From NCBI RefSeq assembly GCF_024707545.1, contig NZ_CP062229.1:1240001-1304000 (forward strand): a stretch of DNA of 64,000 nucleotides. The letters run 5' to 3'. The notes below the pieces were generated by a model. That model was not told where the DNA came from. It made no database searches and worked only from the letters and a program-made list of their open reading frames with translations. The DNA comes from Mesorhizobium onobrychidis (GTDB taxonomy: Bacteria > Pseudomonadota > Alphaproteobacteria > Rhizobiales > Rhizobiaceae). The position numbers and the translations under genes are program-made. Positions 1 through 64,000 of the stretch are shown here, piece by piece; positions within the stretch are counted from its first letter, which is position 1, and each line of letters begins with the position of its first letter.

Positions 1-56
1 GCCCCCACCATGAGCGTCGCAAGCAAAGCACCGAAAAGGATTGTCCGCGCCGGCAC
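1..56 (-). CDS. N-terminus of an exported protein (partial, runs off the window)
   Basis: A GTG codon at 56-54 lies one base after the thiE stop, with a GAGG-type ribosome-binding sequence in the end of thiE. It opens a frame of 18 residues to the window edge, reading VPARTILFGALLATLMVG: a basic start followed by a hydrophobic stretch, as in a Sec signal peptide. The tight coupling to thiE suggests one operon. The mature protein is outside the window, so no function can be given. An ATG at 11-9 in the same frame is an alternative start. Confidence 0.4.
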   Translation of the reverse strand, partial: MPARTILFGALLATLMVG

Positions 57-57
57 C

Positions 58-705
58 TCAGTCCTCGAAACGCGGCGCGGTTTCGTCGAGCAGCGCATTG
101 GCGCTAGCGACTGCCATCTTTGGGTCGACGCCGTCGGCAAAGACGGCGCTGGACAGCGCCACGAATTCGGCGCCGGTGGCAGCCACCGCTTCCACCGAAG
201 CGATGTCCGACCCGGCCATGACGATGCAGGGAATCTGAATCACATCTGCCCACCATTGCCCCAGAGTCAGGTTGCGTGGGTGCGGCTCCGGCTTGTTGTC
301 GTAGCCGAAGCGGCCGAAGAAGATGTACTCGGGCCTGAGCTCGCCGAGTTCCAGCGCATCGTCGCGGGTCTTGGCGCCGCCGGTGCCGACCATCATTTTT
401 GCCTGAAAACGTTCGATCGTCTCGGCGAGTTCGGCCTTGCCGACCTCGACATGAATGCCATCGGCCTGGACGCGGCCGGCGATGCGGGTGTCTCCGGCAA
501 TGACGACGGCAACGCCTGCCGCTTGCGCCGCCGGCACGATCTGTTCGGCGAAGGCCTGGAAGGAGGCATCGTCCATGCCGTTCTCGGGCAGGATCAGCGA
601 GGCGACGTCGCCGCCCTCGAACGCCGCGCCGATGCGCTCAGCCGGCACGCCGGGCGGCGCGATCAGCACGATGCGGCAGCGATTTGGAGGCGTTACGTCG
701 TTCAT
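58..705 (-). CDS. thiE: Thiamine-phosphate synthase family protein (ThiE-like)
   Basis: A predicted cytosolic TIM-barrel enzyme of 215 residues, the usual ThiE length. ThiE joins hydroxymethylpyrimidine diphosphate to the thiazole phosphate to make thiamine phosphate. The start MNDVTPPNRC was chosen because the 21 in-frame residues upstream look non-coding. Visible landmarks are the early-strand IAGDTRIAG region, the MVGTGGAKTRDDALELGEL helix typical of this family's rhizobial branch, the YIFFGRFG segment and the terminal VALSSAVF phosphate-site strand. The sequence is divergent from the classical ThiE (no clear GxTHxxxE loop), so it may be a ThiE/TenI-like paralogue. It lies 131 bp after a DMT transporter on the same strand. 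It has no riboswitch of its own, unlike thiBPQ at 38.5 kb. Confidence 0.7.
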   Translation of the reverse strand: MNDVTPPNRCRIVLIAPPGVPAERIGAAFEGGDVASLILPENGMDDASFQAFAEQIVPAAQAAGVAVVIAGDTRIAGRVQADGIHVEVGKAELAETIERFQAKMMVGTGGAKTRDDALELGELRPEYIFFGRFGYDNKPEPHPRNLTLGQWWADVIQIPCIVMAGSDIASVEAVAATGAEFVALSSAVFADGVDPKMAVASANALLDETAPRFED

Positions 706-836
706 TGGTTTTCGATCCCGGTTTTCGCCTATGCCGGGCGAAGATGGTTGCATTGCGGCATAGAGCAAAGTGCCGGCCTTGAACAGGCGGGCGGGGCAGG
801 ATCATTGGCGCAGGATTGTCGTCCGGCGTTCCTCTC

Positions 837-1766
837 TCACTTGATTGCCTGGGGGCTCTCGGCCGGGATCTTCGATTTCCACAGCGTCCAGCCAAGATTC
901 ATGCCGCCGGCGGCGATCAGGATGGCGGCGGCGCCGACGATCTGGGCCGGATGCAGCCGGTGGCCGAAGGCGACCACATCGACCAGGATCGCAACCACGG
1001 GATAGATGAAGGACAGCGACCCCTGCAGATGCGTCGGCAGTTTCTGAATGGCGCCGTACATCAGGATGTACATCAGACCGGTATGGACGACGCCAAGCGT
1101 CGCCAGCATGCTCCAGCTCCACGCATCGGCGGGAAGCTGGGAAAGATTGGCGAAGGGTGCCAGCACGACGACGCCGACGCAGACCTGGATCAGGGCGATC
1201 AGGTGCGGCGGCGTGCCTTTGAGCTTCTTGGTGACGATGGCGGCGACAGCCCAGAAGAAAGCCGCACCCAACGCCATCGCGATGCCGGTAAAATAATCTG
1301 TGCCGACATTACCTGTATTGGGGCCTGCATCGGAGCTCGCATCAGGCGAGCCTTGCACGATCAGCAGCATGCCGGCGAAGGCGATGCCAAGCCAGGCCAG
1401 CTTCGTCATGGTCAGCCGCTCTGAGAAGAAGAGCGCGCCAAAGCCGACCAGCATGAAGGGCTGCGTGTTGTAGACTGCCGTGGCGATCGAGATCGAGGCG
1501 CGGGAAAACGAGCTGAACAGCAGCAACCAGTTGATGACGATGGCCGCGCCGCCGAGAGCGGCGATCGCCACGATGCGCAGTGACAGCCTGCCGCGCAGCA
1601 GCCCCAGGGCAGCGCAGATGATCAGCAGCGTTATCGCGCCGAAGGCGCAGCGCCAGAAGACGACGTCCATGATGGGCTCGCCCGACATGATGACGAACCA
1701 TCCGATCGTGCCGAGGATCACCATTGCGGCCGTCATTTCGACCGTGCCACGCACCGTGCTGTCCAT
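837..1766 (-). CDS. EamA/DMT-family inner-membrane exporter
   Basis: A 309-residue hydrophobic protein with about ten predicted transmembrane segments arranged as two EamA repeats. The first starts near residue 8 (VEMTAAMVILGTIGWFVIM), the second near residue 160 (DYFTGIAMALGAAFFWAVA). Family members export amino acids, nucleotides or other metabolites; the substrate here cannot be read from sequence. It is divergent from an Lrp/AsnC regulator 134 bp away. That arrangement is common for amino-acid exporters of this superfamily and suggests the regulator senses an amino acid and controls this gene. ATG 1766 is the only convincing start. Confidence 0.85.
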   Translation of the reverse strand: MDSTVRGTVEMTAAMVILGTIGWFVIMSGEPIMDVVFWRCAFGAITLLIICAALGLLRGRLSLRIVAIAALGGAAIVINWLLLFSSFSRASISIATAVYNTQPFMLVGFGALFFSERLTMTKLAWLGIAFAGMLLIVQGSPDASSDAGPNTGNVGTDYFTGIAMALGAAFFWAVAAIVTKKLKGTPPHLIALIQVCVGVVVLAPFANLSQLPADAWSWSMLATLGVVHTGLMYILMYGAIQKLPTHLQGSLSFIYPVVAILVDVVAFGHRLHPAQIVGAAAILIAAGGMNLGWTLWKSKIPAESPQAIK

Positions 1767-1900
1767 GAATATTGCCTCTCGAAACGCTGATGCTTGATAA
1801 TTCCATGCCGCATCAGCGCTTTCTATAATTTGCGCCAGGTGATATGCCAGTCGTGCCTAATTAAATAAGGTGATGACGGCCTTTTCATTGGGAATGTCAA

Positions 1901-2359
1901 ATGCTGGACGATCTGGACCGACGCCTTCTCGAAATCCTGATCAAGGATTCGCGAACCTCATTGAAGGAACTGGCCCAACAGGTAGGACTGTCGTCGCCGA
2001 GTGTCGCGGAACGCCTGCGACGGCTGGAGGATCGTGGCGTTATCAGGGCCTTCACTGTCGAGATCGACCCGCAAGCGCTCGGCTACACGCTGCAGGCGAT
2101 CGTTCGCATCCGGCCTTTGCCAGGCAAGCTGCATATCGTCCAGAAGCTGATCGAGGAGATTCCGGAGTTTGGCGAATGCGACAAGGTGACGGGCGACGAC
2201 TGCTTTGTTGCCCGGCTGTTCGTTCGCTCGATCGGCGATCTCGACAAGCTCCTCGACCGTATCGCCGACAAGGCCGAAACCAGCACAGCCATCATCAAGG
2301 CGCAGCCGATCCGGAGGCGCCCACCGCCGCTCGCTGCAACCGCCATCTCAAAACCGTAA
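1901..2359 (+). CDS. Lrp/AsnC-family transcriptional regulator
   Basis: A 152-residue cytosolic DNA-binding protein. Residues 1-60 form the Lrp helix-turn-helix (LDDLDRRLLEILIKDSRT, then LKELAQQVGLSSPSVAERLRRLE). Residues 65-140 form the RAM/ActR ligand-sensing domain, with the expected CDKVTGDDCFVARLFVRSI strand-turn core. Length and layout match single-domain-pair Lrp regulators. It is divergent from the DMT exporter at 837-1766, so the 134-bp gap should hold its operator; an AT-rich stretch (1825-1870) there is the likely promoter zone. The ligand is unknown. The proline-rich last 20 residues are an ordinary variable tail. Confidence 0.92.
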   Translation: MLDDLDRRLLEILIKDSRTSLKELAQQVGLSSPSVAERLRRLEDRGVIRAFTVEIDPQALGYTLQAIVRIRPLPGKLHIVQKLIEEIPEFGECDKVTGDDCFVARLFVRSIGDLDKLLDRIADKAETSTAIIKAQPIRRRPPPLAATAISKP

Positions 2360-2471
2360 CAGGCCTCGGCACTCACGACGCATCGCATTGTGTGTACATT
2401 TGCAGTCGCGGCGCGAAGGTTTATCGGCTATTCCAGCGTCTACACGCTTTCCCTCCAACTGCTCCCCGCCG

Positions 2472-2914
2472 ATGTCAGGTCTTCTCCTCGATCCCTGGTT
2501 CTATGCCGCCGCCATTCCAGCCGTCATCCTGGTCGGTCTGTCCAAGGGCGGCTTTGGCGGTGCGGTCGGTTTCGTCGGCGTCCCGCTGATGGCGCTGGCC
2601 ATGTCGGCGGCCCGCCCTTCCAGGTCTATGCGCTGCCGATCCGACTTGATCCGAAAGTGCTGTCGGGCACCGCCGCAATCTTCTTTGCCGCCACCAACGC
2701 ATTGAAGCTCATCCCCTATTTTGCGCTGGGACAGTTCGACACCACCAACCTGACCGCGTCGGCGGTTCTGGTACCGCTGGCGCCGCTTTCGACCATCGCC
2801 GGCGCCTGGCTGGTCCGGCGGATGCGGCCGCAACTGTTCTACCCCTTCACCTACGCAACCGTGGCGGTCGTCGCTGTCAAGCTTCTGTGGGACGGGATTG
2901 CCGGCCTTCTCTAA
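2472..2914 (+). pseudogene. TSUP (TauE/SafE) permease with a large out-of-frame internal deletion
   Basis: TSUP permeases of about 250 residues export sulfite or sulfonates, or take up similar anions. The frame from ATG 2472 encodes a normal TSUP start (LLLDPWFYAAAIPAVILVGL, then SKGGFGGAVGFVGVPLMALAM) up to about 2601. The conserved C-terminal part (GGPPFQVYALPIRLDPKVLSG… to LLWDGIAGLL) continues only in a different frame, from about 2604 to 2914. The two parts abut directly. Roughly 120-130 residues normally lying between the GVPLMALAM and GGPPFQVYAL segments are missing, and the frame is broken at the junction. The product cannot be a working permease. A repeat element follows immediately. 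Confidence 0.85.
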
Positions 2915-3014
2915 AGCGCGTCGCGTTTGACCGGCCTCATGCGACGCGCATTAGGTTGTTGTTTTATGCATGACGTTATCGCAAAACCGCTGCACACTTT
3001 TGCGCGACATGCAT
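2914..3014. repeat. Family A intergenic repeat (double hairpin)
   Basis: Two hairpins in a row. The first has arms GCGCGTCGC and GCGACGCGC (about 2917-2949). The second runs from ATGCATGACGTTAT to GCGCGACATGCAT (about 2967-3014) around an AAAACCGCTGCACACTTTTG core. Recognisable copies of the second hairpin recur at 9772, 12264, 19169 and 47631. This copy lies between the convergent 3' ends of the TSUP relic and the DUF2269-type gene. Confidence 0.75.
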
Positions 3015-3073
3015 TAGATTGCCAGCCATGGAAGCTGCCGGCAGCCGAGCCGCCGTCAGCGTCACGGCAGATT

Positions 3074-3625
3074 TCAGGCGGCGCTCGGCACCAACCGACG
3101 CGTTCCGCCGAGGGCGAGAGCAATTCCGGTGGTCAGGACCAGCGCCATGCAGCCCAGGATGGTGACATCGTTCAGCGTCGGCTTCAGCACCATGTCGGCG
3201 ATGATCACCAGCATCACCGAATAGTCGATGCGTGCAGCGTTGAGGATGCGCTGGCCCTGGGCGAGGGCCGCCGGCGTGACGCCGTCCTTGGCGATCATCC
3301 CCGCCATGCGGTCGGCGGTCGGCTTGAAGATGAACATGCCGATGCAGAAAGTCGTCGCGTAGCCGGCAAGGCCGATCAGGATCCACAGGTCGGAGAAGCC
3401 GACCCAGAACCCGCACATGATGAGGCCGAAGGCGAGCGTCAGCATCGACATCGGCGCGAAGAACCTGTTGCCCAGCTCGCCAGTGGCGCGCATGGCCTGC
3501 AGCATGCCTTCGATGTTTCCGGCGCGATCGGCGCGCACCGCAAGCACCATCAGTGTGAAGCCGCCGCCGACCCAGAGGATCGCCGAGAGGACGTGCAGAA
3601 ATTTGACGATCGAGTACCAATCCAT
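3074..3625 (-). CDS. DUF2269-like integral membrane protein
   Basis: A 183-residue inner-membrane protein with four or five hydrophobic segments. It begins MDWYSIVKFLHVLSAILWVG, the KxxHxxxxxxWxG pattern seen in DUF2269/CopD-like membrane proteins. The start at 3625 is fixed by a strong AAGGAGG site five bases upstream; the longer frame lacks one. Other segments include FGLIMCGFWVGFSDLWILIG and MALVLTTGIALALGG. The family has no assigned biochemical role; the first-helix histidine hints at metal or haem contact by analogy with CopD, which is inference. It is convergent with the TSUP relic and divergent from the small membrane protein at 3974. Confidence 0.75.
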   Translation of the reverse strand: MDWYSIVKFLHVLSAILWVGGGFTLMVLAVRADRAGNIEGMLQAMRATGELGNRFFAPMSMLTLAFGLIMCGFWVGFSDLWILIGLAGYATTFCIGMFIFKPTADRMAGMIAKDGVTPAALAQGQRILNAARIDYSVMLVIIADMVLKPTLNDVTILGCMALVLTTGIALALGGTRRLVPSAA

Positions 3626-3973
3626 GGTTGCCTCCTTGGATGTTTGACGATCGCGAGCGGCGCACATCTGCTCCGTCTCGCTGCGAGGAGCGGGCGTTTA
3701 GCGGGGCGCCTGTTTCGGAACGATGTCGCGCGGGGGGCAGCTTTGTTTCGACGTCCTATGAGACACGGCCGTAACGGGATCGCTCAACAATTGTGCCAGC
3801 GCGTCGTGCTGTTTTCTGCTATTCTGACGGCGCCGGGGGAAGGGTCGGGCGCCATGCGGCATCGTCCAGAAACATTGCCGATGCTAATGCGCCGATGCCG
3901 GGGACCCGGTGGCGGGTCGACCGCCTGAATTCAACCCATTCCCATGACGGGAAAAGGCAAATCGGGGGATACT
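3626..3973. other. Divergent intergenic region
   Basis: A 348-bp gap between two divergently transcribed membrane-protein genes. It must hold both promoters. No reading frame with family features, no clear palindrome and no RNA structure were recognised. Confidence 0.5.
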
Positions 3974-4378
3974 ATGCAAAAGGTAGCACGAAATTTCTTC
4001 ACGCTCGCCGTCGTCTACGCACTGTTCGGGATGGCGCTCGGCCTTCAGATGGCAATCAGCAAAGATCATGCGCAGATGCCGACCCACGCCCACATCATGG
4101 TGGCCGGATGGCTGATGTCGGCGGTGTTTGCCTTCTTCTACCATTTGTTTCCGGCAATCGGGCAAAAGACGCTCGCCACGGTCCATTTCTGGTTGACGGC
4201 AATCAGTGGCATCGGCCTGTTGATCGGCCTTTACATCATGCTTGCCGGCAACCCGGCGATCGAGCCGCTGGTGGCAATATCCTCGATGGGGTTTTACGCC
4301 GGATTGCTGCTGTTCGCCTATATCGCGCTGCCGGTGGTCTGGAAAGCCGAGCGGCTTCCTCAAGCCCAAAAGGCCTGA
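3974..4378 (+). CDS. Small membrane protein resembling part of haem-copper oxidase subunit I
   Basis: A 134-residue protein with four predicted transmembrane helices. ATG 3974 was preferred over an upstream in-frame codon because a GGGGG stretch lies at the right distance and the first helix follows at once. The second helix region reads MPTHAHIMVAGWLMSAVFAF, followed by YHLFP and VHFWL. This histidine arrangement recalls the central helices of CcoN/NorB-type oxidase subunit I, where such histidines bind haem. The protein is far too short to be a full subunit I (about 450 residues), so it is probably a stand-alone relative. Function is unknown; haem binding is inference. Confidence 0.65.
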   Translation: MQKVARNFFTLAVVYALFGMALGLQMAISKDHAQMPTHAHIMVAGWLMSAVFAFFYHLFPAIGQKTLATVHFWLTAISGIGLLIGLYIMLAGNPAIEPLVAISSMGFYAGLLLFAYIALPVVWKAERLPQAQKA

Positions 4379-4440
4379 ATATTGTGCTGTTACGGCACAG
4401 GCGGGCGACGCTTGTTCAAAAAATATCCGCGCCGTTAAGG

Positions 4441-4469
4441 CTTCATTAAGCTTTACAGGCGTTTACTAT
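4441..4469 (+). promoter_or_regulatory. Candidate sigma-70 promoter of the small RNA
   Basis: CTTCAT (4441-4446), a 17-base spacer and TACTAT (4464-4469) match the alphaproteobacterial housekeeping pattern with optimal spacing. Transcription would begin near 4475, just before the first hairpin of the RNA. Confidence 0.5.
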
Positions 4470-4474
4470 GTGCA

Positions 4475-4571
4475 TCCAGTGATCTGGATTCTTACCGAGT
4501 GGTTGGAGCCACTTTGTTTGACGCCTCCCTGTTAAACTCCTGAGAGCCGCCTTATCCGCGGCTCTTTTTTT
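4475..4571 (+). ncRNA. mmgR: Probable MmgR/suhB-type (alpha-r8) small regulatory RNA
   Basis: An RNA of about 95 nt fits between the promoter and a strong terminator. Hairpin 1 is ATCCAG-TGAT-CTGGAT (4474-4489). Hairpin 2 is AGTGG-TTGGAG-CCACT (4498-4513). A single-stranded stretch with CCTCCC (4524-4529) follows and could pair with Shine-Dalgarno sequences. The terminator is AGAGCCGC…GCGGCTCT (4543-4565) with seven T. This layout and the central sequence resemble the rhizobial suhB motif, later named MmgR, an Hfq-linked sRNA reported to limit polyhydroxybutyrate and phasin levels. The RNA call rests on what is seen; the family name rests on memory of the motif and needs a covariance-model search. 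Confidence 0.6.
4543..4571 (+). terminator. Rho-independent terminator of the small RNA
   Basis: A perfect 8-bp stem AGAGCCGC/GCGGCTCT (4543-4550 with 4558-4565), a 7-base loop and a run of T to 4571. Confidence 0.85.
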
Positions 4572-4740
4572 GTGCGCGATCCGGATTGCCAACGCCTGCG
4601 CCGCCATTAACCGTTTGTTAAACATGTGCTTGCCTTCGCCGGCGGCGAAGCGCATTTTCAAGCCTCGGTCATATAGGGTGCAGGGCGTGACGGCGATGAC
4701 GCCGATTCGGCCGGCTGTAAGGCAAGTGCAGGGCGTATCG

Positions 4741-5271
4741 ATGAACGACTCTTCGAAGGGAAGCGCGAAAACCATCAAGCTGGCGGAGCGCCGGGTTTTC
4801 TCCCAATCCTTCAAGCCGCTCTACCAGGAAGGCATGGGCCTGGTCGAGCAGGCGGCCGAATATCTGGACGGCAACGGCCGGGCCGAAGCGAAGAAACTGT
4901 CCAGGCTGGCGGCGACGCTCTATGCGGCCGAGTCGATGCGACTGACCACGAGGCTGATGCAGGTCGCCTCCTGGCTGCTTTTGCAGCGCGCGGCGAATTC
5001 CGGCGAGATGACCCGCGATCAGGTTGCTTCCGAAAAATCCAAGGTGCGTCTCGACACCGCTTCCGCCAACAACGATGCCGCAGGCTGGGTCGAACTGCCC
5101 AAGGATTTTCTTGATCTCGTCAACCGTTCGCTGCGCCTGCAGGCGCTGGTGCGTCGCATGGACGAGGAAATCTACGGCAGCGCCGTGGCCGAGGTCTCGC
5201 CATCCGGCCACCCCGTCAATCCGGTTTCCGATCAGATCACGCTGCTGAACACGGCTTTCGCCCGCGGCTGA
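4741..5271 (+). CDS. rcdA: DUF1465 / RcdA-family protein (regulator of CtrA degradation)
   Basis: A 176-residue cytosolic, helix-rich protein. In Caulobacter, RcdA (DUF1465) is an adaptor that, with CpdR and PopA, delivers the cell-cycle regulator CtrA to ClpXP. Family features are the N-terminal helix RRVFSQSFKPLYQEGMGLVE, the alanine-rich AAEYLDGNGRAEAKKLSRLA helix, MRLTTRLMQVASWLLLQRA and the C-terminal LRLQALVRRMDEEIYG. ATG 4741 gives the standard family length; codons upstream overlap the sRNA. The conservation suggests a similar adaptor role here, which is inference. A gap of 230 bp leads to ruvC. Confidence 0.82.
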   Translation: MNDSSKGSAKTIKLAERRVFSQSFKPLYQEGMGLVEQAAEYLDGNGRAEAKKLSRLAATLYAAESMRLTTRLMQVASWLLLQRAANSGEMTRDQVASEKSKVRLDTASANNDAAGWVELPKDFLDLVNRSLRLQALVRRMDEEIYGSAVAEVSPSGHPVNPVSDQITLLNTAFARG

Positions 5272-5503
5272 GAGACTGTTTGGAAACTTTACTCCGGCGG
5301 CCATCTGACTGCGCTTTCTGCGCTTCCGGTGCTCACGGACCCAAATGTCCGCTCCGCTCCGGTTCTCGAAACCACCACCATATGACTCGCCGGAGCGACT
5401 TTCGAAACGGCCTCTTAGAGGCTCTCCTGGACGTAGCCAGAACCTGTTTCTGGTTTGTTCACATTTCGCTGGCATCGCTGTCCGTCAAGGGTAAACTCGG
5501 CGG

Positions 5504-6016
5504 ATGGGGGAAACGATTCGCATCATCGGCATCGATCCGGGGCTGAGGCGCACCGGCTGGGGCATCGTCGAGAGCCTCGGCAATTCGCTGCGCTTCGTCG
5601 CCTCCGGCACCGTGCGTTCCGACGACAAGGCGGCGCTGGCGACACGGCTTTGCCAGTTGCATGACGGGCTTGCCGAGATCCTGCATACCGCCATGCCGCA
5701 CGAGGCAGCGGTCGAGCAGACTTTCGTCAACAAGGATGCGGCCGCGACGCTGAAGCTTGGCCAGGCGCGCGGCATCGCCATGCTGGTGCCGGCGCTGGCC
5801 GGTCTGGTCGTTGCCGAATATGCGCCCAACGCCGTCAAGAAGGCGGTGATCGGCGTCGGCCATGGCGACAAGAAACAGATCCACATGATGGTCAAGGTGC
5901 TGATGCCGAAGGCGACGTTCGACACCGACGATGCCGCCGACGCGCTGGCCATTGCCATCTGCCACGCGCATCACCGGCAGAGTGTTGTCTATAGGATGGC
6001 GGCGCTGGCCGGATGA
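5504..6016 (+). CDS. ruvC: Holliday junction resolvase RuvC
   Basis: A 170-residue endonuclease that, as a dimer, cuts Holliday junctions delivered by RuvAB. Catalytic acidic residues are visible: D11 in [14 protein letters not shown], the Glu in [20 protein letters not shown], and the Asp pair in [17 protein letters not shown] near the C-terminus. Length matches the family. The start MGETIRIIG is the one placing IGIDPG at the usual position. ruvC normally precedes ruvA directly; here a toxin-antitoxin module (6073-6732) has been inserted between them. Confidence 0.97.
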
Positions 6017-6051
6017 GTTTGTTCTTGACTTGTTCTCAGGCCGGCAATAAG

Positions 6052-6072
6052 TAATACCTGCGAGGTATTACC
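6052..6072 (+). promoter_or_regulatory. Operator-like palindrome before the VapB-like antitoxin
   Basis: Inverted repeat GTAATACCT (6052-6060) and AGGTATTAC (6064-6072) with a three-base centre ends exactly at the antitoxin ATG, where it could also cover the ribosome-binding site. AbrB-type antitoxins autoregulate through such sites. Confidence 0.6.
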
Positions 6073-6342
6073 ATGCGAGTGACAACCAAAGGACAGGTGA
6101 CGATCCCGAAAGAGATACGGGATCGCCTGGGCATCGGCCCAGGCTCGGAGGTGGAGTTCTTGCCCACCGAGGACGGCGTCCGTGTTGTTGCGGTCAACGA
6201 AAACATTTCCGAAGAAGAGGTTTCCCGTAGATTCAGCCGGATTCTCGATCAAATGGCCGGTACGTTGGATCTGGGAGGGATGACGACGGACGAGTATATG
6301 GAGTGGCTGAGGGGTCCACGTGAAGATCTCGACATTGATTGA
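6073..6342 (+). CDS. AbrB/SpoVT-type antitoxin (VapB-like)
   Basis: An 89-residue protein whose first 45 residues are a typical swapped-hairpin AbrB domain: MRVTTKGQVTIPKEIRDRLG, then IGPGSEVEFL. Residues 50-89 (ISEEEVSRRFSRILDQMAG … TTDEYMEWLRG) are the toxin-binding tail. Such antitoxins neutralise a PIN-domain VapC and repress their own operon. An AT-rich stretch with GTAATACCTGCGAGGTATTAC (6052-6072, split here only by its centre) forms an inverted repeat GTAATACCT/AGGTATTAC directly before the start and is a good operator candidate. The downstream toxin has lost its start, so this antitoxin is probably an orphan. The module interrupts the ruv operon. Confidence 0.88.
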   Translation: MRVTTKGQVTIPKEIRDRLGIGPGSEVEFLPTEDGVRVVAVNENISEEEVSRRFSRILDQMAGTLDLGGMTTDEYMEWLRGPREDLDID

Positions 6343-6732
6343 CATGTCCTGATCGACGTTTGGGGTCCCGCCGGACGGGAGACGAAGTGGTCGGCGTCGG
6401 CGATCACCGCATGCCGGCGCGATGGCGCACTCGTTATCAACACAATCGTCTGGTCTGAACTCGCGCCGCTGATAGCGGAGGCGGCCCTTCGTAAAGCAGT
6501 CGAGACGCTCAAGATGGATCGCGAATTCTTGCCTTGGGAGGCGGCATTCCTTGCCGGCGTCACGCATTCCCGCTATCGCCGCGCTGGCGGGGTCCGCGAA
6601 CAAATGCTGCCGGATTTCTTCATTGGAGCCCATGCGGTTGTCGCCGGACATCGTCTGCTGACGCGCGAAGCCGCGCGTTATCGCAGCTACTTCCCGGACC
6701 TCGACATCATGTCTCCCGAAACCCATCCATGA
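6343..6732 (+). pseudogene. VapC-like PIN-domain toxin lacking a start and its first catalytic Asp
   Basis: From 6346 the frame reads VLIDVWGPAGRETKWSAS onward through IVWSELAPLIA, LPDFFIGAHAVVAGHRLLTR and DLDIMSPETHP, clearly a VapC-type PIN ribonuclease of about 130 residues. There is no ATG, GTG or TTG in this frame before 6514, and the frame is closed by the antitoxin stop at 6340-6342. An ATG at 6344 is out of frame and hits TGA after two codons. Intact relatives begin MILIDTNVLID, which contains two near-copies of an ATCCTGATCGAC-type sequence. A slip between them would delete about 19 bases and give exactly what is seen. The first metal-binding Asp is lost, and the usual TRD is TRE. 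A 72-residue internal start at 6514 would lack the nuclease core. Confidence 0.8.
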
Positions 6733-6759
6733 GGGCCTTGTATACATGAGAGCTTTGGC

Positions 6760-7380
6760 ATGATCGGCAAGCTCAAAGGCACGCTGGACGAAATCGACGA
6801 GGATTTCTGCATCATCGACGTGCATGGCGTCGGCTATGTCGCCCACTGCTCGGCGCGCACGCTGGCCGCCTTACCGGCCCCCGGCGAGGCGGTGGTGCTG
6901 TTCATCGAAACCTATGTCCGCGAGGACATGCTGCGGCTTTACGGTTTCCAGTCGGTGCTGGAGCGCGAATGGTTCCGGCTGTTGATGAGCAATGTGCAGG
7001 GTGTTGGCGCCAAGGTGGCGCTGGCTATTCTCTCGACCCTGGCGCCGGCCGATCTCGCTAATGCCATCGCGCTGCGTGATATTGCTATGGTCAGCCGCGC
7101 GCCAGGCGTCGGCAAAAAGGTGGCCGAGCGCATCGTCACCGAACTGAAGAACAAGGCGCCAGCCTATGCGGGCACTGCCTCTGGCACGATTGGCCTAAAG
7201 CAGGAGCTCGGCGATGGCGTCGCGCCGGCGCCGTTCACCGACGCCGTCTCGGCGCTGGTCAATCTCGGCTATTCGCGCGATACCGCCGCCAATGCGGTGG
7301 CGGCGGCGCTGAAGAGCGCCGGCGAGGATGCGGATGCTTCGAAGCTTATTCGATTCGGGCTGAAGGAGCTGGCGCGGTGA
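6760..7380 (+). CDS. ruvA: Holliday junction branch-migration protein RuvA
   Basis: A 206-residue DNA-binding protein that forms the tetrameric core of the RuvAB motor on four-way junctions. The N-terminal OB-fold begins [13 protein letters not shown]. Two helix-hairpin-helix motifs follow ([13 protein letters not shown] and [16 protein letters not shown]). Residues 155-206 form the flexible linker and the RuvB-binding domain III ([20 protein letters not shown]). Length and order match the family. It is 43 bp upstream of ruvB and separated from ruvC by the inserted toxin-antitoxin module. Confidence 0.97.
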
Positions 7381-7423
7381 GTCTGCGCTTGTCCCGTTCC
7401 CTGCCCTGTGCAAGGAAGGCCGC

Positions 7424-8461
7424 ATGAGCCTTTCGCCACGCCTCATTGCTCCCGACAAGCGCGGCGAGGATGCCGAGCAGACCTTGCGGCCGCAGACGCT
7501 CGGCGACTTCGTCGGCCAAGCGGCGGTTCGGGCCAATCTCAAAGTGTTCATCGAGGCTGCCAAGGGCCGCAGCGAGGCGCTTGACCACGTGCTGTTCGTC
7601 GGGCCGCCCGGCCTCGGCAAGACGACGCTGGCGCAGATCATGGCGCGTGAGCTCGGTGTCAATTTCCGCTCGACCTCCGGTCCGGTCATCGCCAAGGCCG
7701 GCGATCTCGCAGCGCTGCTCACCAATCTCGAAGACCGCGACGTGCTGTTCATCGACGAGATCCACCGGCTCAACCCGGCGGTCGAGGAAATTCTCTATCC
7801 GGCGATGGAGGATTTCCAGCTCGACCTGATCATCGGCGAAGGGCCGGCGGCGCGCTCGGTCAAGATCGATCTTGCCCGCTTCACCCTCGTCGCCGCTACC
7901 ACCCGGCTCGGCCTTTTGACCAATCCGCTGCGCGACCGCTTCGGCATCCCGGTCCGTCTCAATTTCTACTCCGTCGAGGAACTGGAGCAGATCGTGCGGC
8001 GCGGCGCCCGCATCCTTGCCATGCCGCTCGGCGACGATGGCGCGCTGGAGATCGCGCGACGCGCGCGTGGGACACCGCGCATCGCCGGCCGCCTTTTGCG
8101 CCGCGTGCGTGATTTTGCATCAGTCGCCGGCGACGGTCATGTCGATCGCCAGATCGCCGACGAGGCGCTGACGCGGCTCGAGGTCGACGCGCTCGGCCTC
8201 GACGCGCTCGACCGCCGCTATCTTTCGATGATCGCGCGGAATTTTGGCGGCGGGCCGGTCGGCATCGAGACCATTGCGGCAGGGCTTTCCGAGCCGCGCG
8301 ACGCCATCGAGGACATCATAGAGCCCTATCTGATCCAGCAGGGTTTTATTCAGCGCACGCCGCGCGGCCGCGTGCTGACCGCCAATGCCTGGCGGCATCT
8401 CGGACTCGACGCGCCGAAGGATCTGGCGCAGCAGCAGATCAGCCTGTTCCAGGAGGAATGA
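7424..8461 (+). CDS. ruvB: Holliday junction branch-migration helicase RuvB
   Basis: A 345-residue AAA+ motor ATPase that drives branch migration together with RuvA. Walker A is GPPGLGKT (60-67) and Walker B is [10 protein letters not shown]. The arginine-finger/sensor region is [20 protein letters not shown], and the C-terminal winged helix carries [15 protein letters not shown]. An AAGGA ribosome-binding site precedes ATG 7424. In many rhizobia ybgC-tolQ follow ruvB closely; here about 3.9 kb of accessory DNA lies between. Confidence 0.98.
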
Positions 8462-8750
8462 CGAAGTCTGCAGGCGCCTCTCAGTCGCGAATGCTTCTGT
8501 GTCTTCGTCGGATCCAAGGTGATGAATGACAAGGATTATAATCCTCATCATGCTGCTCGTTTCTTAACCATAGAAGTTCAGTCAAATTTCGATTTGACTT
8601 TTTTCAAATAGTATAGCGTTATTTCAGGCGCCGCGTAATATGCGACATTAAGCGCTCACGCATAACTATGCATTGAAGTCCTGGCTTTCTACGCCGCTGA
8701 CAGCGGCGAAGAAGTATATTGTCAATTGTTCAATATGGCAGGGGGAAGCT
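8462..8750. other. AT-rich intergenic region with two palindromes
   Basis: This gap is visibly richer in A+T than its surroundings. It holds a perfect 14-bp palindrome AGGATTATAATCCT (8532-8545). It also holds a hairpin GTCAAAT-TTCG-ATTTGAC (8581-8598) followed at once by TTTTTT, which could be a weak terminator or an operator for the next gene. No coding frame was recognised. Confidence 0.55.
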
Positions 8751-9773
8751 ATGATTGCAGCAAGCAGAGTGACCGAGCTTAAGACAGAACCCCGCTACAT
8801 CGATATCGCCAGACAGGGTGATAGCGATCTCGATGTACTCAAGTTACTTCCTGGAACGTGGAAGAATGACCCGGGCATGAAGGGGCGCGGCTGGAATGCG
8901 ATCGCTTTGCCATTCGCTTCATCGGGCAGCGGGATCGACTACCGGCTCCTGGTCAATCAATATGATGAGGTGCTCAAATTCACTTTGGTGGACAAGGGCG
9001 TCAAGAATCGCGGCATCCAGAGGAACGGAACTTCGATCAACACCGACCAGGTCGTGGTCGCACTGGATTACGAGCAACGGATCGAGCAGTTGCTTGCCGA
9101 CGATTTTCCGGCGAGCGGCCTGCAGGGAGATCCGAACACGACGATTCACCACGAGCCGGGCCTTTGGTTGTTCATGACCAATGAGGCAGAGAAAACCAGC
9201 AACATTGGACGCCTTGGGACCATTCCGCACGGCGACTCACTGCTTGCATTGGGTGCGGGCGAGGTCACCAACGGGCCACCGACAATTCCGCCAATCAATG
9301 GATTGCCGATAGGCGTCAATCAGAATCTCACCAGTCCCTATCTGGCGCCCTACAATCATTTTCATCTCGCTCCGTTCAAGGGTGTTGTGGCGGATCCCAC
9401 CTTTCCGGGTTTCGATCCGGTAAAGCCACATCTGCTTCTTGTCGGCGGCGCTCCGGGAACCGTAACCAGAACGACAAAGCTGCAGGTCAGCACGACTGTC
9501 GAGACCGCCGGGATCGTCAATATTCCCTTCATCGTAAGGCAGGCCAACGCGGCCGAAATGATTTCGACTTTCTGGATAATGGAATTGGACGAGCTGACGC
9601 CCGCGGGAACGCCGCGCCTCATTCTGCAATATCTGCAAATCGTGCTTCTCGATTTCTTCCCGCGTCGCGATGGTCTGCCGGGCCTGATAAGATGGCCCCA
9701 TGTCAGCATCAACACGATGGAGAAGGTCGCGGATGCCGACGCAATGAAGACAGCGGCGCCAGCCACGCCCTGA
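8751..9773 (+). CDS. Uncharacterised protein, possibly a haem-binding (nitrobindin-like) family
   Basis: A 340-residue soluble protein without a signal peptide or membrane segment. ATG 8751 is preceded by GGGGGAAG; an upstream in-frame ATG at 8673 lacks one. The first half has LLPGTWKNDPGMKGRGWNAI, a DYRLLVNQYDEVLKFTLVDK strand pair and HHEPGLWLFM. A WxG…H pattern with beta strands is reminiscent of nitrobindin/lipocalin-like barrels, and similar proteins are often labelled haem-binding. The second half has IPHGDSLLALG and NHFHLAPFKG. No catalytic motif is certain. Codons are less GC-biased than in the ruv and tol genes, suggesting acquisition by transfer. Confidence 0.6.
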   Translation: MIAASRVTELKTEPRYIDIARQGDSDLDVLKLLPGTWKNDPGMKGRGWNAIALPFASSGSGIDYRLLVNQYDEVLKFTLVDKGVKNRGIQRNGTSINTDQVVVALDYEQRIEQLLADDFPASGLQGDPNTTIHHEPGLWLFMTNEAEKTSNIGRLGTIPHGDSLLALGAGEVTNGPPTIPPINGLPIGVNQNLTSPYLAPYNHFHLAPFKGVVADPTFPGFDPVKPHLLLVGGAPGTVTRTTKLQVSTTVETAGIVNIPFIVRQANAAEMISTFWIMELDELTPAGTPRLILQYLQIVLLDFFPRRDGLPGLIRWPHVSINTMEKVADADAMKTAAPATP

Positions 9774-9974
9774 TGCATGTCACCCAAAAGTGCGCAGCGG
9801 TTTTGGGGCAACGACATGCATAGAAACAAACATTTGAAGCGCGTCGCATGAATCCTTTCAAACGCGGCGCGCTTTGAGCCTGGTCCATCCCGACAGCGGG
9901 ATGGGGCTCTATCTCAATGTTTGAGCACCGGATTTTCCCAAAACCGGTACCCACTTTTGGGTCCGATGCTTTAG
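9772..9974. repeat. Family A repeat (9772-9877) joined to a second repeat type (9878-9974)
   Basis: The first part is a family A copy in opposite order: ATGCATGTC…AAAAGTGCGCAGCGGTTTT…GACATGCAT (hairpin), then GCGCGTCGC…GCGGCGCGC. The second part holds an inverted ATCCCGACAGCGGGAT and a GGTTTT/AAAACCGG hairpin around CCGGATTTTCCCAAAACCGG ending near GGTCCGATGC. The latter belongs to a type of repeat common in Rhizobiales genomes. The remaining bases up to 10080 show nothing else. Confidence 0.7.
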
Positions 9975-10080
9975 CTGCGCAAAATCTCCTAATCCTGGTC
10001 AGCTTGCCGGCACATTTGCGGATTTTAACGCGAAGCCTCGCGCTGTGGGACGACGATCCCGCGAACGACGGAGCTGAGCG

Positions 10081-10989
10081 ATGATCACCAGACGTGGCTT
10101 CCTGCGCCTCATCGGCGGTTCGTTCTTATCGGCCGTGTCGCTCAGCGCTTATGCGGTTGGCCTGGAGCCGATGTTGCTGACGCATGTAAAGCGCTATTCA
10201 TTGACGCCGCCAAACTGGCCTGCAGGATTGCGGCTTCGCGTTGTCGCTCTCGCCGATATTCATGCTTGCCGGCCATGGATGACGCCGGAGCGGATTAAGT
10301 CGCTTGCCGAACGGGCGAACGCCCTGCAGCCGGATCTGATTGTCCTGCTTGGCGACTATGCATCCGGCACTCGCCTGGTGACGGACTAGGTGGATTCCTC
10401 CGAATGGGCGCCGGCCTTGTCCGGTCTGAAGGCGCCGCTCGGCGTGTGGTCGATCCTTGGCAATCACGACTGGTGGGAGGACCTTTCCGCGCAAAAAGCC
10501 GGGTTGGGGCCGACGGTGGCGCGCAGGGCGCTCGAGAGCGCCGGTATCCCGGTCTTAGAAAACGATGTCGTCCGCCTGGAAAAGGACGGGCATGGCTTCT
10601 GGGTCGCCGGACTTGCGGACCAACTTGCGCTGCGGCCGGGCAAAGCCTGGGGCCGCAGCAGATTCAAAGGACTGGACGACCTGCATGGCACGCTGGCAAA
10701 GGTAAGCGACAAGGCTCCCGTTATTCTGCTCGCTCATGAGCCGGACATATTTCCCAAGGTCCCGTCACGGATATCGTTGACCCTTTCGGGCCATACCCAT
10801 GGCGGACAGGTGCGGTTGCTCGGCTATTCTCCGGTCGTGCCATCCCGCTTCGGCAACCGTTTTGCCTATGGCCATGTCGTGGAGGAGAACCGCAACCTGA
10901 TCGTCTCCGGAGGCCTCGGCTTCAGCATCCTGCCGGTGCGTTTTGGGATGCGCCCAGAGATTCTTTCGATCGAACTGGGTTCAGCCTGA
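10081..10989 (+). pseudogene. YkuE-like metallophosphoesterase interrupted by an in-frame amber codon
   Basis: The reading frame encodes a complete 302-codon exported calcineurin-like phosphoesterase except for TAG at 10387-10389. The N-terminus has a twin-arginine-type start (MITRRGFLRLIGG) and a hydrophobic segment. Metal-binding motifs are ADIH (about residue 58) and LLGDY before the stop, and LGNHDWW, LAHEPDIF and SGHTHGGQ after it. The frame is the same on both sides, so a single substitution explains the break. A GTG at 10390 could restart translation, but that product would lack the signal and the D-x-H and GD motifs. Relatives act on phospholipid or UDP-diacylglucosamine-type substrates in the envelope. 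Confidence 0.85.
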
Positions 10990-10994
10990 ACCGC

Positions 10995-12245
10995 TCAATG
11001 AAGGGACTTGATCATCTCCATCACATCCGGCTCTGCCTTGTCGCCGTCAAAAGCGTCGACGATGCCGAAGGCGCCGCCATAGCTCCAGACCGACCATGCG
11101 AAGCCATGGGCTTCGGCGCGCGCGATCATGTCCCTGACATAAGCGGCGCGGTATTCGGCCGGCATCACATAGGCATTGCCGTATTCCTGGCGGATCATGC
11201 CGAATTCGCCCAATGTGATGTTCTCCGGCTTGATGCCGTTGGCCTTTGCCCAGGCTTCGACCCTGGTGAACGGCGCATCCATCGTCTCGAGCAGCTTCTC
11301 GTCCGTATCGATGCTGGCGACCTGCTCGTCGAGATAGGCAAGCAGACCGCTTTGCCGCGTCCATGGCGCCTCGGCCTTGATCCTTGCCCGGATCGTGTCG
11401 AGCGTAGCATCCAGCTGGGCGCGCGGGACGGCGCTGAGCGGATATGGCAGGCCGATCACGTAGGGGATGAAGTCGCCGGCCCAGGTCGCGCCCTGGTGGG
11501 TCAGCAGGAACGGCTCGTGCGAGTGAAAAGTCCAGATGACGTTGTCGTCCGGGATCGCCTTCGGATCGATCTTTGCCAGCGATGCCGCATTGGAATAGCA
11601 GGCGCCGGTCAGGATCAGGGTGAGCTTGGTGGCCGACGAACGCGCCGCCGCGAACAGTCTCTGCTGGCGCTCCGGCCAGAGGCCGGTGCCGTCGGCGTCA
11701 CAGTCGACGACCGGCTCGTTCATCGGCTCGAAAGCGACTTGGCGCGGATCCTCATCGGCCAGCGTGCGCGCCATCTTGCGCACCATTTCGACATAGGCGT
11801 CGAACATTTGTGGATCGTCCATCACCTCGCCCATGCCGACCTTGCGGCTGCTGCCGCTGGGGATCAGATGCATGTCGACGATCACTTTCAGTCTGGCACG
11901 GTTGATCGTGCGCACCGAGCCCAGCACGCTGGCATAGAGCTCGTCGCGCAGCGCCAGCGCCTCGCCGGACAGGAACGGCGACGGATCGACCGGCATGCGC
12001 AGGAAATCGAAGCCGGCGCTCTTCAGCGCCTTAAGGTCATCGTCGTTAAGGAATTTGCGCCATTCCGGATAGGGCAGGATTGCCTGCGGGTCGCTCCATT
12101 TGTCCTCGCCCGGCCAGGTCGTCCATTGGTCAAGATTGAGGCCGCGCTTCATCGAAAAACTGGCTGCCTGGCCCGGCAGCACCAGCGCGGCCAGCACAAG
12201 CAGCGCCGCCATCAGGGTCTTGATCATCCCGGTCAACAATGCCAT
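10995..12245 (-). CDS. Secreted glycoside hydrolase family 5 (endoglucanase-like)
   Basis: A 416-residue protein with a Sec signal peptide (MIKTLMAALLVLAALVLPGQAA from the second Met) and a single GH5-type (beta/alpha)8 barrel. GH5 landmarks are the early RGLNLDQW, LRMPVDPSPF, VIVDMHLIPSG, the acid/base Glu in AFEPMNEP, the HSHEPFLLTHQG strand and the nucleophile Glu in ITLGEFGMIR. GH5 enzymes cleave beta-1,4-linked glucans or mannans; rhizobial members often sit with cellulose genes, but none are here. ATG 12227 is an alternative start that fits the signal peptide better. It is convergent with the broken phosphoesterase (gap 5 bp). Confidence 0.85.
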   Translation of the reverse strand: MALLTGMIKTLMAALLVLAALVLPGQAASFSMKRGLNLDQWTTWPGEDKWSDPQAILPYPEWRKFLNDDDLKALKSAGFDFLRMPVDPSPFLSGEALALRDELYASVLGSVRTINRARLKVIVDMHLIPSGSSRKVGMGEVMDDPQMFDAYVEMVRKMARTLADEDPRQVAFEPMNEPVVDCDADGTGLWPERQQRLFAAARSSATKLTLILTGACYSNAASLAKIDPKAIPDDNVIWTFHSHEPFLLTHQGATWAGDFIPYVIGLPYPLSAVPRAQLDATLDTIRARIKAEAPWTRQSGLLAYLDEQVASIDTDEKLLETMDAPFTRVEAWAKANGIKPENITLGEFGMIRQEYGNAYVMPAEYRAAYVRDMIARAEAHGFAWSVWSYGGAFGIVDAFDGDKAEPDVMEMIKSLH

Positions 12246-12263
12246 CGGGGTTAATGCGCCAAG

Positions 12264-12350
12264 TTAATGCGTGTCGCCCAAAAGTGTGTAGCGGTTTTTG
12301 GACAACGACACGCACGGAAACAATTACCTAAAGCGCGTCGCGCTTCAGGT
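12264..12350. repeat. Family A intergenic repeat
   Basis: ATGCGTGTCG…CCAAAAGTGTGTAGCGG…ACGACACGCA forms the conserved hairpin, followed by the GCGCGTCGCGC half. It lies between the divergent starts of the GH5 gene and ybgC, an unusual promoter-region position for this family. Confidence 0.7.
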
Positions 12351-12379
12351 GCCCGGTCAGGCCCGAAAAGGAAAGCGCA

Positions 12380-12853
12380 ATGGACGATCATGGTGAATCG
12401 GCGACGCTCTGCGCCGGGCTTTCCGGCGCGCTGACGGAATTCGGCCACCGGCTGATGGCGCGGGTCTATTATGCCGACACCGATTTCTCCGGCGTCGTCT
12501 ACCACGCGCGCTATCTCGAATTCTTCGAGCGTGGCCGTTCCGATTATCTCAGGCTTGCCGGCGTCCATCACACCGAGCTCGCCGAGGGCAAGCATGGCGA
12601 AAAAATAGTCTGGGTGGTGCGGCGCATGGAGATCGACTTCCGTGGATCCGCCCGCATGGACGACATCCTGACCATCGAGACGCGCACCGAGGACATTTCG
12701 GGCGCCCGCATCTTCATGGCGCAGCAGCTGAAGCGCGGCGGCGAGGTGCTGGTCGAGGCGCGGGTCGAGGCGGCGATCATCGGCGAGAATGGCCGGCCAA
12801 GACGTTTTCCGAAGGAATGGATCGCAGCCTTCATACCGAACGCAAATCGGTAA
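12380..12853 (+). CDS. ybgC: Tol-Pal-associated acyl-CoA thioesterase YbgC
   Basis: A 157-residue hot-dog-fold thioesterase, the usual first gene of tol-pal operons. It hydrolyses short- or medium-chain acyl-CoA/acyl-ACP and is thought to link phospholipid metabolism with envelope maintenance. The active-site block YYADTDFSGVVYHARYLEF contains the catalytic Asp typical of 4-hydroxybenzoyl-CoA-thioesterase-like proteins. The dimer-core segments MEIDFRGSARMDDILTIET and RPRRFPKEW follow. AAGGA seven bases before ATG 12380 fixes the start. A 279-bp gap, with a TTAACCATAA stretch, separates it from tolQ. Confidence 0.95.
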   Translation: MDDHGESATLCAGLSGALTEFGHRLMARVYYADTDFSGVVYHARYLEFFERGRSDYLRLAGVHHTELAEGKHGEKIVWVVRRMEIDFRGSARMDDILTIETRTEDISGARIFMAQQLKRGGEVLVEARVEAAIIGENGRPRRFPKEWIAAFIPNANR

Positions 12854-13132
12854 GTTACTGACGCCGGTGATCCGCTGACGATGCCGGGCGGCTCGCCCAA
12901 GGCGCGGCAATGCGCCGCGCTGTACGTCCTAACCCATCCTTAACCATAACGGTTCATGAAGAGGGTGGTGAAGATTGGAGGAATCCAGCGCCTTCCTTTC
13001 ACCAACATTTTCCCCGAAAAGGCCGCCAACGGTGCATTTTGGGGTTATTCCGCAAGCGTTGCGCAAACGGACCACAAGGGATGCCCATGGGCCAGCCGCC
13101 AGCCGTGCCCGGAAAATCTTAAGGACGTAACC

Positions 13133-13843
<711 letters not shown>

Positions 13844-13852
13844 GGAACAATC

Positions 13853-14311
13853 ATGGGAATGTCTGTAGGCGCGGGTGGCGGAGGACGCGGTGGTCGCGGC
13901 CACAGGCGGCGCGGCCGCCATCACGCGATGATATCGGAAATCAACGTCACGCCGATGGTCGACGTGATGCTGGTGCTGTTGATCATCTTCATGGTCGCGG
14001 CGCCATTGCTGACGGTCGGCGTGCCGATCGACCTGCCGGACACACAGGCCAAGGCGATGAACGCCGATACACAGCCTATAACCGTGTCCATCAACCCGGT
14101 CGGCCAGATTTACCTGCAGGAAACTGAGATCCCGATCGAGGAACTGGTGGCGAAGCTGCAGGCGATCTCCAAGACCGGCTACGACGAGCGCATTTTCATC
14201 AGGGGTGACAAGGCGACGGATTACGGGACGGCCATGAAGGTGATGGCCCGCATCTCGGCCGCCGGCTACAAGAATATCGGCCTGGTTTCACTGCAGGAAC
14301 AGGATCAATAG
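13853..14311 (+). CDS. tolR: Tol-Pal system subunit TolR
   Basis: A 152-residue bitopic inner-membrane protein of the ExbD/TolR family, partner of TolQ in the proton channel. After a Gly/Arg-rich cytoplasmic start (AGGGGRGGRGHRRRGRHHAM) comes the family signature SEINVTPMVDVMLVLLIIFM (about 28-47), whose Asp is the essential protonatable residue. The periplasmic domain has IFIRGDKATDYGTAMKVM. The Gly/Arg/His-rich first 25 residues are longer than in E. coli TolR but common in rhizobia. tolA begins 7 bp after the stop. Confidence 0.97.
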   Translation: MGMSVGAGGGGRGGRGHRRRGRHHAMISEINVTPMVDVMLVLLIIFMVAAPLLTVGVPIDLPDTQAKAMNADTQPITVSINPVGQIYLQETEIPIEELVAKLQAISKTGYDERIFIRGDKATDYGTAMKVMARISAAGYKNIGLVSLQEQDQ

Positions 14312-14318
14312 ACGCAAG

Positions 14319-15476
14319 ATGAGGACCGGCCTCACCACATCGGTGATCTTGCATGCGGTCGTGATCGGCTTCGGCCTGTTCACGCTGTCGGCGCCGGCTG
14401 CATTGCCGGCGTCCGATGCCGAGTCGCTGGCGGTCGAAATCGTGCCGATGGAAGCGATCGCGCAAATACAGAAAGGCGACAAGAAAGCTGCGGTGAGTGA
14501 AAAGCCGGCTCCATTGCCGACCCAGCGCCCGGACATCGTTCCCGACGCGCAGACGGTCGGCGACAACAGCGTCGATACCGACAAGCCGCCGACGCCGGAA
14601 CCCAAGCCCCAGCCGGTCGATAAGGCTGAGGCGCCGCCGCCCGCGCCGACGCCGAAAGAGAAGCCAAAGCCCGAGGATGTGCCGAAGCCGAAGGAGCAGC
14701 CCAAGCCTGTCCCGGCGACCGAGGTCGCACCGGTGCCGCAGCCGAAGGAAGAGGTCAAGCCCGAGCCGGTCAAGCAGGCGGAGCCAAAACCGACTCCGGC
14801 CAAGGAACCGGCGCCGACGCCGCCGCAGGACAAGACCGCCGCCATCGACCCGAAGCCTGAGGTCAAGCCGGACGCCGTCGCCGAAGCGATTGCCAAGGAA
14901 CCGCCAACCGAGGAGACGCAGCTTCCGGACTCTGCGCCGGCCCCGCAGGCGCGGCCAAAGCCGCAGCCGGCCCAGGCCGAAAGCGCCAAGGCACCCGAGC
15001 GCAAGGACGCCGACAAGCCGGTCAAGGAAGCCTCGTCAAAGCCGAAATCTGAAGACAAGCAGTTCAACGCCGACGAGATTTCGGCGCTGCTCGACAAGCG
15101 GAAGCCGTCCGGCGGCGGCGCCAAGCGTTCGACCCAGCAGGCGTCGCTCGGCGCCGACAAGGATCAGGGCCAGAAGCTTTCAAGGTCGGAGCAGGGGGCG
15201 TTGGAGGCCCAGCTTGGTGGTTGCTGGACACTGCCGGTAGGGCTCGAGGGTTCCGAGAATTTCATCGTCGTAGTCCGGTTCAACCTGGACGCCTCCGGCA
15301 AGCTGGACGGACGGCCATCCGTCGAAAAGTCGAGCGGAAACCGCCCGTTCGACGAAAGTGCCGTGCGCGCGGTTCAGAAATGCGATGTGGCCGGCCTGCA
15401 GGTTCCCGCAGGCAAACAAGACATCTGGGCCGACGTCCGGGTCACGTTCGATCCGAGGGAGATGCTGGGCCTGTAG
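14319..15476 (+). CDS. tolA: Tol-Pal system protein TolA
   Basis: A 385-residue inner-membrane-anchored protein that bridges the periplasm from TolQR to Pal/TolB. One N-terminal helix ([20 protein letters not shown]) is followed by a long domain II rich in Pro, Lys and Glu (about residues 85-255: repeated KPxPxP/KPKPE units), in place of the Ala/Lys helix of E. coli TolA. The C-terminal domain (about 285-385) has the conserved [24 protein letters not shown] and [20 protein letters not shown] with two cysteines. Position between tolR and tolB confirms the call. Confidence 0.95.
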
Positions 15477-15516
15477 GCCCGGCGCCCGTAGAATCATTGA
15501 AGAGAAGCGAGAAGAC

Positions 15517-16827
15517 ATGAAATCCATCCTCAAGCCGCTCCTGATGATCGTAGCGATGGCGCTGGGCATGACTGCCGCCGCCACCTTGCCGGCGCGGGCG
15601 CTCGTTGAGCTCAACGTCAACAAAGGCAATGTCGAGCCGCTGCCGATCGCCATCACCGATTTCCAGGGCGGCGATGCGTTGGGCGCGGAGATTTCCGACA
15701 TCGTCAGCGCAGACCTGAAACGCTCCGGCCTGTTCGCGCCGATCGACAAGAGCGCCTTCATCGAAAAGATCTCGAACCCGGATGCCACGCCTCGCTTCGA
15801 GGACTGGAAGGTGATCAACGCCCAGGCGCTGGTCACTGGCAGCGTCAGCAAGGAGGCCGATGGCCGCGTCCGCGCCCAGTACAGGCTGTGGGACACCTTT
15901 GCCGGCCAGCAGATGTCAGGCGAGCAGTTCTTCGCCAACGACGCCAATACGAGGCGTGTCGCCCATATCATCGCCGACAAGATCTATGAACGGCTGACCG
16001 GCGAGAAGGGCTATTTCGACACGCGCGTCGTCTTCATCGACGAATCGGGCGCAAAGAACGCGCGCAAGAAGCGCCTCGCCATCATGGACCAGGACGGCGC
16101 CAACGTCCGCTATCTGTCGGATGGAAGGTCGATCGTGCTGACCCCGCGTTTCTCGCCAAACCGGCAGGAAATCACCTACATGTCCTATGAAAGCGGCCAG
16201 CCGAAGGTCTATCTGCTGCAGATCGAGACAGGGCAGCGCGAACTGGTCGGCGACTTTCCCGGCATGACCTTTGCGCCGCGCTTTTCGCCCGACGGCCAGA
16301 AGGTGATCATGAGCCTGCTGCGCGACGACGGCAATTCCAACATCTTCGCCATGGATTTGAGAAGCCGCTCGACGACCAGGCTCACCAATTCGACGGCCAT
16401 CGACACCTCGCCGTCCTATTCGCCGGATGGCAGCAAGGTGGTGTTCACCTCCGACCGCGGCGGCCGCGCGCAGATCTATGTGATGGGCGCCGACGGTTCG
16501 GGCCAGACCCGCATCTCTTTCGGCGACGGTGTCTATTCGACGCCGGTGTGGTCGCCGCGCGGCGACCTCATCGCCTTCACCAAGCAGACCGCCGGCGAAT
16601 TCCAGATCGGCGTCATGCGCATCGACGGTTCGGGCGAGCGCATCCTTTCAACCGGCTTCCAGCAGGAGGGGCCGACCTGGGCGCCCAACGGTCGGGTGCT
16701 GATGTTCTTCCGCGATTCAGCCGGCGGGCCGAAACTCGTTTCGGTCGATCTCACCGGCCGCAACGAACAGTCGATCCCGACCTCGAATTTCGCGTCGGAC
16801 CCGGCCTGGTCGCCGCTGCTCGAGTGA
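15517..16827 (+). CDS. tolB: Tol-Pal system beta-propeller protein TolB
   Basis: A 436-residue periplasmic protein that binds Pal and the TolA C-terminus. Signal peptide [20 protein letters not shown]… ends near AARA/LPARA (about residue 28). The N-terminal domain carries [10 protein letters not shown] and [20 protein letters not shown]. Residues 180-436 hold the six-bladed propeller with repeated motifs: [66 protein letters not shown] and [16 protein letters not shown] 15517 follows an AGAAG site; upstream in-frame codons overlap tolA. Confidence 0.97.
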
Positions 16828-16846
16828 GAGGAATTGGAGAAATGAA

Positions 16847-17122
16847 GAATTGAAGAGATGGAGAAAACCGGAAGCTATATTAAGCGAGCGAGGGATCTAG
16901 AGGTCTATAAGCGCGCTTATGCGGTTTCTCTGGACGTGCACGGAGCCACGCTTGCTTTCCCGAAAATGGAGCAATACGCACTGGCCGATCGTATGCGTTC
17001 GACCTTGAATACATCACGCAAGCTGCCGTCCCATGCCCACATCTATGGGATGCTGGTGAATCTGAGAGAGAAGCTAAAGTGACCTCTCTCTTCAGTTCTT
17101 CGATTCCTCAACTCTTCAATTC
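16847..17122. repeat. 11-bp inverted repeat flanking the four-helix-bundle relic
   Basis: GAATTGAAGAG at 16847-16857 and its exact complement CTCTTCAATTC at 17112-17122 bracket the small gene. Both sides continue with degenerate GAATTG/GAAGA units (left 16829-16862, right 17083-17125), so the true arms are longer but imperfect. Confidence 0.6.
16858..17082 (+). pseudogene. Truncated four-helix-bundle (23S rRNA intervening-sequence type) protein
   Basis: The 74-codon frame begins like a full family member: KRARDLEVYKRAYAVSLDVH, then FPKMEQYALADRMR. Family proteins are about 115-130 residues and continue with RRASKSICANLAEG and a helical C-terminal half; none of that is present. After ADRMR the frame is unrelated. 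In another frame the DNA reads DLEYITQAA, like the C-terminal half of the family. An internal deletion with a frame change is the simplest reading. Genes of this family occur inside 23S rRNA intervening sequences and as scattered solo copies. Here it sits between tolB and pal, flanked by inverted repeats. Confidence 0.65.
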
Positions 17123-17185
17123 GCTCTTTCCACGGCCTGGTCGCGTTTTAGCCGCATTTCCGCCTACGGTCCGCGCGCATCGTTG

Positions 17186-17232
17186 CCCCCTCGGATGGCC
17201 CCCTCGGATGGCCCCCTCTGGTGGCCCTCTGG
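17186..17232. repeat. 13-bp tandem repeat, about 3.6 copies
   Basis: CCCCCTCGGATGG occurs at 17186-17198 and 17199-17211, then CCCCCTCTGGTGG at 17212-17224 and a partial copy to 17232. It lies in the tolB-pal gap, in no recognised gene. The rest of 17123-17352 shows nothing beyond a probable pal promoter zone with GTTAACCC near 17289. Confidence 0.8.
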
Positions 17233-17352
17233 CAAAACGGCTGCGGACGGCAGCCGAAACCAAATTTTAACCGTGTTTCTTGAACGTCGGTTAACCCAAA
17301 CGTGGTTACTGGACGATCAACGAAATCACTCGAATTGCGAAGGAGAGGCGGC

Positions 17353-17859
17353 ATGGGCCGTATCGCAGCACTTACCAGAAACCCGGTGATGATCGCGCTG
17401 GTGGCGTCGCTCGCCATCGCCGGTTGCGCCTCGAAGAAGACCCCGAACAGCGCCGCCGATCTCGGTCTCAGCGGCGCCGGGGCGGCAACGCCCGGATCGG
17501 CCCAGGACTTCACCGTCAACATCGGCGACCGCATCTTCTTCGACACGGATTCGTCCTCGATCCGTGCCGACGCGCAGACGACGCTTTCGCGCCAGGCGCA
17601 GTGGCTGAACCAGTATAGGCAGTATGCCATCGTCATCGAAGGCCATGCCGACGAGCGCGGCACGCGCGAATACAATCTGGCGCTCGGCGCCCGCCGCGCC
17701 GCCGCCACCCGCGACTTTCTCGTCGCCAGGGGTGTTTCCGCCCAGCGCCTGAAGACCATTTCCTACGGCAAGGAGCGTCCGGTCGCGGTTTGCGACGACA
17801 TCTCCTGCTGGTCGCAGAACCGCCGCGCCGTCACCACGATCAGCGGCGCCGGTTCTTGA
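17353..17859 (+). CDS. pal: Peptidoglycan-associated lipoprotein Pal
   Basis: A 168-residue outer-membrane lipoprotein that binds peptidoglycan and TolB. The signal peptide ends in the lipobox LAIAGC, with Cys near residue 24 as the lipidation site. Residues 60-168 form an OmpA-like domain: VNIGDRIFFDTDSSSIRADA, then IVIEGHADERGTREYNLALG and LKTISYGKERPV, containing the Asp and Arg that bind diaminopimelate. The start is set by AAGGAGAGG ahead of ATG 17353. Normally pal follows tolB closely; the relic insertion has stretched this gap to 525 bp, so pal probably has its own promoter. Confidence 0.97.
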   Translation: MGRIAALTRNPVMIALVASLAIAGCASKKTPNSAADLGLSGAGAATPGSAQDFTVNIGDRIFFDTDSSSIRADAQTTLSRQAQWLNQYRQYAIVIEGHADERGTREYNLALGARRAAATRDFLVARGVSAQRLKTISYGKERPVAVCDDISCWSQNRRAVTTISGAGS

Positions 17860-17900
17860 TCGGCAATTCTTGATCGGCAGAAATGCAACACATATGTGCG

Positions 17901-17924
17901 AAAGGCGGCCGCGGCCGCCTTTTT
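17901..17924 (+). terminator. Rho-independent terminator after pal
   Basis: AAAGGCGGCC and GGCCGCCTTT form an almost continuous palindrome followed by TTTT, 40 bp after the pal stop. Confidence 0.75.
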
Positions 17925-18060
17925 CATGTCCGGCGCCCGGATATGGGACTTGAAACAAAATTTGGCCGAAGTCCTGCGTCCTGGTAAGAGCCGAGGCGCC
18001 TGACGGTCCGACTCCGATCGGAAGGCATGCAACAGGCAAACAATTCACGGCGAGAGGCAC

Positions 18061-19158
18061 ATGCATTTCAGATCGGTCTTGAGCGGCACGCTTGCGCTGC
18101 TGCTCGTATCAAGCGTCGCTGCACTTGCTGGCGGTACCGGGGCAAGCAGCAACGAGCAAGCTGCAGAAAAAAGCGGTTTTTCCTTCCGCCTGCCGACGCT
18201 CGGCATTTTCGGCGAAAAAAAGAAACCGGATCAGGTTCAATTTGCGCAGGATGGCACTACGGCGCTCGAGGAACAACTCCGGCAAATGAACGGCAAGATC
18301 GAGGAGCTCAACTTCCAGGTGCTGCAGATGCAGGAGCAGATCCGCAAGCAGCAGGAAGACAATGAGTTCCGCTTCCAGCAGTTGGAAGGCGGTTCGCAAG
18401 GCGCGCAGCAACCAGCCGAGCAGAAAAAGTCGGACGCCACCACCAACCCCGACAGCAGCGTCGCCGAGGCTCCGGCGACGCACGCTCCGGCCGACGCGGG
18501 CACACCGCCCGCCGACGGCCAGGGCGGTGAGGTCATCGTTGAGTCGCCGACGGGCGAACCCGGCACGGTGATCCCGGGCACGCCGCCGAAGACGTTCGGC
18601 ACCATCACCGTCGACAAGAACGGCAATGTGATCGACGCCGACGGCAACACGCAGGCACATGCACCGGCGCAGAACACCGCTCCTGCTACCGGCGCCCAAG
18701 GCGCCGGCGACCAGGCCGCCGGCACGCAGGCCGGCAAGTCCGACGATACGGTGGTCGCGGCGCTGCCCGCCACCGACGACCCGGAGGAGCTTTACCGCAA
18801 TTCGTATCAGTTCATCCTGTCGGGCGACTACGGCACTGCCGAACAGGGTTTTCGCGATCACATCGCCCGCTTCCCCAAGGACGCCAAGACGGCGGACGCG
18901 CATTACTGGCTAGGTGAGTCGCTGCTTGGCCAGCAGAAATACCGCGACGCGGCCGAGACTTTCCTTGCCGCCAGCAAGGATTATCCGAAGGCCAAGAAGG
19001 CTCCCGACATGCTGCTGAAGCTCGGCGTGTCGCTCGTCGGATTGAACCAGCGCGACGTGGCCTGCGCCACTTTCGGCGAGATCGGCAAGCGCTACCCCAA
19101 CGTTTCCGGCGCGCTCAAGGAACGCGTCAAGCAGGAAAGGGCGCTCGCGGCGTGCTAG
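18061..19158 (+). CDS. cpoB: Cell-division coordinator CpoB (YbgF), Tol-Pal associated
   Basis: A 365-residue periplasmic protein; in E. coli CpoB links PBP1B-driven peptidoglycan synthesis to Tol-dependent outer-membrane constriction. Signal peptide at residues 1-24 (SGTLALLLVSSVAALAGG). A coiled-coil trimerisation helix lies at about 65-112 (ALEEQLRQMNGKIEELNFQV). A long Ala/Pro/Thr-rich linker, much longer than in E. coli, spans about 115-235. Residues 238-365 are three TPR units (YRNSYQFILSGDYGTAEQGF, AHYWLGESLLGQQKYRDAAE, MLLKLGVSLVGLNQRDVACA). It closes the tol-pal cluster and lies after the pal terminator, so it is likely separately transcribed. Confidence 0.93.
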   Translation: MHFRSVLSGTLALLLVSSVAALAGGTGASSNEQAAEKSGFSFRLPTLGIFGEKKKPDQVQFAQDGTTALEEQLRQMNGKIEELNFQVLQMQEQIRKQQEDNEFRFQQLEGGSQGAQQPAEQKKSDATTNPDSSVAEAPATHAPADAGTPPADGQGGEVIVESPTGEPGTVIPGTPPKTFGTITVDKNGNVIDADGNTQAHAPAQNTAPATGAQGAGDQAAGTQAGKSDDTVVAALPATDDPEELYRNSYQFILSGDYGTAEQGFRDHIARFPKDAKTADAHYWLGESLLGQQKYRDAAETFLAASKDYPKAKKAPDMLLKLGVSLVGLNQRDVACATFGEIGKRYPNVSGALKERVKQERALAAC

Positions 19159-19168
19159 TTTTTTTCTT

Positions 19169-19212
19169 GCATGTCGTTGCCCCAAAACCGGGGCCACTTT
19201 TGGGCGACATGC
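19169..19212. repeat. Family A repeat hairpin overlapping the tilS translation start region
   Basis: GCATGTCG…CCCCAAAA (19169 on) pairs with TTTTGGG…CGACATGC (to 19212). The element ends four bases before the tilS ATG, so the start region of tilS is formed largely by this repeat. Confidence 0.75.
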
Positions 19213-19216
19213 ATTG

Positions 19217-20590
19217 ATGCTCGAAACCGAGCCTGACCTTTCGGTTTTTTCGCAGATCGATTTTACCAACGGCGCTGTTGCGGCCGTGTCCGGCGGCAGC
19301 GACTCGACGGCCCTTCTCCTTCTGCTCAAAGATCACCTCGACCGTACCGCGCCCGCAACGAAATTGCTGGCTGTGACGATCGATCACGGTCTGCGGCCGG
19401 GCTCGGCCGCTGAGGCGCAAGCCGTGGCCAGGCTTTGTGCCGGGCGCGGCATTGCCCACCGCACCCTGGTCTGGTCCGGGCGCAAGCCATCGACCGGCCT
19501 GCCGGCTGCCGCGCGAGAGGCCCGCTACCGACTGCTGGCCGAGGCAGCGCAGGCGGAAGGTATCGGCCTGATCCTGACCGGCCACACTGCCGACGACCAG
19601 GCCGAGACCGTGCTGATGCGGCACGCGCGCGGCTATGGGGCACGCGAAGAGGGGCGAGGCCTTGCCGGCATGGCACCGGCCACCCTCTATGATTGGCGGA
19701 TCTGGATCGCACGGCCGCTTCTCGGCACACGACGTGCGGCGCTACGCGAAGTCCTGCGGCGCGCAAATGTCGGCTGGGCCGAAGACCCGACCAATGAAGA
19801 CGAGGCTTTCGAGCGGCCGCGAATCCGCGCAGCGCTTGCCGACAGCAATGGTGCGCAGCGCGTGGAAGATGCGGTGGCGCTGGCCGCGCGGGCTGCGGTG
19901 GAGCGCGAACAGCTTGGCCATCGCGCCGCCGCGCTGATCCGTGGCTTTGCCAGCAGCCCCGCCGATGGCCTTATCCGTCTCGATCCGGGTTTTGCGACGG
20001 CCGGCGACGAACCGGCGGCCGTCTATGCGCTGCGCATCCTGCTGGCGACTGTCGGCGGCGTTGCCTTTCTGCCCGACCAGGCTCGCAGCGAGGCGCTGCT
20101 CGACCGGCTGAGGACCGCGCCATTTTGCGCCACATTGTCGCGGACGGTGGTCGATGCACGGCGTGCCGGCATCTTCCTGCGTCGCGAAACCCGCAATCTG
20201 CCGCCCGCTGCTCCTGCCGTGGACAATGCCCTCTGGGACGGCCGCCGGAGGATCACATTGGGCGACGAGCCAGGCGCATTATTGATCGCGCCGCTCGGCG
20301 CGGCTCGTGCCGCAAAACTGGCAACTGCCGAAGGCGGCACGCCGCCAAGCGTTGTCCGCGCGGCTTTGGCGGCCGAGCCGATCCTGTGGCGCGCAGGCGA
20401 ATATCTTGGCGAATGCCCTGGTTCGGCGCAGGACAGCCCGGTCTTGCCAGGTCTGGCGGTATGCCCGGTCGTCGCGCCCTTTGCCCGCTTCCTGCCGTCC
20501 TTCGACCTGGCGCCGGCCGGAACTGTCACCGCGCTGATCGGCGCGCCGCTTCTTCCTGCCCCGCCTTTCAGCGGCCACACTGCCGGTTGA
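19217..20590 (+). CDS. tilS: tRNA(Ile)-lysidine synthase TilS
   Basis: A 457-residue essential enzyme that converts C34 of the tRNA-Ile CAU anticodon to lysidine, using ATP and lysine. The N-type ATP-pyrophosphatase P-loop SGGSDS is at residues 25-30. The catalytic core segments LLAVTIDHGLRPGSAAEA, AREARYRLLAEAAQAEGIGL and LTGHTADDQAETVLMRHARG follow, then WAEDPTNEDEAFERPRIRA typical of TilS. The C-terminal half is variable. ATG 19217 and the TTG just before it are both possible starts; neither has a good ribosome-binding site, because a repeat element abuts the gene. Confidence 0.95.
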   Translation: MLETEPDLSVFSQIDFTNGAVAAVSGGSDSTALLLLLKDHLDRTAPATKLLAVTIDHGLRPGSAAEAQAVARLCAGRGIAHRTLVWSGRKPSTGLPAAAREARYRLLAEAAQAEGIGLILTGHTADDQAETVLMRHARGYGAREEGRGLAGMAPATLYDWRIWIARPLLGTRRAALREVLRRANVGWAEDPTNEDEAFERPRIRAALADSNGAQRVEDAVALAARAAVEREQLGHRAAALIRGFASSPADGLIRLDPGFATAGDEPAAVYALRILLATVGGVAFLPDQARSEALLDRLRTAPFCATLSRTVVDARRAGIFLRRETRNLPPAAPAVDNALWDGRRRITLGDEPGALLIAPLGAARAAKLATAEGGTPPSVVRAALAAEPILWRAGEYLGECPGSAQDSPVLPGLAVCPVVAPFARFLPSFDLAPAGTVTALIGAPLLPAPPFSGHTAG

Positions 20591-20713
20591 TCATGGGCGA
20601 AAGCTTAACCGCGACATGCTGTTCTGCTTGGCAAGGGAAGGCGCCATCCCTATGTTAGACCCAAGTTTCCTCTCACGACGCGTGTCCGCCAGCGGACGCC
20701 AACGGGACAATTG

Positions 20714-22642
<1,929 letters not shown>

Positions 22643-22667
22643 GGTCCGGCTCTGGAGATTGATTTCG

Positions 22668-22699
22668 AAAACGCCGCGGCTCGAACCGCGGCGTTTTTT
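22668..22699 (+). terminator. Rho-independent terminator of ftsH
   Basis: ACGCCGCGG (22671-22679) and CCGCGGCGT (22686-22694) form a 9-bp stem with a 6-base loop, followed by TTTTTT. Confidence 0.9.
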
Positions 22700-23131
22700 G
22701 TTCAGGAGGTTGCCGACAGCCGATCGCGGCGCGAAAGCCTTTCACCCCATCGCATTCGCTCCCATAACTTGATTGGATTCGGCAAATGTTGAGTGACAGG
22801 CGCGCTGTCCTGCCGTCCTCTCAAGACCGGGTTCCTCGCCCACCGCGAAGCAGGGGAGAGATGGCCGCCCACGGGTCTTGCCTTTGGCAAGGCCGAGGAC
22901 AGGCTCCGCGACCGGAGAGAGGGGCTTTCCTAGAGCGCGGTTCACCCCTCTCCGTCTCGGCTTCGCCGAGCCATCTCTCCCCATTTCGTGGGGGCAAGGA
23001 ACTCAAGCTGGAATGGAGCCGCGATCCTTCCGCTCTGTCCTGCCCTCTTTGCCACCACTTGGCATCTGCCCTCAAAGGGGAGATTGGCAGTGGCTTCGCC
23101 GGCGCCAGCAGGACCGTCCGCAGCCGGCAAC
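22700..23131. repeat. Mosaic of repeat fragments without a gene
   Basis: This 430-bp stretch between ftsH and a convergent gene shows no family-like reading frame. It holds an inverted pair GGGGAGAGATGG (about 22852-22863) and CCATCTCTCCCC (about 22971-22982). It also holds CTCCGCGACCGGAGAG and CGGCTTCGCCG hairpins and a GCATCTGCCCTCAAAGGGGA-type fragment. These are similar in flavour to the 39718 and 29081 elements, so it looks like nested or decayed intergenic mosaic elements. Confidence 0.55.
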
Positions 23132-23167
23132 AAAAAGGCCCGCGGACCTTGCGGGTCGCGGGCCTTC
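23132..23167 (-). terminator. Rho-independent terminator of the cysteine-repeat protein gene
   Basis: Read on the minus strand, AAGGCCCGCG and CGCGGGCCTT form the stem, with internal ACC/GGT pairing, and are followed by TTTTTG. It lies 22 bp after the stop at 23190. Confidence 0.85.
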
Positions 23168-23189
23168 CGTCTTCAGATGCTGCTGCCGA

Positions 23190-23855
23190 TCAGCTCTTCA
23201 GCGCGGCATTGCACAGGCTGTAGAAGCCGCCACCCTTCTGGATCCATTTGAGGCCACCCAGCGTATCGGCCTCCTTGTTGGCGTGGTACTGGTCGCGGCA
23301 GGTGTGCATGCGGGCCTTGGCCGGGGATTCGCTGCTATACTTGGTGGAGATCGCCTTCGGAAACGTCACTCCCTGGGGAGCGGTGACGGTCGGTGTTTCC
23401 GGGTGGCTGGTGAGGCTTGCCTGATCGGCTGCCGGCACGGTGTCTTGGTCGGAACCATCGGCACCGCACTGGCTCATGCGGAAGTCGTTCCACTTCATGC
23501 CGTTAAGCGTGTTGCCGGTCTTGGCCGCCTGATATTTGGCGCTGCAATCCGCTCTGCTGAGGCCGTTGCCGGCGTTGACAGTTGCCGCTGCCTTGGTCGT
23601 CGCTGCGGCGGCCGCATCGGTAGTTGCAGCGCTGGTGCTGTCCGCCTTGGCTGGCGTGGCGTCGGTTGCGGCGGCCTCGGTGCCGCATTCTGCCTTGCGG
23701 AACTGGTTCCAGTTCTGCCCGCCAAGTGTTCCGGCGTCCTTTGCCGCGTTATACTTGGTGCTGCATTCAGCCATGGTCAGCGCATTGGCGGGCGCCGCCA
23801 GGAATAAAGTCACGACGGCAAGACCCGTCAAAGTGGCAAGTCGATGGATGATCAT
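23190..23855 (-). CDS. Periplasmic protein with three cysteine-paired repeats (uncharacterised)
   Basis: A 221-residue exported protein: Sec signal peptide at residues 1-25 (GLAVVTLFLAAPANA). Three copies of one motif follow, C-x2-KY-x-AAK-x2-GTL-G-x2-WN-x-FR-x3-C. The paired cysteines are C31/C57, C104/C130 and C186/C215. Copies 1 and 2 are close (26-residue spacing); copy 3 is diverged (MHTCRDQYHANKEADTLGGL) with 29-residue spacing. Ala/Thr-rich linkers separate them. Each repeat probably forms a disulfide-closed helical hairpin, which is inference. Similar proteins occur widely in rhizobia without known role. A terminator follows; it is divergent from glmM. Confidence 0.75.
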   Translation of the reverse strand: MIIHRLATLTGLAVVTLFLAAPANALTMAECSTKYNAAKDAGTLGGQNWNQFRKAECGTEAAATDATPAKADSTSAATTDAAAAATTKAAATVNAGNGLSRADCSAKYQAAKTGNTLNGMKWNDFRMSQCGADGSDQDTVPAADQASLTSHPETPTVTAPQGVTFPKAISTKYSSESPAKARMHTCRDQYHANKEADTLGGLKWIQKGGGFYSLCNAALKS

Positions 23856-24369
23856 GCGTCTTCTCCCTCAGGTGTTCACGTTATGTACCGCGCAAGCAAT
23901 AGCACTCAACGGCTGGTTGTGCCAGAGGCTAAATGGCGTGAAAGCTGTCGGAAAGTGCATTATTTTTATGAGATCGTTGCCAGCTCCTGTTCGCCCGGCA
24001 ATTTTCCCGGGCGCATTTGCACGGAAAACTTGTATAGAGCGGACCACAGTCAGGAACTGCCCCACATGACGGGTCGATCGGGTCGGCCAGTGCGGCGGAC
24101 CTGAATGCCCGGTCCAGAGCAACACGACGTGTGGGTTCCGAATTCAATGCCTACTGATTGGCACATGAAAGAATCCGGATGCGGTCTGAAGTTCCTGAAC
24201 GCTGCTGCCGCAACCAGGGCAGGAAACTCAACACATTAGCGTGACACAAAACACACAAACCAACAATTTTCTAAGGATTGGCGACATATAATCATGCATT
24301 GTGATGATAGGGCTCGGGCCAATTTGTGGCATGACGTGCCGGAAAAGAACCATCGGGAAGCTGGCTAGC
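23856..24369. other. Intergenic region between divergent genes
   Basis: A 514-bp gap that must carry the promoters of the cysteine-repeat gene and of glmM. It is slightly AT-rich near 24240-24300 (ACACAAAACACACAAACC and a TATAATCATG stretch at about 24288, a plausible -10 for glmM). No gene, stable hairpin or known RNA motif was recognised. Confidence 0.5.
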
Positions 24370-25722
24370 ATGGCAGGAAGTTATTTCGGTACGGACGGCA
24401 TTCGCGGGCGCGCCAACAGGTTTCCAATGACGGCGGAGGTCGCCATGAGGGTCGGCATGGCCGCCGGCCTTTCGTTCCAGCGCGGTAACCATCGCCACCG
24501 CGTCGTGCTCGGCAAGGATACCAGGCTTTCCGGTTACATGATCGAGAATGCGATGGTGTCGGGCCTGTGCGCCGCCGGCATGGACGTGTTCCTGCTCGGC
24601 CCGATTCCGACGCCGGCGGTCGCCATGCTGGTGCGCTCGTTGCGCGCCGACATCGGTGTGATGATATCGGCCTCGCACAATCCTTACTACGACAACGGCA
24701 TCAAGCTGTTCGGCCCAGATGGCTACAAGCTCTCCGACGAGATCGAGGAGCGCATCGAGGGGATGCTCGACAAGGACATCGATCTGGCGCTCGCCGATTC
24801 GGACGGGCTCGGCCGGGCCAAGCGCGTCGACGGCGTTCATGACCGCTACATCGAATTCGCCAAGCGCACGCTGCCGCGGTCGATGTCGCTTTCGGGCCTC
24901 CGCATCGTCGTCGACTGCGCCAATGGCGCCGCCTACAAGGTGGCGCCCGAGGCGCTGTGGGAACTCGGCGCCGAGGTTGTCGCCATCAATGTCGAGCCCA
25001 ACGGCTTCAACATCAACAAAGAGTGCGGCTCGACCCATCCGGCCGGCCTGCAGAAGAAGGTGCACGAAGTGCGCGCCGATATCGGCATCGCGCTCGACGG
25101 CGATGCCGACCGCGTCGTCATCGTCGACGAGAATGGCGCGATCGTCGATGGCGACCAGATCATGGCGCTGATCGCCGAGTCCTGGCATCAGAGCGGACGG
25201 CTGGCCGGAGGCGGCGTCGTCTCGACGGTGATGTCCAATCTCGGCCTCGAACGCTTCCTCGGCGAGATGAACCTGCAGTTGCACCGCACCAAGGTCGGCG
25301 ACCGCTATGTCGTCGAGCACATGCGTGCGCACGGCCTGAACGTCGGCGGCGAACAGTCGGGCCACATCGTGCTGTCCGATTTTTCCACGACCGGCGACGG
25401 CCTCGTTTCGGCGCTCCAGGTGCTCGCCTGCATCAAACGGCAGAACCGGCCGGTCAGCGAATTGTCGAAGAAGTTCGCGCCGGTGCCGCAGCTGCTGAAG
25501 AACGTCCATATTTCCGGCGGCAAGCCGCTCGAGGAAGCCCCTGTCAAGGCGGCGATCGAAGATGCACGCCACCGGCTGGGCAAGGCCGGGCGCCTGGTCA
25601 TCCGGCCATCCGGCACGGAACCGCTTATTCGCGTCATGGCGGAAGGCGACGATCAGCAACTGGTCGAGGCCGTCGTCAACGACATTGTCGAGGTCATTTC
25701 GGAAACGCGCAGCGCCGCCTGA
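24370..25722 (+). CDS. glmM: Phosphoglucosamine mutase GlmM
   Basis: A 450-residue cytosolic enzyme converting glucosamine-6-phosphate to glucosamine-1-phosphate for UDP-GlcNAc, peptidoglycan and LPS synthesis. The start [16 protein letters not shown] is the conserved N-terminus. The phosphoserine loop ISASHNP places the catalytic Ser at residue 102, as in E. coli. The metal loop DGDADR is near 243, the sugar-binding loop is GGEQSGH and the phosphate-binding loop [12 protein letters not shown] is near the C-terminus. Length matches the family. It follows ftsH at a distance, an order often seen in alphaproteobacteria, and ends at a strong terminator. Confidence 0.98.
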
Positions 25723-25742
25723 TCCTGCAGCTTTGCCAGTTC

Positions 25743-25770
25743 GAAAGCCCGCCTTCCGGCGGGCTTTTTT
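25743..25770 (+). terminator. Rho-independent terminator of glmM
   Basis: AGCCCGCC-TTCC-GGCGGGCT (25746-25765) followed by a run of T. Confidence 0.9.
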
Positions 25771-25946
25771 ATTGGGTTGCATTCCAGTTTATCCAGGGAA
25801 ATGACGCGAAATCCTGAAAGATTTAGAGATTCATGGTTAAGCGATAGGGTTAAACGCCCTTTAACTTTTCCAATTCATTATCCACGACTGAAGCCAATCA
25901 GATTCGGACGCGTTCGCTGTGCCGAGGGTTCTCAGGGGTGACAAGC

Positions 25947-26777
25947 ATGTTCAATACAGCAAGAACGGTCCTCTTTGCGGCGCTGTTCGCCGGCGTGGCC
26001 GGACCAGTGTTCGCCGCCGACTTCGTCGAGCCGCCCGTGGTCGAACCGGCCCCGCCGCTGCCCGTCTACGAGCAGCCAGTCGAATATGGCGGCTGGTACA
26101 TTCGCGGCGATATCGACTATCACTGGTCGGAGTTTCGCGGCGGCGACTACATCACCTACGGGCCGGATCCAGGCACCGGCCGCTTTGACAGCGGCGAGCT
26201 GGACGGCGCCTTCTCGGCCGGTGCCGGCGTCGGTTACCAGATCAACCAGCATTTCCGCACCGACCTGACCGCGGACTGGATGAGCAAATCCGAATTCCGC
26301 GGCTCGACCACCGGCATCTGCCTCGATGGAGATCCCTGTACTTCGACCGACACCTCGTCCTATACCGCGCTGCTGCTGCTCGCCAACGCCTATGTCGATA
26401 TCGGCACCTGGCACGGCATCACGCCCTATGTCGGCGCCGGCATCGGCGGCGCCTGGGTCAAGTGGGATAAGCTTCACAACACCATTGAAGACGGCGAATT
26501 CTCCCACAATGGCGGCAAGGGTTGGCGTTTTGCCTATGCCGCCATGGCGGGCGCATCCTACTGCTTGACCGATCGGGTCAAGCTCGATGTCGGCTACCGC
26601 TTCAGCCATATCGAAGGCGGTAAGATGTTCGACTTCGACAGCGATGTCGGTCCTGGCCATGACGAGGGCATCAACACGCACGAAGTGCGCGGCGGCCTGC
26701 GCTACCAGTTCGGCAACTCGGACTGCGCCCAGCCGGTGCCGATCGCCTACGAACCCGAACCGGTCTACACCAAGTAA
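25947..26777 (+). CDS. Outer-membrane beta-barrel protein (Omp25/RopB-like)
   Basis: A 276-residue protein with signal peptide MFNTARTVLFAALFAGVAGPVFAA, a Pro/Glu-rich linker (EPPVVEPAPPLPVYEQP) and an eight-strand-type barrel. Barrel strands are visible as alternating hydrophobic/polar segments: GGWYIRGDIDYHWSE, GVGYQINQHFRTDLTADWMS, ANAYVDIGTWHGITPYVGAG, AYAAMAGASYCLTDRVKLDV and HEVRGGLRYQFG. Rhizobial proteins of this type stabilise the outer membrane. The start at 25947 has AGGGG upstream; a GTG at 25938 is the alternative. A related barrel gene follows, separated by a terminator, so the two are probably ancient duplicates regulated apart. Confidence 0.88.
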   Translation: MFNTARTVLFAALFAGVAGPVFAADFVEPPVVEPAPPLPVYEQPVEYGGWYIRGDIDYHWSEFRGGDYITYGPDPGTGRFDSGELDGAFSAGAGVGYQINQHFRTDLTADWMSKSEFRGSTTGICLDGDPCTSTDTSSYTALLLLANAYVDIGTWHGITPYVGAGIGGAWVKWDKLHNTIEDGEFSHNGGKGWRFAYAAMAGASYCLTDRVKLDVGYRFSHIEGGKMFDFDSDVGPGHDEGINTHEVRGGLRYQFGNSDCAQPVPIAYEPEPVYTK

Positions 26778-26800
26778 TCACTTCGAGAGCAGGTTTGCAG

Positions 26801-26828
26801 ACCGCCCGGCAAAAGCCGGGCGGTTTTC
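26801..26828 (+). terminator. Rho-independent terminator after the first OMP gene
   Basis: ACCGCCCGGC-AAAA-GCCGGGCGGT is a perfect 10-bp stem (26801-26824) followed by TTTT. Confidence 0.92.
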
Positions 26829-26967
26829 GTTGTGTCGGGAAAGCGCATCAAAATCAATTCGCTAACGCGCTGTTATCCTTAACCGCCACTTAACCACTAT
26901 GGTTAACAATGCCTCATGAAACGGCGCTCGCGATCGCGAATGGCGCCACCTTCGGGAGCCGGGATCA

Positions 26968-27717
26968 ATGACAGTCAAATCGCGCATAGCGCTGGCGCTT
27001 GCAGCAATCGCCCTGATGCCGCTGTCTCAAGCGCTTGGCGCCGACTACGATCCGCCGATCTATGTCGACCAGGCGCCGGACTATGTGCCGGTCGAAGTCG
27101 GTTCGGGATGGTATCTGCGCGGCGATGTCGCCTATTTGCCGGAAAAGAGCTTCGACAATGAGGACTTCGCCTTCGCGCCAGCGGACTTCGAAGAAGAAGA
27201 AGATCGCATCTTCGCCAGCATCGGCTTCGGCTACCATTTCAACGATTATCTGCGCGCCGATCTCAATCTCGGCTATCTGCCCGGCAACGAGATCAGCGTC
27301 AGCTATGACAACGGAGCGACCGTGGCGTCGGCGGACCTGGAAAACTATGCCTTCTCGGGCATGCTCAACGGGTATGTCGACCTTGGCACCTATGTCGGGA
27401 TCACGCCCTATCTCGGCGCCGGCATCGGTATTGTCCAGAGCAATCGCCGCCTCTCGGCGGACCACTTCACAAACAACGGCAACCCCGCCGACGATTTCGT
27501 CCGGGATGACGACAAGACCCAGTACTCTTTCGCCTATACGCTGAATGCCGGCCTTGCCTACCAAGTGAGCAAGAACGTCTCCATCGATCTCGGCTATCAG
27601 TATTTTTCCGCACCTGACGCAGAATATGGGACTGCTGAGAGCCTGACTTCTTATCCGACCCGCAAAGGCATCAATAACCACCAAGTCAAGGTCGGGCTGC
27701 GCTACGATCTCTGGTAG
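26968..27717 (+). CDS. Outer-membrane beta-barrel protein, paralogue of the preceding gene
   Basis: A 249-residue exported barrel with signal peptide ALALAAIALMPLSQALGA. Strand motifs parallel the upstream protein: GSGWYLRGDVAYLPE, GFGYHFNDYLRADLNLGYLP, LNGYVDLGTYVGITPYLGAG, LNAGLAYQVSKNVSIDLGYQ and HQVKVGLRYDLW. The C-terminal aromatic residue (W) fits the BAM recognition signal. The turn FEEEED near residue 73 is unusually acidic and could bind cations, which is speculation. The role is likely structural. A UUCG-loop terminator follows. Confidence 0.88.
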   Translation: MTVKSRIALALAAIALMPLSQALGADYDPPIYVDQAPDYVPVEVGSGWYLRGDVAYLPEKSFDNEDFAFAPADFEEEEDRIFASIGFGYHFNDYLRADLNLGYLPGNEISVSYDNGATVASADLENYAFSGMLNGYVDLGTYVGITPYLGAGIGIVQSNRRLSADHFTNNGNPADDFVRDDDKTQYSFAYTLNAGLAYQVSKNVSIDLGYQYFSAPDAEYGTAESLTSYPTRKGINNHQVKVGLRYDLW

Positions 27718-27745
27718 GCATGGCGAAAGCCTCGGAAATGCCAGC

Positions 27746-27774
27746 GGCGGACTTCGGTCCGTCGTTCTGTTTTT
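27746..27774 (+). terminator. Probable terminator after the second OMP gene
   Basis: GGCGGAC-TTCG-GTCCGTC (27746-27763) has a UUCG tetraloop and is followed after six bases by TTTTT. It could instead be part of a serC leader: such leaders are known upstream of serC in Rhizobiales, and the remaining 130 bases hold two more hairpins (GGCAG-TATC-CTGCC near 27796; CTATC…GATAG near 27884 enclosing the serC ribosome-binding site). Confidence 0.55.
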
Positions 27775-27904
27775 CGGTGAGGACGCGGCAGTATCCTGCC
27801 AGCGACAAAAACTTTCCCCTTGACGCCGGAAGCCTGAACGCATATCGCCGTCCGTGGGCCACCCCTCCCCAACGAGGGGCCACTATCTGGAAGGATAGAC
27901 CACG

Positions 27905-29080
27905 ATGACGACGCATACGAAGCCCGGACTCCGTCCGGAAAATCCCAATTTTTCTTCAGGTCCCTGCGCAAAACGTCCCGGCTGGTCGGTCGAGGCGCTG
28001 GCCAATGCCGCGCTCGGACGCTCGCACCGCGCCAAGATCGGCAAGACCAAGCTCGAACAGGCGATCGAGCTGACGCGAGAGGTCCTCCAGATTCCCGCAG
28101 ATTACCGCATCGGCATCGTGCCGGCGTCGGACACCGGCGCGGTCGAAATGGCGCTGTGGTCGCTGCTCGGCGAACGCGGCGTCGACATGGTCGCCTGGGA
28201 GAGTTTCGGCTCCGGCTGGGTCACCGACGTGGTCAAGCAGCTGAAGCTCGCCGACGTGCGCAGGATCGAAGCCGGTTACGGCGCGCTGCCGGATCTGGCA
28301 AAAATCGACTTCAACCGCGATGTCGTCTTCACCTGGAACGGCACGACATCAGGCGTGCGTGTGCCGAACGGCGATTTCATCCCGGCCAGCCGCAAGGGCC
28401 TGACCATCTGCGACGCGACCTCGGCGGCCTTTGCGCAAAAGCTCGATTTCCAGAAGCTCGATGTCGTCACCTTCTCCTGGCAGAAGGTGCTGGGCGGCGA
28501 AGGTGCGCACGGCATGCTGATCCTCAGCCCGCGCGCCGTCGAGCGGCTGGAAAGCTACAAGCCGGCCTGGCCGCTGCCGAAAATCTTCCGCCTCACCTCG
28601 GGCGGCAAGCTCATCGAAGGCATCTTCAAGGGCGAGACCATCAACACGCCATCGATGCTGTGCGTCGAGGATTATCTCGACGCGCTGCGTTGGGCGAAGT
28701 CGATCGGCGGGCTCGACGCATTGATTGCCCGCGCCGACGCCAATGCCGCCGTTCTCGATGGTTTCGTCGATAAATCCGCATGGCTCGGCCATCTGGCGAC
28801 CGACCCGGCGACGCGGTCGAACACGTCCGTCTGTCTTTCCTTCACCGACCCGGATGTCGCGGCACTCGACGCCGACGGACAGGCGGCCTTCGCCAAGGCG
28901 ATTGTCTCGGCGCTCGACGAGGAAGGCGTCGCCTATGATATCGGCGCCTATCGCGACGCGCCGCCCGGCCTGCGCATCTGGTGCGGCGCGACGGTCGAGA
29001 CGCCCGACCTCGAAGCGCTGCTGCCGTGGCTCGACTGGGCCTTTGCCGCACAGAAGGCGTCGCTCAGGGCGGCCGCCTGA
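27905..29080 (+). CDS. serC: Phosphoserine aminotransferase SerC
   Basis: A 391-residue PLP enzyme converting 3-phosphohydroxypyruvate and glutamate to phosphoserine and 2-oxoglutarate. The N-terminus [18 protein letters not shown] is typical of the longer alphaproteobacterial/archaeal-type SerC. The PLP lysine is K194 in [14 protein letters not shown]. The pocket segments [19 protein letters not shown] and [12 protein letters not shown] are present, and [20 protein letters not shown] is characteristic. It precedes serA by 174 bp in a co-directional pair. A repeat element fills that gap. Confidence 0.97.
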
Positions 29081-29230
29081 CCCCTCCCCCTTGAGGGGAG
29101 GGTGGCCCCGAAGGGCCGGGTGGGGTCGCCTCCACCCAGCTCAATGACCCACCATCCAAAAAGAATCGGCCGCGTCCGGCCGCAACGACCCACTCGGCGC
29201 TCGCGCCGACCCTCCTCTCAAGGGGAGGGG
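29081..29230. repeat. Inverted-repeat element between serC and serA
   Basis: Left arm CCCCTCCCCCTTGAGGGGAG (29081 on) and right arm CCTCCTCTCAAGGGGAGGGG (29211-29230) are imperfect inverse complements. Between them lie GGCCCCGAAGGGCC and CGGCCGCGTCCGGCCG hairpins. It starts at the base after the serC stop and ends 24 bp before the serA ATG. It has the arm style of the 39718-39870 element. Confidence 0.8.
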
Positions 29231-29254
29231 CGCCAATCGCAAAGGACCAAGCCA

Positions 29255-30853
29255 ATGCCCCGCGTTCTCGTCTCAGACAAACTCTCCACCACTGCCGTGC
29301 AGATCTTTAGGGATCGCGGCATCGACGTCGACTACCTGCCCGACCTCGGCAAGGACAAGGAAAACCTGCTCGAAGTGATCGGCCAGTATGACGGCCTCGC
29401 CATCCGTTCGGCGACCAAAGTCACCGAGAAGCTGATCAACGCCGCCACCAGACTCAAGGTCGTCGGCCGCGCCGGCATCGGCGTCGACAATGTCGACATC
29501 CCGGCGGCGAGCCGCAAGGGCATCATCGTGATGAACACGCCCTTCGGCAATTCGATCACCACCGCCGAGCATGCCGTCGCCATGATCTTCGCGCTGGCCC
29601 GCCAGATACCCGAAGCCAATGCCTCGACCCATGCCGGCAAATGGGAAAAGAACCGCTTCATGGGCATCGAGATCACCGGCAAGACACTGGGCATCATCGG
29701 CTGCGGCAATATCGGCTCGATCGTCGCCACGCGCGGCGTCGGCCTGAAGATGCATGTCATCGCTTTCGACCCGTTCCTGTCGGACAGTCGCGCCGAGGAA
29801 CTCGGCGTCGAGAAGGTCGAGCTGGACGAGCTGTTCACCCGCGCCGATTTCATCACCCTGCACACGCCGTTGACCGACAAGACGCGCAACATCATCGACG
29901 CCGCGGCGATCGCCAAAATGAAGACCGGCGTGCGCATCATCAACTGCGCCCGTGGCGGGCTGATCGTCGAGGCCGACCTGATCGCGGCGCTGAAAAGCGG
30001 CAAGGTGGCAGGCGTCGGCATCGATGTGTTCGAGGTTGAACCCGCCGAGCAGAACGAACTGTTCGGCATGGAGAATGTTGTGGTGACGCCGCATCTCGGC
30101 GCTTCGACCACCGAGGCGCAAGAGAATGTCGCCCTGCACGTCGCCGAGCAGATGTCCGACTATCTGATCAAGGGCGCCGTTTCCAACGCCATCAACATGC
30201 CGTCGATCACCGCCGAAGAGGCGCCGCGCCTGAAGCCTTTCGTCAAGCTGGCCGAAGTGCTCGGCGCCTTTGTCGGCCAGGTCACCGAGGATCCGATCAA
30301 GGAGGTCGAGATCCTGTTCGACGGCTCGACCGCGACGATGAACACGCGCGCGCTGATCAGCGCCACCCTTGCCGGACTGATTCGGCCGCAGGTCTCCGAT
30401 GTTAACATGGTGTCGGCGCCGATCATGGTGAAGGAGCGCGGCATCATCGTCGCCGAGGTCAAGCGCGACAAATCCGGCGTGTTCGACGGCTATATCAAGT
30501 TGACGGTCAAGACCGAGCATAGGACGCGTTCGATCGCCGGCACCTGCTTTTCGGACGGCAAGCCGCGCTTCATCCAAATCAAAGGCATCAACCTAGACGC
30601 CGAGGTCGGCCAGCACATGCTCTACACGACGAATGCCGATGCGCCCGGCATCATCGGTCTGCTCGGCACGGTCTGCGGCGAGAACGGCGTCAACATCGCG
30701 AACTTCCAGCTCGGCCGCAACCGGCCTGGCGGCGATGCCATCGCGCTGCTCTATCTCGATGCGCCGTTTCCGGAAAACGTGCTGGAACAGGTGCGGGCGC
30801 ACAAGTCGATCGACTCCGCCAAGCGGCTGCATTTCGATGTGGGCGGCGCCTGA
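29255..30853 (+). CDS. serA: D-3-phosphoglycerate dehydrogenase SerA (long form)
   Basis: A 532-residue NAD-dependent enzyme for the first step of serine synthesis from 3-phosphoglycerate. Substrate and cofactor domains: MPRVLVSDKLSTTAVQIFRD, VVGRAGIGVDNVDIPAASRK, NAD fold TLGIIGCGNIGSIVATRG near residue 147, catalytic INCARGGLIVE and VEPAEQNELF, and the catalytic His in VTPHLGAST. Residues 320-450 form the intervening domain and 455-532 the C-terminal ACT domain (TNADAPGIIGLLGTVCGENG), the usual serine-feedback site of the long form. ATG 29255 has AAAGGA upstream; the repeat element precedes it. Confidence 0.98.
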   Translation: MPRVLVSDKLSTTAVQIFRDRGIDVDYLPDLGKDKENLLEVIGQYDGLAIRSATKVTEKLINAATRLKVVGRAGIGVDNVDIPAASRKGIIVMNTPFGNSITTAEHAVAMIFALARQIPEANASTHAGKWEKNRFMGIEITGKTLGIIGCGNIGSIVATRGVGLKMHVIAFDPFLSDSRAEELGVEKVELDELFTRADFITLHTPLTDKTRNIIDAAAIAKMKTGVRIINCARGGLIVEADLIAALKSGKVAGVGIDVFEVEPAEQNELFGMENVVVTPHLGASTTEAQENVALHVAEQMSDYLIKGAVSNAINMPSITAEEAPRLKPFVKLAEVLGAFVGQVTEDPIKEVEILFDGSTATMNTRALISATLAGLIRPQVSDVNMVSAPIMVKERGIIVAEVKRDKSGVFDGYIKLTVKTEHRTRSIAGTCFSDGKPRFIQIKGINLDAEVGQHMLYTTNADAPGIIGLLGTVCGENGVNIANFQLGRNRPGGDAIALLYLDAPFPENVLEQVRAHKSIDSAKRLHFDVGGA

Positions 30854-30864
30854 ATCATGCCCGC

Positions 30865-30897
30865 GCGCCCCGCGTGCTCCACAAGCACACGGGGCGT
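30865..30897 (+). terminator. Hairpin after serA
   Basis: GCGCCCCG…GTGCT-CCACA-AGCAC…CGGGGCGT forms a long interrupted stem 12 bp after the serA stop, followed by only three T. It is a plausible but weak terminator. Confidence 0.5.
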
Positions 30898-30964
30898 TTC
30901 GACAATCATGGCTGCGACGGGCTCTGGATTGCACCATTCTGATCCGATCCCGAACATCTGCCGG

Positions 30965-31855
30965 CTAAATCGCCAGCTTCCTTCCGCTGTATTCGGCGAG
31001 GCTGATGCCGCCGAGCACCAGCACGAGGGCCAGACCCTGATAGAGCTGGAATGTCTCACCGACGATCAGCACCGACAGCAGCGTGCCGAAGATCGGCACC
31101 AGGTTGATGAACAGGCCGGCCCGGTTGGCGCCGATCAGTTCGTTGCCCCTGATATAGAAAATCTGCGAGACGACTGAGGCGCCGATCGCGGTGTAGAACG
31201 CTATCGCCCAGCCGCGCGCATCGGGGACGATGACCTTGCCGGCGGCCACTTCCCACAGGAAGAAAGGCAGCGAGGTGACAAGTGCGGCAATCGACAGCGC
31301 CAGCATCAGGCTTTGCCAGCGTATGGCCGGCTTCAGCCGCAGCCCGACCGAGTAGAAACTGTAACAAAGCACCGCGATCAGCATAATGGCGTCGCCGAAG
31401 TTGAGATCCAGCTTGAGAAGCTGGCGCAGATCGCCATGGCTGGCGGTCAGGGCGACGCCGATGATCGTCAGCACGACGCCGGCGATCTGCACCCGGTTCA
31501 CACGCAGGCGAAACAACACGAAATTGGCGAGGATGATCACGATCGGGATCGCCGCCTGCTCGATCGAGACGTTGATCGCCGTCGTGTAGTTGAGCGCCGT
31601 GTAGAAGATCGCGTTGAAGAAGGTGAAGCCGCAAGCGCCGAGCCCGCCAAGCAGCAACCAATGCTGGCGCACCACCGGCCAATCCTCGCGCAGCGTTCGC
31701 CAGCCGATCGGCAGCATGATCAGAACGGCCAGAACCCAGCGCAGGAAGACCAGCGTCATCGGCGAAATGTGGTCGACCGCCAGCTTGCCGGCCACGGAGT
31801 TGCCGCCCCACAGCAAGGTGGTGAACAGCAAGAACAGATAGGCGGTTCGATGCAT
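30965..31855 (-). CDS. EamA/DMT-family inner-membrane transporter
   Basis: A 296-residue protein with ten predicted helices in two EamA halves. The first has AYLFLLFTTLLWGGNSVAGK and the conserved FLRWVLAVLIMLPIGW; the second has GDAIMLIAVLCYSFYSVGLR and FINLVPIFGTLLSVLIVGET. This is the RhaT/YdcZ-like drug/metabolite exporter family; substrate unknown. The start at 31855 was preferred over a 27-residue upstream extension because the first helix begins four residues after it. It converges with serA and is divergent from purA. It is only distantly like the exporter at 837-1766. Confidence 0.87.
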   Translation of the reverse strand: MHRTAYLFLLFTTLLWGGNSVAGKLAVDHISPMTLVFLRWVLAVLIMLPIGWRTLREDWPVVRQHWLLLGGLGACGFTFFNAIFYTALNYTTAINVSIEQAAIPIVIILANFVLFRLRVNRVQIAGVVLTIIGVALTASHGDLRQLLKLDLNFGDAIMLIAVLCYSFYSVGLRLKPAIRWQSLMLALSIAALVTSLPFFLWEVAAGKVIVPDARGWAIAFYTAIGASVVSQIFYIRGNELIGANRAGLFINLVPIFGTLLSVLIVGETFQLYQGLALVLVLGGISLAEYSGRKLAI

Positions 31856-32173
31856 CGCGAAATTCCAGCCGGGGAGGGGCAGGCGAAGGGTCTTTGCCGA
31901 CCTATTGTGGCGGTTCGCGCAAGTAAATGATGTCAAAGGCGAAAATTGTTGTGCCTGAGGGCGCTTTCGGCGGTAAAGAATGGTCGCGCTCGCCGGGTCT
32001 TGACGTTATAGAGCGACGTGCGTCCACTTGGACGGACAAAGTACGCGTCTCAAGGCTTGAATGTCCGCATCGTGCTTCCGAAATCGATTCCGATTTTCGG
32101 GCCTATGCGATAGAAGCCTGTCGTTTCGAACCATTTCAAGCCGCTCCGAGCGGCGCCTCAAGGGAAAAGAAAC
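31856..32173. other. Divergent promoter region of the EamA gene and purA
   Basis: A 318-bp gap. It contains a family C hairpin repeat (32066-32112, listed separately) and CGTCCACTTGGACG (32030-32043), a short palindrome that may be an operator. No gene or known purine-responsive RNA was recognised. Confidence 0.5.
32066..32112. repeat. Family C hairpin repeat
   Basis: CCGAAATCG-ATTC-CGATTTTCGG (32078-32100), with outer GCAT…ATGC flanks. A second copy of the same type lies at 42484-42535. Confidence 0.65.
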
Positions 32174-33472
32174 ATGGCCAATGTGGTGGTCGTCGGCTCG
32201 CAATGGGGCGACGAGGGCAAAGGCAAGATCGTTGACTGGCTGTCGGAACGCGCTGACGTCGTCGTGCGCTTCCAGGGCGGCCACAATGCCGGCCATACGC
32301 TGGTCGTCGACGGCAAGGTCTACAAGCTGTCGCTGCTGCCGTCCGGCGTGGTGCGACAAGGCAAGCTGTCCATCATCGGCAATGGCGTCGTCTTCGACCC
32401 GCACGCCTTCGTCGCGGAAGTGGCGAAATTGAAAGCGCAAGGCGTCGATGTGACGCCCGAGCGCCTGAAAATAGCCGAAAACACCGCGCTTATCCTGTCC
32501 TTGCACCGGGAGCTGGACGGATTCCGCGAAGACGCCGCCTCCAATTCCGGAACGAAGATCGGCACGACCCGTCGCGGCATCGGCCCCGCTTATGAGGATA
32601 AGGTGGGCCGGCGCGCGGTCAGGGTGATGGACTTGGCGGATTTGGAAACGCTGCCCTTGAAGGTCGACAGGCTGCTAACGCATCACAATGCGCTGCGCCG
32701 TGGGCTCGGTCACGCCGAGGTCACGCATGACGCCATCATGAGTGAGCTGATTTCGGTCGCCGACGAGATCCTGCCCTATATGGACCGTGTCTGGAAGATC
32801 CTCGACGACAAGCGCCGCGCCGGCGAACGCATCCTGTTCGAGGGCGCGCAAGGCACGCTGCTCGACATCGACCACGGCACTTATCCATTCGTCACCTCGT
32901 CCAACACGGTCGCCGGTCAAGCGGCCGCCGGATCCGGTGTCGGCCCGGGTGCCATCGGTTATGTGCTCGGCATCACCAAGGCCTATACGACGCGTGTCGG
33001 CGAAGGTCCGTTCCCGACCGAACAGAAGAACGAGATCGGCGAGTTCCTGGGCACGCGCGGCCACGAGTTCGGCGTCGTCACCGGCCGCAAGCGCCGCTGC
33101 GGCTGGTTCGATGCCGTGCTGGTTCGCCAGGCCGTTGCCGTCAACGGCATCAAGGGCATCGCGCTGACCAAGCTCGATGTGCTCGACGGGCTGGACGAGA
33201 TCAAGGTCTGCACCGGCTACCGCCTCGATGGCGAGGCGATCGATTATCTGCCGGCCAGCCAAGGTGCGCAGGCGCGCGTCGAACCGGTGTACGAGACGCT
33301 GGAGGGCTGGAAAGGCACCACCGCCGGCGCCAGAAGCTGGAACGATCTGCCGGCCCAGGCAGTCAAATATGTCCGTCACATCGAGGAGCTGATCGGCGCG
33401 CCGGTCGCACTCCTTTCCACCAGCCCTGAACGGGACGACACAATACTTGTGACCGATCCGTTTCAAGACTAG
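32174..33472 (+). CDS. purA: Adenylosuccinate synthase PurA
   Basis: A 432-residue homodimeric enzyme joining IMP and aspartate with GTP to form adenylosuccinate, the first committed AMP step. The N-terminal GTP-binding loop [16 protein letters not shown], the [12 protein letters not shown] segment, the [20 protein letters not shown] signature and the [19 protein letters not shown] region are all present. Length matches the family. The start MANVVVVGS is the conserved one. The next gene, a large uncharacterised bitopic protein, starts 74 bp later on the same strand. Confidence 0.98.
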
Positions 33473-33546
33473 ATTCTCAGCCGTTCCGGGCATCGCGGCC
33501 GATTTGCGGGGGCCGGCCCAGAAACGAAATGCAGGTCGACTGAAGC

Positions 33547-35310
33547 ATGGCAGATTTTGTTGGTGCTCTGAAAAAGACGCTCAATGGTCTCGGCGAGCCG
33601 TCGCCGGAGGTACGCGCGAGGGTCTATGACAAGGCCCGTTCGACGATCGCGGACAAGCTGGCCAAGATCACGCCGCCGCTGGCGCCTTCGGTCGTTGCCC
33701 AGCATAAGCGCACCCTGGAAGACGCCATCGCCAGCGTCGAGCGGGATTATACCAGGAGTGTGCCGGTATCCGATCCGCTGTCGGAGCTGGAAGACATCTT
33801 CTCCTCCATCGACCGCAACAAGAACCAACCCAGCCATGTTCGGCAGCCGGCAAAAACCGAGCCGGCGTGGCAGCCGGCAGAGACTGAGCCGGCATGGCAG
33901 CCGGTAAAGACTGAGCCGGCATGGCAGCCGGCGCCTGCCGCCAAAGCCGCGCCGAATTGGCAAAAACCGCCATCCGTTGCTTCTCCTCCAGAGCACACCG
34001 ATGCGGTGCCTTCGGACGCGGGTCTTCCAGCGGAGGACGAGAAGAGCGATACCTTTAGAGACGATGTCTTTCCCAACGACGAGGAGCCGGCGCCGGACAC
34101 CTTTCAGCGTCTGCGTCCTGCCGAGCGTAGGCGCAGCTATGGCGGGCTGATCGCCGCTGTCGTCGCTTTGCTCGTCGTCGCCGGCGGCGGCTATGGCATC
34201 TGGCTGAACAAGGACGCGTTCAGCAACATGCTAGGTCTCAACAGCACGACGGTCGCAACCATCGAACCGTTGGTGAAGCCGACCCCGGCCGAGCCGGCTA
34301 CCGATGCCGCGGCAAGGCCTCCGGCAGCAGCGGCTCCAACGGATGCCGAGGGCACAAAGTTCACCCAGCGGCTGACGCCCGAGGGCGGTGAGGTCGATCC
34401 CGGCCCCGCTTCAGGACAAAGCGGTATCGGAGAGGGCGAATCCGTCGCAGCACTGACCACGCCGCCGCCGGCCGCACCTGCGCCTGCAGCGCCGGCCGGC
34501 GATACGCCAGCCACGACTGCGCCCGCCACGCCGGGTGCTGCCCCCACGACACCGCCTGCCGATGGCGCCACGCCGGCGCCGGCGGCGCCGGCCGATAGCG
34601 CAACCGCCCCGGCAGCGCCGGCCCCGGGTGCCGCCCCGGCAGCGCCGGCCCCGGGTGCCGCCCCGGCAGCGCCGGCCCCGGGTGCCGCCCCGGCAGCGCC
34701 GGCCCCGGGTGCTGCGCCGGCCGCGCCGACAGCCGCGCCTGCGGAAACCGCACTGGCGGTCGGCCAGAAGGCGATCTTCTACGAGGAGCGCACCAGCACC
34801 GCCCAAGGGTCGGCCGAGTCCGGCAGCATCGTCTGGTCGCTGGTGCAGGAATCGCCCGGCGGCAATCTGCCGCCGGAGCCGGCAATCCGCGCCGAGGCGA
34901 GCATTCCGGGTAAGGACGTGCAGCTGCGCATGACCATCCGCCGCAACACCGACCAAACGCTTCCGGCCAGCCACATCATCGAGATGATTTTCCTGACGCC
35001 CGATGGTTTCGATGGCGGCGGCGTCGACAATATCCTGCGCGTCGCCATGAAGGGCTCTGAACAGGATGCCGGCAGCCCGCTGATCGGCATCCCGGCGAAA
35101 ATCGCGGACGGCTTCTTCCTGGTCGCTCTCAACGACACCAAGGCGGACGAAGACGCCAATCTGACCCTGCTCCGGGGCCAGAACTGGATCGACGTGCCGG
35201 TGGTCTACAAGACCGGACGGCGGGCGCTGCTCACCATGGAAAAGGGCATTCCCGGCGAGAAGGTGTTCGACGAGGCGCTGAAGGCCTGGCAAACAAAGAC
35301 GGCGGGCTGA
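33547..35310 (+). CDS. Uncharacterised bitopic membrane protein with Ala/Pro minisatellites
   Basis: 587 residues in five parts. Residues 1-75 are a conserved-looking helical cytoplasmic domain (PSPEVRARVYDKARSTIADK … LEDAIASVERDYTR). Residues 95-130 hold three copies of a nine-residue QPAKTEPAW-type unit. One transmembrane helix (GLIAAVVALLVVAGGGYGIW) lies at about 199-220. A periplasmic Ala/Pro/Thr linker at about 240-400 includes four APAAPAPGA units. Residues 400-587 form a folded domain (QKAIFYEERTSTAQGSAESG, VQLRMTIRRNTDQTLPASHI, WIDVPVVYKTGRRALLTMEK). No known family was recognised; the topology resembles envelope-spanning sensors or TonB-like linkers, which is inference only. It follows purA closely. 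Confidence 0.75.
   Translation: MADFVGALKKTLNGLGEPSPEVRARVYDKARSTIADKLAKITPPLAPSVVAQHKRTLEDAIASVERDYTRSVPVSDPLSELEDIFSSIDRNKNQPSHVRQPAKTEPAWQPAETEPAWQPVKTEPAWQPAPAAKAAPNWQKPPSVASPPEHTDAVPSDAGLPAEDEKSDTFRDDVFPNDEEPAPDTFQRLRPAERRRSYGGLIAAVVALLVVAGGGYGIWLNKDAFSNMLGLNSTTVATIEPLVKPTPAEPATDAAARPPAAAAPTDAEGTKFTQRLTPEGGEVDPGPASGQSGIGEGESVAALTTPPPAAPAPAAPAGDTPATTAPATPGAAPTTPPADGATPAPAAPADSATAPAAPAPGAAPAAPAPGAAPAAPAPGAAPAAPAPGAAPAAPTAAPAETALAVGQKAIFYEERTSTAQGSAESGSIVWSLVQESPGGNLPPEPAIRAEASIPGKDVQLRMTIRRNTDQTLPASHIIEMIFLTPDGFDGGGVDNILRVAMKGSEQDAGSPLIGIPAKIADGFFLVALNDTKADEDANLTLLRGQNWIDVPVVYKTGRRALLTMEKGIPGEKVFDEALKAWQTKTAG
33844..33924 (+). repeat. 27-nt tandem repeat, three copies, in coding sequence
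   Basis: Units at 33844-33870, 33871-33897 and 33898-33924, each starting CAGCCGG and ending GAGCCGGCRTGG. They keep frame and encode the nine-residue QPAKTEPAW-type repeats of the purA-linked protein. Confidence 0.9.
34606..34713 (+). repeat. 27-nt tandem repeat, four near-identical copies, in coding sequence
   Basis: Units at 34606-34632, 34633-34659, 34660-34686 and 34687-34713 begin GCCCCGGCAGCGCCGG and end CCCCGGGTGCC. Only the last base of the fourth copy differs. They encode APAAPAPGA repeats. Near-identity at DNA level implies recent slippage, so copy number probably varies between strains. Confidence 0.92.
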
Positions 35311-35341
35311 GGCCGGCTAACCAGCCTAACTCCCCAACGGT

Positions 35342-35641
35342 TCAGAAGCCTTGGAACAGCATGTCGAGCGCGGCCACGATGTCGTCGTGATGCCTCGTCA
35401 GATTCAGCCGGCTTTCGCCCAGTTCAGTCGTTGCAACCGTGGCGATCAAATGGGTAGCCATGACCAATTTCCGCCCATTGATCTCGAAAATGGGATGAAG
35501 CTTTCGCATTGGCGATGGCGCCGTCGCGACCGGCAGAAGCGGGACGACCACCCGGGTCTTGAAATGGTCGAGCAGATCGGCCTGGACGTCGAGGAGATAG
35601 CCGCCTTCAATGCTAGCTGCGAAGGCGTCATACCGCGCCAT
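35342..35641 (-). CDS. ccdB: CcdB-family toxin (gyrase poison)
   Basis: A 99-residue protein of CcdB length and pattern: MARYDAFAASIEGGYLLDVQ, VVVPLLPVATAPSPMRKLHP, FEINGRKLVMATHLIATVAT and the C-terminal DIVAALDMLFQGF. In F-plasmid CcdB the C-terminal W-G-I contacts GyrA; here the end is FQGF, so the last residues differ, as in other chromosomal CcdB proteins. The start overlaps the ccdA stop by one base (TGATG), giving translational coupling. Toxicity is inferred from the family, not shown by sequence. Confidence 0.9.
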   Translation of the reverse strand: MARYDAFAASIEGGYLLDVQADLLDHFKTRVVVPLLPVATAPSPMRKLHPIFEINGRKLVMATHLIATVATTELGESRLNLTRHHDDIVAALDMLFQGF

Positions 35642-35883
35642 CAGAATTGCCGATGTTCTGCCAGTGGAATGCCGTGTTTTTCGACATATTCGTTCCACGC
35701 ATCTATCGTTGCGCGGTTCTCAAGCTTCCACAGCCGTGTCTTTTCGGCGGCCACTGCCTCCGCAATGCCGGCTTCGGCGGCGCGCGAGACATTCACATCG
35801 AGTCCCTTGGCTTCCTTCATGAGCTTTGAGTCGATCGACAGATTTGCCGGCTGACGAACCGCATTCATAGCTATCTTTCGCAT
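35641..35883 (-). CDS. ccdA: CcdA-family antitoxin
   Basis: An 80-residue protein with an N-terminal ribbon-helix-helix region (MNAVRQPANLSIDSKLMKEA) and a C-terminal helix (EKTRLWKLENRATIDAWNEY … HGIPLAEHRQF) of the kind that wraps around CcdB. The start at 35883 is set by GGGGG eight bases upstream; ATG 35868 is the alternative. CcdA binds CcdB and, with it, represses the operon. A self-palindromic operator lies 15 bp upstream of the start. Confidence 0.9.
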   Translation of the reverse strand: MRKIAMNAVRQPANLSIDSKLMKEAKGLDVNVSRAAEAGIAEAVAAEKTRLWKLENRATIDAWNEYVEKHGIPLAEHRQF

Positions 35884-35897
35884 GATACCCCCGCAGC

Positions 35898-35935
35898 ATG
35901 CGCATAATATATGCGCATTTTCATATTGGAGCAAC
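35898..35935 (-). promoter_or_regulatory. ccdAB promoter with overlapping palindromic operator
   Basis: On the minus strand TTGCTC, a 17-base spacer and TATATT form a sigma-70-type promoter. The octamer ATGCGCAT, itself a palindrome, occurs at 35898-35905 and 35911-35918 with AATAT between, covering the -10 region. This is the expected layout for repression by a CcdAB complex. Confidence 0.65.
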
Positions 35936-35945
35936 GGCGAAGCGT

Positions 35946-37766
35946 CTACCCCTCCATCTCCTCGCGCAACATCTCCAGTTCCAGCCATTCCTCCTCGAGC
36001 GCTGCCAGCGTGGCGCGCTCCTTGTCGAGGGCGGCGATGGTCTTCTGGAACGAGGCCGGATCGCGCTCGTAATAGGCCGGGTCGGCAATGTTGTTCTCCA
36101 GCCGTGAGATCGAGGCGTTCACCGCCTCGATCTTCTTCGGCAGCGATTCCAGCGCGAATTTTTGCTTGAACGAAAGTTTTTTCGCCGGGCCCTTCGGCGC
36201 AGCAGCTCCGGTCCTGGCTGCCACCGCCGCTTCGCTGATCTCGGCTTTCGGCCGCGTCCCGCGGTCGTCCAGCCTGGTGCCGCCGCGCTGCGCCAGCATG
36301 TCGGAATAGCCGCCGGCATATTCGATCCAGCGGCCACCGCCGTCCGGCGCGATCAGGCTGGTCACGGTGCGGTCTAGGAAATCGCGGTCGTGGCTGACCA
36401 GGATCACCGTACCGGCAAAACCGGCGACCAGTTCCTGCAGCAATTCCAGCGTCTCCATGTCGAGGTCGTTGGTCGGCTCATCGAGCACCAGCAGGTTCGC
36501 CGGCCGCGCCAGCACGCGGGCGAGCAGCAGCCGCGCCCGCTCGCCGCCCGAAAGCTCGCGCACCGGCGTGCGCGCCTGTTCCGGTTTGAACAGGAAATCC
36601 TTCATGTAGGAGACGACGTGGCGCTGCTCGCCATTGATGACGAGGTTCTCGCCGCGCCCGTCGGTGAGGTATTGCGCCAGTGTCTCTTGCGGATCGACCG
36701 CCTCGCGTTTCTGGTCGAGCGTAGCGATCTCCAGATTGGTGCCGAGCCGCACCGTGCCTGCGTCCGGCTTCAATTCGCCGGTCAGCATCTTCAGCAGTGT
36801 CGTCTTGCCGGCACCGTTCGGGCCGACCAGGCCGACGCGGTCGCCGCGCTGGATGCGGGTCGAGAAGCCCTTGACCACAGTGAGGTCGCCAAAGCTCTTC
36901 TCGATGTTCTTGGCCTCGATCACCAGCTTGCCGGATTCGGCGGCGTCGCTGGCCACCATGGTCGCCGCACCCTCGGCGCCGCGATGGCCACGAAAGCGCT
37001 GGCGCATGGTCTGCAGTTCGCCGAGCCTGCGCATGTTGCGCTTGCGCCTTGCAGTCACGCCGTAGCGCAGCCAGTGCTCCTCTCGCACGATCTGGCGGCC
37101 AAGCTTGTGCTGCTCGCGCTCTTCCTCTTCCAGCACCGTGTCGCGCCATTCCTCGAAATGGCCAAAGCCCTTGTCCAGCCTGCGGGTCTGGCCGCGATCG
37201 AGCCAGACGGTGGCGCGCGACACGCGCTCGAGGAAGCGGCGGTCGTGCGAGATGACGATCAGCGCCGAAGACGTGCGGGCAAGCTCCTCCTCCAGCCATT
37301 CGATGACCGACAGGTCGAGATGGTTGGTCGGCTCATCGAGGAGGAGAATGTCGGGCTCCGGCGCCATGACGCGGGCAAGGGCGGCACGGCGCGCCTCGCC
37401 GCCGGAGAGATCGTTCGGCCGTTCCTCGCCGGACAGGCCGAGATGCTCCATCAGATAGGTGGCGCGGTAGGGATCGTCGGCGGGTCCGAGCCCCGCCTCG
37501 ACGTAGGCGCGGACGCTGGCGAAACCATCCATGTCGGGCATTTGCGGCAGGTAGCGCACTGTCGCCGAAGGCTGGCGGAACACCTCGCCGTCCTGCAGCT
37601 CGATCAATCCCGCAGCGATCTTGAGCAACGTCGACTTGCCCGAGCCGTTGCGGCCGACCAAAGCGATCTTGTCGCCCGCCGACGCTGTCAGTTCCGCCCC
37701 GTCGAGCAGCGGCGTGCCACCGAAGGTCAGTTTTATGCCGTCGAGATTGAGAACTGGCGGCGCCAT
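35946..37766 (-). CDS. ABC-F family ATPase (Uup-like)
   Basis: A 606-residue soluble protein with two ABC cassettes and no membrane domain. Cassette 1 has Walker A GRNGSGKST near residue 38 and LSGGEARRAALARV / LLLDEPTNHLD. Cassette 2 has GPNGAGKTT and LSGGERARLLLARV / LVLDEPTNDLD. The linker between them (EEEEREQHKLGRQIVREEHW) is the charged arm that enters the ribosomal E site in ABC-F proteins. A C-terminal coiled coil (KKIEAVNASISRLENNIADP … LEEEWLELEMLREEMEG) places it with Uup. Role in translation or ribosome rescue is family knowledge. It begins one base after the thiamine pyrophosphokinase stop, so the two are coupled. Confidence 0.92.
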   Translation of the reverse strand: MAPPVLNLDGIKLTFGGTPLLDGAELTASAGDKIALVGRNGSGKSTLLKIAAGLIELQDGEVFRQPSATVRYLPQMPDMDGFASVRAYVEAGLGPADDPYRATYLMEHLGLSGEERPNDLSGGEARRAALARVMAPEPDILLLDEPTNHLDLSVIEWLEEELARTSSALIVISHDRRFLERVSRATVWLDRGQTRRLDKGFGHFEEWRDTVLEEEEREQHKLGRQIVREEHWLRYGVTARRKRNMRRLGELQTMRQRFRGHRGAEGAATMVASDAAESGKLVIEAKNIEKSFGDLTVVKGFSTRIQRGDRVGLVGPNGAGKTTLLKMLTGELKPDAGTVRLGTNLEIATLDQKREAVDPQETLAQYLTDGRGENLVINGEQRHVVSYMKDFLFKPEQARTPVRELSGGERARLLLARVLARPANLLVLDEPTNDLDMETLELLQELVAGFAGTVILVSHDRDFLDRTVTSLIAPDGGGRWIEYAGGYSDMLAQRGGTRLDDRGTRPKAEISEAAVAARTGAAAPKGPAKKLSFKQKFALESLPKKIEAVNASISRLENNIADPAYYERDPASFQKTIAALDKERATLAALEEEWLELEMLREEMEG

Positions 37767-37767
37767 G

Positions 37768-38412
37768 TCAGCTTTCAGGTAAGGGGAATGGGTGGGCGAG
37801 CAACAGCGCGCGGCCGCTGCCCAGCGCAATTTCCAGCCGGCCCTTGACCTCGTTGGAAATGGTCAGCGACGAACCGAACGCCATCTCGATATGGTTCAGC
37901 GGCCATTTGGCGCCGGTCACGGTCAGGCCGGTAAGGTCGGAAAAGCCGAGAATCGAAAACAGCGTGCCGTCGGCGTAGTCGAAGCCGGCCTTTCCGCGAA
38001 GCAAGGGGGTGCCTTCTTGTGCGCCGCTGGTCAAAAGCACCTCCGTCCCTGCCTCGGCCAGTCGGACACTGAGCGCCAGGTGCAGGAAGGCGTGGTCGGT
38101 GCGTTTGCCGCCGAACGCGCCGGCGAGCACGAGGCTGGTTGCGCCGCGTTCGAGCGCGGCGGCGATAGCCAGTTCGCCGTCGGTCTTGTCCTTTTCTGCC
38201 GGAAACACCTGGCGGGGCACGGCGGCCAGCTCGCCCGGCAAATCCGCCGGCACCGAATCGAAGTCGCCGACCCAGAGTTCCGGCGTCAGGCTCAGCGTCC
38301 GGGCATGGCTCATGCCGGCGTCGGCGGCGATGACACGGGAGCCTTCGACCTGGCGGTCGAGCAGCGGCGTGCGGATTAGATCGCCGCCAAGCAGGATGGT
38401 GAATTTGCTCAT
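37768..38412 (-). CDS. thiN: Thiamine pyrophosphokinase
   Basis: A 214-residue kinase transferring diphosphate from ATP to thiamine to give the active cofactor TPP. Motifs: AADAGM near residue 30, VGDFDS at 48-53, KDKTDGELA at 74-82 and the [18 protein letters not shown] core. The C-terminal beta-sandwich ends with the TPK signature [20 protein letters not shown]. It is divergent from the TPP-riboswitch-controlled thiBPQ importer, so uptake and activation of thiamine are encoded side by side. No riboswitch is visible on its own leader. thiN is a name used for TPK-family genes; the choice of symbol is tentative. Confidence 0.93.
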
Positions 38413-38517
38413 ATGCGTGGCCCTTACCAGCCCTGCTTGCGAAACGGAAGGCCGCGTTCCGGATGCCCGGCAAACTTCCGCTTGCGCCGCAACTGGGCCG
38501 GGCCTATGTGTCGAAAC

Positions 38518-38619
38518 GCTCTAACGGGGTGCTGGACGCGATCTTCGCGAACCAGCTGAGAGGCAACCAAGCCAACCCGCTGAACCTGATCCGGTTTGTA
38601 CCGGCGGAGGGATTAGACG
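38518..38619 (+). promoter_or_regulatory. TPP riboswitch (THI element)
   Basis: The P1 stem TCTAA (38520-38524) pairs with TTAGA (38613-38617). Conserved elements follow in order: CGGGGTGCTGG, the invariant CTGAGAGG near 38547-38554, AACCCGCTGAACCTGATCCGG (38575-38595, split here at its centre only in description) and GTACCGGCGGAGGGA. Arm lengths are standard. It lies 55 bases before the thiB ATG. Its position suggests repression of thiBPQ when TPP is abundant, probably by hiding the AAGGAGG site; no obvious intrinsic terminator follows. Confidence 0.95.
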
Positions 38620-38672
38620 TTTCGGACAGCCCGACGCCTCAATTCCTTTCAACGCGAACGAAGGAGGCGCCG

Positions 38673-39686
38673 ATGCGCACGTTTTTATACACTCTTGTTT
38701 CGGCAGTGCTGCTTGCGGCGACCGTTCCCGCCGGCATCGGGCCGGCATCCGCGCAGGAAAAACTCACCGTCTACACCTATGAGAGCTTCACCGCCGACTG
38801 GGGTCCGGGCCCCGCGGTGAAGAAGGCCTTCGAGGCCGAATGCGGCTGTACTCTCGAATTCGTGGCGGTCGCCGACGGCGTCGCCCTGCTCAACCGCGTC
38901 AAGCTGGAAGGGGCCGCGACCAAGGCCGACATCGTGCTCGGCCTCGACACCAACCTGACTGCGGAAGCCAAGGCCACCGGCCTGTTTTCGCCGCATGGTG
39001 CCGTCATCGACGTCAATGTGCCGGGCGGCTGGAGCGACGATATTTTCGTGCCGTTCGACTATGGCTATTTCGCCGTCGTCTACGACACCGAAAAGCTGAA
39101 GACGCCGCCGAAGAGCCTGAAGGAATTGGTCGAGGGCAATGCCGATGAGAAGATCGTCATCCAGGATCCGCGCACCTCGACGCCCGGTCTCGGCTTGTTG
39201 TTGTGGGTGAGGTCGGTTTATGGCGACAAGGCGCCGGAAGCCTGGGCAAAGCTTAGGGCAAAGGTGCTCACCGTGACGCCGGGCTGGAGCGAGGCCTATG
39301 GCCTGTTCACCAAGGGCGAGGCGCCGATGGTGCTGTCCTATACCACCTCACCGGCCTATCACATGGTCGCCGAAAACACCGAACGCTATCAGGCGGCGTC
39401 CTTCGAGGAGGGCGAGTATCTGCAGATTGAGGTTGCCGGCATCACCACGTCAGGCGCGAAGAACCCGTTGGCGAAACAGTTCCTGACTTTCATGACCGGA
39501 CCGAAATTCCAGGATGTCATCCCCGAGACCAACTGGATGTTCCCTGCCGGCAAGACCGACAAACCGCTCAATCCGGCTTTCGACAAGCTCGTCAAGCCGA
39601 CCAAGACTTTGCTTTTCAGCCCCGAAGAGGTCGCCGCCAATCGCAAGGCCTGGGTCGACGAATGGCTGTCGGTGATGAGCAAGTAG
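38673..39686 (+). CDS. thiB: Thiamine/TPP ABC transporter substrate-binding protein ThiB
   Basis: A 337-residue periplasmic binding protein of the ThiB/TbpA type. Signal peptide ends at AGIGPASA (about residue 26). Family landmarks: [94 protein letters not shown] and the aromatic [10 protein letters not shown] textbook AAGGAGG (38661-38667) fixes ATG 38673; the frame is open through the riboswitch but translation from there is not credible. It delivers thiamine or its phosphates to ThiPQ. A repeat element separates it from thiP. Confidence 0.95.
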
Positions 39687-39717
39687 CTTGTGATTGAAAG
39701 ATGATTACTCTACGGCG

Positions 39718-39870
39718 CCCCCCTCTGTCCTGCCGGACATCTCCCCCTCAAGGGGGGAGATCGGATGTCACTTCCGCTTTCGCCAATCGCAACAGTCGAA
39801 AGATTGAGGCGAGGGTGAAGCTGCCAATCTCCCCACTTGAGGGGGAGATGTCCGGCAGGACAGAGGGGGG
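39718..39870. repeat. Palindromic intergenic element with perfect 35-bp inverted repeats
   Basis: Left arm 39718-39752 (starts CCCCCCTCTGTCCTGCCGGA) and right arm 39836-39870 (ends GGCAGGACAGAGGGGGG) are exact inverse complements over 35 bases. An inner GGGGGAGAT/ATCTCCCC pair extends the structure. There is no reading frame. It is inside the thiB-thiP gap of the riboswitch-controlled operon. Its size and arms fit the RIME-like mosaic elements of rhizobia. Confidence 0.93.
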
Positions 39871-39934
39871 TGGGCGGGAACTCGACCTCAGCCATATTTT
39901 CTGCTTCGACGATCGTTGAACTAGGCAGGGCGGC

Positions 39935-41554
39935 ATGCATACCGGATATCCTGCCGATCCCCGCGTCACTGCCGGCACCATCGCGCTTGCCGCTGTTGCG
40001 CTGCTGATCGGCGGAGCGTTCGCCGGGCTCATCGTCGAAGGCGCCCGCGACCCGTCCGGCGCCATGTCGGCCTTCGATTCCTACCTCTTCCGCGTCGCCC
40101 GTTTCACGCTGTGGCAGGCTTTGCTGTCGACACTGCTTTCCGTCGTGCCGGCGCTGTTCGTTGCGCGGGCGCTGTCGCGGCATCCGCGCTTCTTTGGTCG
40201 CGGCCTGATCCTGCAGCTCTTCGCCGTGCCGCTTGCGCTGCCGGCCATCGTCGCCGCACTCGGCATTCTGGCTCTCTATGGCCGTGCCGGCTATTTCGCC
40301 GGCGTGCTCACCGCGATTGGCGGTCAGGGCTGGCCGGGCATATACGGCCTGTCCGGCATCCTCATCGCCCATGTCTTCTTGAATCTGCCGCTGGCCACGC
40401 GGCTGTTACTTGAAGCGCTGACGACAGTGCCGGCCGACCAGTGGCGGCTGGCGAGCCAGCTCGGCATGGGCGCCAGACCCGCCTTCCGGCTGATCGAATG
40501 GCCGACGCTGCGCGCGGCGTTGCCGGGCGTCGCCGGGCTTGTCTTCATGCTCTGCATCACATCCTTTACCATCGTGCTCACGCTGGGCGGCGGGCCGCGT
40601 GCGACGACATTGGAGGTCGCCATCTACCAGGCACTGCGTTTCGATTTCGACCCTGCCCGCGCGGTGACGCTGACACTGCTGCAGATCGCGCTGACCTTCG
40701 TCGTTGTGCTGGCATTGATGCGGCTTGGTGCCAACACTGTCGGCGACGCCAATCTGCCGGTGGCACCGCGCCGCTATCTTTCGGCCGGCACGGCCGAGAC
40801 CGTGCTGAACACAGCATTGATCGTTCTCGCATTGCTGTTCGTCGCCGGGCCGATGGCTGCCATGGTGATGTCAGGCCTTGGCGCCGATCTCGGCCGGCTG
40901 GCGGGCGAGATCGCGGTGCGGCAGGCGACGCTGACCAGCGCCGTGCTCGCCCTGCTGGCGGCGCTGCTTTCAGTGGCGCTGTCGCTGTCGCTCGTCATGG
41001 CACGACGGGCGCTGGCCTTGAGGCGTCGCGTCGGCGCCAGGACGCTGCTCGAATACGCCACCGATACCGGCGCCGGCTTCGTCCTCGTCGTGCCGCCCAT
41101 CGTCATCGGCGCCGGCTGGTTCCTGCTCCTGCGGACCGTCAGCGACGTCTTTGCCATCGCCCCTGTGATGGTCGTCGTCGTCAATGCGGTGATGGCGATG
41201 CCGTTTGCCATCCGCGCCATTCGCCCCGGCTATGATGCGGCGAGCGAACGCCACGAACGGCTCTGTTTGCTGCTTGGCATTTCGGGCTGGAACCGGTTCC
41301 GGCTAGTCGACTGGCCGTCGCTGCGGCGGCCGCTCGCCACCGGTTTCGCGTTCGCCATGGCTTTGTCGCTCGGCGATCTCGGCGTCATTGCCCTGTTCGG
41401 CAGCGACTCCCTGCAGACACTGCCTTACCTCTTGCTGGCGCGCATGGGCAGCTACCGCACGATGGACGCCGCAGGCCTGGCGTTGCTGCTCGGCCTGGTT
41501 TGTCTTGCGCTTGTCCTGGCCGCTGACTGGCTGGGGCGCGGGGAAAAATCATGA
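39935..41554 (+). CDS. thiP: Thiamine ABC transporter permease ThiP
   Basis: A 539-residue inner-membrane protein with about twelve helices, made of two fused permease domains as usual for ThiP. Each half has an EAA-type loop: [20 protein letters not shown] (first half) and [20 protein letters not shown] (second half), which dock on ThiQ. The N-terminal helix [20 protein letters not shown] follows a short cytoplasmic start. The stop overlaps the thiQ start by four bases (ATGA), indicating coupled translation. The gene lies 65 bp after the palindromic element. Confidence 0.95.
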
Positions 41555-42324
41555 TGCTCAACAGCGCGGAAAGCGGTACGGCTGTGCGGCTGGAAAAGGT
41601 CTCGTTCAGCTATGGCGAAGCGCCGTTTTTATTCGATATCGAGTTCGCCGCCTCGAAGATCACCGCCATCATGGGGCCGAGCGGTTCGGGAAAATCGACA
41701 CTGCTCAATCTGGTGGCCGGCTTCGAGACGCCGCAATCGGGCCGCGTGCTGATCGGCGGCGCCGATGTCGGCGCCAAACCGCCGTCGGCGCGGCCAGTGT
41801 CGATGGTGTTCCAGGAAAACAATCTCTTTGCCCATCTTTCGGTCGAACGAAATGTCGGCCTTGGCCGCTCGCCGTCGCTCAGGCTGACCGAGGGCGACCA
41901 CACTGCAATCGCCGCGGCGCTCAAGCGCGTCGGCCTTGCCGGCAAGCAACAGCGCCTGCCGCACGAACTCTCCGGTGGCGAGCGGCAGCGCGTCGCACTC
42001 GCCCGCGTCCTGGTGCGCGACCGGCCGGTGCTCTTGCTCGACGAACCGTTCGCCTCACTCGGACCGGCCTTGCGCGACGACATGCTCGGTCTGGTAGCCG
42101 GCGTCCATGCGGAGCGGCGCATGACGGTGCTGTTCGTTACGCATCAGCCGGAGGACGCCCACCGTATCGGCCAGGATATGGTGTTCCTGGACAATGGCAC
42201 GGTTGCCGCAACCGGGACTGTCGCCGATTTTTTTACCAAGGCTGGACCGGAAGCCTTCCGGCGCTATATCGGTGCAGGTCCGTTTGGCGCGGGATCACGA
42301 GATGTTGCCCGGAAGCGGACATAA
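41551..42324 (+). CDS. thiQ: Thiamine ABC transporter ATP-binding protein ThiQ
   Basis: A 257-residue cytosolic ATPase powering ThiBP. Walker [10 protein letters not shown] at 42-50, Q-loop [19 protein letters not shown], signature [20 protein letters not shown], Walker [14 protein letters not shown] and the H-switch [13 protein letters not shown] are all intact. The short length without a regulatory C-terminal domain is typical of ThiQ. It ends the TPP-riboswitch operon. The following 250-bp gap holds a family C hairpin and no gene. Confidence 0.96.
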
Positions 42325-42483
42325 TTTACGGCCAAAACCGGCTTCAGGCGATGTGGTGCTTGCTTGCCATGGTCAAAGTAGTGTGGCTAGGTCCTCAGAT
42401 ATTGGTCCGGCATAGGTTGTGATTTGCCACTACGGTGCCATGCGTGCTCGTGGGCGCGAAGGACGCTGTGGCAGTTGATTGTG

Positions 42484-42535
42484 CGCATGATCCTTTCTGA
42501 AAATCGATGCCCGATTTTCGGGGCCATGTGCTGAG
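42484..42535. repeat. Family C hairpin repeat
   Basis: CTGAAAATCG-ATGCC-CGATTTTCGG (42497-42521) with flanks like the copy at 32066-32112. It lies about 40-90 bp before the M48 protease start. Confidence 0.65.
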
Positions 42536-42574
42536 ACCCGAAAGGAAGCTGTTCTGCCGACCGGCACCGACAGA

Positions 42575-44050
42575 GTGAGAAGGAAACCGCTGGCGCGCTT
42601 CCTCGCGCTGGCCGGCTTTGCCATGGCGCTGGCAAGCTGCCAGATGTTCACGCCTCCGGACGTCCAGGAATCCGGATTCCAACCTTCCAGCAAACCGATC
42701 ACGGTCGACAATGTCGCCGCCAACAGCAAGCTCGCCGAAATGGCGAAGGCGCAGCACCCGCGGATCCTGGCCACCTATGGCGGCGAATATTCCGATCCCA
42801 AGCTCGAGCGCATGGTCGCCAAGGTCGTCGGCAGCCTGACCGTGGTGTCGGCCAACCCGAGCCAGACCTACCGCATCACCATTCTCAATTCGCCCAACGT
42901 CAATGCTTTCGCGCTGCCGGGCGGCTATCTCTACATCACGCGCGGCCTGTTGGCACTGGCCAACGATTCGGCCGAGCTCGCCGCGGTCATCGCGCATGAG
43001 ATGGGCCACGTCACTGCAAACCACGGCCTGCAGCGCCAGCAGCTCGAGGCTGAGGAAGGGTTTGCAACCAAGGTCGTCTCCGATGTGCTCGGCGACAGCC
43101 CAACCGCCAAGGCGGCACTGATCCGCGGCAGGCTGCGGCTTGCCCAGTTCTCGCGCAATCAGGAGCTTGAGGCCGATGGCATCGGCATCAAGTCGATCGG
43201 CGAGGCGGGCTTCGATCCCTTTGCCGCCGGCCGCTTCCTGCAGTCGATGTCGGCCTACACCGATTTCCGCTCGATCAGCGGCGCCACCGACGCCAGCCTC
43301 GACTTCCTGGCGACGCATCCCAACACGCCGCAACGCATCGACCTGGCGCAGCGTCATGCCCGTCAGTTCGGCGCGCCCGGCGTCGGCACGCGCGACCGCG
43401 ACGCCTTCCTCGCCGGCATAGACGGCCTGCTCTACGGCGACACGCCGGAGGAGGGCTATGTGCGTGGCGAAACCTTCCTGCATCCAGGGCTCGGTGTGTC
43501 GTTTTCGGTGCCCGACGGCTTCATCATCGACAACTCGGCCGCGGCGGTGACGGCAACCGGGCCAGGCGACATAGCGGTTCGCTTCGACGGCGTTTCGATC
43601 GACAAGAGCCGCTCGCTGACAGACTACATCCGCAGCGGCTGGGTGGCCGGTCTCGACGAAAGCAGCGTGCGCCAGGAAACGATCAATGGCAACGAGGCGG
43701 CGACGGCGCATGCCAGCGCCGAGGGCTGGCAGTTCGACATCGCGGTGATCCGCGCCGGTGGCCAGGTCTACCGGCTGTTGACGGCTGCCCCTTCCGCCAG
43801 CGCCTCGCTGGGTGCCGTGGCGCGCTCGGTCAGCGGCTCCTTCCGTATCTTGAGCGCGGCCGAGAAAGCGGCGCTGAAGCCGCTGCATATCCGCGTTGTC
43901 ACGGTGCGGCCCGGACAGACCATGGGTTCGCTGGCCGCGCAGATGGTCGGCGTCGACCGCAAGCTCGACCTGTTCAGGGTGCTCAATGCGATGTCGCCCG
44001 GCGCAGCCGTTTCGGCCGGCGACAAGGTCAAGATCATCACCGACAAATAA
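42575..44050 (+). CDS. M48-family zinc metalloprotease lipoprotein (BepA/YfgC-like)
   Basis: A 491-residue exported protease. The N-terminus (basic start, then ALAGFAMALASC) is a lipoprotein signal with lipobox LASC. The zinc motif HEMGH is at 141-145 and the third ligand Glu is in NQELEADGIGIKSIGEAGFD. Family core segments NVNAFALPGGYLYITRGLLA and TPQRIDLAQRH are present. The C-terminal part (about 420-491, VVTVRPGQTMGSLAAQMVGV … AVSAGDKVKI) resembles a LysM-like or BepA-tail module. BepA-type proteins survey outer-membrane protein assembly. The start is GTG 42575. It converges with rpoH2 (gap 3 bp). Confidence 0.92.
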   Translation: MRRKPLARFLALAGFAMALASCQMFTPPDVQESGFQPSSKPITVDNVAANSKLAEMAKAQHPRILATYGGEYSDPKLERMVAKVVGSLTVVSANPSQTYRITILNSPNVNAFALPGGYLYITRGLLALANDSAELAAVIAHEMGHVTANHGLQRQQLEAEEGFATKVVSDVLGDSPTAKAALIRGRLRLAQFSRNQELEADGIGIKSIGEAGFDPFAAGRFLQSMSAYTDFRSISGATDASLDFLATHPNTPQRIDLAQRHARQFGAPGVGTRDRDAFLAGIDGLLYGDTPEEGYVRGETFLHPGLGVSFSVPDGFIIDNSAAAVTATGPGDIAVRFDGVSIDKSRSLTDYIRSGWVAGLDESSVRQETINGNEAATAHASAEGWQFDIAVIRAGGQVYRLLTAAPSASASLGAVARSVSGSFRILSAAEKAALKPLHIRVVTVRPGQTMGSLAAQMVGVDRKLDLFRVLNAMSPGAAVSAGDKVKIITDK

Positions 44051-44053
44051 GAG

Positions 44054-44917
44054 TCAGGCGGCGGTCGCCAGAAACTCGGGGTTTTGCTTCACCAGCGCCA
44101 CCTTGAGCTTTTCCATGGCGCGTGCCTCGATCTGGCGGACGCGTTCCTTGGAGATGCCGAGCGCCTCACCGAGGGCTTCGAGCGTCGCGCCCTCGTCGCT
44201 CAGCCGGCGCTCCTCGATGATCCTGAGCTCGCGGGCATTGAGCGCGCCAAGCGCCGTTTTCAGCCAGACAGAGCGGCGTTCGACATCGATCGTGTCGCCC
44301 ACGACCTCGTCCGGCAAAGGATCGTCCGAAACCAGGAAATCCATTCGCTCGGTGGCGCCCGCATCGTCGGCGAGCGGCTGGTTGAGCGAACTATCCGGTG
44401 CCGAAAGGCGGGAGTCCATCATCGCCACGTCAGCCTCGGAGACGCCGAGCGCGACAGACACCTCGCGGTAGAGCGAGGTATTCGAGATCGGCTCGGCACC
44501 GTTCGCCAAGCGGGCGCGCAGGCGCCGCAAATTGAAGAACAACGCCTTTTGCGCCGAACTGGTGCCGCCACGCACGATCGACCAGTTGCGCAGGATATAG
44601 TCCTGCATCGAGGCGCGAATCCACCATGTCGCGTAGGTCGAAAACCGCACCTCGCGTTCCGGTTCGAAACGGGCCGCCGCCTCCAACAGGCCGACATGGC
44701 CTTCCTGGACCAGATCGCCGAGCGGCAGACCGTAGTGGCGGAATTTCGAGGCCATTGAAATGACCAGACGCATATGTGCCATGGCGATTTGGTGCAGCGC
44801 CTGCTGGTCGTTGTCTTCCTTCCAGCGCAGCGCGAGAAGATGCTCTTCGTCGCGCTCGAGATAGGGGGCTTTCATCGCCGCGCGGACCATGGTTCGCCCT
44901 GCCGTATCTTCCATCAT
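44054..44917 (-). CDS. rpoH2: RNA polymerase sigma-32 factor, RpoH2 type
   Basis: A 287-residue group-2-like heat-shock sigma factor. Region 2 has the HMRLVISMASKFRHYGLPLG and DLVQEGHVGLLEAAARFEPE … FSTYATWWIRASMQDYILR blocks. The RpoH box is SSAQKALFFNLRRLRARL. Region 4 ends with LEALGEALGISKERVRQIEA. The divergence from the RpoH1 consensus (for example HMRL/YGLPLGDLVQEGHVG) places it with RpoH2. In Rhodobacter and Sinorhizobium, RpoH2 works downstream of an ECF sigma factor in oxidative and general stress. AGGGAG precedes ATG 44917. A GGAAC-type promoter candidate is listed separately. Confidence 0.9.
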   Translation of the reverse strand: MMEDTAGRTMVRAAMKAPYLERDEEHLLALRWKEDNDQQALHQIAMAHMRLVISMASKFRHYGLPLGDLVQEGHVGLLEAAARFEPEREVRFSTYATWWIRASMQDYILRNWSIVRGGTSSAQKALFFNLRRLRARLANGAEPISNTSLYREVSVALGVSEADVAMMDSRLSAPDSSLNQPLADDAGATERMDFLVSDDPLPDEVVGDTIDVERRSVWLKTALGALNARELRIIEERRLSDEGATLEALGEALGISKERVRQIEARAMEKLKVALVKQNPEFLATAA

Positions 44918-45247
44918 GCCACGCTCCCTGTTCCGGGCGTTGTGGTGCGATCGCTCGAACCCTGAGCTGGCATCGTGGTTGAATTGGCGACGCCGCGCCC
45001 TACAACAGCCAAGAACGTGCCACGCGGGTGATTGGTTCCGCCGCTGATGTCGCGTGGATTGCACTGCCGAAAGCTCGTTGCGGCGGTCGTTACGTGGTCG
45101 GTTGACGTGACTCGATGTGGTTTTGAGAATCGGATTTCGAAAGCGTCTCATTTTGAAATCTGGTTCCTTATTTCGCCAGCCTGCATCTGTCAGTTTCCGG
45201 CGCTCACAAATGCGCCGGACGCCGGCCAATGACGGGATCACAGAAAA
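44918..45247. other. Divergent regulatory region of rpoH2 and the amino-acid ABC operon
   Basis: 330 bp without a gene. Towards rpoH2 it carries the candidate EcfG-type promoter at 45140-45167. Towards the ABC operon no clear -35/-10 pair stands out; the AT-rich 45120-45175 segment is the likely zone for both. Confidence 0.5.
45140..45167 (-). promoter_or_regulatory. Candidate EcfG/RpoE2-type promoter for rpoH2
   Basis: On the minus strand GGAAC (45167-45163), a 17-base spacer and CGCTTT (45145-45140) resemble the alphaproteobacterial general-stress promoter (GGAAC, 16-18 bases, CGTT). The -10 deviates by one base. It lies 223 bp upstream of the rpoH2 ATG. Confidence 0.45.
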
Positions 45248-46021
45248 ATGAAATGGCTCAAATCGCTTATCGTCGCCGCAACACTGCAGGTACTGGCCGT
45301 CACATCAGGCCATGCCGGCGCCAATCTCGATCAGATCAAGCAGGCCGGTGTCTTCAAGGTCGGCACGGAAGGTACCTATGCCCCCTTCACCTATCATGAT
45401 GCCTCGGGCGCGTTGGTCGGCTTCGATGTCGAGATCGCCAAGGCGATCGCCGAGCGCCTCGGCGTCAAGGCCGAATTCCTCGAAGGCAAATGGGATGGGC
45501 TGATCGCCGGCCTCGACGCCGAGCGTTATGACGCCGTCATAAATCAGGTCGGAATCACCGAGGAGCGCAAGGCCAAGTATGATTTCTCCGATTCCTATAT
45601 CGCTTCCAAGGCGGTGCTGATCGTGCGGGGCGACAATACCGAAATCAAGAGCTTTGCCGACCTCAAGGGCAAGAAGGCAGCGCAGTCGCTGACCTCGAAT
45701 TTCGGCAAGCTCGCCGAAGCGAACGGCGCCGAGCTCGTCGGCACCGATGGTTTCGACCAGTCGATCCAGCTGCTTCTTACCGGCCGCGCCGACGCCACCA
45801 TCAACGACAGCCTGTCCTTCCTCGATTTCAAGAAGCACAAGCCCGACGCCAATGTGAAGATCGCCGCGCAGGAAGAAAACGCCGACTATTCCGGCGTCCT
45901 CGTGCGCAAGGGCGATCCGGAACTGGTCGCCGCCATCAATCAGGCGCTGGCCGATATCAAGGCCGACGGCACCTACCAGAAGATCGCCGACACTTATTTC
46001 GGCCAGGACGTTTCGAAGTAA
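45248..46021 (+). CDS. Polar amino-acid (cystine-like) ABC transporter substrate-binding protein
   Basis: A 257-residue periplasmic binding protein, family 3. Signal peptide at residues 1-23 ends SGHA. Core segments: IKQAGVFKVGTEGTYAPFTY, LVGFDVEIAKAIAERLGVKA, KWDGLIAGLDAERYDAVINQ, VGITEERKAKYDFSDSY and KGKKAAQSLTSNFGKLAEA. The pattern KVGTEGTYAPFTYHD with GFDVEIAKAIAERLG and an extended N-terminus is typical of FliY/TcyA cystine binders; exact substrate is inferred. The permease and ATPase genes follow on the same strand, the former after 159 bp. Confidence 0.9.
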   Translation: MKWLKSLIVAATLQVLAVTSGHAGANLDQIKQAGVFKVGTEGTYAPFTYHDASGALVGFDVEIAKAIAERLGVKAEFLEGKWDGLIAGLDAERYDAVINQVGITEERKAKYDFSDSYIASKAVLIVRGDNTEIKSFADLKGKKAAQSLTSNFGKLAEANGAELVGTDGFDQSIQLLLTGRADATINDSLSFLDFKKHKPDANVKIAAQEENADYSGVLVRKGDPELVAAINQALADIKADGTYQKIADTYFGQDVSK

Positions 46022-46180
46022 GCGCATTTCACGGAGCGAGCCGTTTGTCGGCCCGCACGGCAAGTATCGCGGCGAGCTGTCTTTGACGGCCGCCGCTTCT
46101 CGCGTGATATGACGACCGTATGATCGCGCCTCGATGCTGCCGGGGCGGTTTTGGGCGGCAATCTCGCAAGGAGGGTTTTC

Positions 46181-46861
46181 GTGCCGCACTGGCTGCAACT
46201 GATGCTGGATTCGTTGCCCACGCTGCTATGGGCCGCGCTGATCTTCACCGTGCCGCTAACGCTGCTGTCGTTCGCATTCGGTCTCTTTGTAGGACTGGTT
46301 GCAGCGCTCGTCCGGCTGTTCGGCCCGAAGCCGCTGGTCGCCGTGGTCCGCTTCTACGTCTGGATCTTCCGTGGCACGCCGCTTCTGGTACAGCTCTTCC
46401 TGATCTTCTACGGCCTGCCTTCGGTCGGCATCCTGCTCGACGCTTTTTCAGCTGCGTTGATCGGCTTCACGCTCAACATCGGCGCCTATACGTCGGAGAT
46501 CATCCGCGCCGTCATAGGCTCTGTGCCGAAGGGGCAGTGGGAGGCGGCCTATTCGATCGGCATGACCTGGGGCCAGGCGATGCGGCGCACGATTCTTCCG
46601 CAAGCAGGCCGCGTCGCGGTGCCGCCGCTGTCAAACACCTTCATCTCGCTGGTCAAGGATACATCGCTGGCCGCCGCCATCACCGTGCCGGAGATGTTCC
46701 AGGCGGCGCAGCGCATCGTCGCCACCACCTATGAGCCGCTGATCCTCTATGTCGAGGCGGCGGCTCTCTATCTGGCGCTGAGCTCGGTGCTGTCGGCGTT
46801 GCAGACGCGCTTGGAAAAGCGGCTCAACCGCTATGGCGGCTTCCTAGAGGCGCGCTCATGA
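46181..46861 (+). CDS. Polar amino-acid ABC transporter permease
   Basis: A 226-residue inner-membrane protein with five predicted helices, HisM/GlnP family. AAGGAGGG at 46168-46175 fixes a GTG start at 46181 (PHWLQLMLDSLPTLLWAAL). The family signature FRGTPLLVQLFLIFYGLPSV and the EAA loop GQWEAAYSIGMTWGQAMRRT … LPQAGRVAVPPLSNTFISLV are present. Its last codons overlap the ATPase start by four bases (ATGA), so the pair is translationally coupled. Confidence 0.94.
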   Translation: MPHWLQLMLDSLPTLLWAALIFTVPLTLLSFAFGLFVGLVAALVRLFGPKPLVAVVRFYVWIFRGTPLLVQLFLIFYGLPSVGILLDAFSAALIGFTLNIGAYTSEIIRAVIGSVPKGQWEAAYSIGMTWGQAMRRTILPQAGRVAVPPLSNTFISLVKDTSLAAAITVPEMFQAAQRIVATTYEPLILYVEAAALYLALSSVLSALQTRLEKRLNRYGGFLEARS

Positions 46862-47631
46862 TCGGTCTTACTAACATCGAGAAGCGCTTCGGCGACAATC
46901 TTGTGCTGAAGGGCGTGACGGTCACCATCGAGGAAGGCAGCGTCACCGCCCTTGTCGGTCCCTCGGGCGGCGGGAAAAGCACGCTTCTGCGCTGCATCAA
47001 CCTGCTCGAGATCCCGACTTCGGGCACAGTGCGCATCGGCGACGACGCGCTCGAATTCCACCCCGGCAGCAAGGTTTCCGGCAGGGCCATCCAGCGCCTG
47101 CGGCTGCAGACCGGCATGGTGTTCCAGAATTTCCAGCTGTTTCCGCACCGCACGGCAATCGAAAATGTCATGGAGGGGCTGGTGACGGTGCTGAAATGGC
47201 CGGTCGAGCGAGCGCGCGAGCGGGCGAACGCTCTGCTCGAAAAGGTTGGGATGGCGCACAAGGCCGATGCATGGCCGGCGACGCTGTCAGGCGGCCAGCA
47301 GCAACGCGTGGCGATTGCCCGGGCGCTGGCGCCATCGCCGAAAGTGCTGCTGTGCGACGAGCCGACCTCGGCGCTCGATCCGGAATTGGCTCAGGAGGTG
47401 GTCGACGTGCTCGGTAAGCTCGCCCGTGAGGGCACCACAATGGTGATGGCGACACATGATCTGCGCCTCGCCTCCAAGATCGCGCAGGAGGTGGTGTTCC
47501 TCGACGCCGGCGCCATCGTCGAGAAAGGCCCCGCCGCTGTTCTGTTCAGCAATCCGGAGCGCCAGCGGACCAAGCGGTTCATCGCGACGCTGAAGCAGGA
47601 GGCAGAGAAGGAAGGCGGCGGCGAAGGTTAA
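46858..47631 (+). CDS. Polar amino-acid ABC transporter ATP-binding protein
   Basis: A 257-residue ATPase of the GlnQ/HisP/TcyN family. Walker A GPSGGGKST near residue 38, Q-loop MVFQNFQLFPHRTAIENVME, signature LSGGQQQRVAIARALAPSPK, Walker B VLLCDEPTSALDPEL and H-switch MATHDLRLASKIA are complete. With the two preceding genes it makes a full importer, probably for cystine or a related amino acid. The stop codon merges into a family A repeat. Confidence 0.95.
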   Translation: MIGLTNIEKRFGDNLVLKGVTVTIEEGSVTALVGPSGGGKSTLLRCINLLEIPTSGTVRIGDDALEFHPGSKVSGRAIQRLRLQTGMVFQNFQLFPHRTAIENVMEGLVTVLKWPVERARERANALLEKVGMAHKADAWPATLSGGQQQRVAIARALAPSPKVLLCDEPTSALDPELAQEVVDVLGKLAREGTTMVMATHDLRLASKIAQEVVFLDAGAIVEKGPAAVLFSNPERQRTKRFIATLKQEAEKEGGGEG

Positions 47632-47679
47632 TGCATGTCGCCCAAAACTGCGCAGCGGTTTTGGGATAACGACATGCAT
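47631..47679. repeat. Family A repeat hairpin
   Basis: ATGCATGTCG…CCCAAAAC and GTTTTGGG…CGACATGCAT form a 49-bp hairpin whose first base is the last base of the ABC ATPase stop codon. Confidence 0.8.
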
Positions 47680-47687
47680 AAAAAGAG

Positions 47688-47714
47688 AAAACCCGGCGCG
47701 AGGCCGGGTTTTTC
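47688..47714. terminator. Bidirectional terminator between the ABC operon and carD
   Basis: AACCCGGC-GCGAG-GCCGGGTT (47690-47710) with TTTTT to the right and AAAA to the left can end transcripts from both converging directions. Confidence 0.85.
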
Positions 47715-47736
47715 CAAATTCGAAGGCGAGAAGCGC

Positions 47737-48318
47737 TCAGGCTGCTTCTTCCTGCTCGGCTTCTTCGTTGTCGGCCTTGGCGCCGCGCTTCGGACCCTTG
47801 TTGAGATTCACCTCGATGAGGCGCACCGCTTCGGTTTCCGACATGCGGTTGACGGCCGCGATCTCGCGCGCCATGCGGTCGAGTGCCGCCTCATAAAGCT
47901 GGCGCTCGGAATAGGACTGCTCCGGCTGGTTGTCGGCGCGGTAGAGGTCGCGCACCACTTCGGAGATCGAGATCAGGTCGCCGGAATTGATCTTCGCATC
48001 ATATTCCTGGGCGCGGCGCGACCACATGGTGCGCTTGACGCGGGCGCGGCCCTGCACGACCTTCAGCGCGCGATCGACATAATCCTCTTCCGACAGCTTG
48101 CGCATGCCGATGGAGGTCGCCTTGGCAACCGGCACTTTCAGACGCATCTTGTCCTTCTGGAAGTCGATGACGAACAGTTCCAGCTTGTGGCCCGCAACTT
48201 CCTGCTCATCGATCGAGACGATCTGGCCGACGCCATGCGCCGGATAGACGATGTACTCGCCGGTCTTAAAACCGTGACGCGCTGCGCTGGACTTCTTCTG
48301 CGGGGTGATTGTTGCCAT
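47737..48318 (-). CDS. carD: CarD-family transcriptional regulator
   Basis: A 193-residue protein that binds RNA polymerase beta and stabilises open complexes at many promoters; essential or important in rhizobia, Caulobacter (CdnL) and mycobacteria. The RNAP-interaction domain starts FKTGEYIVYPAHGVGQIVSI (about 16-35) and continues to LKVPVAKATSIGMRKLS. The helical DNA-binding domain has RYxxR-like ARVKRTMWSRRAQEYDAKIN and ISEVVRDLYRADNQPEQSYS. An acidic tail (DNEEAEQEEAA) ends it. AAGGAG lies 11 bases before ATG 48318, a long but usable spacing; an out-of-frame ATG lies between them. Confidence 0.95.
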   Translation of the reverse strand: MATITPQKKSSAARHGFKTGEYIVYPAHGVGQIVSIDEQEVAGHKLELFVIDFQKDKMRLKVPVAKATSIGMRKLSEEDYVDRALKVVQGRARVKRTMWSRRAQEYDAKINSGDLISISEVVRDLYRADNQPEQSYSERQLYEAALDRMAREIAAVNRMSETEAVRLIEVNLNKGPKRGAKADNEEAEQEEAA

Positions 48319-48684
48319 TACGCCATGAACTCCTTGGTGTGGTACCGGCATTCTGCCGGCCGAACTCGCGCGATCGGGTAACCGATCGTTAGCCGCACAA
48401 CTACGAACCCACCGGAAAAGCCGAGGCTGGCAAACCGCATAATTGCGACCGCCTGCCCCAGATCACTCTGGTCCGGATTGAGAAATTCACCTTTCAGTGA
48501 TTTGGGGCGTTTGCGCCATAAATCGACGTTGTGTCACCGGCATGTTTGATTGATGTAGCACAAAAAGTCGGAAGAATCAAGGTTTTGCTGCACGCGCGAA
48601 GGCCATGCGCTATCGCTGCCTGTCAAGGCAGTTAATGTACCATGCCTTTTACGCGGCGTTATGCTGGCTGAATCAGCGGTCTTG
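48319..48684. other. Intergenic region between fdxA and carD
   Basis: 366 bp between two minus-strand genes, so it is the carD leader and promoter. CGATCGGGTAACCGATCG (about 48371-48388) is a notable inverted repeat (CGATCGG/CCGATCG) that could be an operator. CAGATCACTCTGGTCCGGAT (48460-48479) contains a second weak one. The AT-rich stretch 48485-48560 with TTGATTGATGTAGCACAAAA is the likely promoter zone. No gene was recognised. Confidence 0.5.
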
Positions 48685-49023
48685 TCAGTCGCCCTCGCCG
48701 GGCTCGTGGGAGAAATATTTCTCAAACTTGCCGGCCTCGCCATCGAAGGATTTGGCGTCGGCCGGAGGCTCCTTCTTGGCGGTGATGTTGGGCCATTTAT
48801 CAGCGTATTCGGTGTTGATCTGCAGCCATTTGTCGAGACCCGGCTCGGTGTCGGGCTTGATCGCGTCGGCCGGGCATTCCGGTTCGCAGACGCCGCAGTC
48901 GATGCATTCGTCGGGATGGATGACGAGCATGTTCTCGCCTTCGTAGAAACAGTCGACCGGACAGACCTCGATGCAGTCCATGTATTTGCATTTTATGCAA
49001 TTGTCGGTCACGACATAGGTCAT
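48685..49023 (-). CDS. fdxA: Seven-iron ferredoxin FdxA
   Basis: A 112-residue [3Fe-4S][4Fe-4S] ferredoxin, cytosolic electron carrier. The cysteines match the Azotobacter FdI type shifted by one: C9, C17 and C50 for the 3Fe cluster, C21, C40, C43 and C46 for the 4Fe cluster ([20 protein letters not shown], then [17 protein letters not shown]). The C-terminal extension ([20 protein letters not shown]) is typical. GGAG seven bases before ATG 49023. It follows the S4-domain gene by 149 bp on the same strand; that pair (S4/Hsp15 then fdxA, carD) is a conserved rhizobial order. Confidence 0.97.
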
Positions 49024-49172
49024 CGGTCGGCTCCGGGACGTCCCGTTTTTGTTAGGCTTTTTTGGTGAGGTAACGTCTTTGCCCGCCGCTTGCAAGGGCA
49101 GCCATTGCGCGCGATACCGGTGTTTCCGGAATGGAATTCCAGAGGGGCGATGCGGCGAGACCCGGTTATGCG

Positions 49173-49559
49173 TCAGTCGTCGCCGAACAACCGGTCGGTC
49201 TCCCGGCGTTCCTTCTTGGTCGGGCGGCCGCTGCCGGCATCGCGCAGCGCGGGAATCGCATCGGCAACGGCCTCGCCCTTCGGCGCGGGCGGCGGCGACA
49301 TATCCTCGTAGAGCATGCGCGCTTCTTCGGCAGGGCCGCGCCGGCTTCCCGTGCCGAGCACCTTCCAGACGAAGATGCGCCGCTCGAGAGTGATGGTCAG
49401 GACATCGCCGGCCCGGACCAGATCGGAGGCCTGCGCTGCTTTGTCGCGATTGATGCGGACGCGTCCGGCCACCACCAGCTTCGCTGCCAGCGAGCGCGAT
49501 TTCACCGCACGCGAAAAGAACAGCCATTTGTCGATGCGCTGGCGGCCTTCGGCGACCAT
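49173..49559 (-). CDS. S4-domain RNA-binding protein (Hsp15-like)
   Basis: A 128-residue protein whose first 65 residues form an S4 domain ([20 protein letters not shown], then [20 protein letters not shown]). In E. coli Hsp15 (HslR) binds stalled 50S subunits carrying nascent chains. The C-terminal part is basic and unstructured ([16 protein letters not shown]). It lies 14 bp downstream of the helicase gene on the same strand, suggesting co-transcription and an RNA-linked role. Confidence 0.93.
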
Positions 49560-49573
49560 CGGAGCGAGCGAAC

Positions 49574-52500
49574 TTACTTCTTCAGCTGGTCGCGCAACGC
49601 GGCGAGCTTGGCGAAGGGAGAATCCGGGTCGAAGCGCACGGGACGCTCCTCGCGAGGCTTAGGCTGGAACGCGGGCTTTCCACCTGGTGCGCCACCCTTG
49701 CCGTCCTGCCTGCCGCCCTTCCAGTCGGGCCGGCTTTCGCGACGATCGGGACGCTCGCCCTGCGGCTTGCCGTCGCGCCGTTCCCCTGCCTCACCCTGAG
49801 GCTTGGGCTTGAACTTGCTGCGGTCGAAGCGCGGCTTGCCGGCGCCGTCGCCGTCGCGGCGTCCTTGATGGGGGGGCCGGCTGCCTGGAGCGCCGGCCGG
49901 TTGGCCGCCGGTGGCATCTGCCGGTGCGTCGCCACGGCCATCGCGGGCGGCTTGCCCGTTGCGCGGGCGATTGTCCCTGTCACGGGGCCGGCTGTCGTGG
50001 TGGCGGTGGCGCGGGCGCTGGTCGAAGCGGCCCTGCCGCCACAACAGGATGGGTTTTGGTTCTTCGGCCTCTTTCTCGGCCTCTGGAGCAGCCTCGCCGG
50101 TGGCGGCTTCCGTCGCCGCGGCAGGTTCGGTCGACACTGCTTCCGTTGCGGCAGAGGCTTCGAAAGCCGGCTCCGCCGGTGCGACCCCAACCTCGGCGGT
50201 TTCGGTTGCTGCCTCTGGAGCTGCGGCTTCGGCTGCAGGCAGCCCCTCTACCGTGACCTCAGCCGGAGTTTCCAGCTGAGCTTCTGCGACAGGTTCCGCT
50301 TCGGTGGTGGGTTCCGCGGGACCTTCGGCTGCGGCCTCTGCCACGGCAGCCGGCTCCGAACTCTCGGCCGGCGCCTCGGCGGCTGCGTCCGCAACCGCGG
50401 CGTCCGCTGCCTTGGCCTGCTCGGCTCGCGCAGCTTCTTCCGCCGCCTGCTTGGCCGCGGCGGCTTCACGCGCGGCATTGTCCTGTGCCTCGAGCCGTGC
50501 CCTCACCTCGACCGCCGGCTTCGGCTCCGCCCGGTAGCCGAGGCCTTTCAAAATCTCTTCCATGTCGTCGGCCGTGGCGCCGAGGATCGACATCATCGGC
50601 GGCGTCACCATGAAGGACTGACCGTCATAGGCGCCGTCGGGGCGCTGGCCGAGGCCCGGCTTCCAGTTGGTTGCGGGCCGGATCAGGTCGGCCAGCCGTT
50701 CAAGGATGTCGACGCGTACCGCGCGACGGCCGAGATTGCGGTAGCCGGCCAGTTTGTAGAATGCCTTGTCGAAGGTGGGATCGATGACCACTGAGGTGCG
50801 GCCGGAGGCCAGCGCGTGAACCACGTCGCCAAAGCCGGGCTTGTCCTTGCCGTCGTTCCTCAGCGCCCACAACAGCGTCACCAGTCCAGCCGGGGCCGGC
50901 TTGATCAGCGCGGGCACGAAGACGTGGTAGGCGCCGAAGCGCACGCCGAGCCGGCGAAGCGCGGCGCGGCCTTCCTGGTCGAGCGACTTCATCTCCTCGG
51001 CGATGTCGCGGCGGTTGATGAGGCCGAAATGCTCGACGAGTTGGAAGGCGATGCCGCGGCCGATGCCGGTGATCTGCTCGGCGTTTTTGAGGTCGACGAG
51101 CGGCTTCAGCAGGGACTCGATCTGGAAATTGACGAAGCGCTCGGCGCGCGCCGCGACCTTGTCGCGGGCGGGTCCGGTGAGCTGCTCGTCGGCCAGCAGC
51201 ACAAGGCGCGGCTTCAACGGCTCGTCGCCTGCGACCAGCGTGCCGATCGGCGCGCCGATCCAGCGCAGCGTGCCGTCGGAGCCGAGCGCGATGTCACCGT
51301 TGGCCGAGGCGCCGAAGCGTTCGGCCCGCGCCTCGAATTCGGCTGCAAGCGCCTTCTGGGCTGCTGTACGCACCGCCTTGGCATCCTCGCCGCCGGCGCT
51401 CTGGTCGGCGGTGAAGCGGAACCCCTGCAACTCGCCGACATGATGGCCTTCGACGAGGACGGTTCCGGTTGGGCTGATTTCGGCTTCAGGCATGGTATTT
51501 TCTCTAAGGCGCCGCATGAGGACCGAAGTCCTGCGGTCTACGAAGCGTTTCGTCAACCGCTCATGCAGCGCATCCGACAATCTGTCTTCGATTTCGCGCG
51601 TCTTTTCCTGCCAGTGTGCCTGATCGGCCAGCCAGCCGGGCCGGTTGGAAACGAAAGTCCAGGTGCGGATCTGGGCGATCCGGTGCGACAGCGTGTCGAT
51701 GTCGCCCTCGGTGGTGTCGGCACGGCGCACCTGCTCGGCCATGTAATTCTCGTCGACATGGCCATGCCTGGCAAGGTCCGTATAAATCGAGGCGATCAGG
51801 TCGGCATGCTGAGCCGGCGCGATCTTCCTGTAATCGGGAAGGGCGCAGGCCTCCCACAACAGCGCCACGCGCCTGGCGTCGGTGGCAAGCGCCCGGATGT
51901 CCTCGTCGCGGGACAAATGCTCGAGCGCCTGCGCATCCACCGCCGGCAGCGCGCGCGTCAGGCCTTCAACCGGCGCGTTGGTCTCGATCGAGCGCTTCAG
52001 CGCGTCGAGGTTGGCGAAATCGAAACGCGCGGTGCGCCATTGCAGCACCTTCACCGGGTCGAAATCATGCGCTTCGATCTTCTTGACCAATTCCTCGTCC
52101 AGTGGATCGACCTGGCCCGTGACGCCAAAGGTTCCGTCGCGCAAGTGCCGGCCGGCGCGGCCGGCGATCTGGCCGAGCTCGGCCGCTGTCAGATTGCGGT
52201 ACTGGTAGCCGTCGAACTTGCGGTTCTGGGCGAAGGCGACATGATCGAGATCGAGGTTGAGGCCCATGCCGATCGCATCGGTGGCGATCAGATAATCGAC
52301 ATCACCCGACTGGAAAAGCGCCACCTGCGCGTTGCGGGTGCGGGGCGATAGCGCGCCGAGCACGACGGCCGCACCGCCCTGCTGGCGGCGGATCAGTTCG
52401 GCGATCGCATAGACCTCGTCGGCGGAAAAGGCGACGATCGCCGTGCGTCGCGGCAGGCGGGTAAGCTTCTTCGAGCCGGCATAGGCCAGATGCGACAGCC

Positions 52501-52972
52501 GTGGCCGCGTCACCACCGACACGCCCTTCAGCAGACGCTGGAGGATGCCGTGCATGGTAGCTGCGCCGAGCAGCAGTGTCTCCTGGCGGCCGCGTAGATG
52601 CAGGATGCGGTCGGTGAAGATGTGGCCGCGCTCGAGATCGCCGGCTAACTGGACCTCGTCGATGGCGACGAAGGCGGCGTCGGTCTCGCGCGGCATGGCT
52701 TCCACGGTGCAGACCGAATATCTGGCGCCGTCGGGCTGGATCTTCTCCTCGCCGGTGATGAGCGCCACCTTGTGAGCGCCGACCTTCTCGCAGACGCGTG
52801 AATAAACCTCGCGGGCGAGCAGCCTGAGCGGCAGGCCGATAATGCCGCTTTCATGCGCCACCATGCGCTCGATGGCGAGATGGGTCTTACCGGTGTTGGT
52901 CGGCCCGAGCACGGCGGTCACGTCGCGGCCCGACAGGATCAGCGGTTCAGTGTGTTTCGGCTGGATGTTCAT
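49574..52972 (-). CDS. SUV3-like DExH RNA helicase with a long disordered tail
   Basis: A 1132-residue superfamily-2 helicase, relative of the mitochondrial degradosome helicase SUPV3L1. Walker A is GPTNTGKT at about 23-30, the DExH-type motif II is [20 protein letters not shown], and motifs V-VI are [20 protein letters not shown] and [20 protein letters not shown]. The conserved SUV3 core extends to about residue 840. Residues 860-990 are Ala/Glu-rich and residues 1000-1120 are Arg/Gly/Asp/Lys-rich ([37 protein letters not shown]), an RNA-binding type of disorder. It heads the helicase–S4–fdxA–carD group. Confidence 0.92.
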
Positions 52973-53663
52973 CGACCTGGAAATAAGGCTCTCTGCCTCG
53001 CGTTGTCGGGAGCGCGCCCCGTGGCGGCGCGTGTGACAAGCGACACATAGGGATTTCGGGCGCGAAGCGAAAGCGGAATGTTCCGACGGCAGCACGAAGG
53101 CTCTCGTCCGGTGTTGTCAACCGGTCCTGATTTAACAGTTGGAACGAGTCTGGAACGAATCAGCTACGAATCGCTGACTCTTGCTGATTCAGGTTTTGTT
53201 CACGGCTACATCTGGGTTTTTTGCCGGCAAGTCTCACCACATGCTGAATCGCCGAACTGGCCCGATTCATGCAGGGCGGACGTCGTCGTTAACATTTGCC
53301 GATGAACGATCGGCGCATGCCGGCAGGCGTCACCCAACATTATGAAACTATTGATCTTTCCTAACGCGCCTTAACGGTTTGAGGGACGTTTTCGACCTTT
53401 GTCGTTAACCTTCCGGTCAAAGCCGGAACGAAAAGGCGACGAATCAGCGCTGGCGAATATTTCCCGTTTTGTTCACCCCAATATGTTGTGTTGTGAACAG
53501 GTTTTCCACCGAGAATCCACAGGCGGGTAACAGGGTTTTTGCACAGGCCGTGCGGTCGCCGTTAACCTTTGCGTGCCGCTTCGGCACGAATCGGTGTCAC
53601 GTCCGTCGGTCGGCGCAGTCGCGCAAGAGGACCAGACCCGGCCAACAATGCTGAACGGCAGGT
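52973..53663. other. Long AT-richer intergenic region with clustered GANTC, TTAAC and DnaA-box-like motifs
   Basis: 690 bp with no gene. GANTC (CcrM) sites start at 53146, 53157, 53168, 53176, 53186, 53246, 53264, 53441, 53513 and 53588, ten in 447 bp. GTTAAC occurs at 53288, 53404 and 53561, and CTAAC…TTAAC at 53361-53375. TTTTCCACC (53502-53510) and GAATCCACA (53513-53521) each match the DnaA box TTATCCACA at seven of nine positions. TGTTCAC (about 53470) and GTGAACA (about 53492) form an inverted pair. It may be a cell-cycle-regulated promoter or a replication-related site; neither is proven. Confidence 0.6.
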
Positions 53664-54248
53664 TCAAGAAACGTCCTCTCCCACGGCATAGCGCTGCAAA
53701 GTAGGGCCGACGTTCTGAATGATTTCATCGTGGGACAGGGCGACGACGGGCGGAAGCCGCAGCAGGTATCGGCACATCGCCAAACCCAGCAACTGGCTCG
53801 AAACGAGCCCGGCCCGTCGACCCGCGTCGGCGGGATCAGCGACCGCCGCAACGACCGGCCTGACCTGGTTGCCAAATACGTCACGCAGCTTTTCGGCGGC
53901 GAATTCGTTCGACGTCGCCGAACGCAGCAGAATTGCCATGCCAGGACCGCTGGCCGGGCCTTCCCAGATTTCGAGAAAACGCCTGATCAGCGTTTCACCG
54001 ATGGTGTTTCGGTCGATCGCCCGCAGTGCCGGCAATTGCAGGTCGACGACCGCCGCGCTGGCGAACAGGTCGTCCTTGCTGCGGAAATAGCGGATCACCA
54101 TGGCGGGATCGATCGAGGCACGCGCCGCGACGTCGCGGATGGAGGCGCCGTCATAGCCGTGCTCGGCGAACAGGAGCCTCGCGGCCTCGAGGATTTGGGC
54201 GCGCGTGCGGTCCGATTTGCTGGGTTTCTTCGGCTGATTCTCGGTCAT
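53664..54248 (-). CDS. TetR-family transcriptional regulator
   Basis: A 194-residue repressor. The N-terminal helix-turn-helix is RTRAQILEAARLLFAEHGYD, then GASIRDVAARASIDPAMVIR and YFRSKDDLFA. The C-terminal part (QLLGLAMCRYLLRLPPVVAL) fits TetR_C domains of the PA0094-like type. It is divergent from an FAD monooxygenase 83 bp away, and the gap holds a palindrome GTCAACAATCGTTGAC. It very likely represses that gene and itself; the inducer is unknown. Confidence 0.92.
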   Translation of the reverse strand: MTENQPKKPSKSDRTRAQILEAARLLFAEHGYDGASIRDVAARASIDPAMVIRYFRSKDDLFASAAVVDLQLPALRAIDRNTIGETLIRRFLEIWEGPASGPGMAILLRSATSNEFAAEKLRDVFGNQVRPVVAAVADPADAGRRAGLVSSQLLGLAMCRYLLRLPPVVALSHDEIIQNVGPTLQRYAVGEDVS

Positions 54249-54269
54249 GAAAATTCATATGCCAACGCC

Positions 54270-54321
54270 CGTTGACAAATGCAATAGGTTCAATTAGAAA
54301 GTCAACAATCGTTGACAAATG
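54270..54321. promoter_or_regulatory. Promoter and TetR operator of the FAD-monooxygenase gene
   Basis: TTGACA (54272-54277), 17 bases and TAGAAA form a good promoter for the plus strand. Immediately after it GTCAACAATCGTTGAC (54301-54316) is a perfect 6-bp inverted repeat. CGTTGACAAATG occurs at both 54270-54281 and 54310-54321, so a half-operator overlaps the -35 and a full one the transcription start. Confidence 0.7.
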
Positions 54322-54331
54322 GAGAGAAAAA

Positions 54332-55576
54332 ATGTTGCCCGATACAACGGAAGTCCTGATCATCGGCGCCGGCCCGACCGGCATGGCGCTGTCCATCGTG
54401 CTGCACCAGGCCGGTGTCGATCATGTTCTGATCGACAGGCTGGCGCAGGGCCTTCAGACCTCGCGGGCTGGCGTCATCCACGCGCAGACGCTGGAAACGC
54501 TGGAGCCTCTCGGCGTCACGCAGCGGCTGAGCGAACTTGCCCTGAAGCTGCAGAATTTCGCCATCCGCGACCGCAATCGGGCGCTGCTCATGCTTGATTT
54601 CGGCAAGCTTCCGTCAAGGCATCCCTATTTGATGATGCTGCCTCAGAACCTGACCGAGCAGGTGTTCGCCGAACGGATCGCAGCCCTGGGCGGTGTGATT
54701 CACCGCATGATCGAGGCCAAGGCGGTCGTTCAGGATGCTGACGGCGCGCGCGTGACGGTGGTCGAGAACGGCCGCGAGAAACTGATATCGGCACGCTATG
54801 TCGTTGGTGCCGACGGCATGCAAAGCCTGGTGCGCAGGTCGACCGGCATCGAGTTCGACGGCGCGGCCTATGACGCTTCGTTCGTACTCGCCGATGTTCG
54901 TCTCGACTGGCCGGTTGGGCCGACGGAAGTGTCGCTGTTCTTTGCACCGGCCGGGCTGGTGGTGGTGGCGCCGCTTCCGGACGGATCGTACCGGGTCGTC
55001 GCGACAATGGATGACGCACCGGAAAAGCCCGAGATTGCCGACATCCAGGCGCTGCTCGACAGCCGCGGACCGACCAAGAAAAGAACCCGGGTGCTCGACC
55101 TGTCGTGGAGCTCGCGTTTTCGTGTGCATCACCGCCTGGTCCGCTCGTACCGCAAGGACCGATTGTTCCTCATGGGTGATGCCGCGCACGTGCACAGCCC
55201 GGCGGGAGGGCAAGGGATGAACACCGGCATCATCGACGCGGTTGTGCTTGGCCAGTTGCTTGGCGACGTGGTGAACGGCGTGCGCCCGGAAGCCGAACTC
55301 GACCTCTACGAAACGCTGCGACGCCCGGCGGCCCAAGAGGTGCTTGAACTGGCGAGCACGATGACCGACATGGCGCTTACCCGCAGTTCGGTGAAGCGGT
55401 TCGTCCGCAATCTCGTGCTTTCGGTGCTGAACCTCAATCCATTCCTGAAGCGTCGTATCGCCTTGAAACTATCAGGCCTCAGCCGGGCGCCGCTTGCCCG
55501 CCTGCCGGCACCTTCGCGCGAGCCGATCGCCCAGACCAAGCCTGCAGCCGAACCAGGGCTGAAGCTTGTTGCCTGA
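54332..55576 (+). CDS. FAD-dependent aromatic monooxygenase-like oxidoreductase
   Basis: A 414-residue class A flavoprotein of the PHBH/UbiH fold. FAD motifs: TEVLIIGAGPTGMALSIVLH (GxGxxG) at the N-terminus, ARYVVGADGMQSLVRRSTGI (DG motif) and DRLFLMGDAAHVHSPAGGQG (GD motif). These enzymes hydroxylate phenolic, polyketide or antibiotic substrates with NAD(P)H. A GGAGAG site and operator position support ATG 54332 over an upstream in-frame codon inside the promoter. Regulated probably by the divergent TetR protein. The C-terminus (RLPAPSREPIAQTKPAAEPG) is a low-complexity tail. Substrate unknown. Confidence 0.9.
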   Translation: MLPDTTEVLIIGAGPTGMALSIVLHQAGVDHVLIDRLAQGLQTSRAGVIHAQTLETLEPLGVTQRLSELALKLQNFAIRDRNRALLMLDFGKLPSRHPYLMMLPQNLTEQVFAERIAALGGVIHRMIEAKAVVQDADGARVTVVENGREKLISARYVVGADGMQSLVRRSTGIEFDGAAYDASFVLADVRLDWPVGPTEVSLFFAPAGLVVVAPLPDGSYRVVATMDDAPEKPEIADIQALLDSRGPTKKRTRVLDLSWSSRFRVHHRLVRSYRKDRLFLMGDAAHVHSPAGGQGMNTGIIDAVVLGQLLGDVVNGVRPEAELDLYETLRRPAAQEVLELASTMTDMALTRSSVKRFVRNLVLSVLNLNPFLKRRIALKLSGLSRAPLARLPAPSREPIAQTKPAAEPGLKLVA

Positions 55577-55662
55577 CAGCCGCGATTGTACGGCTCCCAG
55601 CCCTCGGTCTCGGCCGGGTGGGCGTTGGGCCGGTACATCAGTTACCGGCGAGAGCCGACGCC

Positions 55663-56388
55663 TCAGGTGATGTACTGGCCGCCATTGGCGGAGATGGTCG
55701 AGCCAGTGATGAAACCGGCATCGTCGGAAGCGAGGAAGACGACGCAGCGTGCGATCTCTTCCGGCTCGCCGAGGCGGCCGACCGGGATCTGCGGGATGAC
55801 GCGCTCGTTGAGCACCTTCTCGTCCATCGCCCTGACCATCTCGGTAGCGATATAGCCGGGGCAGATGACATTGACGGTGATGCCGGCCCGCGCTCCTTCC
55901 TGGGCGAGCGCCTTGGTGAAGCCGATGTCGCCGGCCTTCGACGCCGAATAATTGACCTGGCCGGTCTGACCCTTCTGGCCGTTGATCGAGGAGATGGTGA
56001 TGACGCGACCGAACTTGCGGTCGCGCATGCCGCCCCACAGTGGGTGCGTCATGTTGAAGACGCCGGAAAGATTGGTGTCGACGACCTCTTTCCATTGCTC
56101 GCGCGTCATTTTGTGGAACATGGCGTCGCGGGTGATGCCGGCATTGTTGACCAGAACGGAAACCGGGCCGAGATCGGCCTCGATCTGCTTGATGCCGGCG
56201 GCGCAGGCATCGTAGTCGGCGACCGACCATTTGTAGACCGGGATGCCGGTCTCTGCCTTGAATTTCTGCGCCGCTTCGTCATTGCCGGCGTAGTTCGCGG
56301 CAACATGATAGCCGGCGTTTTTCAGGCCGATCGAAATCGCGGCGCCAATACCGCGCGACCCGCCGGTGACGAGTGCTACCTTTGTCAT
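55663..56388 (-). CDS. phaB: Acetoacetyl-CoA reductase PhaB
   Basis: A 241-residue NADPH-dependent short-chain dehydrogenase giving (R)-3-hydroxybutyryl-CoA, the polyhydroxybutyrate monomer donor. The cofactor motif TGGSRGIG is at 8-15; the catalytic triad is S134, Y147 and K151 (ISSINGQKGQTGQVNYSASK). The PhaB-typical segments VLVNNAGITRDAMFHKMTRE and GVFNMTHPLWGGMRDRKFGR are present. It lies 126 bp after phaA on the same strand, the common rhizobial phaAB order. The synthase phaC is not in this window. Confidence 0.97.
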   Translation of the reverse strand: MTKVALVTGGSRGIGAAISIGLKNAGYHVAANYAGNDEAAQKFKAETGIPVYKWSVADYDACAAGIKQIEADLGPVSVLVNNAGITRDAMFHKMTREQWKEVVDTNLSGVFNMTHPLWGGMRDRKFGRVITISSINGQKGQTGQVNYSASKAGDIGFTKALAQEGARAGITVNVICPGYIATEMVRAMDEKVLNERVIPQIPVGRLGEPEEIARCVVFLASDDAGFITGSTISANGGQYIT

Positions 56389-56514
56389 GGTGTCCTCCCT
56401 TTTTTCATGAGCGCCGCGCGATCAACGGGGAACGCTCTAGCGGCGATTGAGCCAGTCGCCACCGACTATTTCACGGCTTGCTCACCCTGTCTTCGAGACG
56501 CTCCGCATATGTCC

Positions 56515-57693
56515 TCACAGCGCTTCCACGCACATGGCGACGCCCATGCCGCCGCCGATGCACAGCGTGGCCAAGCCCTTCTTGGCGCCGCGGCGGCGCA
56601 TCTCGTAAACCAGCGTGTTGAAGATGCGGGCACCGGAGGCGCCGATCGGATGGCCGATGGCGATGGCGCCGCCGTTGACGTTGACGATGGACGGATCCCA
56701 GCCCATGTCCTTGTTGACGGCGCAGGCCTGGGCGGCGAAGGCCTCGTTGGCCTCGACTAGGTCGAGATCGCCGACCGACCAGCCGGCCTTGGCCAGCGCC
56801 TTGCGCGAGGCGGGAATAGGCCCGGTGCCCATGATCTGCGGATCGACGCCAGCGGTCGCCCAGGACACGATGCGCGCCAGCGGCGTGATGCCGCGCTTTG
56901 CGGCTTCCGCCTCGGTCATCAGCAGCACGGCGGCGGCGCCGTCATTGATGCCGGAGGCATTGGCGGCGGTCACCGTGCCGTCCTTGTCGAAGGCCGGTCT
57001 TAGCTTGGTCATGGCGTCGATCGTGGCGCCGTGGCGGATGTATTCGTCCTGGTCGACAATGGTGTCGCCCTTCTTGCCCTTGACGGTGAAAGCTACGATC
57101 TCATCCCTGAATTTGCCGGCCTTCTGCGCGGCCTCTGCCTTGTTCTGGGAGACCAATGCGAGCCGGTCCTGGTCCTCGCGGGTAATCTGGAACTGGCGAG
57201 CGACGTTTTCGGCGGTGTTGCCCATGTGATAGCCATTGAAGGCATCCCAAAGCCCGTCCTTGATCATTGTGTCGATCATCTTGTAGTCGCCCATCTTGAC
57301 GCCGGCACGCAGGTGTTGAGCGTGCGGGGCCAGCGACATCGATTCCTGCCCGCCGGCGACGATCACCTTGGCGTCGCCGGTGGCGATCTGCTGCATACCG
57401 AGAGCAATAGCGCGCAGACCTGAGCCGCAAACCTGATTGAGGCCCCAGGCGGTGGTTTCCTTTGGCAGGCCGGCATTGATAGATGCCTGGCGGGCGGGGT
57501 TCTGGCCCTGAGCCGCGGTCAGCACCTGGCCGAGGATGACCTCGTCGACCTCCGTCGGCTCGACACCGGCGCGAGACAACAGCTCCTTGATGACCACGGC
57601 ACCAAGCTCATGCGCCGGGGTGGCGGCAAAGGCGCCGTTGAAGGACCCGACGGGCGTGCGCGCCGCACTGGCGACAATGATGGCAGCGGACAT
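56515..57693 (-). CDS. phaA: Acetyl-CoA C-acetyltransferase PhaA
   Basis: A 392-residue biosynthetic thiolase condensing two acetyl-CoA to acetoacetyl-CoA. The acyl-enzyme cysteine is C89 in [14 protein letters not shown]; the catalytic His is in [17 protein letters not shown] and the second Cys in [14 protein letters not shown]. The start [18 protein letters not shown] is the conserved one with GGAGAAG upstream. Length matches the family. It is divergent from phaR, a regulator of polyhydroxybutyrate metabolism. Confidence 0.98.
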
Positions 57694-57992
57694 GTTCTTC
57701 TCCAGACTTCGAGGTATCGAGTTTTTCGTATCGTCAGGGCTTTTCTTGCCCTTTAAACGATCCAAGTCAAACCGGAAATGGCATGACGGCATGCGTCGCA
57801 AGCAGGTCGCTCGCGGTCGTGGAAACAGTCTGGCGCATTGCTGCGCAGCATATTTTGGCCCCGCCGTGCAGCATTAATTTATCCCGCACTGCACAAACCG
57901 CTTGGAATTGTGACGCTTTTGCGCATATCCTTGAAAGGCGCAATCGTTACCGGCAGCTTACTCAAGTGCGCCGGTGTCCTGGGAGGATGCTG
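57694..57992. other. Divergent phaA-phaR promoter region
   Basis: 299 bp. It includes TTTGCGCATATCC and an AT-rich GCATTAATTTATCCCGCAC stretch (57871-57889). PhaR proteins bind TTGCNGCN-type sites: TTGCTGCGCAGC (57837-57848), itself a palindrome GCTGCGCAGC, and GTGCAGCATT (57867) are candidate sites. Confidence 0.5.
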
Positions 57993-58604
57993 ATGGCCGC
58001 GAAAGACGAACCGATTATCATCAAGAAATATGCCAATCGCCGCCTCTACAACACCGGCACCAGCACTTATGTGACGCTCGAGGACCTTGCCGAAATGGTC
58101 AAGAAGGGCGAGGAGTTCACCGTCCAGGACGCCAAGACCGGCGACGACATCACCCATCCTGTGCTGACCCAGATCATCTTTGAACTGGAGAACAAGGATG
58201 GGCAGAACATGCTGCCAATTCCGTTCCTGCGCCAGTTGATCGCCTTCTACGGCGACCAGATGCAGATGATCGTGCCGAGCTTCCTCGAACAATCGATGAT
58301 CGCCTTCTCAAAGGAACAGGAACGCTTCCGCGAGCAGATGAAGGGTGCGTTGGGCAAGTCGCCGCTGGACATGATGAAGATCGCCACGCCGATCAAGGCG
58401 CTGGAAGAGCAGACGCGCCGCAATATGGAGATGTTCCAGAACGCCATGCGCCTGTTCACGCCCTTCCCACCCGCAGCCTCGAATGGCTCTTCCGCAGCGC
58501 CGGCGGAGCCGGCCAGGAAAGAAACGTCGGAAAAACCTGACGACCTTCAGGAGTTGAAGGAACAGATCGCCGCCATGCAGCGCAAGCTCGACACCATGTC
58601 GTGA
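57993..58604 (+). CDS. phaR: Polyhydroxyalkanoate synthesis repressor PhaR (AniA)
   Basis: A 203-residue DNA- and PHB-binding regulator. The DNA-binding domain IIIKKYANRRLYNTGTSTYV (about 9-28) and the PHB-accumulation regulatory segment EFTVQDAKTGDDITHPVLTQ are the family signature. LRQLIAFYGDQMQMIVPSFL follows. The C-terminal third is variable, ending in a coiled coil (LQELKEQIAAMQRKLDTM). GGGAGGA nine bases before ATG 57993 sets the start; ATG 57987 is too near the site. PhaR represses phasin genes until PHB granules titrate it, and in rhizobia affects carbon flow and exopolysaccharide. Confidence 0.96.
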   Translation: MAAKDEPIIIKKYANRRLYNTGTSTYVTLEDLAEMVKKGEEFTVQDAKTGDDITHPVLTQIIFELENKDGQNMLPIPFLRQLIAFYGDQMQMIVPSFLEQSMIAFSKEQERFREQMKGALGKSPLDMMKIATPIKALEEQTRRNMEMFQNAMRLFTPFPPAASNGSSAAPAEPARKETSEKPDDLQELKEQIAAMQRKLDTMS

Positions 58605-58697
58605 TCGCCGGCCGGACCAAACCCGGCCGAAATCTCCCACCAGCAGACCGTGTCAGAACATCTCCGCCTCGAATGAGGCTGAGGGCCCCCGGCCACG

Positions 58698-59144
58698 CTA
58701 TTTCGTCGTCACCGTCACCAGCGCGGTAACGGGTTTGCCGTCCACAAGAATGGGCTTGTGATGATCATCGGCAAGGAGGACGCCGATCACGTGCTTGCCG
58801 GCGGCTTCCGGGCAATGGCCGAAACGAGCCTTGATAAGGTCGCCGCCAAAGTCGCTGTTCATGCTGTTGTACGGCTTGCCGGGGATGTTGCAGGTATCTC
58901 CGGCGGGGTCGATCTTCATATGCACGTGGCCGCATTGGCTGACGCCGTTGCATTCACCCGCTGGCAGCAGCGTGAAGTTGCTCCTGACGACGACGCCTAT
59001 CGCCTTCTCGGGATCGTTACCGAGTTGGATGATCGAACCGGCCACCGGCCAGACGATTTCCAGGGCTGGCCGATCTTCGGCCTGGGCAGATCCGAGCGAC
59101 GATAAGGAGAAAGCGAGGGCAGTCGTTGCGATGATGCGAAGCAT
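58698..59144 (-). CDS. Small secreted protein of unknown function, His-rich
   Basis: A 148-residue exported protein: signal peptide MLRIIATTALAFSLSSLGSA, cleavage near AQA. The mature part has EIVWPVAGSIIQLGNDPEKA, a Cys/His block ECNGVSQCGHVHMKIDPAGD … CNIPG, NSDFGGDLIKARFGHCPEAA and GKHVIGVLLADDHHKPILVD. The order (GHVHMKID, then GKHVIGVLLADDHHKP) resembles DUF4399-like domains (GHHHLLID … GxHTLxLxLxDxxH), though this link is tentative. Four cysteines may form disulfides. GGAGG precedes ATG 59144. It is divergent from a TetR regulator, with two operator palindromes between. Confidence 0.65.
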   Translation of the reverse strand: MLRIIATTALAFSLSSLGSAQAEDRPALEIVWPVAGSIIQLGNDPEKAIGVVVRSNFTLLPAGECNGVSQCGHVHMKIDPAGDTCNIPGKPYNSMNSDFGGDLIKARFGHCPEAAGKHVIGVLLADDHHKPILVDGKPVTALVTVTTK

Positions 59145-59161
59145 GGTAACCTCCGTTGACG

Positions 59162-59219
59162 TGTAATCACTGATTACATATGAATCGCGCGAGCGCAAGA
59201 AAAATAATCAATGATTACA
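59162..59219. promoter_or_regulatory. Two TetR operators between the secreted protein and its regulator
   Basis: TGTAATCA-C-TGATTACA (59162-59178) is a perfect 17-bp palindrome. AATAATCA-A-TGATTACA (59203-59219) matches it with two mismatches in the left half. Centres are 41 bp apart, close to four helical turns, so two dimers could bind the same face. Confidence 0.8.
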
Positions 59220-59245
59220 TTTCGGCCTCGTGCTATTGGGCACGC

Positions 59246-59932
59246 ATGACCAACCCCACGGATTCCGGCGAAGCCACCACCCCCAAGCGCTATCATCACG
59301 GCAATCTGGTTGAAGCCTTGATCGCCGCAACCGTCGAGATCATCGAGGAGCGCGGAGCAGAGCATGTGTCTGTGCGTGAGGCCGCAAAACGTGCCGGCGT
59401 TTCGCCCGGCGCGCCATTCCGGCATTTTCGGTCGAAAACAGCACTGCTGACCGCGGTCGCCGAACAGGCCATGAACCGGCTGACTGAGGCCGTTGCCGAT
59501 GCACAGTCAAAAGTCGACAGCGCAGATCCCATTGTGGCTTTCGAAGCAATCGGACAAGGCTATCTGGAATGGGCGATCAGCAACCCGACGCATTTCCAGA
59601 TCATCAGTTCTCGAACGCTGATCGATTTCGACGCATCGGATAGTCTTCGTGATCAGAATGAAGCCGTTCGCCGGAAGATGATCGACCTGCTGACCCAAGC
59701 GCAACAACAAGGCCGGCTTGCTCCGGACACCGACTTTGACCATCTGGTGCTTGCCGCGCGCGCATTTGTCTACGGGTTGGCGCGCATGGCGATCGATGGT
59801 CATTTTCCGGAGTGGCATCCGTCCGAGCCGCCATCGCTCGCCGCGCGCAGAGCTCTCCATCTTTTCATGAGCCGGATTTCATCCAAAGCGCAATCTCAGG
59901 AGCACCCCGAAGTGGCTACCCGGGATCGCTGA
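59246..59932 (+). CDS. TetR-family transcriptional regulator
   Basis: A 228-residue repressor. The HTH is HHGNLVEALIAATVEIIEER, then VSVREAAKRAGVSPGAPFRH and FRSKTALLTAVAEQAM. The C-terminal domain (DQNEAVRRKMIDLLTQAQQQ, LVLAARAFVYGLARMAIDGH) is of the WHG/TetR_C_13 kind. The ATG at 59246 follows both operators; an upstream in-frame ATG inside the first palindrome region was rejected. It probably represses itself and the divergent secreted protein. Confidence 0.92.
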   Translation: MTNPTDSGEATTPKRYHHGNLVEALIAATVEIIEERGAEHVSVREAAKRAGVSPGAPFRHFRSKTALLTAVAEQAMNRLTEAVADAQSKVDSADPIVAFEAIGQGYLEWAISNPTHFQIISSRTLIDFDASDSLRDQNEAVRRKMIDLLTQAQQQGRLAPDTDFDHLVLAARAFVYGLARMAIDGHFPEWHPSEPPSLAARRALHLFMSRISSKAQSQEHPEVATRDR

Positions 59933-60101
59933 CAAACTGTTTTCACACTGTCTGTCAGGGCACAACTTCGAGTGAGGGTGTCCTCATTCATGACGAAAAT
60001 TTCATCTCATCGCCGATCCGTGCCGCTGTTCTTGCGCCGCACGAGACATATATGCTGCACTGCAATATGCTTCCGTTAGCACCGTACTGAAGGATTTCGC
60101 C

Positions 60102-60884
60102 TTGCCCAGCAGAAAAACCGCCATCGTCACCGGTTCCACCTCGGGCATCGGCCTGGCCATCGCCCATGCGCTCGCGGCGGACGGCTGCAACGTCGTCGTC
60201 AATTCCTTTTCCGATACTGCCGACGACCGTGCCATCACCGATGCGATCGCCAAACATCACGGCGTGAAGACCGTCTATATCAAGGCAGACATGTCGAAGC
60301 CGGCCGAATGCCGGGCTTTGATCGAGAAAGCAGCCGAGACGTTCGGCTCGGTCGACATCCTGGTCAACAATGCCGGCATCCAGCATGTCGCGCCGGTGGA
60401 AGAATTTCCCATCGAGAAATGGGACGCGATCATTGCCATCAATCTATCGTCGGCCTTCCACACCATCGCTGCCGCGATCCCGCGGATGAAACAAGCCGGC
60501 GGCGGCAGGATCGTCAACATCGCCTCGGCCCACGGGCTGGTCGCCTCGCCGTTCAAGTCGGCCTATGTCTCGGCCAAGCACGGCATCATGGGGCTGACCA
60601 AGACGGTCGCTTTGGAACTGGCGCGCGACAAGATCACCTGCAACGCCATCTGCCCCGGCTATGTGCTGACGCCGCTGGTCGAGGCGCAGATCCCCGACCA
60701 GATGAAGGCCAACATGATGGACCGCGACACTGTGGTCCGCGAGATCATGCTCGAAAAGCAGCCGACCAAGGAGTTCGTCACGGTCGAGCAGGTTGCCGCT
60801 GCCGCGGTGTTCCTGTGTTCGGATGCGGCAGCGCAGATCAACGGCACGCATATTTCGGTCGACGGCGGCTGGACCGCCCAGTGA
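60102..60884 (+). CDS. bdhA: D-3-hydroxybutyrate dehydrogenase
   Basis: A 260-residue NAD-dependent short-chain dehydrogenase oxidising (R)-3-hydroxybutyrate, the PHB degradation product, to acetoacetate. Cofactor motif TGSTSGIG (10-17); catalytic S142, Y155 and K159 (IASAHGLVASPFKSAYVSAK). The segments ITCNAICPGYVLTPLVEAQI and LEKQPTKEFVTVEQVA are characteristic of bacterial BdhA. The start is TTG 60102 with AAGGA upstream. A patatin-like hydrolase gene follows after 47 bp. Confidence 0.95.
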   Translation: MPSRKTAIVTGSTSGIGLAIAHALAADGCNVVVNSFSDTADDRAITDAIAKHHGVKTVYIKADMSKPAECRALIEKAAETFGSVDILVNNAGIQHVAPVEEFPIEKWDAIIAINLSSAFHTIAAAIPRMKQAGGGRIVNIASAHGLVASPFKSAYVSAKHGIMGLTKTVALELARDKITCNAICPGYVLTPLVEAQIPDQMKANMMDRDTVVREIMLEKQPTKEFVTVEQVAAAAVFLCSDAAAQINGTHISVDGGWTAQ

Positions 60885-60931
60885 ATTTCGGCGCGCGAAG
60901 CAAAGCTGGCCGACAAATCAAGGACAACGCC

Positions 60932-62062
60932 ATGACGACAAACGGCAAGGCGGAGGAGCCAAAGAAGATCAATGTCGCGCTGCAGGGCGGCGGCTCACAC
61001 GGCGCCTTTTCTTGGGGCGTGCTCGACCAGCTGCTGGAGGATGGGCGGCTCGACATCGCGGCGGTTTCGGGCACCAGCGCCGGCGCCATGAACGCAGTGG
61101 CGCTGGCCGACGGCTTCGTCCGCGGCGGCGTCGAAGGTGCGCGGCGGAAGCTCGACGATTTCTGGCGCGCGGTGGCGCTGAAGGGCCGGTTCAGCCCGGT
61201 GCAGCGCATGCCGTGGGACGTGGCCTGGGGCAACTGGTCGATCGAGAATACGCCGGGCTATCTCTTTTTCGACACCATGTCGCGGGTGTTTTCGCCCTAT
61301 GTCGCCAACCCGCTCGGCCTCAACCCGCTGCGTGAGGTGATCGAACAGGAGATCGATTTCGGCAATGTGCGCGCCTGCAAGGCGATGGAACTGTTCATCT
61401 CCGCGACCAATGTCGAGACCGGGCAATTGCGCGTCTTTTCCGATGGCGAGATCGACATCGACACGGTGATGGCGTCGGCTTGCCTGCCGCAGCTGTTCCG
61501 CGCCGTCGAGATTAAGGGCGTGCCCTACTGGGATGGCGGCTATGGCGGCAATCCGGCGCTGTTCCCGTTTTTCAAGACGGCTGCCACCGAGGACGTGCTG
61601 TTGGTGCAGATCAATCCGGTGGTCCGCGAAGGGACGCCGAAGAGCGCCAACGAAATCCAGAACCGCATCGACGAGATCACCTTCAACGCCGGACTCTTGC
61701 GCGAATTCCGCTCGATCGCCTTCATCAAGGAGCTGATTGCAGCCGGCCGGCTGCCGCATGGAGAATACCGCGACATCCGAATGCACCGCATCGATGCCGA
61801 CGAGGCATTCAAGGACCTGTCGGCATCGTCCAAGGTCAATGCCGAATGGGCGTTCCTGACCTATCTGCGCGACCTTGGCCGCACCGCCGCCAGCGACTGG
61901 CTGGAGGAGAATTACGACGCCGTCGGCAAGCGGCCGACGCTTGATCTCTCAGGCGAACTCGACGACGGCTTCAAGCCGGTGCGTGGTCCGGCACCGGGCC
62001 GGCGGGTCAAGGAGTTCCTCGCGGCACGCAAGAAGCCCGAGGCAGCGCGTCGCCGAGCCTGA
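60932..62062 (+). CDS. Patatin-like phospholipase/hydrolase
   Basis: A 376-residue soluble hydrolase. The oxyanion loop LQGGGSHGAFSWGV (about 17-30), the nucleophile Ser49 in GTSAG (47-51) and the catalytic Asp201 in YWDGGYGGNP form the Ser-Asp dyad. No signal peptide is present, so it acts in the cytosol. The C-terminal 100 residues (DADEAFKDLSASSKVNAEWA … RRVKEFLAARKKPEAARRRA) end in a basic tail. Linkage to bdhA suggests a role in PHB or lipid turnover, perhaps as an esterase freeing hydroxybutyrate; this is inference from position. Confidence 0.9.
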   Translation: MTTNGKAEEPKKINVALQGGGSHGAFSWGVLDQLLEDGRLDIAAVSGTSAGAMNAVALADGFVRGGVEGARRKLDDFWRAVALKGRFSPVQRMPWDVAWGNWSIENTPGYLFFDTMSRVFSPYVANPLGLNPLREVIEQEIDFGNVRACKAMELFISATNVETGQLRVFSDGEIDIDTVMASACLPQLFRAVEIKGVPYWDGGYGGNPALFPFFKTAATEDVLLVQINPVVREGTPKSANEIQNRIDEITFNAGLLREFRSIAFIKELIAAGRLPHGEYRDIRMHRIDADEAFKDLSASSKVNAEWAFLTYLRDLGRTAASDWLEENYDAVGKRPTLDLSGELDDGFKPVRGPAPGRRVKEFLAARKKPEAARRRA

Positions 62063-62075
62063 GGCGTTTTGTTTG

Positions 62076-62672
62076 TCAGCTTTTTTGCAAGGCTAGATCG
62101 ATCACCTTGATCAGCGCGGCCGCAGCCCGACTCTGCTCGTCCGGATCGCTGATGCGCATCTTCATGCCTTCCAGCCCGTCGAGCAGCATGTCGGCCAGAA
62201 ATTTTGCCGACAAGCCCTTGGCGGTGAGATCGACGCCATTGCGTCCGGCCTCGCTCTGGATCGCTGCGGCGACATGCTCGGCAAACCGGCTGCGCCAGCA
62301 GCCGATCAGGTCGGCGAGGCTCGACTTCATGTCAAGGAGCTCGGCGCCATGTGGCGAGGCGTGGACGGTGCGCGTCATCGAGATCAGCGCTTCGTCGATG
62401 GCCCGCATCGTGCGCTCGGCAAATGGTTCTTCGCCGGCGAGTGCCGTTTTCGCCTGCTCGAGCGAGCGGGAAAGCAGCATCAACGCGATGGCGCGATAAA
62501 TACCGGTCTTGTTCTTGAACTGGAGATAAAGCGCCGGCCGCGACATGTCGGCGGTACGCGCAATGTCGTCCATGGTGGTGCGGGCGAAACCATAGGCCAG
62601 AAACACCTTCATCGCGCTGTCCAGAATGCGGGCGCGCTTGGGGTCGGTGGCGATGTCCTCGATCTCGATCAT
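62076..62672 (-). CDS. TetR-family transcriptional regulator
   Basis: A 198-residue repressor: HTH RARILDSAMKVFLAYGFART, then TMDDIARTADMSRPALYLQF and KNKTGIYRAI. The C-terminal domain (ALISMTRTVHASPHGAELLD) resembles TetR_C of the AefR/YxaF type. It is divergent from iorA with a palindrome in the 122-bp gap, so it likely controls the iorAB oxidoreductase. Confidence 0.93.
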   Translation of the reverse strand: MIEIEDIATDPKRARILDSAMKVFLAYGFARTTMDDIARTADMSRPALYLQFKNKTGIYRAIALMLLSRSLEQAKTALAGEEPFAERTMRAIDEALISMTRTVHASPHGAELLDMKSSLADLIGCWRSRFAEHVAAAIQSEAGRNGVDLTAKGLSAKFLADMLLDGLEGMKMRISDPDEQSRAAAALIKVIDLALQKS

Positions 62673-62700
62673 GGCGCAACTTTATCCTGTAAAAGCTCTG

Positions 62701-62725
62701 TTGACAAAATGACGTAATTTGTCAA
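62701..62725. promoter_or_regulatory. TetR operator upstream of iorA
   Basis: TTGACAAA (62701-62708), nine bases, and TTTGTCAA (62718-62725) form a perfect 8-bp inverted repeat. The left arm also contains TTGACA and could be a -35 box for iorA transcription. Confidence 0.75.
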
Positions 62726-62794
62726 GATGTATGAGGACGAAATGGCCGACCGGCCTTTTGCCTCGGGCTGTGGACGACAACAAAGGGTATCCCC

Positions 62795-63256
62795 ATGCGC
62801 CTCACCGTCGACGGGCAGGCATTCGACGTCAATGCCGATCCCGAAATGCCGCTGCTGTGGGCGCTGCGCGATCTCATGGGCAAGACCGGGCCGAAGTTCG
62901 GCTGCGGCATCGCCGCCTGCGGCGCCTGCACCGTGCATGTCGACGGCCAGCCGGTGCGCTCCTGTTCATTGCCGGTCGGTGAGGTCACCGGCGCGGTCAC
63001 CACGATCGAAGGGATCGGCACCGAAGGCAGACTGCATCCGGTACAGCAGGCTTGGCTGGAAGAGCAGGTCGCCCAATGCGGCTACTGCCAGGCCGGCCAG
63101 ATCATGAGCGCGGTGGCGCTGCTCGACCAGGTTGCCGACCCGACCGATGCCGACATCGACGATGCTATGGGCGGCAATCTCTGCCGCTGCGGCACCTACC
63201 CGAAGATCCATGCGGCGATCAAACGAGCGGTCGTCCTCAAGACGGCGGGGATTTGA
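62795..63256 (+). CDS. iorA: (2Fe-2S) small subunit of a molybdenum hydroxylase (IorA-like)
   Basis: A 153-residue electron-transfer subunit of the xanthine oxidase family, like isoquinoline 1-oxidoreductase alpha subunit. The plant-type cluster uses C37, C42, C45 and C57 ([22 protein letters not shown]). The second, CO-dehydrogenase-like cluster uses C95, C98, C130 and C132 ([26 protein letters not shown]). It passes electrons from the molybdenum subunit to a c-type cytochrome. iorB starts two bases after the stop. Confidence 0.95.
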
Positions 63257-63258
63257 CC

Positions 63259-64000
63259 ATGGCCAGTGTCGGAAAGATCGCCCGCCGCACGTTTCTCATC
63301 GGCGCGGCTGCCATCGCGGGCGGTGTCGCCGTCGGCTACTATTACTACCGCAAACCCTATCCGAATCCGCTGGAAGGCGATCTCGCCGCTGACGAAGCGA
63401 CCTTCAACCCCTATGTGAAGATCGGCGCCGACAACACCATCACCATCATCGCGCCGCGTGCCGAGATGGGCCAAGGCATCTCGACGACGCTTGCCGCCAT
63501 GGTTGCCGAAGAACTCGATGTCGACCTCGGCCAGGTCAAGGTCGAGCACGGCCCGGCCTCCTACGCCTATTACAACTCAGCGATCCTGGAAGAGGGCGGT
63601 CCGTTCGCCTTCTTCGACGAAAGCATGACGGCGGAAGTAGTGCGCGCCGGCATGGGCGTCGTCGGAAAATTCCTCGCTCTCCAAGGCACCGGAGGCTCGG
63701 CCTCGACGCGCGACGGTTTCGACAAGATGCGGCAGGCAGGCGCCGCCGCGCGGGAGATGCTGATTGCAGCGGCCGCGCAAAAGCTCGGTATAGCTGCTGC
63801 CGATCTGGAAACGGCCAATGGCTCGATCCTGCACAAGGCGTCGGGCAAGTCGCTGACCTATGGCGCGGTCGCCGCGACCGCTGCGACGATGGCGCCGCCC
63901 GCGGAAATCAGGCTCAAAGACAAAGCCGACTGGAAACTGCTCGGCAAACCGCAAAAACGCATCGACATGCTGGCCAAGGTCACCGGGGCGCCGATCTTCG
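63259..64000 (+). CDS. iorB: Molybdopterin-binding large subunit (IorB-like), partial at window end
   Basis: The first 247 residues of a protein that should be about 700-750. A twin-arginine-type start (ARRTFLIGAAAIAGGVAVG) indicates export with folded cofactor, as for IorB. PYVKIGADNTITIIAPRAEM and GQGISTTLAAMVAEELDVDL are the conserved N-terminal Mo-subunit region; GTGGSASTRDGFDKMRQAGA is also typical. IorAB-type enzymes hydroxylate aldehydes or N-heterocycles; the substrate is unknown. The rest lies beyond the window. Confidence 0.93.
   Translation, partial: MASVGKIARRTFLIGAAAIAGGVAVGYYYYRKPYPNPLEGDLAADEATFNPYVKIGADNTITIIAPRAEMGQGISTTLAAMVAEELDVDLGQVKVEHGPASYAYYNSAILEEGGPFAFFDESMTAEVVRAGMGVVGKFLALQGTGGSASTRDGFDKMRQAGAAAREMLIAAAAQKLGIAAADLETANGSILHKASGKSLTYGAVAATAATMAPPAEIRLKDKADWKLLGKPQKRIDMLAKVTGAPIF

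Follow-up and report, generated by a model that had tools for sequence, protein, structure and literature searches.

A conserved, apparently non-coding array of tandem GANTC-bearing units upstream of a Suv3-like helicase gene in Mesorhizobium onobrychidis and other Alphaproteobacteria

Why should a gap between two genes carry ten GANTC sites within 447 bp, in a genome where this motif is scarce? The scarcity of GANTC in M. onobrychidis is clear: the window (the whole stretch of 64,000 nucleotides from contig NZ_CP062229.1 that was analysed) holds 114 sites, where shuffling gives an expectation of 316, and 40 sampled stretches of the same genome together with the window hold 1342 sites in 859 kb, i.e. 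1.56 per kb, with single stretches ranging from 0.65 to 2.85 per kb. All ten sites named in the original prediction (53146, 53157, 53168, 53176, 53186, 53246, 53264, 53441, 53513 and 53588) were found, and the first five, which occupy 53146-53190, are spaced at 11, 11, 8 and 10 bp, within the 8-11 bp that had been noted. The chance expectation of about 1.7 sites in 447 bp given at that time is too generous, since the sampled density of the genome leads to 0.70; the Poisson probability of ten or more sites is about 4e-9, for a region that was picked by eye. Measured against the sampled stretches the block stands out: no other place has five GANTC within 50 bp or ten within 450 bp, and elsewhere in the sample (858 kb) the best match to the phased pattern retains two of its five positions. 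The remaining description of the gap agrees with our data as well. The block is AT-richer (GC content 0.519 in 53131-53600 versus 0.626 in the whole window), GTTAAC is present three times (53288, 53404 and 53561), accompanied by further TTAAC-type motifs (TTTAAC at 53131, CTTAAC at 53370), and the term "gene-free" is appropriate insofar as the open reading frames of the gap are mechanical and its conservation, judged by eye, does not look like that of coding sequence. The original observation is confirmed, and the case for it is stronger than first claimed. One other site of the same genome, L038:2704 (G000:C1:1752704), carries six GANTC in 80 bp with a spacing of about 15 bp, and is probably a short tandem repeat.

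Lack of conservation, and a commonness of such clusters by chance, had been named beforehand as grounds for abandoning the observation, and both comparisons turned out in its favour. A query spanning 52900-53670 matched 61 of 61 Mesorhizobium genomes, in which the block is conserved, many of the matches stopping at query base 679 (window position 53578), short of the TetR gene. In the family as a whole, blastn matched 125 of 199 genomes, mostly in two patches, 53132-53213 (with the phased cluster) and 53403-53490, which are copies of one unit. A profile of the unit core matched 144 of 199 genomes of the family, 145 of 199 of the order (a set that includes some family members) and 12 of 142 of the class, ten of these twelve lying outside the order. 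These counts are lower bounds because the filters were strict, and it is under these filters that 55 of the 199 family genomes have no match. The register of the phased sites (0/11/22/30/40) is retained with four or five of five GANTC in 91 of 98 extracts from upstream of the helicase gene, 12 of the 98 being second copies of the same place; counts over these extracts are not independent, because the extracts are orthologous. GANTC is generally commoner between genes, as described in PMC8725594, which would favour an accumulation of sites by chance in an AT-richer gap. Nevertheless, the identical register in 91 of 98 extracts and the deep conservation across genomes rule this out, and we regard its probability as negligible.

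The two patches belong to units of a defined architecture. On the forward strand, unit 1 (53132-53292) reaches from the TTAA at 53132 to the TTAA at 53289, and unit 2 (53405-53565) from the TTAA at 53405 to the TTAA at 53562, 157 bp in each case. Among relatives (93 units in 43 loci), each locus has one to five units, delimited by TTAA motifs at a distance of about 156 bp; in 72 of the 77 TTAA pairs with a spacing of 150-163 bp, the motifs are 155-157 bp apart (45 loci; this count takes two genomes twice and includes two pairs that are not units). The 293 TTAA motifs in the 40 sampled stretches from the own genome include no pair at 154-158 bp. The highest number of units seen, five in tandem before one helicase gene, is found in L116 (G106). 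Two 10-base filler stretches are among the rows dropped or doubled in the comparisons as a whole. When 36 first units and 47 later ones were aligned, the motifs were seen to occupy fixed positions relative to TTAA: GGAAC at 9 (in first units and some later ones), GGAACGAATC at 20, GACGAATC at 33, GACTC at 44 and GATTC at 54 (in most first units), TTTGTTC at 63 and CnAnATnTnG at 74, after which first units mostly continue with CACCACATGCTGAATC. Many GANTC and GTTAAC-type motifs are what the block has in common with cell-cycle promoters under the control of CcrM/GcrA and CtrA; tandem units of 156 bp are, to our knowledge, no feature of such promoters. Up to five tandem copies and a fixed rule of 156 bp appear, in our judgement, unusual for a bacterial operator. 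The tandem units go beyond what had been noted for this DNA before, as do the LexA-type half-sites and the pair of NrdR-type boxes described below.

Tandem non-coding units of constant length could also be an array of small RNA genes. This reading is very improbable and was rejected: Rfam yielded no match above the gathering score and only two matches at chance level, a scan for terminators and promoters found neither, and upon folding none of the 7 and none of the 5 pairs predicted had changes on both sides. Given that no pair has changed on both sides, the units look like a DNA element.

To which gene, then, does the array belong? The Suv3-like helicase gene occupies 49574-52972 on the reverse strand and encodes 1132 amino acids from the ATG at 52972; its product contains the Pfam domains DEXQc_Suv3 and Helicase_C, and is nearest by sequence to structures of Suv3/SUPV3L1. 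We assume that SMc03877 (mgpS) of S. meliloti is its ortholog, a gene said to encode an RNA helicase and to be transcribed more strongly in acid (PMC4941405). The helicase gene is present in 98 of the 99 block loci of the family, the exception (L133) being a contig without the helicase on the side of the contig end, and it adjoins the unit in 24 of 24 loci from the order search and in 10 of 11 from the class search; in the eleventh (L265), the neighbouring open reading frame resembles that of L261, an acyl-CoA dehydrogenase by eye. In a 25-mer scan of GTDB, at least 110 of the 116 stretches listed have the start of the helicase gene no more than 1.5 kb away, on the side where it is expected; the other six end 30-644 bases past the unit and are for that reason uninformative on the helicase. 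The far side of the block is more variable and features TetR, phbB or neither in the 99 family loci. An S. meliloti record and a Rhizobium record share the order CarD, ferredoxin, S4 protein, helicase and block, followed by phbB or two small genes. The suggestion that the block is the promoter of the TetR gene finds no support in these data: TetR is present in some genomes only, and phbB or other genes take its place in many relatives. By sequence comparison, the block is a conserved, apparently non-coding array upstream of the Suv3-like helicase gene, within the order and beyond it. Among the functions originally proposed, a control region of the cell-cycle type for the helicase, whose gene is so consistently close by, fits best.

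A few loci depart from this arrangement. In 19 longer loci, some of which were chosen because the match lay off the main one, the helicase gene is present in 13 and absent from six (L240, L242, L244, L246, L247 and L249). L240 and L242, from related genomes, contain convincing units without the helicase; the remaining helicase-less loci are weaker. The two convincing units (L240:3981-4066 and L242:4134-4218) come from large genomes (G444 and G422), and a glutathione-transferase-like open reading frame lies near both, a cupin-like one near one of them (both by eye). Genome G430 (L245) possesses two units 6.7 kb apart, at 3697 and 10354: the first is the helicase unit, and the second lies between a methyltransferase-like and another open reading frame, not directly at the helicase. 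A weak unit-like match in L247 (G341:C1:1140395) is situated near ParA- and RsmG-like open reading frames (by eye), an origin-type neighbourhood. Two database records deserve mention: L405 (JAHREI010000006.1), titled Bacillus subtilis, holds a unit together with an alphaproteobacterial helicase and stems from a mislabelled or contaminated assembly, and L103 (CP090106.1), whose 3.7-Mb S. meliloti record goes by the name pSymB and carries the locus, rpmF and phb genes, is probably the chromosome.

A candidate core promoter of the helicase gene, CTTTCG and CTATGT separated by 17 bp, can be read from the sequence at 53045-53073 on the reverse strand, at least 60 bp from unit 1. A loose form of this pattern was found in 56 of 98 extracts, a count that has no control. 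The candidate is weak because a sigma-70 scan of 52960-53670 found no promoter there. The units could act on the promoter by looping, by activation, or by containing a promoter themselves.

Which proteins might read the units? NrdR is a nucleotide-sensing repressor of ribonucleotide reductase genes, and its operators are found at these genes and also at topA in Pseudomonas; the core consensus of the NrdR box is CnAnATnTnG. Unit 1 contains a box of this type at 53203-53218 (core 53206-53215) with six of six core bases, and, 31 bp on, a partner at 53234-53249 (core 53237-53246) with five of six, overlapped by the GANTC at 53246. Unit 2 contains a single box at 53476-53491 (core 53479-53488) with six of six; the site 31 bp on has three of six. 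With the position left free within 8 offsets, each of the 93 units retains at least five of the six core bases. Of the 43 first units, 40 have a partner (at least four of six) precisely 31 bp on, against 8 for the next best offset; among the 50 later units the number is 11. When loci of the order and the class were scored, two of 35 being left out for a low score, box 1 was kept in 32 of 33 and the partner at 31 bp in 11 of 33. The region upstream of nrdJ in the own genome likewise possesses an NrdR-type pair at 31 bp, and under a loose screen 17 of 30 reductase loci of the same genomes have boxes paired at 30-32 bp. Such pairs are rare in the background: in 858 kb, a five-of-six partner at 31-32 bp on either side accompanies one of 156 perfect cores. 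A gene for NrdR is present in all 16 genomes that were tested for it. In comparison with the literature on NrdR (PMC12051234, PMC5343134, PMC4409342), which describes the box as a 16-bp palindrome (PMC4409342) and pairs of boxes with spacers of 15-16 bp (PMC12051234), the palindrome and its 31-bp partner match NrdR box pairs in sequence, and NrdR appears to be the best supported among the candidate regulators. The block resembles NrdR operators in its palindromic core with a second, weaker box 31 bp on in first units, as at the own nrdJ; it differs from them in that it precedes a helicase gene, is embedded in arrays of GANTC and GAAC, and has mostly single-boxed later units.

A second set of motifs resembles the LexA (SOS) operators of Alphaproteobacteria, which have GAAC/GTTC half-sites 7 bases apart; the Caulobacter motif is given as GTTCN7GTTC (PMC12700426). 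Unit 1 contains a direct GAAC-N7-GAAC of LexA type at 53142-53156 on the forward strand, with a GANTC in its spacer, and inverted half-sites ATTC-N7-GTTC at 53187-53201 on the reverse strand, i.e. reading GAACAAA... on the helicase strand. The half-sites of unit 2 (53426-53474, forward strand) are GAAC at 53426-53429 and GTTC at 53471-53474, with the GANTC at 53441. Of the 43 first units, 42 have both direct GAAC and all 43 the inverted GTTC; of the 50 later units, 11 have the former and 47 the latter. The inverted pair is complete, with its outer half, in 2 of 43 first and 5 of 50 later units. The spacer of the inverted site begins with AAA in 71 of 90 units, as at recA, upstream of which GAACAAAnnnnGTAC is present in 19 of 22 loci of the same genomes, the own genome included. 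The strict form GAACN7GAAC is found upstream of recA in 8 of 22 genomes, and the own genome is not among these. Since the inverted pairs are mostly incomplete and the strict pair occurs at recA in 8 of 22 genomes, LexA is best treated as a lead, a regulator for which the sequences provide moderate support. Unlike LexA operators, the block has several half-sites in both orientations, a GANTC inside a spacer, and an inverted site usually with three of four bases in one half. The GAACAAAnnnnGTAC motif itself lies 115-160 bases upstream of the recA matches (L303-L324), and is probably a rhizobial variant of the SOS box. The RpoE2 site, with the consensus GGAAC-N16-CGTT, was also considered and rejected, as by eye there is no CGTT at the right distance.

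The GANTC sites themselves, which follow a lattice of close to 11 bp in the units, are found inside the spacer of the direct half-sites, just after the half-sites, and over the partner NrdR-type box. In this last position GANTC keeps its frame, while its middle base is A in 36, T in 3 and C in 1 of the 43 first units (none in 3). That the middle base varies while GANTC stays suggests that methylation of both operators matters, though the overlapping motifs may account for some of the conservation of GANTC. It is also conceivable that the units are sites of one as yet unnamed DNA-binding protein, which would recognise GAAC/GTTC half-sites set 11 bp apart on a lattice, together with phased GANTC, the likenesses to NrdR and LexA being coincidental. 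The motifs do share one common register, GAAC (22) and CGAC (33) mirror nTTC (56) and GTTC (67) around one centre in the unit alignments, and the half-sites at recA have an A-rich spacer that the direct half-sites of the units lack. Nevertheless, the exact partner spacing of 31 bp fits NrdR and is common to nrdJ of the own genome, and we consider a single reader rather unlikely.

DnaA-type boxes, which had also been predicted for the gap, are present in the tail of unit 2 (53502-53545, forward strand: 53502-53510, 53513-53521 and 53537-53545), and are conserved in Mesorhizobium: a TTWTNCACA-type box with eight or nine of nine bases occurs in 30 of 30 scorable unit-2 tails, where 2.15 were expected, mostly at offsets 6, 17 and 28. 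Seven of the 37 Mesorhizobium loci were dropped from this test, as unit 2 was not recognised by the pattern. By eye, some loci of other clades have DnaA-type boxes; the unit-2 tail of Mesorhizobium is where they were tested and found, and this confinement leaves the idea of a pure DnaA-titration site unsupported. TTTGTTCACC was likewise considered as a DnaA box, an appealing reading as TTTGTTCACA is conserved upstream of hemE in Mesorhizobium; for the unit core it was abandoned, given that the steady part is GTTC, which mirrors GAAC, and that the AC behind it varies. An involvement of DnaA in the block may be suggested at the level of the motif. The same applies to CtrA, to which only the GTTAAC ends of the units might point: a full CtrA site is TTAA-N7-TTAA or TTAACCAT, which is absent from the block in the window, TTAACCAT being present in some relatives only.

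The units and their fixed register, the linkage to the helicase gene, the match to an NrdR box pair and the GAAC half-sites in LexA-type spacing can all be read from the aligned sequences. On this basis we propose, with a probability of roughly 0.6, that the block, with its tandem units of about 156 bp, serves the Suv3-like helicase gene as a composite operator array, which would tie expression of the helicase to the state of replication, dNTP supply and DNA damage. NrdR would bind the box pair, LexA or a similar repressor the GAAC/GTTC half-sites, and CcrM would methylate the GANTC sites that lie inside both operators. Hemimethylation after passage of the fork could then alter binding to the operators, either via GcrA or directly; CtrA may bind the GTTAAC ends and, in Mesorhizobium, DnaA the tail of unit 2. 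As an outcome, expression of the helicase would be coupled to replication, dNTP supply and DNA damage.

A further-reaching version of this proposal, which we find doubtful, regards the array as an ancient alphaproteobacterial integrator of replication state, in which hemimethylation, dNTP level and damage are read on one face of the DNA, and the target, the bacterial relative of mitochondrial Suv3, would be a replication or repair helicase and not a housekeeping RNA helicase. The phased GANTC inside NrdR- and LexA-type operators would then possibly be read by a SeqA-like protein that recognises hemimethylated GANTC. The block would provide a deeply conserved site for testing where DNA methylation, dNTP sensing and damage response meet, and would link a little-studied bacterial Suv3-like helicase to DNA replication. 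No paper found in the open-licence literature appears, from its title or the beginning of its abstract, to describe the block; the word helicase is absent from the main texts of four papers on CcrM or methylomes (PMC5172544, PMC8725594, PMC11514494, PMC11711589), and from the texts of two on NrdR (PMC12051234, PMC4409342).

Could the block instead be connected with the initiation of replication? The gene hemE marks oriC in Sinorhizobium and Caulobacter. The block shares a GANTC cluster and boxes of the TTGTTCAC/TTATCCACA type with the alphaproteobacterial oriC at hemE, and differs from it in its location elsewhere, its tie to the helicase gene and its GTTAAC-bounded units. The chromosome contig of M. 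onobrychidis has hemE and the parS-like sites at 826-835 kb, about 0.46 Mb from the block at 1293 kb, and it was on this position that an origin of replication was rejected. The suggestion of a replication-linked element is right in spirit, but oriC is probably elsewhere, and the block is probably not oriC. The GC skew, proposed as a means of placing the origin, was sampled and is noisy, and neither helps nor hurts. Were the block a chromosomal origin, or else a second element that is origin-like or titrates DnaA, this would be in line with the GANTC cluster, GTTAAC and the DnaA-type boxes in the unit-2 tails of Mesorhizobium, with the one sampled sign change of GC skew that falls near the block, and with the presence of the block and the nearest hemE on one contig, 92-851 kb apart, in 31 of 32 genomes. 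However, hemE with its parS-like sites and conserved DnaA-type boxes is situated elsewhere, and the block tracks the helicase gene and not a constant distance to hemE, which makes such an element unlikely. Two genomes possess two hemE-type matches: G093, in which both are full-length (G093:C1:697291 and 2011931), and G009. A smaller conserved GANTC cluster with a spacing of about 8-10 bp is present approximately 50-80 bases upstream of hemE itself (L167-L179).
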